42,176 bases of DNA. It comes from a virus. The stretch lies in IMG/VR virus record IMGVR_UViG_3300010401_000050, positions 1 through 42,176 of that record. One strand, written 5' to 3'. Every line of letters starts with the position of its first letter. Within the stretch, counting starts at the first letter, position 1. Under the pieces are notes generated by a model. The model made no database searches. It was not told where the DNA came from and saw only the letters and a list, made by a program, of their open reading frames with translations. Made by a program: the position numbers and the translations under genes. Of the stretch, positions 1 through 42,176 are shown in pieces.

Positions 1-161
1 CGTCCCCGGACCCGGACCCGAACCCGGACCCGAACCCGTCCCCGGACCCGGACCCGAACCCGTCCCCGGACCCGAACCCGGACCCGACCCCGGACCCGAA
101 CCCGAACCCGGACCCGGACCCGAACCCGGACCCGAACCCGGACCCGAACCCGGACCCGAAC
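1..161. repeat. Left-end hexanucleotide array (GACCCG/AACCCG/TCCCCG)
   Basis: About 26 tandem 6-bp units, nearly all GACCCG or AACCCG with occasional TCCCCG and one ACCCCG, run from the first base to about 161. The same units in the same orientation form the right end of the contig, so the array most likely bridges the two ends of a circular or permuted genome. Each unit encodes a dipeptide, so the phase is kept throughout: one frame reads Asp-Pro/Asn-Pro/Ser-Pro and closes at a TAG at 171, another reads Pro-Gly-Pro-Glu and stays open to 649 antisense to a real gene. Which frame is translated cannot be settled here. Confidence 0.9.
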
Positions 162-183
162 CGTTGCGGGTAGGGCTTGGGGG

Positions 184-504
184 CTACAGCCACCGCGACA
201 CCTTCAGGTTCGCCTCGGCCTCGGCGCTGCACTCGTACCGGGCGCACACGTCCCCGAAGCGCAGCGAGACGAGGCCCGGCGCAGCGCCGCTGATGCGGGT
301 GGTCTCCGAGGTGCTGGCGCCCTTCGCGGCCACCTCCTGCAACGTCTGGACGCCCCCGAAGCGCCAGATCTGCCGCGCCTCCCGGAGGACAATCTCGTCC
401 GCCTTCGGGTCCACCCGGACGAGGTACCCGCACTGCACCCCGGAGTCCTTCCCGCGGGTGATGATGAACGGTCCCGACTTCTTCGCCTTGACGACTTTGG
501 CCAT
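184..504 (-). CDS. DUF6948-like small phage protein
   Basis: A 106-residue protein on the minus strand. The core resembles the small phage family DUF6948: an N-terminal strand (GPFIITRG), then a glycine-rich turn into a strand (CGYLVRVD), then the hallmark segment EIVLREARQIWRFGG, followed by a stretch that starts LQEVAAKG and a C-terminal strand. The function of the family is not known to me. The ATG at 504 is preferred over an in-frame upstream start at 612 because the similarity begins there and GGAG lies 11 nt upstream; the extra 36 residues look non-conserved. It lies antisense to the late block, immediately beside the terminal repeat array, and downstream of two leftward lipoprotein genes. 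Confidence 0.75.
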   Translation of the reverse strand: MAKVVKAKKSGPFIITRGKDSGVQCGYLVRVDPKADEIVLREARQIWRFGGVQTLQEVAAKGASTSETTRISGAAPGLVSLRFGDVCARYECSAEAEANLKVSRWL

Positions 505-667
505 GGAGAAACTCGCTCCAGCACCCCACATCGGGCAAGGACGCGAGGGCGGAGCGACCTCAGACTGCGAGGATGCTTGGTTGACCTCCGCCTTGCCCGC
601 GGAGGAACTCACTCTCTTCTACGCGCCTGCGATACGATGCGCAACATGAACACTTGTTCAACGGTGT

Positions 668-683
668 CCGTCAGGCCTGACGG
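668..683. promoter_or_regulatory. Perfect 16-bp palindrome CCGTCAGGCCTGACGG
   Basis: A perfect, loop-less inverted repeat lies in the 198-bp gap between the stop of the leftward lipoprotein gene (703) and the leftward DUF6948-like gene (start 504). It could be a protein-binding operator or form a short hairpin; no U-tract follows on either strand, so a standard intrinsic terminator is unlikely. I see no other gene in 505-702. Confidence 0.4.
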
Positions 684-702
684 AGGGCTGACGGCACGCG
701 CC

Positions 703-1215
703 CTAGAGACAGGCTTGGACCCGCGGCGTGAAGTCCTTGATGCAGACGGAGCCGAATGCTCGACACCCATTCACCCATGTGCCAGTCGCTCCGCATGGCG
801 GAGGGGTGTTGGCGGGGCTGGACTGATCCAGCCAGAAGCCGTCCGCTGCCGGGAAGGTCGGCGGGTTGATGTAGCAGGACGACCCAGTCTCCATGCACAC
901 ACCAACGGATCGCCACCGGACGGCGACCTGACCGTCGCAGTCGAAGTCCCATGCGAGACCGTTTTTGACAGGGCCATCGATAGGGATGTTCTGCCACGCG
1001 GTCTGGCCCGGGAAGGCGCGCGGATCTTCGTCGGCGCAGTCCAGGCCGTTCGTCACCCATCCTGGCGTGCCGAAGCACATGGTCTGCGGGGCGCCACCGC
1101 CAAAGCCGTCCCCATCGAGGTCGCGCCACATCTGGGTCAGCAGTTCGCAGTCGGCGGGCTCGGTCACGGGACCGCAGGCGGCCAGCAGCAGCGTGGCGAC
1201 GAGAAGGGTTCGCAT
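703..1215 (-). CDS. MopE-like lipoprotein 1 (DxDGDG motif)
   Basis: A 170-residue predicted lipoprotein. It starts with a basic residue and hydrophobic stretch followed by a lipobox, LLLAAC, with Cys14 as the lipidation site. The mature part has a DLDGDGFGGG calcium-loop-like motif near residue 32, then DCADEDPRAFPGQTA near 60-74 and WDFDCDG near 90; these are the spaced DC-D-D and DCDG elements of MopE-like metal-binding proteins, widespread in Myxococcota. About eight Cys in the mature part suggest disulfides. It is a paralogue of the lipoprotein at 1580-2104, and both are antisense to the surrounding late genes. A surface role such as superinfection exclusion is possible but not shown. Confidence 0.85.
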   Translation of the reverse strand: MRTLLVATLLLAACGPVTEPADCELLTQMWRDLDGDGFGGGAPQTMCFGTPGWVTNGLDCADEDPRAFPGQTAWQNIPIDGPVKNGLAWDFDCDGQVAVRWRSVGVCMETGSSCYINPPTFPAADGFWLDQSSPANTPPPCGATGTWVNGCRAFGSVCIKDFTPRVQACL

Positions 1216-1226
1216 GGGGGCGCATC

Positions 1227-1577
1227 TTGACGCTTCCGGCCACCTTGCTCAAGGTCCGCGGCGGTGGCCAAGTCCTTGATCGAGTGCAGGACAATATTGG
1301 GGAACTGCTCAACGAGGTGGCGGCCGTCCCCCTCCTTCAGGCGAATACGATCTCGGCCCAGTTCGTCATCGTCGCTGGCAACACGGCGCTCACCAAGGAC
1401 TTGGCCCACGGCCTCGCTCGTCCGTGGGCGGGGTGGGCGCTGGCGGATGTGGACCAGTTGGCGACGATCTACCGGCCGTCAGACGCCAATCCCAGCAAGT
1501 TCCTCACGCTGGCCGTCAAGTTGCCAGCCGCACTCGTGGCGGACCTCACCGTGTCGATCAAGGTGCTGGTGTGGTGA
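1227..1577 (+). CDS. Small virion-associated-type protein
   Basis: A 116-residue rightward protein squeezed between two leftward lipoprotein genes. Its pattern (a central FVIVAGNTALTKDLAHGL segment, a GWALADVD strand, an IYRPSD turn, then LTLAV and a C-terminal VSIKVLVW strand) matches a small beta-rich family seen beside tail genes of podoviruses, whose function is unassigned. The start used is a TTG with a G-rich stretch 6 nt upstream; a second in-frame TTG lies at 1245, so the exact N-terminus is uncertain. It ends 2 bp before the convergent lipoprotein gene. By circular logic it belongs to the late block that starts with the terminase. Confidence 0.7.
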   Translation: MTLPATLLKVRGGGQVLDRVQDNIGELLNEVAAVPLLQANTISAQFVIVAGNTALTKDLAHGLARPWAGWALADVDQLATIYRPSDANPSKFLTLAVKLPAALVADLTVSIKVLVW

Positions 1578-1579
1578 CG

Positions 1580-2104
1580 CTACAGACAGCCCTGTGTGCG
1601 CACTTCGGTCACCGCGACGCAGGCTCCGGCCAGTGGGACGCATCTGGAAATCCAGACACCAGTGCCGCCACAGGTTGGCGTGGTGCCTTGCCAGAACCCG
1701 TCCGGAGTCGCTCCGGCGCATGTCGGGTTGTTGGGGCAGGAACTTGGTGCCACCGGGTATTGGAGTTCCTCGCGCCCGTCGCAGTTGAAGTCCCACAAAA
1801 GCCCGGTGGTCGCCCCTCCAGGAGACCCCATCCGCGTCGTCTGGAACGCGGTCTGACCTGGGAAGGCGCGCGCGTCCCAGTCCGCGCAATCGTCGTGCGT
1901 CAGTGCATAGCCGGCCGGGATCTCGATTCGCGGCGCCCCAGGGCGCAAGCATCCCTCCACGTAGTCACCCAGATCGGCGCCATGGCCGTCCCCGTCAGTG
2001 TCCAAATGGAAGACCGTCTTCTTTTGGCAGTCGGTCGGGATGGCGGGCTGCGGGTCGCCGCACGTAGCCAACAGCAGAATGCAGAGCGGAAGGGTTCGGA
2101 TCAT
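1580..2104 (-). CDS. MopE-like lipoprotein 2 (DxDGDG motif)
   Basis: A 174-residue predicted lipoprotein, paralogous to the one at 703-1215. The ATG at 2104 gives a signal sequence ending in the lipobox LLLATC (Cys15). The mature part carries HLDTDGDGHGAD, DDCADWDARAFPGQTA and LLWDFNCDG, aligned with the same blocks of the paralogue, and both end in a Thr/Gln/Cys-Leu tail (RTQGCL here, RVQACL there). An upstream in-frame start at 2140 only adds residues before the signal peptide. It is convergent with the 1227 gene and divergent from the nozzle gene (50 bp apart). The duplication with divergence suggests selection for variation in a surface protein; this is inference. Confidence 0.85.
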   Translation of the reverse strand: MIRTLPLCILLLATCGDPQPAIPTDCQKKTVFHLDTDGDGHGADLGDYVEGCLRPGAPRIEIPAGYALTHDDCADWDARAFPGQTAFQTTRMGSPGGATTGLLWDFNCDGREELQYPVAPSSCPNNPTCAGATPDGFWQGTTPTCGGTGVWISRCVPLAGACVAVTEVRTQGCL

Positions 2105-2154
2105 GGCGGCGAACCTTGCCACAGCTTCGGCCGACGCCAAAGCGTGAATGCACC

Positions 2155-5100
2155 ATGCCCCTAGACAAGCAGATCGTTGGCGTCGCGTTCACTCAGGGAC
2201 TCGACACCCAGACTGATAAGCGCATCGTTCTGCCGGGCAGGATGGTGGCGCTCCAGAACACGACTCTTTCCGAAGAGGATACCTTCCGACGGCGGGACGG
2301 GAATACCGCCATTGCGACCGGGACGGCTCTGTCCGGGGTATCGACGCTCGGGGATCAACTCCTGGCGTTGGACGGCTCGACAGTGAAGAGTTATGCACCG
2401 AACGCTGGCGCGCTGGAGTCGGTGGGGACGCTGGACAACCTCACGCTCTCGCTCGGTCAGATCGTGCGCGGCACCGGGGGCCAAGACTCCTACGACGCGG
2501 CGACGAGTAGCGGCCTCACCTGCTACGTCTGGCGGGACTTCACGGCGGCCTCGGTCATCACGGGCTGCAAGGTGGTGATCAAGGATGAGACCACCGGCGC
2601 GACCGTGCTGCCCGAGACTTTCCTGAAGACGGGGACCACCATCTACTGCCCGCGCGTAGTGGTGGTGACCGGCGCCTTCCTCATCTTCTACGGGAACAGC
2701 GCGTCCACCACGCTCTACGCCAGGGTGGTGCAGACCTCGGCGCCGTCCACCCTCGGCGCAGAGACCAGTCTCCGGACGGACCTGTCCACTAACATCGGCA
2801 AGTTCGCCGCATGCGCCAGCAGCGGCAACGCCTTTCTCTACTACGTGACGGATGACGCGACCACCAGCACGCGGGCCATCACAGTCGTCACCAGCGGCAC
2901 CACCCCGAGCGTCTCGGCCGGGCCGCTGAACGTCACGTCGCAAGCACAGGTTGCGTCCACTCACATCGGCGGCGTGGCTGCGTCCACGTTCAGCGCCTCG
3001 TTGATCGGCGTCTACCTCGTAGCCGACAGCGGCGCGGGGACCCCAGGGCTGTGGGGAGCGGTGGTGACGAGCGCCATGGCCTCATCCGCTGCCGCGGCAT
3101 CGAAGGACACCGCGGCCTCCGTCCTGACGATCTCCAACGTGACCGCCGTCCTGAATGGCTCCACGATGTTCGTCTACTCTGACGACTTCAGCCGCGACGG
3201 CGAGGCCACGGCTACCGCAAGACTGGTGCGCCGGACCGGGCTCGACTCGACGAACGCCATCACGTCGGCCTCCACCACCCCCATCAACAGCATGACGCGC
3301 CCGAACGGGACCAATGGGCCGTTCATTGCTGGTAAGGCGTTCCTGGTGGGCTCCACCGTGTACCTCCCCATGTTCATCTTGGAGGCTGGCACCGGCTCAC
3401 TCCAGAATGCCTGGTTCCTGGTGAATGACTCGGCGCGTGTGGTGGCGCGAGCGCTCTATGGCACGTCGGGGCCGCCCTCCACGCTGGTGAACAACCTCGG
3501 TACCGCCATCGCGCTCTCCGCCACATCGATCGGACTCGTTGTGGGGCAGCGCACGTTTCTTTCGTTCGCCGCCGGGGTGAACGTGTCGGTCACCGGTATG
3601 GCCCGGATCGTCTTGGACTTCAGCGCGAGCGACCCGCTGATCCGTGTCCCGCTTGGGCCGTCCCTGGCGCTCGCCAACAGCACGCTCTCCGTCTTCGACG
3701 GGCTGTCGGCCACCGAGGCAGGGTTCTATTTGTTCCCGGAGGTGGTGACTGCCGTCCAGGGCGCCGCCGGTGGCGTGGTGGACGCGGGTGACCATCAGAT
3801 TGTCGCGCTCTACGAGTGGATCGATGGGGCCGGCCAACGTCACCAGTCCGCCCCATCCGTGGCCATCACCTACACCGCCGCCGATTCGGCCCACCACTGC
3901 ACGGTGACCATTCCGACGCTCGCGCTCACACAGAAGACCGGCGTCAATGTAGTCGTCTTCGCGACGAAGGCGGCCGGGACGATCTTCTATCGCGTGAACG
4001 CTGTGAACGCCCCGTTGGCCAACTCCACCACGGCCCCAACCGTGACGTTCGACTACAACGTCGTGGACACGGTGTTGGAGCGTGGGGAACTGCTCTACAC
4101 CACCGGCGGCATCCTCCCGAACAACTCCCCTCCGCCCACCAGCGCCATCGCCGCCCACCAGGATCGCCTGTTCATCACCGTGGATGACGATCCGTTCGCC
4201 TTCCAGTACAGCCAACCCTGGGTCTCCGGATTCGGCGTCCAGTGGAACGAGACGCTCCGGGGCCGCGTGGAGTCCACGGGCGGGACGATCAAGGCGTTCG
4301 CCTCGCTGGACGACAAGCTCATCATCTTCCGGCCCCGGAAGATTGGAGTGCTGTTCGGCAATGGGCCGTCCACCACCGGCGCGCAGAATGGCTACCAACC
4401 GGTGCAGGATCTCCCGGTGGACGTGGGGTGCTCCGAGCCGCGCAGCGTGCTGGTGCTCCCCGAGGGAGTCATCTTCAAGTCCACCTCGAAGGGCTGGTAC
4501 CGCCTCGGCCGGGACCTCCACCTCCAGTGGATCGGCGAGGGGGTGCAGGAGTTCGACGGCCAGTCGGTCACCAGCGCGGTGCTGATGGACACGCTGCGGG
4601 AGGCCCGCTTCACGCTCAACAACAACGGCTCCGACTCCATCCCCATGGCGCTGGTGTATGCCTACGAGCGGCGGGGCGAAGATGGCGTGGGCCAGTGGAG
4701 CACGTTCCTCAATGGCGGCTTCTCCCCGGTGGACGCGGTGTGGTGGCCGGGAGGCAACTCCTACGTCTTCGCCACCGCCACCTCGCTGGTGAAGGAACTG
4801 CCCCCCAACGCCAGCGGCTACGCCTACGGGGACTTCGCCGCCTCCCTGACGAGCGGAACGGGAGGGACGGCGCCGGCAGACCACACCGGCCTGCCCATCG
4901 CGACCCGGTGGCGCACTGGCTGGCTCAAGCCCTCGTCGGCCATCCAAGGCTTCCAGCGGGTGTGGCGCGTGCTGCTGACGGGTGACGTGGTGGGCTACCC
5001 ACAGCCAGGGACGACGCTCCAAGACGCGCTCAGTCCCGGAGATCGCACCCTCCACGTCTACGACACCTCGGTCTTCGCCACGGACTCCCTCGGCACCCAC

Positions 5101-5559
5101 GGCTTGCGCATCGGCCTGGCCACGGCCAACTACGAGGTCGCCTCCGAGGGGTTCGGCTACTCCATCGTGGACAGCACCCACCTCCTGCTGACCGACCCAA
5201 CCGGCGTGCTGTTCGCCCACTCCGGCGGGGCGACCGTCCGGGGGACTCCGGCCTTCGGGGCCCGCGGCTCGCTCGTGGTGAACTTCTACTTCGACGGCAA
5301 GGACACCACCCCTTACCAGACCATCACCATCTCCGACGTGAACGATCTCGTGGACGGCAACGCCTGGAACGTCCGCCTCCAGCCCAACCTCCAGAAGTGC
5401 AACCTGATGATGGTGGAGGCCATCTCCACGCCGCCCACCATCCCGGCGCAGTCCGGCGGCTACGTGGACCCTGGCGCCTCCATCAACTTCTCGGGGATGA
5501 CGCTCGAGGTGGGCGTCAAGAAGGGCGCCCGGAAGTACCCCGCGGCCCAGACGAAGTGA
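2155..5559 (+). CDS. Tail nozzle-like protein (T7 gp12-type role)
   Basis: A 1134-residue virion protein. Near the N-terminus FTQGLDTQTDKRIVLPGR and VALQNTTLSEEDTFRRRDG resemble the opening of podovirus nozzle/tubular B-type proteins, in which a GLDTKTD-like motif precedes an RRNG-like turn. The rest is beta-rich: long Thr/Ser/Val repeats to about 640, then a block with HQDRLFITVDDD, SLDDKLIIFRPRKIGVLFG and VIFKSTSKGWYRLG, typical of the propeller-like part of these proteins. It would form the distal tail tube through which DNA is ejected. The ATG at 2155 is used rather than an upstream one at 2116 because the similarity begins there; the ribosome site is weak. The assignment rests on sequence style and on position before the ejection proteins. 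Confidence 0.75.
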   Translation: MPLDKQIVGVAFTQGLDTQTDKRIVLPGRMVALQNTTLSEEDTFRRRDGNTAIATGTALSGVSTLGDQLLALDGSTVKSYAPNAGALESVGTLDNLTLSLGQIVRGTGGQDSYDAATSSGLTCYVWRDFTAASVITGCKVVIKDETTGATVLPETFLKTGTTIYCPRVVVVTGAFLIFYGNSASTTLYARVVQTSAPSTLGAETSLRTDLSTNIGKFAACASSGNAFLYYVTDDATTSTRAITVVTSGTTPSVSAGPLNVTSQAQVASTHIGGVAASTFSASLIGVYLVADSGAGTPGLWGAVVTSAMASSAAAASKDTAASVLTISNVTAVLNGSTMFVYSDDFSRDGEATATARLVRRTGLDSTNAITSASTTPINSMTRPNGTNGPFIAGKAFLVGSTVYLPMFILEAGTGSLQNAWFLVNDSARVVARALYGTSGPPSTLVNNLGTAIALSATSIGLVVGQRTFLSFAAGVNVSVTGMARIVLDFSASDPLIRVPLGPSLALANSTLSVFDGLSATEAGFYLFPEVVTAVQGAAGGVVDAGDHQIVALYEWIDGAGQRHQSAPSVAITYTAADSAHHCTVTIPTLALTQKTGVNVVVFATKAAGTIFYRVNAVNAPLANSTTAPTVTFDYNVVDTVLERGELLYTTGGILPNNSPPPTSAIAAHQDRLFITVDDDPFAFQYSQPWVSGFGVQWNETLRGRVESTGGTIKAFASLDDKLIIFRPRKIGVLFGNGPSTTGAQNGYQPVQDLPVDVGCSEPRSVLVLPEGVIFKSTSKGWYRLGRDLHLQWIGEGVQEFDGQSVTSAVLMDTLREARFTLNNNGSDSIPMALVYAYERRGEDGVGQWSTFLNGGFSPVDAVWWPGGNSYVFATATSLVKELPPNASGYAYGDFAASLTSGTGGTAPADHTGLPIATRWRTGWLKPSSAIQGFQRVWRVLLTGDVVGYPQPGTTLQDALSPGDRTLHVYDTSVFATDSLGTHGLRIGLATANYEVASEGFGYSIVDSTHLLLTDPTGVLFAHSGGATVRGTPAFGARGSLVVNFYFDGKDTTPYQTITISDVNDLVDGNAWNVRLQPNLQKCNLMMVEAISTPPTIPAQSGGYVDPGASINFSGMTLEVGVKKGARKYPAAQTK

Positions 5560-5573
5560 GGTAGAGTGCCCAC

Positions 5574-6542
5574 ATGGGAAACCCCGTCTCCGACTGGTGG
5601 AAGAACGTCACGAGCGGCACCTACGCCAAGCAGAACCAGCAGGCGGGGGAGGACTTCTGGCTCAACGGCGGGGGGAAGGGCATCCACGACTTCTTCTTCG
5701 GTCAGAAGGCCTCGGCGCCCCAGCAGCGACAGGTGGACTACGGGCAGTCGAACGAGGATCGGGCCCAGCAGATGGCCCTCCTCGCTCAACTCCAGAGCCA
5801 GTACGCAGGCATGGCGAACGGCACCGGGCCCTCGCTGGCGCAGGGACAACTTCAGCATGCGACGGACCAGAACATCAGCCAAGCGATGGCCCTCGGAGCC
5901 GCGCAGCAGGGCCAGGGCCTGGGGTACGCGAGCGCGCTCCGCAACATCGCTGACCAGTCTGCGGCGGCACGTCAGCAGGCGGCGGCGCAGTCCGCGATGA
6001 TCCGCAACGCGGAGCAGATGCAGGGCACGCAGGGCCTGGCCGGCGTGGCGGGCCTCTATGGCGGGGTGCGCGGGCAGGACCTGGGACAGGCCGGGATGCA
6101 GCAGCAGGGCAACCAGTTCTACGACGCGCTCAACTTCCAGGCGTCGCAGGCGAACGCCAACCATGGAGCGCTTCCGGGCATCCTGAACGCCGGGGGCGCC
6201 ATCCTAGGGATGGGACTCGGTGGGCCCGCTGGCGCGGCGGCCGGTGGACAGGCGGGCAACGTGATCACCGGCGGGTGGAACCCCAACACCACTCCCGCGC
6301 TCGCCCACGGCGGCATGGTGCGCGGCTACTCCGGTGGCGGCCCGGTGGACTCCACCCGGAATGACACCGTGCCCGCCATGCTCAGCCCCGGCGAAGTCGT
6401 CATCCCCCGGAGCATCACCCTCGCCCCGGACGCCCCGGAGCGCGCCAAGGCCTTCGTGGCCGCCATCATCGCCCACCGCCAGCGCCTCCCGGAGCCGGAC
6501 GAGCACCCGGTGGTGCGCGCCGCTCGGAAGAAGGCCGCCTGA
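5574..6542 (+). CDS. Internal virion (ejection-type) protein A
   Basis: A 322-residue protein rich in Gln and Ala. Residues about 45-190 are a long helical, low-hydrophobicity region; residues 195-225 are Gly-rich (GGAILGMGLGGPAGAAAGG), a glycine-zipper-like stretch able to insert in membranes. The C-terminal block GGGPVDSTRNDTVPAMLSP followed by GEVVIPRS is a recurrent motif at the ends of phage ejection and tape-measure-like proteins. Its start is 15 bp after the nozzle stop and its TGA overlaps the ATG of the next gene (TGATG). Position directly after the nozzle and before two larger helical proteins supports one of the trio of internal proteins that cross the host envelope with the DNA. 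Confidence 0.75.
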   Translation: MGNPVSDWWKNVTSGTYAKQNQQAGEDFWLNGGGKGIHDFFFGQKASAPQQRQVDYGQSNEDRAQQMALLAQLQSQYAGMANGTGPSLAQGQLQHATDQNISQAMALGAAQQGQGLGYASALRNIADQSAAARQQAAAQSAMIRNAEQMQGTQGLAGVAGLYGGVRGQDLGQAGMQQQGNQFYDALNFQASQANANHGALPGILNAGGAILGMGLGGPAGAAAGGQAGNVITGGWNPNTTPALAHGGMVRGYSGGGPVDSTRNDTVPAMLSPGEVVIPRSITLAPDAPERAKAFVAAIIAHRQRLPEPDEHPVVRAARKKAA

Positions 6543-8503
6543 TGCCGGACGCCCAGCGCCGAGAGACGCCAGAAGAGACGCCTGCCATCCACCACGTGGA
6601 GGAGCGGGAAGATCACTTCATCGTCACCGACTCCACCGGCGCCTTCCGCGTGGAGAAGTCCGGACTCGCGCCGGACACGCTGGCGCACATCCAAGGCATG
6701 GCGCACGGTGGCCTCGTCGGGGGGATTGCCGGTGGCGTCAGGGTGGACTCCGGTCCGGCGGAAGAGGGCGGGCAGGATGCGCCGCCCGTGGAGTCCCCGG
6801 ATGACCCGGACAAGGAGCCAGGGCCCCGCCAGGTGGAAATCCTCGATCGCGGCCACCCCAAGCGCGAGGCCGGGAGCGGCGGGAAGTCCACCCCATTGTT
6901 GATGGCGGAGGGCGGCGGCGTCCCGGACGCCGGAGCTCCGGGGTCCGCCTTCCTGCCATACCCCACCGTGGGCCCGCCGGACGCCGGAGTGGGGGGTATG
7001 CCCGTCCCGGCCGGCGCGATGGCGCCCCCGGCTCTCCCCGGCGGCCAGTCTCTGTTGGAGCGGATGAATGGCGGGCCGCTGGACGCCTCGCAACTCTTCG
7101 CCGTCCCGCAGGCCCTCATGGACGCGGTGCCGGAGGGGCTCCGCCAGTTGGTGAAGACGACCGGGGCCGGGCTGGTGCTGGATCCGCTGGCGCAGGCCGG
7201 CCGAGCGCTGGCTCCCCAGAAGGACGAAACCCTCCCGGACACGAGCGGGCCGTGGAAAGACCCCGGCATGCCCCCGATGGCGACGGAGGACATGGCCAAG
7301 ACGCCGGCCGCGCCTCCTGCGCCAGCAGCCACCCTTCCCGGCGGCGGGACGGGACAGGTGGGAGAACTGAACAAGGGCCTGGCGGAGCAGCGCGCGGCCC
7401 TCCTGGCGCAGGCAGAAGTCGAGAAGCAGCGGGGCGCGGCGCTGCTGCAACTGTCGGACTCCCACATCGCCCAGATGCAGGGCCTGGAGGCGGCGCACGC
7501 GGAGCAGATGGCCGCGCACCAGCGCCGGGCGGATGACCTCTTCCAGGCGACGCTCAACGCGAAGATCGACCCGAACCGGGTGTGGACGAGCGCCGACGTG
7601 GGGCAGCGCATCGGGGCGGGCATCGGCATCATCCTCTCCGGCATCGGGCAGAGCATGGGGGGCGGGCCCAACCTGGCGCTCCAGCAGATCGACCGGACCA
7701 TCGACCGAGACATCGACGCGCAGAAGACCAACCTGGAGAACCAGCGCAGCCTCCTGTCCCACTACCTCCAGCAGGGCCGCGACATGGTGGCGGCGCACCA
7801 GCTCGCCAAGGCCGACCTCAAGGACATGCTGGCCGCCCAGATGATGCGGGTGTCGGCGCAATTCGGCGGGCAGGAGGCGGCGGCGCGGGCCCAACTGGTG
7901 AGCGGGCAACTCCGGAGCGACGCGGCGATGAAGCGCTCGGAGATCCTCACCCGCGACTTCGCGATGTCCAAGGAGCGACTGGCGCTGCAACTCGCGCAGG
8001 AGCAACAGCGCCTGCTGGGCACCTTCCTGACGCAGCCGCGCGCTCCCGGCGGCGGACTCCCGGCAGATGAGGCCGTGTGGGAGATGATGCCCAAGGACAT
8101 GCGGGAGCGCCGCGTGCGGCTGCCCGGCGGTGGATGGGGACTGGCGGCCGACAAGGAGCAGGCCGGGAAGGTGGCGGATGGACTTCGGGCGGCGGATGAG
8201 CTGAAGCGGAACCTCCAGCGGTACTCGCAACTCCACCAGTCCGGCAAGCCGCGCATCCCCAGCGCCCTCGGCGGCGACGCGGCCTCGGCGGAGCAGATCC
8301 GCGGCACCATGACGGCTCGCCTGAAGGACCTGGAGAAACTCGGCGCCATCTCCAAGGGCGACTACGAGTTGATCGAGCAACAGATCCCCGACATCTCGTC
8401 CTGGACCACGGGCAACACCGCGATGGAGCAGAAGCTCAGCGCGCTCGGCTCTGCCATCGACGATGCCGTGGCCTCCCAGATGAAGGCGCTCGGAGTCCAG
8501 TGA
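6542..8503 (+). CDS. Internal virion (ejection-type) protein B
   Basis: A 653-residue protein. The N-terminal 40 residues look like a small folded region (EDHFIVTDSTGAFRVEKSG), followed by a long Pro/Gly-rich low-complexity segment to about 270. From about 275 to 520 it is Gln/Ala/Glu-rich and predicted to be largely coiled coil (for example EQRAALLAQAEVEKQRGAAL), with a short Gly-rich hydrophobic patch (GAGIGIILSGIGQSMGGG) near 360. It starts with an ATG overlapping the previous stop and ends overlapping the GTG of the next gene (GTGA), so the three genes are translationally coupled. A role as the middle ejection protein is inferred from composition and context; no enzymatic motif was seen. 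Confidence 0.7.
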   Translation: MPDAQRRETPEETPAIHHVEEREDHFIVTDSTGAFRVEKSGLAPDTLAHIQGMAHGGLVGGIAGGVRVDSGPAEEGGQDAPPVESPDDPDKEPGPRQVEILDRGHPKREAGSGGKSTPLLMAEGGGVPDAGAPGSAFLPYPTVGPPDAGVGGMPVPAGAMAPPALPGGQSLLERMNGGPLDASQLFAVPQALMDAVPEGLRQLVKTTGAGLVLDPLAQAGRALAPQKDETLPDTSGPWKDPGMPPMATEDMAKTPAAPPAPAATLPGGGTGQVGELNKGLAEQRAALLAQAEVEKQRGAALLQLSDSHIAQMQGLEAAHAEQMAAHQRRADDLFQATLNAKIDPNRVWTSADVGQRIGAGIGIILSGIGQSMGGGPNLALQQIDRTIDRDIDAQKTNLENQRSLLSHYLQQGRDMVAAHQLAKADLKDMLAAQMMRVSAQFGGQEAAARAQLVSGQLRSDAAMKRSEILTRDFAMSKERLALQLAQEQQRLLGTFLTQPRAPGGGLPADEAVWEMMPKDMRERRVRLPGGGWGLAADKEQAGKVADGLRAADELKRNLQRYSQLHQSGKPRIPSALGGDAASAEQIRGTMTARLKDLEKLGAISKGDYELIEQQIPDISSWTTGNTAMEQKLSALGSAIDDAVASQMKALGVQ

Positions 8504-10920
8504 CGCCCGCCCTCTACATCAACTCCGCCGGCATGGTGGAGGCAGTGGACCCGGCTCGCGCCCCGGAGGTGGAGGGCCTAGGGTGGGTGCCCGCGTCCGT
8601 GGAGCAGTCCCGCGACTACTTCCTCGCCCAGAAGTACGGCACCACCGGGCAGGCCGCCGTCGCTGGCCTGGAGTCCTTCGGCTCCATGCTCTCCCTCGGG
8701 GCCTCCACGTGGGCGGAGACGGCGGCCGGAGTCCCGGCGGAGGACATCGCCGCCCGCGAGAAGCACAACCCCCTCGCCTCGGGGGCAGGCGCGACGGCCG
8801 GCATCCTCCTGCCCCTCCTGCTGAGCGGCGGTGAGTCCGCGGCGGCACAGGGCGAGACGGCGGCCTCCCGCGCCGCGTCCATGGCGGGCCCGTCGCTGCT
8901 GGCGAAGGCAGGGAAGGCCGTCTCCCGCGCCGTCCTGCCGGAACTTCCGGAGGGCGCCCCACTGGCGCAGCGGCTGGCAGCGAAGGGCCTGGCAGCGGCG
9001 GCCGGCGGAGCGCTGGAGGGCGCCGGGTACGAGGCCGGGCAGCTCGTCCACGAGTCCGCCCTGGGAGACCCGAATCGGGTTGCGGAATCCGCCCTTGCGA
9101 GAATCGGTCTCTCCGCGGCCACCTTCGGGGCGCTGTCGGGGGGTGGGGGCATCCTCGGGGAGTTGGCCGGGGAGGCGCTGTCCAGCATCAAGGGCGGCGG
9201 CGCGGGCGCGAAGCTGGCGGACTGGCTGGGCGACTTCGAGGCCGAACGGAACATCAAGGCGGCCGGCGGCATCCAGTCGGACTTGACGCGCGCCCGGAAG
9301 CAGATCGGCCGGGAGGGGCTCAACTCCATCGGCCGGGAGATGGGCGAGTTGGGCCTCGTGGGCCCGTTCTCCACCCCGGCGCAGACGCTGGAGCGGGCGG
9401 ATGCGCTGATGGGGCGATCGGGCGCCACCATGGGGGACGTGCTGAAGTCCGCAGACGACCTCGCCGCGGCCGAGGGAAAGACCATCGGGGGCGGGTACTC
9501 CTCGCTCGCCCGCGCCCGGACGGAGATCCTGACTCGTCTGGAAGAAGACCCGATGCAGCGCCAAGCAGCGGCGCTGTTCAAAGCCGACCTCGACGCCTGG
9601 GAGCCGAAGTTCGCCAACGGCGCTACGTTGGTGGACCTCCACAAGATGCGCCGGAGCGTCGATACCGCCCTGTATGGCTGGCGCGGCTCCTTGGACCCAT
9701 TCGCCTCTGCCTACCGCGAGGCGCTCCATGACTTCCGCAACATCATCTCCGACAACATCGAGACGGGCATCCTGAAGTCTAAACTCCCGCTCCCCACAGA
9801 AGCCGTGGCAACGTGGAAGACCGCCAACCGGGAGTACCAAGTCGCCGCTCGCGCGGCGGAGTTTGCCGAGAAGGGGCTGGACCGCTCCACCGGCAACAAC
9901 CCCTTCGGTCTCTCCGCCATCCTTGGTGGCGTCGCTGGCACCGTCGCGGGCGGCCCTATCGGCGGCCTCGCCGCCACCGCCGCCACCGAGTTGACCCGGC
10001 GCTACAGCTCCGGCGTCCTGGGCGGCCTCGCCCGCGGCCTCCGGGGCCTGTTGGAGGGCGAAGAAGGCGCCCTCGTGGCCAACCGGACCGCCGAGGCGGT
10101 GGCGGCGGAACGCCTCGCAGGTGGTGCCGGAGTCGCCGCGCGCGCGAGCACCGCCCCGGAAACTGCGGCCGCGCTGTCTGTCCTGGCCAAGGCGCAGCGA
10201 GAGGTGACGCAGGAGATCGACGGCGCGCTGTCCCACCTTCTGCGCAGCGCCCCGCAGGCCGTGGGCCGGACCGCGGCCGCAACTGCCTCCCGCGCGGCCG
10301 CGCAAGCGGTGGAGGCCCGCCAGTTGGCGAACTCTCCGGAGCTGCTCCAGGACGCCCTGACGCGGCAGACGGACGAGCTCCACGGACACGCCCCGGACGT
10401 GTCCCAGGCCGCTCAGATGGCCGCTGCGCGCGCGGTGGCGTTCTTGGCCTCCAAGGCCCCGGCGACGGCCCTCCGCGGCCTCCACGCGAAGGGGACTCGC
10501 CCCAGCGCCTTCGAGTTGGGCAAGTTCGGCCGCTACGCTGACGTGGTGGAACGGCCCCTGCGCGCCCTCCAGCACGCCCGCCGCGGAACGCTCACCCCGG
10601 AGCATGTAGGCGCGCTGCGTATCGTGTACCCGGCGCTTCACCGGCAGATCCAGTCCCGACTGATGGACCAACTCATGGGCCATGGGGGGAAGACAATCTC
10701 CCCACAGTCGCGCATGATGCTCTCCATGCTGACGGGGTATCCGCTGGACGGGAGTCTCGGGTGGAACGCCATCGCGGCGAACCAAGCGGTGTACGCCCGC
10801 CCGGCACAGCAGCCAATGGACGGTCCGGTGGGAAGCCCGAACGCGGTGGCCCTGAAGCAGGCGGGGCGGGTGCAGACGGCCGGGCAGCGGCGCGAGTCGC
10901 GGCTCGGCGGGGAGAGTTGA
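8500..10920 (+). CDS. Internal virion (ejection-type) protein C
   Basis: An 806-residue Ala-rich protein starting with GTG that overlaps the preceding TGA. The N-terminus (ALYINSAGMVEAVDPARAPE) resembles the short beta region that opens many large podovirus internal proteins. Hydrophobic Gly/Ala stretches at about 95-112 (ATAGILLPLLLSGG) and at about 480-500 (LGGVAGTVAGGPIGGLAATA) could enter membranes; much of the rest is predicted helical with a central charged region (250-480). It is the largest and last of the three coupled genes. No lysozyme or transglycosylase motif was found, so a cell-wall activity cannot be claimed. Confidence 0.7.
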   Translation: MTPALYINSAGMVEAVDPARAPEVEGLGWVPASVEQSRDYFLAQKYGTTGQAAVAGLESFGSMLSLGASTWAETAAGVPAEDIAAREKHNPLASGAGATAGILLPLLLSGGESAAAQGETAASRAASMAGPSLLAKAGKAVSRAVLPELPEGAPLAQRLAAKGLAAAAGGALEGAGYEAGQLVHESALGDPNRVAESALARIGLSAATFGALSGGGGILGELAGEALSSIKGGGAGAKLADWLGDFEAERNIKAAGGIQSDLTRARKQIGREGLNSIGREMGELGLVGPFSTPAQTLERADALMGRSGATMGDVLKSADDLAAAEGKTIGGGYSSLARARTEILTRLEEDPMQRQAAALFKADLDAWEPKFANGATLVDLHKMRRSVDTALYGWRGSLDPFASAYREALHDFRNIISDNIETGILKSKLPLPTEAVATWKTANREYQVAARAAEFAEKGLDRSTGNNPFGLSAILGGVAGTVAGGPIGGLAATAATELTRRYSSGVLGGLARGLRGLLEGEEGALVANRTAEAVAAERLAGGAGVAARASTAPETAAALSVLAKAQREVTQEIDGALSHLLRSAPQAVGRTAAATASRAAAQAVEARQLANSPELLQDALTRQTDELHGHAPDVSQAAQMAAARAVAFLASKAPATALRGLHAKGTRPSAFELGKFGRYADVVERPLRALQHARRGTLTPEHVGALRIVYPALHRQIQSRLMDQLMGHGGKTISPQSRMMLSMLTGYPLDGSLGWNAIAANQAVYARPAQQPMDGPVGSPNAVALKQAGRVQTAGQRRESRLGGES

Positions 10921-10921
10921 C

Positions 10922-11413
10922 ATGGCGCAGGGAGGCCCGAAGCCAAGCGCGTTCTACCTGGAGCGGCAGGCCGCGACGCGGAACCCGGCGACGCCGGCTC
11001 CGGTGACTGTCTCCGCAGCTGGCGAGTACCCGCTCACATCGCTCTGCGCGGTGGGGCAGACCGATCCAGGAGCGGGCACCACCCGCGCGGGCGATGGGCT
11101 CTGGCTCTCCGGCCTGATGGCGATCACCGTCACCCTCTACCCCAACCCCGGCCTGGCGCTGACCGGCGGAAGCCTGCTGGGGTGGGTGTGGACGCCGTTC
11201 CAGCAGGTGTGGTGCCGCGCGCCGGACCTGGACTTGACCGTCACCTCCGGGACATACACCGGCCCCAACGGCTACCTCTTCGCGCCGATGCGCGTCCCGA
11301 ACCGGAGCGGCTTCATCCTGCTCTATGCGGCGTCCAGCCTCACCGGCACGTCGGCCGACTTCCTCCTGCGCATCGACGGCTTCCAGAGCGTCCTTGGGAT
11401 GGGCACGTCATGA
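10922..11413 (+). CDS. Virion beta-sandwich-like protein
   Basis: A 163-residue protein starting 2 bp after the preceding stop and overlapping the next gene by ATGA. From residue 25 it alternates Thr/Val/Leu strands with Gly-Pro turns (ITVTLYPNPGLALTGGSLLG, then LDLTVTSGTYTGPNGY), and its C-terminus FILLYAASSLTGTSADFLLR suggests a jelly-roll-like or fibre-head domain. It has no signal peptide, unlike the next gene. I do not recognise a named family. Placement between ejection proteins and a fibre-like protein suggests a structural or receptor-binding accessory. Confidence 0.6.
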   Translation: MAQGGPKPSAFYLERQAATRNPATPAPVTVSAAGEYPLTSLCAVGQTDPGAGTTRAGDGLWLSGLMAITVTLYPNPGLALTGGSLLGWVWTPFQQVWCRAPDLDLTVTSGTYTGPNGYLFAPMRVPNRSGFILLYAASSLTGTSADFLLRIDGFQSVLGMGTS

Positions 11414-12654
11414 AGCGCTGGCAGTGGGGAGTGGTGGCCATCCTCGGGGCGTTGGTGGCGCTGGAGGCGTTGGTGTACGCGCAGCCGGCGCCGAACAACT
11501 GCGGCCTCAACATGCTGTGCCGGGTGCGGGACCTGATCGTCACCGGTACCGCCACCTTCATCGGCAACGTCACGCTCGATGGCGGATCCACCGTAAACGG
11601 GGACTTCTACGTCAACGGCGATGCTGGCATTTCCACAAACCTGAGCATCGTTGGATTCACCCAAGGCCAGGACGCCGGCTTCAACCGCGTCGGCGTGACG
11701 GCCGGACTGCACACGCTCAACACCGCCGGCACCATGTGCTTCAACGGCACGACTGGCCCGTGCATCGGGTACCAAGGAGCCACGGACGTCGGCCCCACCG
11801 GCACCAACGGCTGGGTCGTCCCCGGCCGCTCCCAAGCCCAAGGCGTCCTCGACGTCCTCGGCTACGCGTCCAACAGCGGCTTGAGCTCCAACTGCCTGCC
11901 GGACCACGGGAATGCGTTCTGCATCAACGACACGGGTGGCCTCTCGGGCTCCAACGGGGCCAGTCTCGCGATGTGGGACTTCACCACCGCGGGCACGCTC
12001 TCCCTGGACGGTGGCATCAACGTGGGCGACAGCACCGGCACGCCGCTGGGGGCGATCACCTCCGCGGGCCTGCACCAGAGCGCGGCCACCTCCGGGAACC
12101 AGTTCGCCTGCACCGGCGCGGCCACCTGCAACGTCCAGAGCGCCTCCGGGCAGACGGCGGCACTGGACTGCGGCGGCGGGACATGCACCGCCAGCCTCGG
12201 CGCCACCAATGCCACCACCTCCGTCGTGGGCCGCTCCGGGCAGACCACCACCATCAACGGGAGCGCCACCTTCGGGACGGCTGGACCCAGCCTCGGCGGC
12301 GCCGTCACCGGCACCGTGGGCGTCTACGCGGCCGGGCTGCTGACGGCCACCACCAACTACGGCGCCTTCTCCTTCGCCAACAGCGTCACCAACGTCTCGC
12401 TGGGCAACGTCACCTGCACCCACGCCGTGGCCGGCACCAGCACGGCGGCAACGTTGGCCGTCCGCAACGTGACGGACTCCAGCACCCTCTGCTCCGGCTC
12501 CTACTCCTGCACCACGTCGGCGAACACGCCGACGCTCATCTTCGCCTGTAACCAAGCGCCGCTGGCGAACAAGGCGTACGCGCTCCAGTTCACCACCGGC
12601 TGCGGCGGGACGCAGGTGACGGGCCTCAACTGCTCCATCGAAGTCGCCCACTGA
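11410..12654 (+). CDS. Fibre-like beta-helical protein with signal/TM N-terminus
   Basis: A 414-residue protein whose first 25 residues form a basic then hydrophobic segment ending ALVYAQPAP, a plausible signal peptide or membrane anchor, which is odd for a virion fibre. After it come short repeats typical of phage fibres and beta-helices (TATFIGNVTLDGGSTVNGDF, then YVNGDAG). The C-terminal half is rich in Gly, Thr and Cys, with pairs such as CTGAATC and CGGGTC. The ATG at 11410 overlaps the preceding TGA; an upstream in-frame extension was rejected because it merely reads the other gene out of frame. It may be a tail fibre, or an exported protein displayed by infected cells. Confidence 0.65.
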   Translation: MKRWQWGVVAILGALVALEALVYAQPAPNNCGLNMLCRVRDLIVTGTATFIGNVTLDGGSTVNGDFYVNGDAGISTNLSIVGFTQGQDAGFNRVGVTAGLHTLNTAGTMCFNGTTGPCIGYQGATDVGPTGTNGWVVPGRSQAQGVLDVLGYASNSGLSSNCLPDHGNAFCINDTGGLSGSNGASLAMWDFTTAGTLSLDGGINVGDSTGTPLGAITSAGLHQSAATSGNQFACTGAATCNVQSASGQTAALDCGGGTCTASLGATNATTSVVGRSGQTTTINGSATFGTAGPSLGGAVTGTVGVYAAGLLTATTNYGAFSFANSVTNVSLGNVTCTHAVAGTSTAATLAVRNVTDSSTLCSGSYSCTTSANTPTLIFACNQAPLANKAYALQFTTGCGGTQVTGLNCSIEVAH

Positions 12655-12667
12655 AAGGGGATTCCTG

Positions 12668-13000
12668 ATGCCGAAGACCATCCTCACCCGCCGCCTGTTG
12701 CTGGGAGTCGCCGCGGCGGGCGCCGTGGGCGGCTCCCTCATCGGGGGCGTGCTGGTGCTCCGCCCCGGCGTCGGCCAGGCCGCCGCCTTCGGTGGCGCCA
12801 ACCCCGTTCTATTCAGCCAGGGCGGGCACGTCATCGTCGGCACCGCCACCGTCAGTTGCGCCGGGGAGTGCGTGGTGGCCACCGACGAGGGGGACGACTT
12901 CCGGACGTGTCCACTCCGTTTGTCGCCCAAGGCCTCCTACGCGGCCTGCCTGACGGCGCTGAACGCTGCCTGCGTCGCCACCTGCAAGACCACCCCATGA
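12668..13000 (+). CDS. Small exported Cys-rich protein, Tat-like N-terminus
   Basis: A 110-residue protein with AAGGGG 10 nt before its ATG. The N-terminus has twin arginines directly before a hydrophobic stretch (TRRLLLGVAAAGAVGGSLIG), resembling a Tat signal or a single membrane segment. The remaining 75 residues contain six Cys (SCAGEC, TC, AAC, AACVATC), likely paired once exported. No family recognised. It ends overlapping the start of the next exported protein (ATGA), forming a compact cassette with the genes on either side. Confidence 0.65.
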   Translation: MPKTILTRRLLLGVAAAGAVGGSLIGGVLVLRPGVGQAAAFGGANPVLFSQGGHVIVGTATVSCAGECVVATDEGDDFRTCPLRLSPKASYAACLTALNAACVATCKTTP

Positions 13001-13248
13001 CGCGCGCCATGCTCTTGTTGGCGCTCGCCGGCACGCCCATCCTGGGGCCCGCCGTCACATCCCCGAAGCCGGACGGCTCGTGGAAGTGCGCCGCGGCGTG
13101 CTACGTGGACGGCAACGTGGACGGCGGCTCTTGCCACGTCCCCATATCGGCCACGGGCCCAACGGAGGACGCATGCAAGGCCAAACTCGCCACCCGGTGC
13201 GCAGCGACGAAGCCGCCGCCAGGCGGGTGCCGTCTGGGCGCTCCATAG
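12997..13248 (+). CDS. Small exported Cys-rich protein
   Basis: An 83-residue protein with an N-terminal hydrophobic signal (AMLLLALAGTPILGPAV) and six Cys in the mature part (KCAAACY, SCH, AC, RC, GC). No lipobox is present, so it is not a classical Rz1-type lipoprotein. Its ATG overlaps the previous stop. The next gene starts inside its 3' end in another frame, an arrangement also seen for spanin pairs, although neither partner is confirmed. Function unknown. Confidence 0.6.
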   Translation: MTRAMLLLALAGTPILGPAVTSPKPDGSWKCAAACYVDGNVDGGSCHVPISATGPTEDACKAKLATRCAATKPPPGGCRLGAP

Positions 13249-13568
13249 TCGGAGCCCTCGTCGCCGCAGTGGTGGCGCTCGCTGGTGGTGGCGGGGCCGG
13301 CTACTACGCCCGGAGCGCCTCCGGGGAATCCGCGCCGCTGGAGCGCGTGTCGGCGCTCGAGCGCTGGCAGGCCGCGAAGGTGGCAACGGACGCCATCGAG
13401 GCCCAGCAGCGGACGGACTTCGTTCTCGCCATCCGGGACATGACGGCCACCAACGCCTCGGTGAGGGACGCGGTGATCGCCCTCACTGAGCGGATGGGGG
13501 CGATGGACGCCCGCCTCCAGGCCGTCGAGCGCGCTGGATCCGTTCAGGCGGCGGGAGGCCACCGATGA
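13173..13568 (+). CDS. N-terminal TM plus coiled-coil protein (candidate spanin-like)
   Basis: A 131-residue protein whose ATG is preceded by a strong GGAGG 6 nt upstream, although the start lies within the previous gene. Residues about 23-45 form one membrane segment (VGALVAAVVALAGGGGAGYY) after a basic N-terminus, followed by a coiled-coil-like helix (ALERWQAAKVATDAIEAQQR and the stretch to about 120). One N-terminal TM with a periplasmic coiled coil is the architecture of inner-membrane spanins (Rz). Against this, no Rz1-type lipoprotein is nested in it and no endolysin is adjacent. A virion or host-membrane role remains possible. Confidence 0.6.
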   Translation: MQGQTRHPVRSDEAAARRVPSGRSIVGALVAAVVALAGGGGAGYYARSASGESAPLERVSALERWQAAKVATDAIEAQQRTDFVLAIRDMTATNASVRDAVIALTERMGAMDARLQAVERAGSVQAAGGHR

Positions 13569-13598
13569 CAACCGGGGGCCATCGCCGCATGCGCGGGG

Positions 13599-13856
13599 TC
13601 AACCTCCGGGACTGGTAGGCGGCGGGGGTTCGCACGTCCCCAGATCCGGCCCCCGAGAGAGCACGTCCGCAAGCGCATTCGCCCTCTGGGCAAAGAAGGC
13701 GGCTTCCTCCAGTTTCGTGGTCACCAGTGACAACTCCCGGGACTTCGGGAGCGCCTCCTCGAGCCAATGCAGCAGCCCGCTGAACTCGAGTCGGATCTGC
13801 TCCGATCTCTCGATGCCGCCGTCAGACAACGCCGTCGCTGCGAACGCCTTGTGCAT
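13599..13856 (-). CDS. Acb2/Tad1 hairpin-type protein, candidate anti-CBASS sponge
   Basis: An 85-residue all-helical protein. It matches the Acb2/Tad1 domain pattern (formerly DUF7681): an N-terminal AFAATALSDGGIERSEQIR helix, a second helix with FSGLLHWLEEA, then the signature SRELSLVTTKLEEAAFF followed by AQRANA. Acb2 proteins form hexamers that bind cyclic di- and trinucleotides made by CBASS synthases, so blocking abortive immunity in the cytoplasm. The ATG at 13856 is preferred over the GTG one codon upstream because a textbook GGAGGTGA lies 6 nt before it. It is the last gene of the leftward operon. The C-terminal 18 residues are Pro-rich. Family assignment is from pattern recognition; ligand and activity are inferred. 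Confidence 0.85.
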   Translation of the reverse strand: MHKAFAATALSDGGIERSEQIRLEFSGLLHWLEEALPKSRELSLVTTKLEEAAFFAQRANALADVLSRGPDLGTCEPPPPTSPGG

Positions 13857-13870
13857 CACTCACCTCCACT

Positions 13871-13999
13871 TCAAGAAAAGATGCGGTCCCTGCGGCGCCC
13901 AGGAGAGAACGCGCCGCGGGACCGCCAGGCCGTCCGAACAAGGGCCCCCAGCCCATGCCCGGCGCCACAACCAACAAAGACGCGCTCGATGCCATCCAT
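13871..13999 (-). CDS. Possible 42-residue protein coupled to the Erf gene
   Basis: A short reading frame begins with an ATG overlapping the TAA of the Erf-like gene (TAATG) and ends just before the Shine-Dalgarno of the Acb2-like gene. The peptide is basic and Gly/Arg-rich (for example VFVGCGAGHGLGALVR) without a recognisable motif. Start/stop coupling is the only support, so it may be non-coding spacer. It fills nearly all of the gap between its neighbours. Confidence 0.3.
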   Translation of the reverse strand: MDGIERVFVGCGAGHGLGALVRTAWRSRGAFSPGRRRDRIFS

Positions 14000-14982
14000 T
14001 ACCCGCCGCTGCCAGGCTCGTCCGCTGGCGGCCCAAGGTGGCGACAGAACAACTCTGCGTCCTCGGCCGTCACCTCCTGGCGCCCCCCGCGCTTGCGGTG
14101 GTCGCGCAACCAGTTGGCCACCGCGGTTCCGTCCCACCCGTGCTGGGAGCCTGCCTTCAAGGCCTTGGCGAAGTACACCCCGGCGCCGCGCTCGCGGGCG
14201 TGCTCCTCATTCTCGCCCGGCAGCACGTCCACGATGCCGAGGCCCTTCGCGGCGGCCTTCACATCGGCGGACGACGGGCCCGGCTTCTGGGTGTCGGGCT
14301 TGGGGTTCTGCCTGCGCATCTCCGCTTCGATGGCCCCGATGAGCGCTGACTCGCTGGCGTGGAAGCGCTTCTTCTCTGGGTTGGCCAGCGCCTTCCGCGC
14401 CGCTTCGAGGTAGATGATGAGGTGCCGTGGGTCCGCCCCGGCGATGGCGCCCTTGGGGGCAGGGCCGAAGGTCGGGAAGTGCGTCGGCGCTGCTCGGTTG
14501 CTGGCTGGCGGTTCGTCTCCGGCGGGCTCTGGGCGCTGACGTTGACGGGGCGGCGGAACGGCGTCGTTCTCCGGGTCGTCTCCGGTGGGGATCATGAAGC
14601 CGTTGAGGATGGCGTACTTCATGGCGCCCGTGAGCGCCTTCCCGGACTGCTTGTCCCCGTAGTCCATGCCTTCCCCCATCGTCTCCGCGAAGTCGAGCTT
14701 CTCGCCCGTCTCTCCGTCGTGGGCCGTGAGGGTGAGGTAGACCGCGAGCACGTTGACCTCGCCGTTCTTGGTTTTGCAGATGCGCCACTCGGAACGGGTC
14801 AGCTTGTGGGTGACGAAGATGCGCCGGTTCGCCAGTTCCTTGCGCACCTCCGCCAGCACGTCCGCCGCGGTGGCGTAATCGTACCCTTGAGCGGAGTTGT
14901 GGCCGTTCTTCGGGATGCGATCGGCATGCGCCATCACCTCGGCCAACTTGGAGACCAGCGTCATCTTGCCAGGCTCGCTCAC
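13999..14982 (-). CDS. erf: Erf-like single-strand DNA annealing protein
   Basis: A 327-residue recombinase of the Erf superfamily. The N-terminal domain shows the family hallmarks: LAEVMAHADRIPKNGHN, GYDYATAADVLAEVRKEL, a central VYLTLTAHDGETGEKLDF, then the conserved GEGMDYGDKQSGKALTGAMK and LNGFMIPTGDDPE. These proteins anneal complementary single strands for recombination-dependent circularisation and repair. A Pro-rich linker (145-180) leads to a C-terminal helical domain. The GTG at 14982 overlaps the previous TGA and has GGAGGAG upstream. It follows directly after the Gam-like gene, a typical recombination pair. Confidence 0.9.
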   Translation of the reverse strand: MSEPGKMTLVSKLAEVMAHADRIPKNGHNSAQGYDYATAADVLAEVRKELANRRIFVTHKLTRSEWRICKTKNGEVNVLAVYLTLTAHDGETGEKLDFAETMGEGMDYGDKQSGKALTGAMKYAILNGFMIPTGDDPENDAVPPPRQRQRPEPAGDEPPASNRAAPTHFPTFGPAPKGAIAGADPRHLIIYLEAARKALANPEKKRFHASESALIGAIEAEMRRQNPKPDTQKPGPSSADVKAAAKGLGIVDVLPGENEEHARERGAGVYFAKALKAGSQHGWDGTAVANWLRDHRKRGGRQEVTAEDAELFCRHLGPPADEPGSGG

Positions 14983-15572
14983 GACTCCTCCTCTGCGGAC
15001 ACGGTCAGCGTCTCGGACTCCGGAATGCGCCGAACGCCAGGCGGGATAACCTTCGTCTTCTTGACGTGCTCGTTCAGGCCGGACTTGGAGAACATGTCCC
15101 GAATAGTCCGCGGCGGCGGTTCGGGGAAGATGGGATCTGCCGCGGCGCCCTCCCCGTTCGCCCACTCCCAGAGGGCGTCGTAGTCCGTCACCTCCAGCAC
15201 GGCCGGCTTCGTACGCCACGCCAGCATCAGGCCGCTCGGCAGCGTCCGGGACTTCGCACGGCCAACGAGAATCTCGTCTCGGTGCGAGTGGGCGTAGATC
15301 TCGATGGCCGTCCGGAACTTCTCGGCCTCGCGCTCCAGCGGCGCGTTCAGTGCCTCGGTCCGGTCGCGGATGCGAGCGACGGCGGCCACCATGAGACGCT
15401 CGTTCTCGGAGATGCCGCGCTCGTACTCGGCCCACTTCCCGCCAGCCCAGTCGAGTCCTCCGATGTTCTGGACCCGGCCGTCCCGGAAGCCATCCCACTC
15501 CAGCTCGCCCGCCACTGGGTCTGCGCCAGAGGGCGCCTCGTCGGACAGGTCCTCCTCGGTGGGCGCGCTCAC
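14979..15572 (-). CDS. gam: Mu Gam-like host-nuclease inhibitor
   Basis: A 197-residue protein similar in pattern to Mu Gam: a long N-terminal helix (RIRDRTEALNAPLEREAEKF), the segment IYAHSHRDEIL, then the conserved KSRTLPSGLMLAWRTKPAV and a C-terminal LNEHVKKTKVIPPGV strand-turn. Mu Gam binds DNA ends and blocks RecBCD-type exonucleases, so it would protect ends before Erf acts. The GTG start overlaps the upstream TGA (GTGA), with GAGG 10 nt before. Its own stop overlaps the Erf start. A tail of about 25 acidic residues follows the conserved part. Confidence 0.8.
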   Translation of the reverse strand: MSAPTEEDLSDEAPSGADPVAGELEWDGFRDGRVQNIGGLDWAGGKWAEYERGISENERLMVAAVARIRDRTEALNAPLEREAEKFRTAIEIYAHSHRDEILVGRAKSRTLPSGLMLAWRTKPAVLEVTDYDALWEWANGEGAAADPIFPEPPPRTIRDMFSKSGLNEHVKKTKVIPPGVRRIPESETLTVSAEEES

Positions 15573-15823
15573 GGGCCGACCTCAGAGAGCAACGCGGCAT
15601 CCCGAAGACACCACGCACAGCGGCCGATTTCGCTCAACGACCCGCAGCAGTCCTCTACCCGTGCCCGCAACCGCTCGACGAGACGCCTCACGTCTTCGCG
15701 GGCTTGCCGATGATCGGCCTCCACCTTCGCCACCAACTCCACGGCCTCCTCTTGTTCGATGTCTGGATTGCCCATCGCCTTGTCTGCCGCCGCGTACTCG
15801 GCGTCCGTCAGTCGTACCGCCAT
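15569..15823 (-). CDS. Small helical protein of the recombination operon
   Basis: An 84-residue protein starting MAVRLTDAEYAAADKAM and continuing as a charged amphipathic helix (VEADHRQAREDVRRLVERLR), then a short Cys-containing end (EDCCGSL, GRCAWCLRD). The ATG at 15823 has AGGAGG 8 nt upstream and overlaps the previous stop (TGATG). The two CxxC-like pairs near the C-terminus might bind metal. Function unknown. Confidence 0.65.
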   Translation of the reverse strand: MAVRLTDAEYAAADKAMGNPDIEQEEAVELVAKVEADHRQAREDVRRLVERLRARVEDCCGSLSEIGRCAWCLRDAALLSEVGP

Positions 15824-16107
15824 CACCGCGCCTCCTGTCCCGTCTGCTCCGCCGCCTTCGTTTCCCACTTCCTCACCCACTCCGTCACCTGCTCCAGCGT
15901 GCCGGCGAAGTAGATGCGCTCACCCGTGGCCGAGCGTCCGTAGACCTCCGCGGAGCCGGGGCGAAGTCCGTTGATCATGTCCAGGCCCCACGTCACCTCG
16001 CGACGCCGGGCCCTGAAGAGTCCGGGGCCGGTGTAGCGCTTCAGGGCCCAGCCGTATGGCCGGAGCGCCGTGAGCATGTCGTGGAAGTCGGAGATGGTCT
16101 CAGGCAT
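15823..16107 (-). CDS. Unknown phage protein, 94 aa
   Basis: A 94-residue protein with a compact alpha/beta look: ISDFHDMLTALRPYGWALKR, an EVTWGLDMIN strand, YGRSATGERIYFAG and a C-terminal helix (VTEWVRKWETKAAEQ). No motif recognised. It overlaps the preceding gene by 8 bp and its stop overlaps the next start. No strong ribosome site precedes this ATG, so expression probably relies on coupling to the upstream gene. Confidence 0.6.
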   Translation of the reverse strand: MPETISDFHDMLTALRPYGWALKRYTGPGLFRARRREVTWGLDMINGLRPGSAEVYGRSATGERIYFAGTLEQVTEWVRKWETKAAEQTGQEAR

Positions 16108-16387
16108 CGAGGTTGTCCGGATTCGCGCGGCACCGATCGCAGTGCGTCCCGAAGCCAGGAGGAACGCGGTCCCCACACGCCAAGCAGTACCACTCGCTGC
16201 ACGCCGTGCAGAAGCCTCCGCCGTGGCGGTCCGGACAGGCCGGCCTCAGGCGTCCGTATTTGGTGGCGGCATCCAGCACCATCCCGAGCGCCTCGTCGGT
16301 CCGGTCGCCTCCGGTCACCACCTCGTGGCCGGAACCCAGTACGTCTCGGAGGGCAGAGACTTCCTTGATGGCTTCGTCGAGAGTCAT
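16100..16387 (-). CDS. Zinc-ribbon-like protein, 95 aa
   Basis: A 95-residue protein with an N-terminal helix (LDEAIKEVSALRDVLG) and a C-terminal Cys-rich module: CPDRHGGGFCTACSEWYC, CGD and CDRCR. The spacing fits a treble-clef or double zinc ribbon, suggesting DNA, RNA or protein binding. The ATG overlaps the upstream TGA. Specific role unknown. Confidence 0.65.
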   Translation of the reverse strand: MTLDEAIKEVSALRDVLGSGHEVVTGGDRTDEALGMVLDAATKYGRLRPACPDRHGGGFCTACSEWYCLACGDRVPPGFGTHCDRCRANPDNLDA

Positions 16388-16695
16388 GGCTCAGAGACCC
16401 AGAGCCAGTCCGACAGGCGCATGCTGGTCGGCGGGTCTGCCGCGAGAACCTTCCCGTCAGTCCCGCAATCCCGAACCATGAAGAGGCCGTCGCGCATCTG
16501 GTCCCCGGTCGGATCCGGACTCACCAATGCCCAGCGATCGCCGGACCCCCAACCCGCGCCCGGCACGCGCAACTCGTCCATCTGGTGGCGGCTTGTCTTG
16601 CCTGGGATGATGATGGCGACCTGCCCCTGCCTGACGAACGACAGGGTCTCCGGCGTCTTCACCTCCACGTCTCGGACCGACTTCGCTCGACTCAT
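16384..16695 (-). CDS. Unknown phage protein, 103 aa
   Basis: A 103-residue protein. Its sequence reads as a small beta-rich domain: SFVRQGQVAIIIPGK, RWALVSPDPTG, GLFMVRDCGTDGKVLAA, ending LSDWLWVSEP. No conserved motif recognised. It is coupled to both neighbours by ATGA overlaps within the leftward operon. Confidence 0.6.
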   Translation of the reverse strand: MSRAKSVRDVEVKTPETLSFVRQGQVAIIIPGKTSRHQMDELRVPGAGWGSGDRWALVSPDPTGDQMRDGLFMVRDCGTDGKVLAADPPTSMRLSDWLWVSEP

Positions 16696-16910
16696 GGCTT
16701 GTGCTCCTTCTTCGACCGACCACAGCGCCGGCAGATGTTCGTCCCCGGATGCGCCCTGAAGCCCCAGCAGTTGCGCGCCATCGCCACGAGGTCTCCGAGA
16801 GGAGCCCCAGCGGTCCCGACACCACTCCGCCTCCAGTGGGGACCGGGGCCCTCGTCATCGTCGAGACGGGCTTCGGGGAAGAGTCCGGGGCCGGAAGGGT
16901 CGTGGCTCAC
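16692..16910 (-). CDS. Small Cys-motif protein, 72 aa
   Basis: A 72-residue protein starting with GTG at 16910, which overlaps the previous gene's TGA. The first 40 residues are Gly/Pro-rich; the C-terminus holds NCWGFRAHPGTNICRRCG then a lysine-rich tail, a knuckle-like metal site. An internal ATG (residue 44) would give a 29-residue form of only this module, so the true N-terminus is uncertain. Confidence 0.5.
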   Translation of the reverse strand: MSHDPSGPGLFPEARLDDDEGPGPHWRRSGVGTAGAPLGDLVAMARNCWGFRAHPGTNICRRCGRSKKEHKP

Positions 16911-17131
16911 CTGCTCCCCTTCGCGACGCGCGCCCAGAGGTCGTCTGGCATGCACTCCTGGATCCGGGTGTGCCAGGCCCGGACGCGGCTCAACGTCTCC
17001 TTGGACTCCGCCTGCTCGGCCACCAGCGCTGCGACGCGCTTCTCGCGGGCCTCCGTGGACATGAGCTTCCACGCCGCCTTCCGGGTCCGCTTCCTCGCTG
17101 CCGCCGCGATGCGTCTCTTGGACTTCGCCAT
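16907..17131 (-). CDS. Basic helical protein, first gene of leftward operon
   Basis: A 74-residue protein. The first 22 residues are Lys/Arg-rich (AKSKRRIAAAARKRTRKA), followed by a helix (EKRVAALVAEQAESKETLSR) and a short C-terminal segment. The basic N-terminus could bind nucleic acid. The ATG at 17131 sits about 125 nt downstream of the predicted start point of the leftward promoter, making this the leader gene of the operon. No family recognised. Confidence 0.6.
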   Translation of the reverse strand: MAKSKRRIAAAARKRTRKAAWKLMSTEAREKRVAALVAEQAESKETLSRVRAWHTRIQECMPDDLWARVAKGSR

Positions 17132-17239
17132 GGTCCACCCCTGTTCGTGACCGCGCCCAGAACTACGCCGCGAACCTCGGCACGAAGCACCCATCCAGCT
17201 TCCCGGTGCTCCAGTCGATGTGCCTCCAGATGCCGGACA

Positions 17240-17254
17240 CGTCGGTGACCGACG
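17240..17254. promoter_or_regulatory. Operator-like palindrome at the leftward start point
   Basis: A perfect inverted repeat, CGTCGGT-G-ACCGACG, with 7-bp arms and one central base. Its edge coincides with the position predicted for +1 of the leftward promoter (-10 box at 17266-17261). A dyad here suits repression by a dimeric protein; the ribbon-helix-helix protein encoded divergently at 17318 is the obvious candidate. Confidence 0.5.
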
Positions 17255-17260
17255 AATAGA

Positions 17261-17289
17261 AGCATAGCGGCGGGCGGCGCAGTTGTCAA
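17261..17289 (-). promoter_or_regulatory. Leftward sigma-70 promoter
   Basis: On the minus strand TTGACA (17289-17284) is followed after exactly 17 bp by TATGCT (17266-17261), matching the bacterial consensus at 6/6 and 4/6 positions. It points into the Gam/Erf/Acb2 operon, whose first gene starts at 17131. A promoter this close to consensus in a GC-rich genome suggests immediate-early expression by host polymerase. Confidence 0.75.
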
Positions 17290-17317
17290 ACGCCGTCGAA
17301 CGTGCGAGAGTCACTGC

Positions 17318-17506
17318 ATGGCGACCAAGAAGCGGAACCGGACGCTTGGCGTTCGGGTGGACGGCAAGACGCGGGAGTGGTTGGAGCGGGTGGCGCGAGA
17401 GAACGACCGGAACATCTCATGGGTCATCCGGTCGTCCCTGGAGTACGCCCGGCTCCGCGACGAGGGGGCAGGCCCGACGGCGGCCCGGAAGGCCGGTGCG
17501 GCATGA
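17318..17506 (+). CDS. Ribbon-helix-helix DNA-binding protein
   Basis: A 62-residue protein with the Arc/CopG fold pattern: a short strand RTLGVRV (residues 8-14), helix A around KTREWLERVARENDRN, and helix B starting ISWVIRSSLEYAR. Such dimers bind DNA with the paired strands. It is the first gene of the rightward early operon, divergent from the leftward promoter, and overlaps the next gene by ATGA. Likely a regulator of one or both divergent operons; the palindrome at 17240-17254 is a plausible site. Confidence 0.8.
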   Translation: MATKKRNRTLGVRVDGKTREWLERVARENDRNISWVIRSSLEYARLRDEGAGPTAARKAGAA

Positions 17507-17787
17507 CCACTCCTCGCGCTCCAGATCCAGCGTGGGTCCAGTCCCTGAGGGAAGGTGACCGGGTGGCGGTGGCGGAGCACGGCCGACAGGTCTACGCGGG
17601 CATTGTGCTCCGGAAGACGCCGACCGGACTGCTCAAGGTGGTCCACGAGTCGGACGCGAAGACCCCCGGCGCGCTCGCGTCGGCCGCGGTCTTCTACGGC
17701 CTGCCGCTGAGGTGGCGCTCGGCCGGATGGCTGCGTGGATCGACGTTCGTGCGGCGGTACCTCGTCCCTGCGGAGTCTGAGCCATGA
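17503..17787 (+). CDS. Small SH3-like beta protein, 94 aa
   Basis: A 94-residue protein with a central region that looks like a small beta barrel: LREGDRVAVAEHGRQVYAG, IVLRKTPTGLLKVV, then a hydrophobic FYGLPLRWRSAGWLRG segment. No catalytic motif. It is coupled by ATGA to the RHH gene before it and to the HNH gene after it. Function unknown. Confidence 0.6.
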   Translation: MTTPRAPDPAWVQSLREGDRVAVAEHGRQVYAGIVLRKTPTGLLKVVHESDAKTPGALASAAVFYGLPLRWRSAGWLRGSTFVRRYLVPAESEP

Positions 17788-18419
17788 GCGCTCCGCTGAT
17801 GGGTCGCTCAGTCAGGCTCAGTGAGGCGACCGCGGTGTCCGCTAAGACGGCCCTGTCCGCCCGGTGCGGTCCCGGCGACCGGATGGCGATGTTGGAGATC
17901 GAGTGCGCCCTCGCCCGTCTCGACCGCGTCCCCGAGAACAGGCCGCGACGGCGGACGCCCGGATGCCGCCGCTGTGGACGCGACATCGACGAGCGGCCTT
18001 GCGGGCCTGACCACGTCGCGCAGGCCCGGACGTTCCGATCGCGGCCCGCCAAGGCTCAGAAGAGAGGAGAGACGGCGGCCATCCGCGAGGCCTGCCTCAG
18101 GCGGTGTGGCGGCGTCTGCGAGTGCGGATGCGGGCGTGACCTCCAACTGTTGGCGGTGGGTCGGGTAGCGGAGCTGGACCACATGTTCGGCCGTGGCAAG
18201 GGACGTCTGCCACAGTCCGTGGAGACCTGCTGGATTCTCCGGGCAGACTGCCACCGGGACAAGACGCTCAACCGGCCTGGCGCAGCGTCGTGGTGGCGGA
18301 AGTTCGCGGACCATGCATTCAGACACGACTACCATCGCGTCTACCATGCGGCGTCCGATCGCCTGCGGTTCGTCGAAGTCCGCTCCTCACTACCAGCAGC
18401 ACCATGGGTGACCAAATGA
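17784..18419 (+). CDS. HNH-like endonuclease
   Basis: A 211-residue protein. An N-terminal Cys knuckle (CRRCGRDIDERPC, about 61-73) precedes a second, HNH-like module: CECGCGRDL (112-120), VAELDHMFGRGKG with DH at 132-133, and LRADCHRDKTLNRPG with CH at 156-157. These fit the metal- and DNA-binding geometry of HNH nucleases. It would nick or cut DNA in the cytoplasm; it might be a free-standing homing-type enzyme or aid packaging, but it is far from the terminase. Start/stop overlaps couple it to both neighbours. Confidence 0.75.
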   Translation: MSAPLMGRSVRLSEATAVSAKTALSARCGPGDRMAMLEIECALARLDRVPENRPRRRTPGCRRCGRDIDERPCGPDHVAQARTFRSRPAKAQKRGETAAIREACLRRCGGVCECGCGRDLQLLAVGRVAELDHMFGRGKGRLPQSVETCWILRADCHRDKTLNRPGAASWWRKFADHAFRHDYHRVYHAASDRLRFVEVRSSLPAAPWVTK

Positions 18420-18643
18420 GCTACGCCCGCTTCAACTGCGACGGCTCCGACGTGTATGTGTTCGCCAACACGGACGGGTACTTCGAGTGCCAACACACCC
18501 GGCTGGTGCCGTCCAAGCTGGGCGGTCCGTCCGGATGGTTCCGCACGGCGGCCGACATGATCGCGCACCTCGCAGCCCACCGCGCCGCTGGTGACGTGGT
18601 GCCTCAGGACACGATCGATGACATCGCGGGGGAAGTCCCGTGA
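18416..18643 (+). CDS. Conserved small phage protein, 75 aa
   Basis: A 75-residue protein beginning MSYARFNCDGSDVYVFANT, an opening repeatedly seen in short phage proteins (SYxRF-DGSDVYVF pattern) of unassigned function. The remainder includes GYFECQHTRLVP and a C-terminal helix. The ATG overlaps the preceding TGA; an in-frame ATG four codons earlier is possible. Confidence 0.65.
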   Translation: MSYARFNCDGSDVYVFANTDGYFECQHTRLVPSKLGGPSGWFRTAADMIAHLAAHRAAGDVVPQDTIDDIAGEVP

Positions 18644-18906
18644 GGCCCTGGCACGACTGCCCGAAGTGTCCCCGCGGGTGCGGCTCCATCGGCATCCCGA
18701 TCCGGGCCGGCAATTGGAACCACCGGGCGGACGCCGACGCGGGGCATCGTCTCGTTTGCCCGTCCTGCGGTTGCGGGTGGGCGGGAACAGACGCCGAGGC
18801 GGAGCAGGCTGAACGGGCTCAACTCGCGTGGGAGGCGCTGATTCGGGCAGAGTCGTGGAACGAGCGGAGCGGGTGGTACGCGGCGATGCGCGCGGAGGTC
18901 CGGTAG
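18640..18906 (+). CDS. Zinc-ribbon protein, 88 aa
   Basis: An 88-residue protein with two Cys pairs: DCPKCPRGCG near the N-terminus and LVCPSCGCGWAG near residue 40, a split zinc ribbon, followed by an acidic-aromatic helix (AQLAWEALIRAESW). It starts with a GTG overlapping the preceding TGA. Last gene of the first coupled cluster; a structured 130-bp leader follows. Confidence 0.65.
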   Translation: MRPWHDCPKCPRGCGSIGIPIRAGNWNHRADADAGHRLVCPSCGCGWAGTDAEAEQAERAQLAWEALIRAESWNERSGWYAAMRAEVR

Positions 18907-19036
18907 CACTCCCCTCCGCAGTCGTGCTAAGCAGTTCATCAGTCATCGGCCCGCAACCCGATGGCGCAGTCTCCTCGCTGTACCGGAGCCCCCTCCCCGG
19001 AAGCGTTGCGGCTCCGGGTTGAGGGGGAGTGTTTGC
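18907..19036 (+). promoter_or_regulatory. Structured leader with RBS-complementary sites
   Basis: A 130-bp gap before the ParB-like gene. The ribosome site GAGGGGGAG (19021-19029) can pair perfectly with CCCCCTC (18989-18995), and GGGGAGTG (19024-19031) with CACTCCCC (18907-18914). A competing 8-bp stem CCGGAGCC/GGCTCCGG (18983-18990 with 19010-19017) overlaps the first pairing. Together these suggest translational control by alternative folding. No clear promoter was seen in it. Confidence 0.45.
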
Positions 19037-19945
19037 ATGCAACTGAAGATTGAGGACGTGTCCCCGGAGCTGGCATCCGCCTGGCCGAAGCTGTCAAAGG
19101 GCAACCGCAAGCTGAGCGAGAGCTACGTGTTGACGCTCGCCATCTCCATGGACTCCGGCGGGTGGGTTCCGGAGGCATCGGAGGTGGTGTTCGACGAGGC
19201 CGGCGCGCTCATTGACGGCCATCACCGCCTCGCCGCCGTGGGCGTGCTCGGCCGCGCCATCAAGATGGCGGTGAAGCGCGGCGTGCCGCCGGAGGCCCGG
19301 AGCGTCATCGACACCGGCCGGACGCGCACCATGACGGACCCGTTGGGGATGTACCGCACCGTGGACTATGCCAACTGGAGGCGCGCGGCGCTCAACGTGT
19401 GCGTCGACCTGCTGGTGGGCATCGGCCAGGACTCCCACAAGAAGCCGCTGATCCGGACGCTGGACGCCTATGACCAGTGGATGCGCCAGTTCAAGGAGGG
19501 CATCGACTGGGTGATCACCGCCACCATGCGGGACTCGGGGGCGGCGCAGATGGCGGTGAAGGCGTTCTCGGTGGCGCCCATCCTCGGGGCCTTCGCCTTC
19601 GCCCACAAGTTGAGCCCGGCCCTCGTGGCGCAGTTCCACTCCCTCGCCATCCGCGGCGAGGGGCTCGCGGCCCGGCAGCCAGCGCTGACCTTCCGGAACT
19701 ATGCCATCGGGGACGCACGGCTGACCCGGAGCCGTCGTCTCCCGGCCCGCGGGCGCCGGGAGGCAGCCATCAAGACGCTGTGCGCGATCTACGCCCACCT
19801 GTCCGGGGAGAGCATCGCCAAGCTCCAGGTCAACTCCGCGGCCCTCCCGTACTTCCGAGCGGCGTACAAGGGACGCACGGTGGACCGGCTGGTGGAGCCG
19901 TTCGAGTCCCCGGAGCCGTCAGCGCCGGTCGCTGCTGCGCACTGA
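19037..19945 (+). CDS. ParB/sulfiredoxin-fold phage protein
   Basis: A 302-residue protein. The N-terminal 100 residues follow a widespread phage and mobile-element family: NRKLSESYVLTLAISMDSGG, VVFDEAGALIDGHHRLAAV (DGHHRLAA at 60-67), VKRGVPPEARSVIDTGRTRT. This is the ParB-like nuclease/sulfiredoxin fold in which the (D)GxHR motif binds a nucleotide. The C-terminal 200 residues are helical and typical of this family. Partitioning is unlikely; regulation or DNA processing is possible. The ATG at 19037 was chosen over one six codons earlier because of the strong GAGGGGGAG 7 nt upstream. Confidence 0.75.
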   Translation: MQLKIEDVSPELASAWPKLSKGNRKLSESYVLTLAISMDSGGWVPEASEVVFDEAGALIDGHHRLAAVGVLGRAIKMAVKRGVPPEARSVIDTGRTRTMTDPLGMYRTVDYANWRRAALNVCVDLLVGIGQDSHKKPLIRTLDAYDQWMRQFKEGIDWVITATMRDSGAAQMAVKAFSVAPILGAFAFAHKLSPALVAQFHSLAIRGEGLAARQPALTFRNYAIGDARLTRSRRLPARGRREAAIKTLCAIYAHLSGESIAKLQVNSAALPYFRAAYKGRTVDRLVEPFESPEPSAPVAAAH

Positions 19946-19980
19946 GGTCGTGGCCTAAAAATTCAGGGGGAAAACTTGCA

Positions 19981-20268
19981 ATGGCGCTGAGCATTCAAGA
20001 CGAGTTGGAATGGATGTCCTGCTGTTCGTGTGGCGTGGCCTTCGCGGCGCCGGCGTCGTTCTGGAAGGGCCGGCGGGCCAACCGGGAGTCGTTCTACTGC
20101 CCAAACGGCCACAGCCAGTCGTTCACCGAAAGCACGGCGGAGCGACTCCAGCGCGAGCTCAACCTGCGGACGCAGGAGCGAGACTCCGCGCGAAACGCTC
20201 GCGACGCGGCCCAGCAGCGGGCCGAGAAGGCTGAGCGCGCGCTGAAGCGGGCGAAGTCGGGGCACTGA
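19981..20268 (+). CDS. Zinc-ribbon/coiled-coil phage protein, 95 aa
   Basis: A 95-residue protein with CCSCGVAFA near residue 15, then ESFYCPNGHSQSF (the recurrent FYCPNGH signature of a common small phage family), completing a four-ligand zinc site, and a C-terminal heptad helix (LQRELNLRTQERDSARNAR). AGGGGGA lies 11 nt before the ATG. Function of the family is unknown. A 27-codon remnant overlaps its stop, and a terminator-like hairpin follows. Confidence 0.75.
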   Translation: MALSIQDELEWMSCCSCGVAFAAPASFWKGRRANRESFYCPNGHSQSFTESTAERLQRELNLRTQERDSARNARDAAQQRAEKAERALKRAKSGH

Positions 20269-20351
20269 TGCCCTTCCTCGCCGTCGAACTGGACGCCGTG
20301 AACGCCGCGCCTGATATTGGCGCAGGCCGTGGGGTTGTGGTAGACCGTTGA
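20268..20351 (+). pseudogene. 27-codon remnant of a replication-type gene
   Basis: A TGATG-coupled reading frame encodes MPFLAVELDAVNAAPDIGAG and seven more residues before a TGA. This opening resembles the N-terminus of a family of phage replication (DnaT/organiser-like) proteins, whose next block would be a Trp-rich LxRLW motif; nothing of that follows in any frame. It may be the stump of a gene lost when the HNH gene or the terminator region was acquired, or a short peptide by chance. Confidence 0.3.
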
Positions 20352-20406
20352 GCGGTCGCCGGGGCCAGCCGGAGACGAGAGTCCCGAAGCTTGGCGAATC
20401 CGCCAA
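20343..20406 (+). other. Two hairpins in the 20269-20469 gap
   Basis: GACCG-ttgag-CGGTC (20343-20357) and TTGGCG-aatc-CGCCAA (20391-20406) lie just before the terminator-like stem at 20407. The run of three stems in 120 nt suggests a structured RNA end or a small RNA. No tRNA signature (T-arm consensus, CCA end) is present. Confidence 0.4.
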
Positions 20407-20460
20407 CCCGCCCGCCCCTCACGCCTGGCCGCGTGGGGGAGCCGGGCGGGGCTGTTTCTT
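20407..20460 (+). terminator. Putative intrinsic terminator
   Basis: A GC-rich imperfect inverted repeat, with left arm about 20407-20424 (ending CCCCTCACGC) and right arm about 20431-20451 (starting GCGTGGGGGAG), is followed by GCTGTTTCTT, a short U-rich tail. It lies after the zinc-ribbon gene and immediately before the HNH gene's GGAGGG, so it would separate two parts of the rightward early region, probably with some read-through. Confidence 0.5.
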
Positions 20461-20469
20461 GGAGGGTTG

Positions 20470-21051
20470 ATGGCGAAGCGCAAGTCAACCGGGAAGCGGC
20501 TCCGCTTCGAGATCTTCAAGCGAGATGGCTTCCGGTGCGTCTACTGCGGCAACAGTCCGGTCGAAACGCCGCTGCACGTCGACCACGTCCTGCCCGTAGC
20601 CGAGGGCGGGACGAACGATCCGGCGAATCTCGTCACCGCCTGCCAGTCCTGCAACGGCGGCAAGGCCGCGGTCCCACTGGAGGCCAAGGCCCTGCCGCCG
20701 CGCGCCACCGCCGAGGAGATGGGCGACCACGCCGAGCAGATCCGGGAGTACTTGGCCGCGCAACGCCTGCTCGACGAGGCCCGGAAGGCGGTGGTGGATT
20801 CGATCCATTTTTACTGGGAGGAACGGATCGGCGGGATGAACGTCAAGATGTACGACCGCCTGGGCCGGATCAGCCAAGAGTGGCCCATCGAGACCATTCA
20901 CGAGGCCATCGAGATCACGGCCGGCCGCCTCGGCACGCCCGGGCAGGAGTACAACCCGGATACCGCCGACCGGCAGTGCCGATACTTCCAGGCCATCCTG
21001 CGCAACAAGCGTGAGGGCATCACGCCGCGCTTCCGGTACTACCGTGGGTAG
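20470..21051 (+). CDS. HNH endonuclease
   Basis: A 193-residue protein. The N-terminal HNH module is complete: RFEIFKRDGFRCVYCG (C23, C26), LHVDHVLPVAEGGTNDPANL (D38, H39, N53) and TACQSCNGGKA (C58, C61, N62). A C-terminal region of about 110 residues (AQRLLDEARKAVV, YDRLGRISQEWPIETI) is of unknown role and may give DNA specificity. GGAGGG directly precedes the ATG. Its stop overlaps the GTG of the replication gene, so it sits just upstream of the replication module, a usual place for homing-type HNH genes. Confidence 0.85.
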   Translation: MAKRKSTGKRLRFEIFKRDGFRCVYCGNSPVETPLHVDHVLPVAEGGTNDPANLVTACQSCNGGKAAVPLEAKALPPRATAEEMGDHAEQIREYLAAQRLLDEARKAVVDSIHFYWEERIGGMNVKMYDRLGRISQEWPIETIHEAIEITAGRLGTPGQEYNPDTADRQCRYFQAILRNKREGITPRFRYYRG

Positions 21052-21898
21052 GATTCGGACGGTCAAACCGGAGCTGTTCCTCGACGAGCATCTCGGGGCG
21101 CTCTCCGGCGATCACGTCGTTTTGTTCATCGGCCTCCTGACCGTAGCGGATCGGGAAGGTCGGCTCGCGTGGCGCCCCTCCCGACTCAAGGCCACCCTGT
21201 TCCCCTACCGGCCGGTCGACGTGGAGGCCCTTGGCGCGGCCCTGGACGCCGTCGACAAGGTGCAGCGGTACGCGGTGGATGGGGAGGAGTACCTCTGGAT
21301 ACCCGGCTTCGTGCGCCACCAACGCCCACACCCAAAGGAGCCGGAGAGCGTTCTCCCGCCCGCGCCGCACCGTGAAAAGAAACGGCCGGCCGTGGAAGGG
21401 TCGTCAAGCATCCCGTCGAGTCCCGTGGGAAGGGAAGGGAGGGGAAGGGAAGGAGATCTGGGAAAGGAAGAAGATCTTCCGCGTGCTCCGCCCGCGGGGC
21501 CCAGGGTCAAGAAGGACACCGCCGGGAAGAAGCAGCCGTCCGACCCGCGCGAAGGCGGAGACGCCACCTACAAGGCTCTCGTCGCGGCGCTGTTCGCGCT
21601 GTTCCTGGAGCATAAGGGGCAGGAGTACGACCCCGGCGGCAAAGACTGGACGGCGTTGGCGGCCCTCCGGGCGAAGCACGACGGGGCGGAGATCATCCGG
21701 CGCTGGGGGATTGGCCTCCAGGCGCGCTACGGGGCCCGCTGCGCAACGTTCTGGGCCTTGAGGGAGAAGTGGAACGACTGCGTGCAGCCAGAGGCCACAG
21801 CGCCAACCAAGGCCGTTGCGGGCGATCTGCGCAAGGGGACGGTTCGCGCAGAAGACCAAGACCACCTACATGGACCGCCAGGCGAACACGAATTCTGA
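21044..21898 (+). CDS. Replication initiator-like protein
   Basis: A 284-residue protein. The first 90 residues resemble the winged-helix N-terminus of phage replisome organisers: GRIRTVKPELFLDEHLGAL, HVVLFIGLLTVADREGRL, RPSRLKATLFPYRPVDVE and YLWIPGFVRHQRPHPKEP. A Gly/Lys/Pro low-complexity linker (115-170) encoded by a purine-rich repeat is followed by a C-terminal helical domain. With the helicase loader at 22079 it forms an O/P-like pair: the initiator would bind the origin and bring the loader. The GTG at 21044 overlaps the HNH stop; no good ribosome site is visible. Confidence 0.7.
   Translation: MGRIRTVKPELFLDEHLGALSGDHVVLFIGLLTVADREGRLAWRPSRLKATLFPYRPVDVEALGAALDAVDKVQRYAVDGEEYLWIPGFVRHQRPHPKEPESVLPPAPHREKKRPAVEGSSSIPSSPVGREGRGREGDLGKEEDLPRAPPAGPRVKKDTAGKKQPSDPREGGDATYKALVAALFALFLEHKGQEYDPGGKDWTALAALRAKHDGAEIIRRWGIGLQARYGARCATFWALREKWNDCVQPEATAPTKAVAGDLRKGTVRAEDQDHLHGPPGEHEF
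21427..21457 (+). repeat. Purine-rich GGGAA repeats, candidate origin
   Basis: Within the initiator-like gene a purine-only tract repeats GGGAA about four times with GGGAGG interruptions, followed by AGATCT and AAGATCTT, and preceded by the palindrome GGCCGGCC (21384-21391). In lambdoid phages the origin lies inside the initiator gene, and this tract occupies the same place in the low-complexity linker. No experimental support; it may simply encode a flexible linker. Confidence 0.35.
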
Positions 21899-21911
21899 GA
21901 GGAGTGCGCAC

Positions 21912-22082
21912 ATGGGAGTCACGGACAGCACGGTCGAGAAGCGCGTGGAGTTGTTGGAGGCGGCCGAAGAGGCATTGGCCGCCGAGGCGATCGGTGCCAT
22001 GGACAAGTGGGGCGCGTTGACGCGGGCCATTAATGAGGCTCTCGACGCGACGTATGCGAAGCGGGCGAGGTTGGCCCGGTGA
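21912..22082 (+). CDS. Small helical protein between initiator and loader
   Basis: A 56-residue acidic helical protein (VEKRVELLEAAEEALAAEA, AIGAMDKWGALTRAINEAL). GGAG lies 9 nt before the ATG, and its TGA overlaps the GTG of the helicase loader, so it is coupled to replication genes. Function unknown; it may assist loader or initiator. Confidence 0.65.
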   Translation: MGVTDSTVEKRVELLEAAEEALAAEAIGAMDKWGALTRAINEALDATYAKRARLAR

Positions 22083-22915
22083 AGTCGCTTGCGGAGATCA
22101 TGCGCTCACAGAAGCGCTTCGAGGTACTCGGTGGCCGGACGCTCGCGGAGAACGCCGCGCACTGGCAGGCGCAGTGGGCGAAGGGACTGGGCAACGTCTG
22201 GCCGTCCGGGCCCGGCGGCCCCCCGCGGCAACTACCGCCAGACGAAGAGCTCAACCTCCCGCTCCACCTCGCACGGTGCGGAGTCCCGGACCGCGCCGCG
22301 TCCGTGGTGGTGGCCGGTGCGGACATGGACGAGCGCTACCTCTCGACGGTGCTGGCCGTCCGGGAGTGGATGGAGAAGGGCGGCGGCTTTCTGTTGCTCC
22401 ACGGGGTGTCGGGCGCTGGCAAGTCCGTGGCCGCTGCGACGATCTTCCTCGCGGCCCGCGAGACGCTCGCGTGGCCCGGCGGCGGGGTGACGCGCTACGA
22501 GTCCAGCGCCTGCGCCTTCATGGCGGTGTCGGACTTGTCGCGGGACTCGTACTTCGATGCCGACGCGCGGGCGTTGCTGGACCACCTCAAGCGTGTCCGA
22601 CTGCTGGTGCTGGACGACTTGGGGGCGGAGTTGCTGACTCCGGGGTACCTCGCGACGCTGGACGAGCTGGTGCGGGTGCGCTTCGAGGACCCGCGAGCGC
22701 GGACGGTGCTGACCTCCAATGTGAGCGCCAGCCGGCCCAGGGGCCCGGACGGGAAGCCACTGCTGGACGCGACAGGGCAGCCGAAAGTCTCGCCCTTCGA
22801 GGAGCGCTACGGAGCGCGTATCGCCCGGCGCATCAGGGAGTCCGGGAAGGTAGTGGCGTGCGAGGCGCGCTCGACCCTCGCCTCCGGGGCAGGCGCGAAG
22901 GGGTGGACGCCATGA
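22079..22915 (+). CDS. DnaC/IstB-like AAA+ helicase loader
   Basis: A 278-residue AAA+ ATPase. Walker A is GVSGAGKS (109-116), Walker B LLVLDDLGAE (175-184), and a sensor-1-like TVLTSN follows near 215, ending with FEERYGARIARRIRESGKVV, an arginine-finger-like box typical of DnaC-type loaders. The N-terminal 80 residues would contact the host replicative helicase. It would load host helicase at the phage origin. The GTG start overlaps the previous stop. A phage helicase is not encoded, in line with recruitment of the host enzyme. Confidence 0.85.
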   Translation: MKSLAEIMRSQKRFEVLGGRTLAENAAHWQAQWAKGLGNVWPSGPGGPPRQLPPDEELNLPLHLARCGVPDRAASVVVAGADMDERYLSTVLAVREWMEKGGGFLLLHGVSGAGKSVAAATIFLAARETLAWPGGGVTRYESSACAFMAVSDLSRDSYFDADARALLDHLKRVRLLVLDDLGAELLTPGYLATLDELVRVRFEDPRARTVLTSNVSASRPRGPDGKPLLDATGQPKVSPFEERYGARIARRIRESGKVVACEARSTLASGAGAKGWTP

Positions 22916-23385
22916 AAAGCGGCGCGGTGGGTGATGCTGTGTACCGATACATGCTCTTCCGGGAGTGGGACGCGGCTTTGCCGGCGGTGGTCTTCGTCAT
23001 GCTCAATCCAAGCACCGCGGATGTCGTGGTGGACGATCCGACCGTGCGGCGCTGCATCGCCTTCGCGACGGCGTGGGGTTACGGGCGCTTGGAGGTGCGG
23101 AACCTATTCGCCCTGAGAGCGACTGATCCGCGCGCGCTCGCCAAGCACGTAGCCCCCGTTGGCCCAGAGAATGACGAGGCGATCCGGTCAGCCGCTGCGG
23201 GGCATGATGTCGTAGCGGCGTGGGGTGTCCATGGCGCGCACCTCGGCCGCGGGATGTGGGTTGCGCGCGAGATGCTCCGACCCTTGGCAGCGCGGCTCTG
23301 GCATCTCGGCTTGACGAAGACAGGGCATCCCAAGCACCCGCTCTATTTGCGCAACGACGTGGTGCGCACAGAGTGGGCACCATGA
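22912..23385 (+). CDS. DUF1643 family protein
   Basis: A 157-residue protein with the complete DUF1643 signature: VFVMLNPSTADVVVDDPTVR, a WGYGRLEVRNLFALRATDP block, VGPENDEAI, a VVAAWGVHG strand and the C-terminal LGLTKTGHPKHPLYLR. The activity of this family is not established; it is frequent in phages and near restriction or repair genes. Coupled by ATGA to the loader and to the next nuclease gene. Confidence 0.85.
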   Translation: MKSGAVGDAVYRYMLFREWDAALPAVVFVMLNPSTADVVVDDPTVRRCIAFATAWGYGRLEVRNLFALRATDPRALAKHVAPVGPENDEAIRSAAAGHDVVAAWGVHGAHLGRGMWVAREMLRPLAARLWHLGLTKTGHPKHPLYLRNDVVRTEWAP

Positions 23386-23696
23386 GCCGCTACGCCCGGA
23401 AGACCGACGACAACCACCAGCGCATCGTCGCCGCCCTACGCGCCTTCGGAGCGTCGGTGGCGTCCCTGGCGGCGGTGGGAGGCGGAGTCCCTGACTTGCT
23501 GGTGGGGTACCGCGGCGTCAACTACCTGTTGGAGGTGAAGGACGGCTCCAAGGTGGCGAGCGCGCGGAAACTCACCGCGGCGCAGGTGGAGTGGTTCGGC
23601 GGGTGGCGGGGGCTGAAGCCGAGCACGGTGGAGAACGAGGACGATGCGTCGTGCGCCATCGGCGCGAAGGAGCGGACGTGGCGCGCCGGACGCTGA
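23382..23696 (+). CDS. VRR-NUC-like PD-(D/E)xK nuclease
   Basis: A 104-residue protein with the nuclease core VGGGVPDLLVGYRGVNYLLE then VKDGSK: Asp38, Glu51 and Lys53 match the D-(x)n-ExK catalytic set, and QVEWFGGWRG follows. This compact domain resembles phage VRR-NUC enzymes that cut branched or flap DNA. It could resolve recombination or replication intermediates made with Erf. Start overlaps the DUF1643 stop. Confidence 0.75.
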   Translation: MSRYARKTDDNHQRIVAALRAFGASVASLAAVGGGVPDLLVGYRGVNYLLEVKDGSKVASARKLTAAQVEWFGGWRGLKPSTVENEDDASCAIGAKERTWRAGR

Positions 23697-23713
23697 CGTG
23701 GTATGGTGAGTGA

Positions 23714-24079
23714 ATGACCAAATGCCCGGCCATCGTGAGCAGCAACGCCAACATCGCCCCGGAGCGCCGAGGGAAGCGCTGCGGGAAGCCCGCTGGCCCG
23801 GACGGCTTCTGCTGGGGCCACGGCGAGGGACGGGCGGAGATCAGCGCGCACTCTAGCGCCCGGCAGGCCAAGCGTCGGGCGCTGCGCGAGGAGGCGGCGC
23901 TCGCCATGGTGAACGAAGCGCTGCTGTGCGACGGGAAGAGGCAGCGGACGCACGCCATGTTCTTCCGGTGGGCGGCCGAGGCGCTCCGGAAGTGGCGAGG
24001 CCCATCCTCGGAGCAGGTGGCGCATGCCATGGCGCCAGAGGCGGAGCGTGGCCGGACCGGCTGCGCCACGCGACGCTGA
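23714..24079 (+). CDS. Unknown protein with Cys/His N-terminal module
   Basis: A 121-residue protein. The N-terminus has C4, C23, C33 and H36 in RGKRCGKPAGPDGFCWGHGE, a C-C-C-H pattern seen in small phage zinc-binding proteins; the remainder is a basic helix (SSARQAKRRALREEAALAM) with FFRWAAEALRKW. The ribosome site is weak. The sequence after the second helix looks poorly conserved. Confidence 0.55.
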   Translation: MTKCPAIVSSNANIAPERRGKRCGKPAGPDGFCWGHGEGRAEISAHSSARQAKRRALREEAALAMVNEALLCDGKRQRTHAMFFRWAAEALRKWRGPSSEQVAHAMAPEAERGRTGCATRR

Positions 24080-24095
24080 GCGAGAGGGGATGTCC

Positions 24096-25277
24096 ATGAC
24101 GACGGACGAAGCGTTGGAGCGAGCGGCGCAGTTGGCCGAGGGACCGTCGCGCGAAGTCGGCGCGGCCAAGTGCGGACACGAGCACTGCGTCGACATCGAG
24201 AGGTCGGCGGCGGAGATCCGAGCGATGAAGTCCCCCGGCGCACCGGGCGCCCGGCGTCCACTCGAAGCCCGTCTGCGCGAAGCCCTCAAGGGCACTCCCG
24301 GAGAAGGAGTCCCGTACCTAGACGACGCAGTGGCAGTGCTGGCGAAGGCGTGGCGAGATGCCACGGCGGCGCCCGCTGGTGATACGCCGGTGACGGTCCG
24401 CGAGGCATGCCGGCGAAGGATGCCGCTCGACGGGACCGACGCGCTCCATCTGGAACTCGCCCTGCAAATCACCGAGCGCGACGCGGCCAGGGCGGAGGCG
24501 ATCGCTCAGCGAGACTGCGCGCGAGCGCTGGAATTCGAGCTGGAGTGCCCTGGAACCATGGTGGGCGTGGACCTCTGTGGGAAGTGCCGCGCGTGCATCA
24601 CCCGTGAGCGCGATCATCTGGTGACGGTCCTCGCGAACGAGCGTGCCGCACGACACGATGAACAGGCCAAGCGCATCGAGGCCAACCTCCAGCGCGACCA
24701 CTGGGAGGTCGAGGCGGAGACGCTGAGAGCGAGGTGCGAGACCTCCTACCGCGAGGGCTACGAGGCCGGACTCCAGCGCGCAGCACAGAAGGTCGAGTCG
24801 CGCATCCGCACGGCAATGGCGCTGAGCCAGTCGCCCGCCATGAAGACGCGACCGGACTACCTCGCTGGCCTCGAAGGCGCGCTGACGTTCATTCGGGCTG
24901 CGCAGGCAGATCCGGCACCGACGATGGTTGACTCGCTGCCGGCCGCAGTGAAGACGACGCTCGCGAGCAACCCGCTGGACACCTCCACCCCGGACTACTG
25001 GGAGTTGGCCGAGACAGCATTCGCCGCAGTCCGGGAGATGTTGTCCCAGAAGCAACGGGCGGACGAGGCGCTCACGCGTCTGGAGTTGGCAGGGCAAGAC
25101 CTCGACGAGCACCGGAGTGAGATCGACTCTCTCGCCGCCCGACTGGAGCAGACGCGAGGCCGAGCGGAAGAGGCAGAGGTGCAACTCCGGACGTGGACGG
25201 ACTGGAGCAAACTTACCGCCACCAAGGCCGACGTGGTCTGCATCGAGGGCGTGCGCTTCCAGCGGGTGCGGACGTGA
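24096..25277 (+). CDS. Coiled-coil protein, 393 aa
   Basis: A 393-residue, strongly helical protein with long acidic/basic heptads (AALQITERD-type stretches around 125-150, TRLELAGQDLDEHRSEIDSL around 330-360) and a Cys cluster CGKCRAC near 170. The ATG at 24096 has GGGG 6 nt upstream and is preferred over one two codons earlier that would have no spacing. It ends overlapping the GTG of the next gene. No known domain recognised; possibly a scaffold for a nucleoprotein complex. Confidence 0.6.
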   Translation: MTTDEALERAAQLAEGPSREVGAAKCGHEHCVDIERSAAEIRAMKSPGAPGARRPLEARLREALKGTPGEGVPYLDDAVAVLAKAWRDATAAPAGDTPVTVREACRRRMPLDGTDALHLELALQITERDAARAEAIAQRDCARALEFELECPGTMVGVDLCGKCRACITRERDHLVTVLANERAARHDEQAKRIEANLQRDHWEVEAETLRARCETSYREGYEAGLQRAAQKVESRIRTAMALSQSPAMKTRPDYLAGLEGALTFIRAAQADPAPTMVDSLPAAVKTTLASNPLDTSTPDYWELAETAFAAVREMLSQKQRADEALTRLELAGQDLDEHRSEIDSLAARLEQTRGRAEEAEVQLRTWTDWSKLTATKADVVCIEGVRFQRVRT

Positions 25278-25606
25278 GCGCGCAGCGGGAGCCGTTGGAC
25301 CCACTGGCCGACGCGCTCCGAGTGGTGTTCAGCCGACGTGGCGCGGCGAAGTACCAAGTCCAGGGCGACGAGTTGGCATGGGCCCGTCAGGTGCGCGACG
25401 TGGCCCAAGTGTGCTGGATGCAGGCTGGCGAGCCGGAACGACTGCGCTCCGAGGATGAGGACCGCTCGAAGGTCTGCCGCGATCTCGTCCGCAAGCGCTC
25501 GCGAGGCGCCCGACTGCTGCGTCTCGTCCCCACCGGCCCCGCGCCCGTCCGGCCCGTCAGCGAGAAGACGCCCCGGCGGCGGAAGGTGGAGACTCCGGAG
25601 TCCTGA
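25274..25606 (+). CDS. Unknown helical protein ending the rightward operon
   Basis: A 110-residue protein with a helical centre (GDELAWARQVRDVAQVCWMQ) and a basic, Pro-rich tail. It starts at a GTG overlapping the upstream TGA. Its last 50 bp overlap the 3' end of the convergent methyltransferase-like gene, so the two operons meet with no spacer and no obvious terminator. Confidence 0.55.
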   Translation: MSAQREPLDPLADALRVVFSRRGAAKYQVQGDELAWARQVRDVAQVCWMQAGEPERLRSEDEDRSKVCRDLVRKRSRGARLLRLVPTGPAPVRPVSEKTPRRRKVETPES

Positions 25607-26243
25607 CGACGCTGCGGGCCATGGAGAGGAGTAGGTCCCGGAAGGCGGGCGGCGTGGCCAGCGCCTCTCGCTTCCCGAGCCGCCTCCGAGTGTCGCCCGG
25701 AGCGGTGTCGCCCGGAAAGCGAGTAACGAGTGCCGCGCGCCGATGCCGCCGCTTGATATCTCCGCCACCGTCCGTCACGTAGGCCGGCGCCGTCTCGTCA
25801 GGTGGCGGGCCCCACACGAGCGGCGGCGGGAGCAACCCGTGCGCGTAGAGCCACGTCTCTTTCCTCGCAGCGTGGCCATAGTGGAACTGTTCCACCCGAC
25901 ACGTCCACCCGCCGCCGAACGTCCGCACCCACCCGCCAGCGCTCGGCGGACGCGGAAGTCCGAAATGCGCCCATGCGTAGGACGCGGCCGGATGTTCTAG
26001 CACGCCGCCCCACGTTCGGACCGCCCTCAGCGCCGCCTCGAAACACCCGCCATCCTCCCCGCGCTTGTAGCCGCGCGTCGCCTCCACAAGTCCCGCCAAC
26101 CGACACCACCTTGCGCACGGCGGATGCGCCACCACTGGCCACGGCCCAGCGTAAAGGCGCGCGTCTCTGGCCTCATCCCAAGGGTCACATCCCGGCAGAT
26201 TCCAGTAGGCGCCGCCTTTCGCTACGAACAGGGCCGCAACCAT
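25557..26243 (-). CDS. Uncharacterised PPC/EHP protein (methyltransferase-like)
   Basis: A 228-residue member of a phage and prophage family that I recognise by pattern but that has no established function: GGAYWNLPGCDPWDEARDAR, LYAGPWPVVAHPPCARW (PPC at 41-43), GCFEAALRAVRTWGGVLEHP (EHP at 83-85), WTCRVEQFHYGHAARKETW and a C-terminal FRDLLLSMA. The VVAHPPC and LEHP motifs recall the PPC/ENP motifs of C5 cytosine methyltransferases, though an S-adenosylmethionine loop is not obvious. The ATG at 26243 lies inside the endonuclease VII gene and gives the family's usual N-terminus. Confidence 0.75.
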   Translation of the reverse strand: MVAALFVAKGGAYWNLPGCDPWDEARDARLYAGPWPVVAHPPCARWCRLAGLVEATRGYKRGEDGGCFEAALRAVRTWGGVLEHPAASYAWAHFGLPRPPSAGGWVRTFGGGWTCRVEQFHYGHAARKETWLYAHGLLPPPLVWGPPPDETAPAYVTDGGGDIKRRHRRAALVTRFPGDTAPGDTRRRLGKREALATPPAFRDLLLSMARSVVRTPESPPSAAGASSR

Positions 26244-26457
26244 CGGCGGCGACGAGATAAGCACTGGCGGCGGCGAGGCGATCATGGGAGTCATCAGCGA
26301 ACGCAAGGAGGGAGTTGCAGCGAAAGCACAACAGGCCGCGGATGCGGTCGGACTTGTGGCAGTGGTCCACATAAAGACGACGGGCTGTCCGCATACGCGG
26401 GGCCGGAGATCGACAAATCGCGCACCCGCCACGAGCGACGTAGAGGGCGGCGATCAT
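26185..26457 (-). CDS. Recombination endonuclease VII-like protein
   Basis: A 90-residue protein with the endonuclease VII/HNH treble-clef layout: CAIC (C12, C15), YVDHCHKSDRIRGLLC (D31, H32, H34, C44) and FRCNSLLAFADD (C47, N48), then a SHDRLAAASAYL helix. T4 endonuclease VII resolves branched DNA; this short version has only the nuclease core. Its first 11 residues (MIAALYVARGG) closely match those of the methyltransferase-like protein downstream (MVAALFVAKGG), with which it overlaps by 59 bp out of frame. Start overlaps the previous stop (ATGA). Confidence 0.8.
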   Translation of the reverse strand: MIAALYVARGGCAICRSPAPRMRTARRLYVDHCHKSDRIRGLLCFRCNSLLAFADDSHDRLAAASAYLVAADGCGPVRSERRRLLESAGM

Positions 26458-26654
26458 AACCCGACACCCAGACGGACGACCGCCCGGACCGCCAGCGCCA
26501 GGCGGCATTCCACCACTTCTCGCTCGCGAGCGCGCGCTAGCGGAGAGTCGCCGCTGAGGTATTTGCCCGCATCCAGTTCGGCCTTCTCGGCTTGCGCCAG
26601 CCGCAGCTCCACCAGCGCATCGTGCTGCTCGGGGCTCAACACCTTGGCTTTCAC
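26454..26654 (-). CDS. Small helical protein, 66 aa
   Basis: A 66-residue acidic-basic helical protein (LSPEQHDALVELRLAQAEKA, GKYLSGDSPLAR) starting with GTG at 26654 and preceded by GGAGG 7 nt upstream. Coupled to both neighbours by stop/start overlaps. No motif recognised. Confidence 0.6.
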   Translation of the reverse strand: MKAKVLSPEQHDALVELRLAQAEKAELDAGKYLSGDSPLARAREREVVECRLALAVRAVVRLGVGL

Positions 26655-26956
26655 GGTTTCGCCTCCAGCGCCGCCGTGAGCGCCCGTCGCGTCCACTCCG
26701 CGAGAGACACCCCGTCACCAGCCGCCGCCTGTTGGATGGACATGCGCAGATCGGCCGAGACGACGAGACGTAGATCGGTCGCGTTGTCCACGCGTTTGGG
26801 CCGGTGGGCGAACGGGCGCTGGCGTGGCCCGGAGGCGCAAGGACGGCACAGGCCATCACGGCTTGGCGCCCGCGGGCACCCTTCGGTGGAGCAGATGGGT
26901 AGTCCGCGGGCGATGCGCTCCGGGCGGGGGATGGTGGGGCGACCTGGACCGGTCAT
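26651..26956 (-). CDS. Zinc-finger plus RHH-like DNA-binding protein
   Basis: A 101-residue protein. The N-terminal part has a Cys knuckle (ICSTEGCPRAPSRDGLCRPC); the C-terminal 45 residues look like a ribbon-helix-helix domain (DLRLVVSADLRMSIQQAAAG, then SLAEWTRRALTAAL). It could be a second phage transcription regulator, here in the leftward 30094-25557 operon. Its ATG overlaps the ASCH gene's stop. Confidence 0.7.
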   Translation of the reverse strand: MTGPGRPTIPRPERIARGLPICSTEGCPRAPSRDGLCRPCASGPRQRPFAHRPKRVDNATDLRLVVSADLRMSIQQAAAGDGVSLAEWTRRALTAALEAKP

Positions 26957-27534
26957 CTCGTTGCCCTCGCCTTCTGCCACTGCCTCAGAGCGAAGTCGGC
27001 CGGCCCCTCTTCCTCCGGCCGCCACGCCGCGTCGAATGGGATGCGCCACAGTCCTCCAGCCCCACGCATCGGGATGGGCTCCGGGAGCAACACCGCATCC
27101 CGGAAGAAGAGGAGCCACTTCGCCCCGTGCGTCGGGACCCATGGGCGGATCTTGGCAGCATCGTCCTCCGACACCTCGCACGTGACTCCACCTCGCCCGA
27201 GGATGGAGCGGAACTCGCCGTAGCCCAGACGCTCGCGCTCGTGCGGGCTCGATCGGCGCACCACCCCCACCAGCCTCGCCACCCCCACGAGGGCGCCGCG
27301 AACCTGCATGGCCATCACCTCCGGAGTGGTGACCTTCCGGCCCAACGCGGGCTCCAGCGCCTTCGCCTCGTCGATGCCGATCCAGTGTCGGCTCGCGTGG
27401 ATGCCGATCAACTTCCCTACGGCCTCCAGAGGGGGCCTCGTGTCGGAGTTGATGACGGGGCAGTGTCCTGCTGCCAGCGCCCACGCTTCTGGCTGTGGGC
27501 GGGTAACGGCATGAGTCAGCGTCTCGTCGCTCAT
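26953..27534 (-). CDS. ASCH-like domain protein
   Basis: A 193-residue protein. The start THAVTRPQPEAWALAAGHCP followed by VINSDTRPP and LIGIHASRHW matches the PUA-like ASCH fold (pattern: xRPQPxAWA...GxHAS), believed to bind RNA or modified bases. The C-terminal half, with EVSEDDAAKIRPWVPTHGAK and LLFFRDAVLLPEPI, is typical of phage versions. The ATG at 27534 overlaps the large membrane protein's stop. Substrate unknown. Confidence 0.7.
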   Translation of the reverse strand: MSDETLTHAVTRPQPEAWALAAGHCPVINSDTRPPLEAVGKLIGIHASRHWIGIDEAKALEPALGRKVTTPEVMAMQVRGALVGVARLVGVVRRSSPHERERLGYGEFRSILGRGGVTCEVSEDDAAKIRPWVPTHGAKWLLFFRDAVLLPEPIPMRGAGGLWRIPFDAAWRPEEEGPADFALRQWQKARATR

Positions 27535-28928
27535 GGCGCCGCCACGAGCGACGCCCACGCGAGGCCCGCCCCGCCCTCGACACCACCGAGCCCCAGCGCC
27601 CCGAGCACCGCCGGCAGAGCGAAGCCAGCAGCCAGCAGTGCTGCGACCCCGAGCATCTGAGGCGGCGTGAGACGCACCGCCTCGTCAGGGCCGGGCGCGC
27701 AGGCCGTGATGCCGGGAGCTGGGACCGGAATGCACGGCGTGGCCTGGCGGTGCGTGATCCCGGATCTGTTCGTCCAGCGGCGCCCCAGACGCTCCCACTC
27801 CGCACGCGCCTGTCGTCCGCCACCGCCGCCGCACTTGTCGCGCACCAAGCCCTCCAGGTGCATGGCCAATCCGCCCATGATGTCGGACGGCCTGCTCTCG
27901 CCGAGAGAGTGGGCAGCCGTGGTGAGCGTCCGCGCCAGCAGCGCCAACCCCTGCGCCCAATGGCACCAGATGCCGCCGCGATCCCGAGGGCCTGCGGGGT
28001 AGGCGGCGAGACGAGTCAGTCGCTGGCGCGCGTCATCGCCGCTCACCTCCGGGTCGAGGGAGTCCGCGATGTAGCGGCGGACCATCTGCGGGCCCGGAGG
28101 CCCACGGACGCCGGCCACGCCGCGAAGGTGGATCTCCCAGGAGTCGATCAAGTCTGCCTCGAGCGTGAGGTCTGGCGGGACCACTGGCAGCGCGCCCAGC
28201 GACATCCGCTGGATCAACTCGCGCGGGGAATTCCAGTCACCCTCCGGCCGAGTCCACCGGCACGCCGGCACCCACTTCCACGCCTGGCCACGACCGCCTT
28301 CGGGTGCGTCGGATCGACAAACCCAATACGCCGTCTGGCCTGGTGGGCAGTGGTGATGCTCGCCAGCGTCGCGGGTGGGCCGGGGTCCGCAGAGCGTCTC
28401 ATCCCCGGACGACGCCATGGCCACCGCAGGCAGCAATAGCGCGCCGAGCACCGCCAGCATGCATGCCGCCACCGAAGACGCTCGCTGCGGTGATGCCGGT
28501 GATTCGCCCTCCTCTCGCGCCCGTGCGGTCCGCTCCGCTCGCCCGGCCTCCCAGCCACGCCGCAGAGCCTCCATCGTGCTGATACCTCCTGCGGGCCCGG
28601 TCGAGATGGCGGCGGTGTGCATCACCGCGGCGTCCACCATCGCGTCCACCATCGTGTCGGAGCGCTGGTGGGCTGCGCGCATGGCCACGTGCGCGTCGTA
28701 GCTGCGCTCCACGTCCTCGAGCACGCCGGAGCCATACTCGGCGTTGGCCTTCGCGGCCGCCGCGTCGGCCGCCTCCCAGCTCGGGTAGACGGCGATCACG
28801 TCGCTCTGCTCCAGCAGCTCCGCCGCAGACAGGCCGTCTGCGCTCTCCTCGGCGACCTCGACCGGACGGCACCCGCCGTACGCCGGGGACGAGGGGGACA
28901 GCTCCGGGTGGTACGTGTAGATGGTCAT
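27531..28928 (-). CDS. Large unknown protein with two hydrophobic segments
   Basis: A 465-residue protein with AGGAGG 7 nt before its ATG. Residues 1-145 are soluble and Ala/Glu-rich (WEAADAAAAKANAEYGSGVL). Residues about 151-173 are a hydrophobic segment ending AVAMASSG, which looks like a signal peptide or TM placed mid-protein. The following 240 residues contain several Cys (TLCGPR, HHHCPPG, WVCRS, WVPACRW), and a second hydrophobic stretch (about 422-455: MLGVAALLAAGFALPAVLGA) lies near the C-terminus. No family recognised. An internal start could give a separate exported product. Confidence 0.6.
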   Translation of the reverse strand: MTIYTYHPELSPSSPAYGGCRPVEVAEESADGLSAAELLEQSDVIAVYPSWEAADAAAAKANAEYGSGVLEDVERSYDAHVAMRAAHQRSDTMVDAMVDAAVMHTAAISTGPAGGISTMEALRRGWEAGRAERTARAREEGESPASPQRASSVAACMLAVLGALLLPAVAMASSGDETLCGPRPTRDAGEHHHCPPGQTAYWVCRSDAPEGGRGQAWKWVPACRWTRPEGDWNSPRELIQRMSLGALPVVPPDLTLEADLIDSWEIHLRGVAGVRGPPGPQMVRRYIADSLDPEVSGDDARQRLTRLAAYPAGPRDRGGIWCHWAQGLALLARTLTTAAHSLGESRPSDIMGGLAMHLEGLVRDKCGGGGGRQARAEWERLGRRWTNRSGITHRQATPCIPVPAPGITACAPGPDEAVRLTPPQMLGVAALLAAGFALPAVLGALGLGGVEGGAGLAWASLVAAP

Positions 28929-28947
28929 GTGTTTGCCTCCTGTCCAA

Positions 28948-28970
28948 CCCACGTCCACCATGGACGTGGG
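28948..28970 (-). promoter_or_regulatory. Hairpin before the membrane-protein gene
   Basis: A perfect 9-bp inverted repeat with a 5-nt loop, CCCACGTCC/GGACGTGGG, lies 7 nt upstream of the AGGAGG of the gene starting at 28928. In the mRNA it would form a stable stem directly before the ribosome site and could modulate its access or be a protein-binding site. Confidence 0.55.
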
Positions 28971-28976
28971 AACAAC

Positions 28977-29102
28977 AAGGGCAGTCGAGACGTGCATCGC
29001 AATTACGGGTCCGGATTACCGCCAGAGCCACCTCGTCGCGTCTCCTGCTTGCGGCGTGATGGCGGTTCGGCCCTGAATCGTCTCCCGGTCTCGACTGCCC
29101 TT
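28977..29102 (-). ncRNA. Long nested stem structure (candidate structured leader RNA)
   Basis: A 15-bp perfect inverted repeat, AAGGGCAGTCGAGAC (28977-28991) with GTCTCGACTGCCCTT (29088-29102), encloses 96 nt that hold further nested pairing: GGG(t)CCG with CGGCCC, and ACCGCCA with TGGCGGT. On the minus strand the first base of the element is in the stop codon of the 29101 gene, and the element ends in TTGTTGTT, so it lies between two cotranscribed genes. It may act as an attenuator, an RNA processing signal or a small RNA. No tRNA signature was found. Confidence 0.5.
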
Positions 29103-29244
29103 ACGGTGCTACTTGCCTTCGGTCTCGTAGCGGTGGCTGATCCGCGGCGTCAACGCGCCACCCCGGCGGAGTGAGGTACACGCGCTGACCCTTGGTGCGC
29201 GGGCGAAACTGCGGCACGGCGGCGGCGAACTCGATCGTGGTCAT
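29101..29244 (-). CDS. Small basic protein, 47 aa
   Basis: A 47-residue protein (IEFAAAVPQFRPRTKGQRVY then LTPPGWRV) whose ATG overlaps the stop of the previous gene (ATGA). The TAA lies inside the right arm of the structured element. Function unknown; the MTTIEF opening resembles the MTIYE/MTIYT openings of neighbouring genes, probably a shared translational start context. Confidence 0.5.
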   Translation of the reverse strand: MTTIEFAAAVPQFRPRTKGQRVYLTPPGWRVDAADQPPLRDRRQVAP

Positions 29245-29570
29245 GACTCCATTCCCTCCGCCGCCCGGATGGCCCGGACGCCAGTGCAGGACTCCGGCCG
29301 CGCCCCGGAGGCGAACGCCAGCGCCACGCGCAGGGCCTCCCCATAGCCGGGGAACAGCGCGGCCCCGGTCGCGTCCAGCGCATCCCCCGGCCCCGAGACC
29401 AGCGCAAGCCGGCTGCCAAGCACGCCCACCCACTCCGGCGTCGCCGGGAGCCCGCGGCGCACCACGTACCCCGCCAGCGTCCCACGGGGATAGACCGAGT
29501 GTGGCGCAGTCACCTCGTAGATGGTCATCATGCCGAGGTGGTGGACTGCACGTCCTGCGATCGTGGTCAT
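29241..29570 (-). CDS. Unknown protein with repeated C-terminal motif, 109 aa
   Basis: A 109-residue protein: TIYEVTAPHSVYPRGTLAGY, VVRRGLPATPEWVGV, LALVSGPGDALDATGAALF and a C-terminus CTGVRAIRAAEGMES. That C-terminus matches the one of the protein at 29825-30094 (VRAIRAAEAM), at DNA level through a shared 26-bp direct repeat. Two starts are possible (29570 or 29531) and neither has a strong ribosome site. Confidence 0.5.
   Translation of the reverse strand: MTTIAGRAVHHLGMMTIYEVTAPHSVYPRGTLAGYVVRRGLPATPEWVGVLGSRLALVSGPGDALDATGAALFPGYGEALRVALAFASGARPESCTGVRAIRAAEGMES
29255..29280. repeat. 26-bp direct repeat, copy 1
   Basis: This 26-bp stretch is identical to 29848-29873 and encodes VRAIRAAE in both leftward genes. 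It is long enough to mediate recombination between the two loci and to suggest that one C-terminus was copied from the other. Confidence 0.8.
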
Positions 29571-29600
29571 GGTCTGGTCTACTAGGTGATGCGAGAGGGA

Positions 29601-29828
29601 CTACAGATGCTTGTCCGGGTCGTTGCCGCCGGACTTGCCTGGGCGGATCGAGAAGACGCGGTGGGTGGCGTCGCTGGAGACGGGGGCGTAGATCGTCTCG
29701 GTGCGAGTGGTGCCGTCGCGGCGGATTACCTCGACCTTGCCGTCCGGGCCGATCTGCGCCACGTCGGCCAGCGCCACCCTCACCGCCCACCGACCGTTCC
29801 GCATCCGCGTGTACGTCCCGCGGATCAC
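29601..29828 (-). CDS. Small beta-rich protein, 75 aa
   Basis: A 75-residue protein starting with GTG at 29828, with GAGGTGG 6 nt upstream and overlapping the previous stop. Sequence RGTYTRMRNGRWAVRVALAD, GPDGKVEVIRRDGTTRTETI suggests a small beta-barrel. No family recognised. Confidence 0.6.
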   Translation of the reverse strand: MIRGTYTRMRNGRWAVRVALADVAQIGPDGKVEVIRRDGTTRTETIYAPVSSDATHRVFSIRPGKSGGNDPDKHL

Positions 29829-30094
29829 GGCGCCACCTCGACCATCGCCTCCGCCGCCCGGATGGCCCGGACGCAGGCCCGAAGGCACTCTCCGGAGCGG
29901 GAGATCGGCCGCGAGGTGAACCACGTGAGCGCTCGCTCGCACAGGCGGACCTGCTCCGCGTCCCCAGCCTCGCCAGCCTCGGCCATCAGCCGCTCTACCT
30001 GCTCGTGCGCCACGCCCTCGTCATGGACCTCCAGACAACAGGTGACGATTCCGGGGCCCTCGGGATTCCGGTACGACACGCCGCAGATCGCCAT
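29825..30094 (-). CDS. Unknown protein, first gene of second leftward operon
   Basis: An 89-residue protein. ICGVSYRNPEGPGIVTCCLE is a likely beta hairpin, followed by helices (HEQVERLMAEAGEAGDAEQV) and the C-terminal VRAIRAAEAMVEV motif shared with the gene at 29241. GGAGG is 6 nt upstream of its ATG. Its promoter-like elements lie about 50-80 bp upstream. Confidence 0.6.
   Translation of the reverse strand: MAICGVSYRNPEGPGIVTCCLEVHDEGVAHEQVERLMAEAGEAGDAEQVRLCERALTWFTSRPISRSGECLRACVRAIRAAEAMVEVAP
29848..29873. repeat. 26-bp direct repeat, copy 2
   Basis: Second copy of the identical 26-bp sequence at 29255-29280, here within the 3' end of the leftward gene 29825-30094. Confidence 0.8.
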
Positions 30095-30144
30095 GACTTC
30101 CTCCGGTTCAGACCGCCGCATCCATCGCGCCGACCATGCCCAAC

Positions 30145-30174
30145 AATATAGCACGGCTCGTGCCGCGGTGCCAA
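30145..30174 (-). promoter_or_regulatory. Second leftward sigma-70-like promoter
   Basis: On the minus strand TTGGCA (30174-30169), 18 bp, then TATATT (30150-30145): 5/6 and 5/6 matches to the consensus. It points into the operon that starts at 30094. The spacer contains GCACG-gct-CGTGC (30151-30163), a short dyad that could be a repressor site between the -35 and -10 boxes. Confidence 0.65.
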
Positions 30175-30230
30175 ATTCGCAAGTACGCACAACCACTCAC
30201 GTCCGAGTTATGACGCGAGGCGACTGGTAT

Positions 30231-30303
30231 GGACATGTCCGCACCAATCGTCCGAAGTCCGGACAGTCGTAGACGCGACAGCAGAACTGCGCCATTCTGG
30301 CGC
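30231..30303. promoter_or_regulatory. Dyad cluster upstream of the late block
   Basis: Three inverted repeats lie between the divergent operons: GGACATGTCC (30231-30240), GTCCG-aagtc-CGGAC (30250-30264) and GCGCCA-ttc-TGGCGC (30289-30303), the last just before the GGAGGTGG of the first late gene. They look like operator half-sites and an mRNA hairpin. No convincing rightward -10/-35 pair was seen, so late transcription may depend on an activator. Confidence 0.45.
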
Positions 30304-30318
30304 TGGAGGTGGCGAGCA

Positions 30319-30636
30319 ATGGCGGAGCAGGCGGCGAAGCAGGAGCAGGGCAAGGCGCGGCCACAGGTGCGCAGGGTATGGGTGGAGCCGGGACGGGTGT
30401 TCCTCCCGGACGCCGGGAGGCTGGCCGGCGAGGCGGGCAAGTCGGAGATCGACGCCGAGGGGAACGCGGCTCGGGCGCACCGACTGACGCTCACCACCAC
30501 CGCCGTGGGCGTCGTGGCGCAGTACACCGGGGTACGCCAGGCCGGCGGCGGTCAGCCGCTGGAGGTGCCGCACCGGGTGGTCATCCCGTGGGGAGTGGCC
30601 ACCATGGCGGAGGTGGATGAGGCGTGGCGTCCATGA
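30319..30636 (+). CDS. First late-block protein, 105 aa
   Basis: A 105-residue protein with GGAGGTGG 9 nt before the ATG. Basic N-terminus (KQEQGKARPQVRRVWVEPGR), then a central region with LTLTTTAVGVVAQYTGVRQ and a C-terminus VVIPWGVATMAEVDEAW. Position directly before the terminase genes suggests a packaging or late regulatory role, but no motif supports it. Confidence 0.55.
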   Translation: MAEQAAKQEQGKARPQVRRVWVEPGRVFLPDAGRLAGEAGKSEIDAEGNAARAHRLTLTTTAVGVVAQYTGVRQAGGGQPLEVPHRVVIPWGVATMAEVDEAWRP

Positions 30637-30743
30637 GGGCGCCCACCATTGACCTCGCGGGTCGCCTCATCACCGCGACGGGCCAGGTGCTGCCGCTCTG
30701 GTACGAGACGACGCTCGAGGCCCACCAGCGTCGGGCGAGCTGA
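30633..30743 (+). CDS. Small coupled protein, 36 aa
   Basis: A 36-residue reading frame (APTIDLAGRLITATGQVLPL, then WYETTLEAHQR) starts with an ATG overlapping the preceding TGA and stops with a TGA overlapping the small-terminase ATG (TGATG). Coupling on both sides and no gap are the evidence for a genuine gene; function unknown. Confidence 0.55.
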   Translation: MRAPTIDLAGRLITATGQVLPLWYETTLEAHQRRAS

Positions 30744-31072
30744 TGCCGTGGGTGAAGGGGCAGAGCGGCAACCCGCATGGGCTCTCCGTGCGCCGTCGCG
30801 GCGTGCGCGAGTTGGCCCGGCGCCACACCATCAAGGCCATCCGCACGCTCGTCATGCTGTGCGGAGATCCGGAGGATCCATTTCTCCCCGGCGCCGAGGA
30901 CGAGAAGGTGCGCCTGGGCGCCGCGAAGGCACTGCTGGACCGCGCCTGGGGACCGCCAGACGCTCCGCTGCTGACGGAGATTCCGGACGATGAGCTCCGG
31001 CGCGAAGTCGAGCGGCGCGCGAAGCTGGAGCGAGCTGGCGGAGACGTGGAAACCCCAGCAGCGCCGCATTGA
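30743..31072 (+). CDS. terS: Small terminase subunit-like protein
   Basis: A 109-residue protein. The N-terminus WVKGQSGNPHGLSVRRRG is the GQSGNP motif of a small-terminase-related phage family (DUF5681-like). The middle (VRELARRHTIKAIRTLVMLC) suits a DNA-binding helix-turn-helix region and EKVRLGAAKALLDRAWG a following helix. It would recognise phage DNA and feed it to the large subunit. Its 3' end overlaps the large-terminase start by 83 bp in another frame. Confidence 0.7.
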   Translation: MPWVKGQSGNPHGLSVRRRGVRELARRHTIKAIRTLVMLCGDPEDPFLPGAEDEKVRLGAAKALLDRAWGPPDAPLLTEIPDDELRREVERRAKLERAGGDVETPAAPH

Positions 31073-32567
31073 CGTTCTCCGCGACTCGTTCCCGGAGCAG
31101 CGGGCATTCGTGCTGGACCAGGCCCGCTTCAAGGCGGCGTTCACCACGCGTCGCGCCTCGAAGTCGTACTCCTGGGGACTCGACTGCATCGTCGACCACT
31201 GGGACCACCCGCGAGCGAACTACCTTTTCCTTGGCCTCGTCCGTCTCGAGGCCAAGCGCGTCTTCTGGGAGGAGGTGCTCAAGCGCGAAGACGAGCGACA
31301 CGGACTCGGCATCACCTTCAACGAGACGGAGCTGACGGCGAAGTTTCCCAACGGCGCCAAACTCTACGTCGGGGCGGCGGATGCCAATGCCGACGAGATG
31401 CGCAAGTTGCTGGGGCTCAAATACCGCAAGGTGTGCGTCGACGAGGCGCAGGACTGGAAACACACCGACCTCAACCAACTCATCTTCCACACGCTGAAGC
31501 CGGCGCTCGCAGATCAACGCGGCGCCGTGACGCTCACCGGCACCGCGGGTCTGATGATGGTGGGCCTGTTCGACGAGGTAACGCCATCTAGCGTCCAGGC
31601 CGGCATTCGGGGCGAGCGCAACCCGAAGGGCGCCGGGTGGAGCGTCCACTGCTGGGACACCCACGCCAACACCGCCGTCATGGACGACGGGCGCACCATG
31701 CGCGACCACTGGGAGGAGGAGATCCGCGAGCTGGTGCAGATGAAGGGCGAGGCCGTGAAGGCAACGCCCTGGTTCCGCCGCAACTATCTCGGCGAGAAGG
31801 TGGTTGACGAGGACGCGCTGGTGTACCGCTATGCGGAGGGGCGCAACGACTTCGACGCGCTCCCAACGTACCGCAAGGGCGAGTGGCACTTCGTTCTGGG
31901 GTGCGACCTCGGTTGGAACGCTACCGCGCTGGGCGTCCACGCTTACCACGACCACGACCCCAACTTTTACACGCTCCGGAGCGCTCGTAAGCAGGGGCTT
32001 GACCTTACCGACACTGCCAACGAGGCCAAGCGACTCAACCGAGAACTCCAAGAGGGCCACCTCGTCGAGGGCACGCAGGCCGAATTCGAGCGCTGGATGA
32101 TCGACGGGGCCGCCAGGCAGAGCGTCGAAGAGATGAAGCGCCGCCAGGACTGCCCCTGGGCGGCCGCGGACAAGATCGGCAAGTCCGACTTCATCGAGTT
32201 GCACAACACCGACATGTTGCTCGGCCGGGTGAAGCACCGTCGCGGCCATTGCGATGACTTGGTGGGCGAGCAGCGGGTGCTCATCTGGGATCAGCGCCGA
32301 CTCCGGGAGGCTGGCGTCAAGGAGGAGAAGCAGGGCTTGCCCAACCACTGCTGCGACGAGACGCTCTACGCCTGGAGGGAGTGCTACCCCTACCTCAGCA
32401 CAGTGTTGCCGGCGGAGTCGCCAGCAGCAGGGACCGAGGCGTGGCACCTCCAGCAGCAAGAGCGCGCGTCGGCTGAAGGTGGTAGGGTAGAAGCGGAGAT
32501 GCTGGAGAGAGCAGAGCAGATGGAGAGGCAACGCAGAGAAGCGGAGGAGAACGACCAATGGCTGTGA
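30990..32567 (+). CDS. terL: Large terminase subunit
   Basis: A 525-residue packaging motor. Adenosine triphosphatase: a degenerate Walker A, TTRRASKSY (about 52-60, Ser in place of the usual Gly before Lys), Walker B KVCVDEAQ (D151, E152) and coupling motif TLTGTAG (181-187). Nuclease: LGCDLGWNATALGVH (D306) and HCCDETLYAWRE (D456), the usual first and last acidic sites of the RNase-H-like fold. It translocates DNA into proheads and cuts concatemers. The ATG at 30990 lies inside the small-subunit gene, with GGAG upstream; the C-terminus is charged and helical. Confidence 0.9.
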   Translation: MSSGAKSSGARSWSELAETWKPQQRRIDVLRDSFPEQRAFVLDQARFKAAFTTRRASKSYSWGLDCIVDHWDHPRANYLFLGLVRLEAKRVFWEEVLKREDERHGLGITFNETELTAKFPNGAKLYVGAADANADEMRKLLGLKYRKVCVDEAQDWKHTDLNQLIFHTLKPALADQRGAVTLTGTAGLMMVGLFDEVTPSSVQAGIRGERNPKGAGWSVHCWDTHANTAVMDDGRTMRDHWEEEIRELVQMKGEAVKATPWFRRNYLGEKVVDEDALVYRYAEGRNDFDALPTYRKGEWHFVLGCDLGWNATALGVHAYHDHDPNFYTLRSARKQGLDLTDTANEAKRLNRELQEGHLVEGTQAEFERWMIDGAARQSVEEMKRRQDCPWAAADKIGKSDFIELHNTDMLLGRVKHRRGHCDDLVGEQRVLIWDQRRLREAGVKEEKQGLPNHCCDETLYAWRECYPYLSTVLPAESPAAGTEAWHLQQQERASAEGGRVEAEMLERAEQMERQRREAEENDQWL

Positions 32568-32887
32568 CGGACATGTACCGGATGGCGTCGTACTGGATGT
32601 GCCTGAAGTGCGGCGCGCAGACCATCGACCACGGCGCTGGAGAGCACCACCCGTGTCCGGACTGCGATGGGACGATGATCTCTGCCGCGGCGCCCATACT
32701 TCGGTCGAGTCCGATGGCGCCGCCGGCTCAGTTCGTGGGCGAGCAGGGCCCCGGCATCGCGACGCTCGCGCTCAAGGCCCCGCCGCGCCCCCGGCCGGGA
32801 CGCCACGAGACGAAGTCCTGGGGGCCGTTCGACTCGTGGGAGTCGCTCCCGGATGCTGAGCGTGGGCGGTACGGGTGGGTGTCGTGA
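32558..32887 (+). CDS. Zinc-ribbon protein after terminase
   Basis: A 109-residue protein with a clear four-Cys ribbon: MCLKCGAQTIDHGAGE, CPDCDG, then a Pro-rich linker and GPFDSWESLPDAERGRYGW. It overlaps the large-terminase 3' end by 10 bp. Possibly part of the packaging or maturation set; no named family. Confidence 0.6.
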   Translation: MAVTDMYRMASYWMCLKCGAQTIDHGAGEHHPCPDCDGTMISAAAPILRSSPMAPPAQFVGEQGPGIATLALKAPPRPRPGRHETKSWGPFDSWESLPDAERGRYGWVS

Positions 32888-33432
32888 GCCCCCGCCGCAA
32901 GTCCGGACTCCGGCCGGAGCACCTCGCAGCCCTGAAGCACCTCCCGGATGTGCTGGAGGCGCTGGGGGCGCTGCGGGCAGAGGACGCGAAGGTGCGAGCG
33001 TTGATGGGCGGGACTGGCGCCGCCTGGCCGCCGCCCTACACGCCCGAGATGTCGGCGCTCGTGGACCGGCAGATGGCAGAGGGCGAGGCGGCGATGCGCA
33101 AGCAGATTGCCACGCATCACTACGGGCCTCCGGCTAACCCCACCCTCGACACCCCAGAGCGCCGCGAGTTCGAGGCCGCTCGCCGCGCTGGCGCCACCAT
33201 CCCCGACAAGGCTCCGGATCCGTTCGCAGATCCACTGCGCACGGCCTCCGGCGCTCAGCGGGAGCGGATGGCAGAGCAGCGAGCGCTCATCCAGGCGGAG
33301 CGGGCGAAGCGGGGGCTTCCGCCGTCCAGCGCCATGCCAGCGCCGCCGGACGAAGACGTGGTGGTGCGCGAAGAGTCTCTCCCGGAGTCGGTCAACGGCT
33401 CGACAGGAGCGCAGGAGGAGCGAGGACCATGA
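32884..33432 (+). CDS. Unknown protein between terminase and portal, 182 aa
   Basis: A 182-residue protein starting with a GTG overlapping the preceding TGA. It is helical and charged (RPEHLAALKHLPDVLEALGA, AQRERMAEQRALIQAERAKR), with an acidic Pro-rich C-terminus. No motif recognised. It overlaps the next gene. Confidence 0.55.
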   Translation: MSPRRKSGLRPEHLAALKHLPDVLEALGALRAEDAKVRALMGGTGAAWPPPYTPEMSALVDRQMAEGEAAMRKQIATHHYGPPANPTLDTPERREFEAARRAGATIPDKAPDPFADPLRTASGAQRERMAEQRALIQAERAKRGLPPSSAMPAPPDEDVVVREESLPESVNGSTGAQEERGP

Positions 33433-33740
33433 TGCAGTCGTATGCCGAATGGCTGCGGGATTCGGTCGGTCGGCGGGCGTACTCGGACGCCAAATCACGT
33501 GCCGCCGGCAACAAAGCGCACATCTTCGCGCCGACCGTGCCGCGAGGGCCCTACCGATTCGAGGAGTCGCTCTGCCACTTGGCGGGGGACATCATGGCCG
33601 GCGAGAGCATTCCTTCGGTGGCTGGCGATTCGAATCGATGCCGCCACTGTGGAAGGATCGGCGACCGATCGGCCAAGGCACGCCTTCTTCGTTCAATCAT
33701 CGTCGACGGACACTGCCGCCCCGAGGTGGCCCGTGCCTGA
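33429..33740 (+). CDS. Unknown protein with CxxC, 103 aa
   Basis: A 103-residue protein (YAEWLRDSVGRRAYSDAKSR, RGPYRFEESLCHLAGDIM) with CRHCGRIG near residue 70 and a later GHC, possibly a small zinc site. Starts by ATGATG overlapping the upstream stop; overlaps the next gene's GTG. Confidence 0.55.
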   Translation: MMQSYAEWLRDSVGRRAYSDAKSRAAGNKAHIFAPTVPRGPYRFEESLCHLAGDIMAGESIPSVAGDSNRCRHCGRIGDRSAKARLLRSIIVDGHCRPEVARA

Positions 33741-34146
33741 CGCCCCTCACCCGCTCGAAGAGTCCACCGGAGGCGTGCGCCCAGCCTCCATGCGCAAGCT
33801 CGCTCGCGACGGGAAGTCGTGGACGCCCACGGAACAGCGAACGCGGGACAGGCTGATGAAGCAGTTCTGCCGTCTCGAAGGCGCGAGCGGGAACTCGCCG
33901 GCCTATCAGCGCGGATGGGATGCAGCATTCGGAACTCCGGAGCAGAAGGCGCGAGCACTGGCGGAGATCGAAGCGGAGAAGGCATGTGGCTTCCCGGCCG
34001 CGGAACGCGTGAAGCCCGGATCGGTCTTCTTCCCGAACGGGATCCCAGACCACATCATCGATCCGACGCTACCGCCCAACACGGCAGAACTCCGCTCGGC
34101 GGATGGGCAGCGCGTGCGGATCATCCATCTCGGAGACGACGAGTGA
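33733..34146 (+). CDS. Unknown protein between terminase and portal, 137 aa
   Basis: A 137-residue protein starting with GTG and preceded by GAGGTGG. It carries a helix-turn pattern (WTPTEQRTRDRLMKQFCRLE, AYQRGWDAAFGTPEQKARA), followed by GFPAAERVKPGSVFF and VRIIHLGDDE. No family recognised; its stop overlaps the next start (GTGA). Confidence 0.55.
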   Translation: MPDAPHPLEESTGGVRPASMRKLARDGKSWTPTEQRTRDRLMKQFCRLEGASGNSPAYQRGWDAAFGTPEQKARALAEIEAEKACGFPAAERVKPGSVFFPNGIPDHIIDPTLPPNTAELRSADGQRVRIIHLGDDE

Positions 34147-34448
34147 CCCCCGACACCCTCGAAGCCTACGCCCGCGTCATGCGCTCCAACGGCGTCCTCC
34201 GGGTGACCGGAGAAGAGAAGGAGGACGGACTGGACTTCACTATCGAGTTGTACCCGTCTGTCTTCGAGCCGCGGACGGACGCGAAGGACACCGCCCTGCC
34301 GATGCCGGTGGACTTGGACGACGGCGAGAAGTGCGCCTGCGGGTGCCTCCGGGACACCGAGCACAACGCGCAGGGCCTGTGCATTGGGAAGGGTTGTCCG
34401 GTGTCGCTGTGCAGCCCCGAGGTGAAGCCCTCGCCCATTCCGGGGTAG
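34143..34448 (+). CDS. Cys-rich small protein before portal, 101 aa
   Basis: A 101-residue protein. The N-terminus resembles a small alpha/beta domain (AYARVMRSNGVLRVTGEEKE, LDFTIELYPSVFEP) and the C-terminus has a Cys cluster CACGCLRDTEHNAQGLC, GCPVSLC. Starts with GTG overlapping the previous stop and ends 9 bp before the portal. Confidence 0.55.
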   Translation: MTPDTLEAYARVMRSNGVLRVTGEEKEDGLDFTIELYPSVFEPRTDAKDTALPMPVDLDDGEKCACGCLRDTEHNAQGLCIGKGCPVSLCSPEVKPSPIPG

Positions 34449-34457
34449 GGTGGTTGC

Positions 34458-36395
34458 ATGAGCGACTCCGTCTCCGTTACCAGCGGCGTGGCCGTGGGGA
34501 AGAACGTCACGGCCCCCGGCGCAGAAGTGCAGGCGTACTCGAAGTGGTGGCTGAAGGACGCCACGAAGTACGACGGCAAGGAGGTGGCGGACGGCATTCA
34601 GGCCGCCGTGAATCGCCTCAAGGAGCACCAGGCCGCGCGCATCAATCAGTGCGTCCTCGGCGCTCGCCTCTACGGCAACGCGCCGCTGCTGGCCATGGGC
34701 GCGCGTGCGGCGCTCAGTCCCCAGGCCTCCGCAGCGCGCAACGAGGTGCGGGACAACGTCATCCAAAGCATCGTGGACACCTCCACCGCCACCATCGGGG
34801 AGAACAAGCCCCGGCCCTACTTCCTCACGGACGGTGGGGACTACAAGCTCCAGCGCCAGGCGAAGAAGCTCAACCAGTTTGACGACGGCATCTTCTACGA
34901 GCTGAGGGCGTACAACGTCGGGAGCGACGCCCAGCGCGACGCGGAAATCCTCGGGGACGGGTGGGTGTACGTCGGGAAGGAATTCGGGCGCATCGTCTAC
35001 CAGCGGGCGCTGTCCACCGAGCTGTGGTGCGACGAGCTGGAGGGGGCGCTGGACGTGCCCCGCCAGTTGCACTGGGAGCGGCCCGTGGACCGGGACCGGC
35101 TCATTGCGCTGTACCCGAAGAAGGCGACGCTCATTGCGGTGGCGAAGCGGGCGGATCCAGTCGAGTACGGCGGGCGGGACGGCATCTCCGACATGGTGGT
35201 GTTCCGCCGGAGCTGGCATCTCCGGAGCGGGCCGAAGGAGGTGGACCAGAACGGGAAGGCCATCAAGACGGGCGTCTGCGTCGCCAGTATAGACGGCGTG
35301 GTGTTGGAGGCGTGCGAGTGGGATGAGGACTGGTACCCGTTCGCTCACTGGATCTGGACTCCACGCCCGGCGTCGTTCTGGGGGCAGGGCCTGGCCGAGC
35401 AACTCCAGTCGATGCAGATCGAGGTGTGGAAGCTGGACCGCTTCATTCAGCAGTCCATGCACCGGGCCGGGACGTACAAAGTCTTCTTGGAGGCCGGCTC
35501 GAAGGTGGTGAAGGAGCACGTCTCCAACGAGGTCGGTGCAATGGTGACGTACCGAGGGACGAAGCCGGAGTACGTGGTGCCGCCGGCCGTCCACCCGGAC
35601 TGGTTCACCCGGCGGGACACGCTCAAGGAGAACATGTACGAGGTGGCGGGCATCTCCCGCCTCAGCGCCACCGGAGAGAAGCCAGCGGGGCTCAACTCCG
35701 GCGAAGCGCAGCGCGTGTACCGAGACTCGGTGGCGCTCCGGATGAAGACGCAAGAGCGCCTCAACGAGGACGGCTTCATGCAACTCGCGCGGCTGTCCAT
35801 CGCCACGGCGCGACAGATCGCGCTGGAGACGGGCAAGCCGTATGAGGTGCGCAGCCAACGGAAGCGCTCGCTCCGGAAGGTGAGCATGTCCGCGGAGGAG
35901 TTGGACCCGAAGGACTGGCGTCTCCAGTGCTTCCCCACGTCCTCCCTCCCGAAGGACCCCGCCGGCAAGTTCGCCGCGGTCCAGGAGCGCATCCAGGCCG
36001 GGTTCCTCACTATGTCCGAGGGAAAGCGGCTGCTGGACTTCCCGGACCTGGAGGCCACCGAGTCGCTCACCAACGCGACGGAAGACCTCATGACGCTCAT
36101 CCTGGACGACATCGTGGACGGCGAGGGGTACCGCCCGCCGGAGCCGACGATGAATCTCCAGCGCGCGAAAGAGTTGTGCCTCGAGTACATCAACTTCGGG
36201 CAACTCCACAACCTCGGTCCGGAGGAGTCCGACTTGCTCCAGATCTGGAATGAGCAGGTGGACGCGCTGATGCAGATGGCGATGCCGCCACCGACGCTCA
36301 CCGGAGCGGCGCCGGGTGGTGCTCCGGGCGGCGGACCACCTCAGGGTCAGCCGATGGCGCCGCCGCAGAGCAACCTGATGCCGTTCGCGGCGTAG
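34458..36395 (+). CDS. Portal protein
   Basis: A 645-residue portal of the podovirus type. Recognisable blocks: NEVRDNVIQSIVDTSTATIG, the long central region with WGQGLAEQLQSMQIEVWKLD, RRDTLKENMYEVAGISRLSA and a crown/tail region with QRVYRDSVALRMKTQERLNE. The C-terminal 40 residues are Pro/Gly/Gln-rich. Twelve copies would form the head vertex, docking the terminase during packaging and the tail adaptor afterwards. Position after the terminase and before the scaffold is canonical. No strong Shine-Dalgarno; a GGGTGG lies upstream. Confidence 0.9.
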   Translation: MSDSVSVTSGVAVGKNVTAPGAEVQAYSKWWLKDATKYDGKEVADGIQAAVNRLKEHQAARINQCVLGARLYGNAPLLAMGARAALSPQASAARNEVRDNVIQSIVDTSTATIGENKPRPYFLTDGGDYKLQRQAKKLNQFDDGIFYELRAYNVGSDAQRDAEILGDGWVYVGKEFGRIVYQRALSTELWCDELEGALDVPRQLHWERPVDRDRLIALYPKKATLIAVAKRADPVEYGGRDGISDMVVFRRSWHLRSGPKEVDQNGKAIKTGVCVASIDGVVLEACEWDEDWYPFAHWIWTPRPASFWGQGLAEQLQSMQIEVWKLDRFIQQSMHRAGTYKVFLEAGSKVVKEHVSNEVGAMVTYRGTKPEYVVPPAVHPDWFTRRDTLKENMYEVAGISRLSATGEKPAGLNSGEAQRVYRDSVALRMKTQERLNEDGFMQLARLSIATARQIALETGKPYEVRSQRKRSLRKVSMSAEELDPKDWRLQCFPTSSLPKDPAGKFAAVQERIQAGFLTMSEGKRLLDFPDLEATESLTNATEDLMTLILDDIVDGEGYRPPEPTMNLQRAKELCLEYINFGQLHNLGPEESDLLQIWNEQVDALMQMAMPPPTLTGAAPGGAPGGGPPQGQPMAPPQSNLMPFAA

Positions 36396-36653
36396 GCGGT
36401 TTCTCCCCTTCAAGCCGCTGTGCCCCTCCGGCGAGAGGAGCTGGGCCAGGGGCAGCGCCCCTGCGCGACGGACCAGCGAGGAAGGATCGATCAGCGCGCG
36501 CGACGCGCGAAGCGTCGCCTCACCAAAACCGCGCGTCAATCGGGCAATGGGAGGATGAAAATTCGTTCATCGGTCCGTCTGATGCGTGCTGGACACACAC
36601 GCGCCACTTCGGATCGCTTGACCGCTCTATTCCGGTGCATGTAGTGTCATGAC
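36396..36653 (+). promoter_or_regulatory. Gap between portal and scaffold with hairpins
   Basis: 258 bp without a convincing gene. It contains CAGGGGC-agc-GCCCCTG (36447-36463) and GCGACGC-gcgaa-GCGTCGC (36500-36518), neither with a U-tract, then TTGACC followed 18 bp later by TAGTGT just before the scaffold ATG, a weak promoter-like pair that would give an almost leaderless mRNA. A 74-codon frame across the gap has no supporting features. Confidence 0.4.
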
Positions 36654-37499
36654 ATGCCCCAGAACGGAGCAGACAGCGCACCCACGGCGAGTCCCCCCCA
36701 GGCGCCCGGTGCGCCCTCCGCGACTCCCGTCGCCAAGCCGGCGGAGCCGGACCGGGCGCAGGCGCTGGAGTCTCGGCTCGCGGCCATCGAGGCCGAGCGC
36801 ACCGCCGAGCGGAAGCAGTGGCAGGCGCAGCAGGCCGAATGGACGAAGAAGGACAAGGCCCGCGAGGCGCTGGAGCAGGAGCGCACGCGCAACCCCGCGA
36901 AGCACATGAAGGAGCTGTTCGGGGAGAACTGGTACGACGCGGCCACCAAGGCGAAGGCCGGCACCGTGGCTCCGGAGCACGTCTCCGCGGCGCTGGACGA
37001 GCGGGAGCAGCGGATTCGGGAGTCCGTCTCCAGCGAGGTGAAGTCCCTCCGGGACGAGTTGGCGGAGCTGCGGAAGGACCGGGAAGAGCGGGCCCGCGAG
37101 AAGATCTACTCCCAGGCCGCCGCCCACGTCCGAGGCAACGCGGAGAAGTACCCCCTCACCACCCGGTACCAGAAGGCGGATGAGGTGGGGGCGCTGATCG
37201 AGTCCCATTTCAAGGCGACGGCCCGGCAGAACGCGGACGGAAGCTGGGCGCCCGGCGAGATGTGGACGCACGAGCAGGCCGCCGCAGAGATGGAGAAGTA
37301 CTGGGGCTCCATCCGCGAGATGGTGCTCAAGAGCGAGAACGGCCGGCAACTCCCGGAGGGGAGCACCATGCCGCGGCTGACCATCATCCCGGAGCAGCGC
37401 GCGCCAGAGCCCCCGAAGGACGACGCCGAGCGGCGTGCGCGAGTGGACCGGATGTGGGCGGACGTGCAGGCCAAGCGCCAGGGAAGTCGGCCGAACTGA
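36654..37499 (+). CDS. Scaffold protein
   Basis: A 281-residue protein with the typical scaffold composition: disordered Pro/Ala N-terminus (ASPPQAPGAPSATP), a long charged coiled coil (AIEAERTAERKQWQAQQAEW to about 150), and a basic C-terminal segment (DDAERRARVDRMWADVQAKR) suited to bind the capsid protein. It directs assembly of the prohead and leaves before or during packaging. Located directly before the major capsid gene. Confidence 0.85.
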   Translation: MPQNGADSAPTASPPQAPGAPSATPVAKPAEPDRAQALESRLAAIEAERTAERKQWQAQQAEWTKKDKAREALEQERTRNPAKHMKELFGENWYDAATKAKAGTVAPEHVSAALDEREQRIRESVSSEVKSLRDELAELRKDREERAREKIYSQAAAHVRGNAEKYPLTTRYQKADEVGALIESHFKATARQNADGSWAPGEMWTHEQAAAEMEKYWGSIREMVLKSENGRQLPEGSTMPRLTIIPEQRAPEPPKDDAERRARVDRMWADVQAKRQGSRPN

Positions 37500-37534
37500 G
37501 GGTTTGAGCCGCTCCGGCGGCGGAGGAGCAGCAC

Positions 37535-38764
37535 TTGTCGATCTACGCAGACGTGGCCTCAGCCAATCCGGTGCTCAAGGAGCACTACGACGGCCAGGCG
37601 GTGCAGAAGGCGACGTACACCGACAACCCGGTGCTGATGTTGCTGCCGAAGAATGAGTCCGGCGCGGGTGGCAAGTACTACCCGGTGCCCATCAAGTACG
37701 AGAATTCGATGGGCCGCTCGGCGGTGTTCGCCACCGCGCAGGCGAACCAGACGGCGAACGCCTTCGCGGAGTTCCTCGTCACCCGGAAGCTCGACTACTC
37801 CATCGCCACCATCCAGAACGAGCTGCTGCTGGCTGCGATGTCGGACCGGGACACGTTCGATCGCGAAGTGGTCCAGCCGATCGACGGCGCGATCGAGGCG
37901 GCCACCCTCTCCACCGCCTCGGCCATCTTCCGCGACGGCACCGGCACCATCGGCACCATCGCGACCGGCGGCATCACCGCGGGCGTCATCACCCTCACCA
38001 ACCCGGCGGACGTGGCCCAGTTCTCCATCGGCATGACGCTCCAGGCGAACTCCACCAGCGGCGGGACTCCGCGCGCGGCGTTCGGCTACGTCATCGCCCG
38101 CTCCATCCGCAACGGCACCGTGACGGTGGCCTCGTCCGGGCAGGGAGGCGCGGCCGGCTCTCCGACTTCGTGGACCGCCGGGGACTCGCTGCTGGTGTCC
38201 GGGGACAACAACGCCAAGCCCTCCGGCTTCCAGGCGTGGCTCCCGATGACGGATCCCACCTCCAGCGACAACTTCTACGGCGTCAACCGCTCGGTGGACT
38301 ACCGCCTCTTCGGCATCCAGTACGACGGTTCCGGGCAGCCCATCGAGGAGGCCCTGGTGGACCACTCGATGCTGATCGCCCGCGAGGGCGGGGCGCCGGA
38401 CTACTTCTTCACCAACTTCGGGAGCCAGGCGGCGCTGGTGAAGGCGCTCGGCACCCGCCGGCAGTACGTGGACATCAAGGGGCCAGCCGACATCGGCTTC
38501 CGGGCGCTCGAGGTGGACACCGCCTCCGGGCCCATCAAGGTGCTAGCGGACCGCTCCTGCCAGGCCGCCCGCGGCTTCATGGTGCGGCTGGGGACGTGGA
38601 GTCTGATCAGCCTCGGCCCGGTGCCGCAGATTCTCCGGTACGAGGACCGCGTCGAGATGCTCCGCGTCTACAACGCGGACGCGGCCGAGGCCCGCATCGC
38701 CTCCTACTACAACCTCATCTGCCGCAACCCCGTGCGGAACGGGCAGACCCTGCTGAGCCAGTAG
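37535..38764 (+). CDS. Major capsid protein, TTG start
   Basis: A 409-residue HK97-fold-type capsid protein inferred from order and sequence: an N-terminal arm (NPVLKEHYDGQAVQKATYTD), then GKYYPVPIKYENSMGRSAVF (E-loop region), VTRKLDYSIATIQNELLLAA, a long spine-like helix and P-domain, an inserted Gly/Ser/Thr region at about 130-200, and a C-terminus FMVRLGTWSLISLGPVPQIL. The start is a TTG with a strong GGAGGAG 7 nt upstream, unusual for the most abundant virion protein. Confidence 0.85.
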   Translation: MSIYADVASANPVLKEHYDGQAVQKATYTDNPVLMLLPKNESGAGGKYYPVPIKYENSMGRSAVFATAQANQTANAFAEFLVTRKLDYSIATIQNELLLAAMSDRDTFDREVVQPIDGAIEAATLSTASAIFRDGTGTIGTIATGGITAGVITLTNPADVAQFSIGMTLQANSTSGGTPRAAFGYVIARSIRNGTVTVASSGQGGAAGSPTSWTAGDSLLVSGDNNAKPSGFQAWLPMTDPTSSDNFYGVNRSVDYRLFGIQYDGSGQPIEEALVDHSMLIAREGGAPDYFFTNFGSQAALVKALGTRRQYVDIKGPADIGFRALEVDTASGPIKVLADRSCQAARGFMVRLGTWSLISLGPVPQILRYEDRVEMLRVYNADAAEARIASYYNLICRNPVRNGQTLLSQ

Positions 38765-38777
38765 CCCCGAGGGCGCC

Positions 38778-39284
38778 ATGTCCAACCGTCAGTACAGCCA
38801 GACGCGGTTCTGCCCCATCCGGGAGTTGGTGGACCTCTACCCGGTGGTGTCGGTGGGGGGCTCCGGGGCGGTGACGCTGAAGAAGCGCCAGTACAGCGCC
38901 GTGGGCACCACCAACTCGCCCACCTACTCGCTTGGCAACGCCGCCACCACGGGCGTGGGCTACGCGGTGGGGGACGGCCAGGGGGTCCGCTCGGTGGTGC
39001 GCAACTCCGCTGGCAACTGGACCTTCACCCTGTCGGACCCGTACGCCTACCTCGTGTCGGTGGAAGTGGCCCTCATCAGCAACACCAGCGGCGCCGTCAC
39101 CTCGCCGCTGTGCCCCATCGCCATCGACTCGGACGGCACCAACGTGGCGACCAACACCGCCCTGGGGAACGGGGGCACCATCCAGGTGCTCCTGATGGCC
39201 TCGGACGGCTTCACGGCGACGGATCCGGCCTCCGGGGACACCCTCACCTTCCACTTCGTTCTCGGCACCACCTCGGCTCTCTGA
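38778..39284 (+). CDS. Virion protein 1 after capsid, 168 aa
   Basis: A 168-residue beta-rich protein (LYPVVSVGGSGAVTLKKRQY, WTFTLSDPYAYLVSVEVAL, DTLTFHFVLGTTSAL). It ends overlapping the next start (TGATG). Likely capsid-associated or decoration; no named family recognised. Confidence 0.65.
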   Translation: MSNRQYSQTRFCPIRELVDLYPVVSVGGSGAVTLKKRQYSAVGTTNSPTYSLGNAATTGVGYAVGDGQGVRSVVRNSAGNWTFTLSDPYAYLVSVEVALISNTSGAVTSPLCPIAIDSDGTNVATNTALGNGGTIQVLLMASDGFTATDPASGDTLTFHFVLGTTSAL

Positions 39285-39682
39285 TGGCGATCACCGCGGC
39301 CATCACGCTGTCCAGCGCCACCTGCAAGGCGGAGCAGTCCGTCGCGGTGACGTGCACCGTCAGCAACTCCGGCGGGGCGGCGGTTTCGGTGCTCAACATC
39401 GTCCCCACGGCGCCCATCAACGGCACCACGGCGGAAGTCACCACCATCGCCAAGGGCTACCCGCCGCTGGGGCCGAGCCAGACGGTTTCGGTGGCGGCCT
39501 CCGGCTCGACGGGCTTCACTTTCCCGGTGGTGCCACACGCGCCCACGGGCAACGGAAGCAGCACGCCGGCCGAGCCATCTTCGCTGGTGTACTCCATCGG
39601 CGCCACCGTCTACACGTCCGACGGGGCGATCACCGTGGCGACGCCGGCCACCCTCACCGTCACCAACCCCGCGGGGCTCTGA
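39284..39682 (+). CDS. Ig-like beta-sandwich virion protein A
   Basis: A 132-residue all-beta protein. AITLSSATCKAEQSVAVTCT and VSNSGGAAVSVLNIV resemble the A-B-C strands of Ig-like/CARDB domains, with long loops (APTGNGSSTPAEPSS) and VYTSDGAITVATPATLTV at the end. It resembles the next gene and may be a decoration or head-fibre protein binding carbohydrates; inferred from style only. Confidence 0.65.
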   Translation: MAITAAITLSSATCKAEQSVAVTCTVSNSGGAAVSVLNIVPTAPINGTTAEVTTIAKGYPPLGPSQTVSVAASGSTGFTFPVVPHAPTGNGSSTPAEPSSLVYSIGATVYTSDGAITVATPATLTVTNPAGL

Positions 39683-39685
39683 GCC

Positions 39686-40180
39686 ATGGCCGGTTCTGCC
39701 GACACCTACTGCGCCATCACCCAGCCGCTGGGGGCCATCCTCAACCGGACCACCAACTTCATGCTGGCCATCACCAACACGTCCAGCAGCACGGCCTACG
39801 AGGTGACCTCCATCTCCATCTGGGCGACCAACACCCAGGGGAGGCCCACCGCCTCGGCGCGGGTGACTTCCCCGAAGTTCCCGCCCAATTCGACCACGGC
39901 AGTGGCGGCGTCGAGCACGCTCAGCTGCGCCTTCGACGGCGCCTTTTTCGGGCAGGCGGTGGCAGGCATTGCGTCGGCGGCACCCGAAGTCGTCACGCTC
40001 ACGGCCCAGGTGCTCTACTCGGACGGCTCGGCCATCAGCTCCAGTCCGCTGGTGGTGAACGTGGCCGATCCCATCTGGGGCCTTCTGCCGGGCGCACCGC
40101 CGAATCCGAGCGTCACCGTCTCGTCTCTCCAGTTCTCCAATCCGGCCAATTCCGGCCTGCACCTGCTGGGCTGGGTCTAG
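39686..40180 (+). CDS. Ig-like beta-sandwich virion protein B
   Basis: A 164-residue all-beta protein similar in style to its upstream neighbour: FMLAITNTSSSTAYEVTSIS, SARVTSPKFPPNSTTAVAA, VTLTAQVLYSDGSAISSSPL. Two such domains in tandem suggest duplication of a decoration module. Starts 3 bp after the previous stop. Confidence 0.65.
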   Translation: MAGSADTYCAITQPLGAILNRTTNFMLAITNTSSSTAYEVTSISIWATNTQGRPTASARVTSPKFPPNSTTAVAASSTLSCAFDGAFFGQAVAGIASAAPEVVTLTAQVLYSDGSAISSSPLVVNVADPIWGLLPGAPPNPSVTVSSLQFSNPANSGLHLLGWV

Positions 40181-40199
40181 CCCGAGGAGTCCCCGCACC

Positions 40200-40841
40200 A
40201 TGGCCGTTACCACCACCGACGCCACGCTGAAGGATGGCAACAACGCCAGCCTTCTCCAGGCTGTCCACACGAATCCGGCCGGGGACGTTGTTCCGGCCTT
40301 CTCCAGCGACGCTCCTGGGGTGGCCTGCTACTCCGTCTCCATCCTCTTCACCCTCGGCGTCGCGACCCCCACCGAAGTGGTGGTGATGCAGGGCAGCGCC
40401 ACCAAGACCATCCGGCTCCGGAAGATCAGCGTGCAGGGCTGGTCCACCACTGCGGGAGTCATGAAGTGGAAGCTCAGCCGGCGGACCGCCGCGGGCACCC
40501 TGGGCTCGGCGGTGCTGACCGCCATCCCGACCCAGGGGAAGAACGACTCCGGCACCGTGGCCTCGCCCACCCTCACCGTCTCCACCGTGGGGACGGCGAA
40601 CTACACCACCGTGGGGACGCTCGGATCCATCAACGACTCCGGTGTCGTGGGCTTCAACCTGGCGGCGCAGATCAACAACACCCTCCCCTGGACTCCGACC
40701 GCCAACACCCCCGAGGCGTACGTGCTCCGGGGGACCTCCGACTGGCTGACCCTGGATGGCGGGGCGGACGCTGGCGGCGACGCGGTGCCGGCCGGCGGGG
40801 TGGCGCTGATCACCATTCACTGGGTTGAGGACGGCTCGTAA
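40200..40841 (+). CDS. Virion protein 4, 213 aa
   Basis: A 213-residue beta-rich protein (VACYSVSILFTLGVATPTEV, IRLRKISVQGWSTTAGVMKW, LRGTSDWLTLDGGADAGGD) with an aromatic C-terminal strand. GAGGAGT lies 11 nt before the ATG. Likely a capsid or head-associated structural protein; its cysteine-poor, Thr-rich composition suits an outer-surface protein. No named family. Confidence 0.65.
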   Translation: MAVTTTDATLKDGNNASLLQAVHTNPAGDVVPAFSSDAPGVACYSVSILFTLGVATPTEVVVMQGSATKTIRLRKISVQGWSTTAGVMKWKLSRRTAAGTLGSAVLTAIPTQGKNDSGTVASPTLTVSTVGTANYTTVGTLGSINDSGVVGFNLAAQINNTLPWTPTANTPEAYVLRGTSDWLTLDGGADAGGDAVPAGGVALITIHWVEDGS

Positions 40842-40875
40842 AGTCCACTGCCCGCTCAAACTGGAGACCAAAGAC

Positions 40876-41181
40876 ATGGCCGACCTGGCACAGCTCATCA
40901 AACTCCACAAGGTGGAGAACGACCCCGCCAAGCAAGGGTTGCTCATCAAGCTCATCGCCGAGGACGAGAAGTCCCAGGCGGAGAACCGCAAGGCGCTGCT
41001 TGTCCAGCGCGCCGCGGACGGGCACGTCTCCGCTGTCTGTCCGAAGTGCGGCGCGGAGTCCGTCTTCGACGCGAAGAACAAGGCGGCGAAGTGCGGCGCC
41101 ATGACGGGCACCCAGCAGGCGAAGGACGCGGACGGGAACAAGCACAACATCCCGGCGCCCTGTGGGACGGCGCTCCAGTAG
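40876..41181 (+). CDS. Zinc-ribbon protein in structural block, 101 aa
   Basis: A 101-residue protein: a charged helix (LIKLHKVENDPAKQGLLIKL, EDEKSQAENRKALLVQR) then a Cys module AVCPKCGAESVF, AKCGAM and PCGTAL. GGAG lies 11 nt before the ATG. Whether it is a virion component is unknown; Cys-rich modules recur across this genome. Confidence 0.6.
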   Translation: MADLAQLIKLHKVENDPAKQGLLIKLIAEDEKSQAENRKALLVQRAADGHVSAVCPKCGAESVFDAKNKAAKCGAMTGTQQAKDADGNKHNIPAPCGTALQ

Positions 41182-41187
41182 GGCCGC

Positions 41188-41916
41188 GTGGCTCCGCCGT
41201 CACAGACGACGCTGTTGACCATCATCAACTCGGCGGCGGTGCTGGCAGACCAGCCCGTCCCGAGCACGACCACCTACATCCCGAAAGCGACGTGGGTGGA
41301 GTGGGCCAACGCGGCATACCAGGAGCTCTACGACAAGCTGATCGAGGCGTACGGCGAGGACTACTACGTCGCTTCGGAACAGACCGTCACCACGGACGGC
41401 ACCAACAGCACGTTCTCGCTGGCGGACGACTTCTACAAACTGCTGGGGGTGGACTACCTCTACAACGCCGGGGCGGGGCCCGCGGGGCGGCTCACCATCT
41501 GGCGGTACAACTTCGCCGAGCGGAACCAGTACACGCTGCCCAACCTCGCGGCGCCCGGACGGCTGGTGCTCCGATACCGGATTCAGGGCTCGAAGATCGC
41601 CTTCATCCCGCGGCCCCCGGTGTCCGGGCAGACGCTGTACCTCACCTACGCGCCGCTCCTGACGCCGCTGGCGGCGGACGGAGACACGCTGACGGTGGGG
41701 AACGGGTGGGAAGAGTGGATGAAGGCAGCGATGGCGCTCAAGGCCCTGGGGAAGGAAGAGTCGGACCAGGGCCCGGCCGCGGCGCTGCTGGCGAGGCAGG
41801 AGGAGCGCCTCGCCACCATCAAGGAAGGGCGAGACGCGGGAGCGCCCTCCACCACCGTGGACGTGTACCGGGTGAACGGGGCGGGCGGGATTGGGTGGTA
41901 CGGGGACACGTACTGA
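41188..41916 (+). CDS. Head-tail adaptor-like protein (podovirus)
   Basis: A 242-residue protein starting with GTG. The pattern of podovirus head-tail adaptors is clear: WANAAYQELYDKLIEAYGED, YFVA-like YYVASEQTVTTDG, FSLADDFYKLLGVDYLYN, IWRYNFAERNQYTL, then LVLRYRIQGSKIAFIPRPPV and LYLTYAPLLTPLAADGDTL. It would bind below the portal and carry the tail nozzle. A C-terminal helix and Gly/Tyr-rich end follow. Its TGA overlaps the ATG of the repeat protein. Confidence 0.8.
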   Translation: MAPPSQTTLLTIINSAAVLADQPVPSTTTYIPKATWVEWANAAYQELYDKLIEAYGEDYYVASEQTVTTDGTNSTFSLADDFYKLLGVDYLYNAGAGPAGRLTIWRYNFAERNQYTLPNLAAPGRLVLRYRIQGSKIAFIPRPPVSGQTLYLTYAPLLTPLAADGDTLTVGNGWEEWMKAAMALKALGKEESDQGPAAALLARQEERLATIKEGRDAGAPSTTVDVYRVNGAGGIGWYGDTY

Positions 41917-42176
41917 TGGTGCTGGCCCGGCGACAGGAACAGACCGCCGGGCCGACGCTTCAGGTGGATCTACCCGTCCCCGGACCCGAACCCGTCCCCG
42001 TCCCCGGACCCGAACCCGTCCCCGGACCCCAACCCGTCCCCGGACCCGAACCCGTCCCCGGACCCGAACCCGTCCCCGGACCCGAACCCGCCCCCGGACC
42101 CGGACCCGGCCCCGGACCCGACCCCGCCCCCGCCCCCCCCCCCCACCCCCACCCCGCGCCCGACCCCCCACCCGCC
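41916..42176 (+). CDS. Partial Pro-rich repeat protein reading off the contig end
   Basis: A reading frame starts with an ATG overlapping the adaptor's TGA, encodes 19 ordinary residues (VLARRQEQTAGPTLQVDL), then VPGPEP-type repeats through the hexanucleotide array, and is still open at the last base. The final 60 bases lose the repeat and become a C-rich, possibly error-prone end, so the last residues are unreliable. It may form a rigid stalk or spike between adaptor and nozzle genes. Another reading frame gives DPNPSP repeats but lacks a start. Confidence 0.5.
   Translation, partial: MVLARRQEQTAGPTLQVDLPVPGPEPVPVPGPEPVPGPQPVPGPEPVPGPEPVPGPEPAPGPGPGPGPDPAPAPPPHPHPAPDPPPA
41973..42176. repeat. 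Right-end hexanucleotide array
   Basis: The same GACCCG/AACCCG/TCCCCG units as at the left end, in the same orientation, begin at about 41973 and are regular to about 42110, where they decay into poly-C-rich sequence. The order here is mostly TCCCCG-GACCCG-AACCCG, whereas the left end is mostly GACCCG-AACCCG, so the two ends are not simple copies and probably represent different parts of one longer array. Confidence 0.85.

Follow-up and report, generated by a model that had tools for sequence, protein, structure and literature searches.

The window, a virus record of 42,176 bases with 69% GC, probably encodes a phage sponge of the Acb2/Tad1 hairpin family, more precisely of its Acb2 branch. 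As a hexamer, it would sequester a defence second messenger, perhaps rather a cyclic trinucleotide or another signal than 3',3'-cGAMP, and it would probably be expressed with the gam-erf operon. Proteins of this family soak up nucleotide alarm signals used by bacteria against phages. The protein, P0001, adds a new member to the already known family PF24729, ordinary apart from its divergence. Its build, a single short hairpin lacking any N-terminal beta domain, is Acb2-like and not Tad1-like.

Family assignment and predicted fold

The minus-strand ORF of P0001 (Table 1), translated as MHKAFAATALSDGGIERSEQIRLEFSGLLHWLEEALPKSRELSLVTTKLEEAAFFAQRANALADVLSRGPDLGTCEPPPPTSPGG, contains the motif ALSDGG...SRELSLVTTKLEEAAFF reported in the sequence-only reading of this DNA, and a strong Shine-Dalgarno sequence, called perfect there, indeed precedes its ATG. 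An alternative GTG start at 13859 lies very near this sequence. The codon-position GC content of the ORF (0.65/0.52/0.78) is consistent with coding in a genome of 69% GC.

P0001 scores 39.7 bits against the Pfam family PF24729 (Acb2/Tad1 hairpin), for which the curated cut-off is 27 bits, and 43 bits against PHROG 1454, a family of unknown function. Searches of NCBIfam and PADLOC gave no match, nor did tblastn against isolated phages, where PF24729 was reached through relatives only. When a profile of the relatives, constructed with the window sequence excluded, was compared with 660 six-frame segments, P0001 was the sole significant match (E 1.1e-17; next-best segment, 1.3), and it was still matched (E 3.1e-11) after exclusion of the near subclade as well. 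A profile made from the T4 and PaP2 proteins alone fails to recover the ORF (E 2.2), so that P0001 is connected to the proven sponges via intermediates. In a PDB profile search with a family alignment of 15 sequences (A3), the nearest solved structure by sequence was 9ptq, 'Acb2 homolog 43' (E 1.9e-15); T4 Vs.4 was matched at 0.012 and a number of Tad1 entries at about 8e-4. On the phylogenetic tree, a clade supported at 83/97, though with long branches, unites the window protein, 9ptq, and six relatives.

The Acb2 helical hairpin expected from the sequence-only reading was obtained by AlphaFold both with six sequences (pLDDT 76) and with twelve (pLDDT 84.7 overall, 97-98 in the helix cores). 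The model has a short turn at residues 3-5, where confidence is low (about 63), an antiparallel hairpin of two helices (residues 12-35 and 40-68), and, beginning near residue 70, a proline-rich tail modelled at low confidence; it agrees with the Acb2 architecture of a short N-terminal helix and two long helices without a beta domain. Tad1 proper was rejected, since its N-terminal antiparallel beta-sheet domain is absent and just 11 residues stand ahead of helix 1. In a Foldseek search of BFVD, a collection of predicted viral structures, the top 12 matches were all named Acb2/Tad1 hairpin proteins (probability 1.00, rmsd down to 0.7 A). The best match in the PDB was 7uq2, T4 Vs.4 with cGAMP, which was also obtained with the shallower-alignment model; its E-value of 0.65 is not significant alone. 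Membership in the Acb2/Tad1 hairpin family is therefore borne out by Pfam, the PDB profile search, AlphaFold with Foldseek, and the tree.

Genomic context of the gene and its relatives

Table 1. Features around the acb2-like gene, in window coordinates
Feature	Coordinates	Strand	Evidence or comment
Acb2/Tad1 hairpin-domain protein P0001, 85 aa	13599..13856	-	ORF, ATG at 13856, 85 codons + stop
Shine-Dalgarno GGAGGTGAGTG, strong	13857..13870	-	directly before the ATG
GC-rich hairpin (-30.6 kcal/mol), then T-rich CATCTTTTCTT	13884..13924	-	between erf and the acb2-like gene
ERF-family ssDNA-annealing protein	13999..14982 (start 14982 or 14964)	-	PF04404, 58.7 bits; phrog_155, 98.9 bits
Mu Gam-like DNA end-protection protein	14979..15572	-	PF07352, 39.3 bits (cut-off 28.3); phrog_491
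Four small overlapping ORFs	15569-15823, 15823-16107, 16100-16387, 16384-16695	-	nothing above cut-off in family searches
Small ORF, 74 aa	16907..17131	-	first clear gene past the promoter-like site; no family
Sigma-70-like promoter TTGACA-17-TATGCT	17261..17289	-	reads into the minus-strand operon; consensus match only

The gam and erf genes named in the sequence-only reading are confirmed by the Pfam matches upstream of the acb2-like gene on the same strand, and the four small ORFs before them are probably co-transcribed. The promoter-like site is the sole one found in 4.1 kb, where 0.2 would be expected. Near it, and diverging from the operon, lies a gene for a ribbon-helix-helix-like protein of 62 amino acids (17318-17506, plus strand), a candidate regulator whose match to Pfam RHH_1 is below the cut-off. 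One of the small ORFs, of 95 codons (16100-16387), has a Cys-rich, zinc-ribbon-like C-terminus, FCTACSEWYCLACGDRVPPGFGTHCDRC.

By position the acb2-like gene indeed stands at the end of this operon, as had been claimed, but it is separated from erf by a gap of 142 nt (fold z-score -2.0) with a terminator-like hairpin. This hairpin, absent from the list of a simple terminator scan, is possibly a terminator or attenuator, or else a 5'-UTR structure; given the gap, the strong hairpin, and the T-rich run, co-transcription of erf and the acb2-like gene is plausible, not more.

The proposal that the operon is an anti-defence island found no support as a conserved arrangement. Gam was detected in none of the 13 other records that carry a relative of P0001 (12 phage records and one MAG), a weak negative given that the Gam model produced no signal in any control genome either, and ERF is present in two of the 13 but not adjacent to the Acb2 relative. 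Conversely, a single viral record (L034) among 36 with a related Erf carries the Acb2 family. The linkage is thus not conserved, and Gam-Erf is a common recombination module: Mu Gam protects DNA ends and is ordinarily part of such modules. The small operon proteins, put forward in the sequence-only reading as candidates for other inhibitors, have no match in Pfam, PHROGs, or PADLOC that passes the cut-off. The acb2-like gene sits in a DNA-metabolism region, as do some of its relatives.

IMG/VR and one Bryobacterales MAG yielded relatives of P0001. Phages of Mycobacterium, Gordonia, Paenibacillus, and Streptomyces commonly carry PF24729-like proteins (tblastn using the L034 homologue as query gave 331 records), a few of which are annotated as cyclic-nucleotide inhibitors; we know of no functional assay for most members of PF24729. 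The L034 contig has an independent order of an Acb2-family gene, a small ORF, Sipho Gp157, Erf, and SSB (4963-6973), and its Acb2 protein shares 95% identity with proteins of Paenibacillus phages. A genome in the order of the Bryobacterales MAG contains a PF24729 match of 70.5 bits with one in-frame TAG (L064, G238:C471:31485-31649), for which a pseudogene, a sequencing error, and stop recoding are alternatives. In the Gordonia phage ChisanaKitsune, the PF24729-like gene is located between the portal and RNA ligase genes, and the gene that follows carries the annotation VIP2-like ADP-ribosyltransferase.

Elsewhere in the window, the portal and capsid regions (about 34458-38764, plus strand) have matches in podovirus families of the SU10 type (portal of SU10, adaptor, and, weakly, MCP). 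The terminase had no match in isolated phages, and a search for near relatives via Gam found none. A long plus-strand ORF at 22033-23385, whose residues 301-450 match phrog_3230 (2.6e-50), is probably a DUF1643 gene; one scanned ORF matches DUF1643 (6.5e-42), the scan having left the ORF unnamed.

Putative ligand-contacting residues and the proposed signal

Residues were compared in one alignment of 20 PF24729 members including those of T4, PaP2, and 9ptq, and invariance was assessed in A3, where R40, T47, and L49 are invariant and F5, E41, K48, and E50-A52 nearly so. P0001 retains the second-helix patch RE-x5-TKLEEA, with R40, E41, T47, K48, E50, and E51, as well as the basic residue R22. In the Pseudomonas phage Acb2 (p26 of PaP2, 8h2j/8ixz), a protein of the same family, R40 corresponds to R67, which we take to be a trinucleotide-site residue, and R22 to K26 (K23 in T4), presumably a phosphate contact; the inter-helix region of P0001 is shorter by about 20 residues. 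T4 Acb2 (Vs.4, 7uq2) likewise forms a hairpin and its T68 is equivalent to T47, but it has D61 in place of R40, F82 in place of A61 (also Ala in PaP2), and a far longer inter-helix loop. The Tyr that both sponges require to bind cyclic dinucleotides (T4 Y8, PaP2 Y11) is replaced by Ala7 in P0001.

This column is filled by Val or Thr across the subclade of P0001 and by Tyr in most other members. The PF24729 proteins of Mycobacterium, Gordonia, and Paenibacillus phages (for example Balomoji gp102, 'cyclic nucleotide inhibitor') have the same hairpin and motif as P0001 but mostly F-x-Y-H where P0001 has F-A-A-T. 9ptq, from the same tree clade, resembles P0001 in its N-terminal F, the G before helix 1, RE-x5-TKLEEAxFF, and the lack of the canonical Tyr (Thr in 9ptq), and differs in having K for R22, H for T8, and a shorter proline-rich C-terminal tail; a literature search found neither its ligand nor its source publication. 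In T4 Acb2, mutation Y8A disrupts dinucleotide binding (PMC12657218, PMC12657230) and the T68M variant is weaker (PMC12657230). The di- and trinucleotide sites of Acb2 are separate, the latter being at the trimer interface and of higher affinity (PMC12043709, PMC11044969). Judging from sequence, these data fit a sponge with an altered dinucleotide site. Of the ligand-contact positions compared, the patch with R40 and T47 is present, together with R22, and the dinucleotide tyrosine is not. Of the claimed sponge for CBASS or Thoeris signals, sequestration is likely, but the evidence does not establish which ligand is taken up: a CBASS dinucleotide is no more plausible than a trinucleotide or some other signal.

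The family and the hairpin also fit a classical anti-CBASS Acb2, in which F5 or another residue would substitute for the tyrosine and the inter-protomer pocket would hold 3',3'-cGAMP or another cyclic dinucleotide. F5, two residues ahead of the Tyr column, is kept in all aligned members except T4 and PaP2, and R22 preserves the basic position of PaP2 K26. Yet R22 is Ala in the closest phage relatives, the Tyr column is A, V, or T throughout the subclade, 9ptq included, and the Tyr-to-Ala change disrupts dinucleotide binding in T4 Acb2 (PMC12657218), which makes this reading rather unlikely. The loss of the tyrosine may shift the likelier ligand toward a trinucleotide or another signal. We tentatively suggest that the whole subclade (the window protein, 9ptq, the phage relatives L002-L007, and the Bryobacterales MAG protein) may be a ligand-switched Acb2 branch that has lost the dinucleotide tyrosine and kept the second-helix patch. 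Its members would then sequester cyclic trinucleotides only (cA3 or cAAG, from CBASS or type III CRISPR), or else a signal that has yet to be linked to Acb2.

It is improbable that P0001 is Tad1-like in ligand, binding chiefly the ADP-ribose-derived Thoeris signal. The family profile does match Tad1 chains (E about 8e-4; 7uav, 8kbb, and others) through RE-x5-T-x2-EEA, within the hairpin motif SRE-x5-T-x2-EEA common to Tad1 and P0001, but the match spans only about 22 hairpin residues, and the protein of 85 residues is a hairpin without the Tad1 N-terminal beta-sheet domain, which is part of the protomer and pocket architecture (PMC12043709). A small helical protein with a non-sequestration role, for instance an accessory of the adjoining replication or recombination module, is hardly more probable. 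Relatives often occur beside DNA replication genes (a family A polymerase in L007, a primase-polymerase in L003, and Gp157-Erf-SSB in L034), and members from isolated phages appear in many contexts; however, the neighbours are as diverse as portal, ThyX, tRNA, and ClpP genes, so there is no stable partner, and the conservation falls in the patch common to the proven sponges T4 Acb2 and Tad1.

Under the preferred sponge reading, protomers with a short N-terminal segment and the modelled two-helix hairpin would assemble in sixes, by analogy with solved Acb2. The hexamer would capture the nucleotide second messenger that a defence enzyme of the host produces, in CBASS or perhaps in type III CRISPR or Thoeris, and would thereby keep the effector from being triggered and the infected cell from aborting. 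A cyclic trinucleotide at the three-fold site, or another signal, may be a likelier ligand than classical 3',3'-cGAMP. The gene and the minus-strand gam-erf operon are probably expressed together, and transcription may have to read through the hairpin for this.

With P0001, a known family of phage anti-immunity proteins now includes a phage that resembles isolated phages little. Since its subclade lacks a residue thought essential for cyclic-dinucleotide capture, a panel of ligands and this one small protein would suffice for a direct test of which signal the branch binds.
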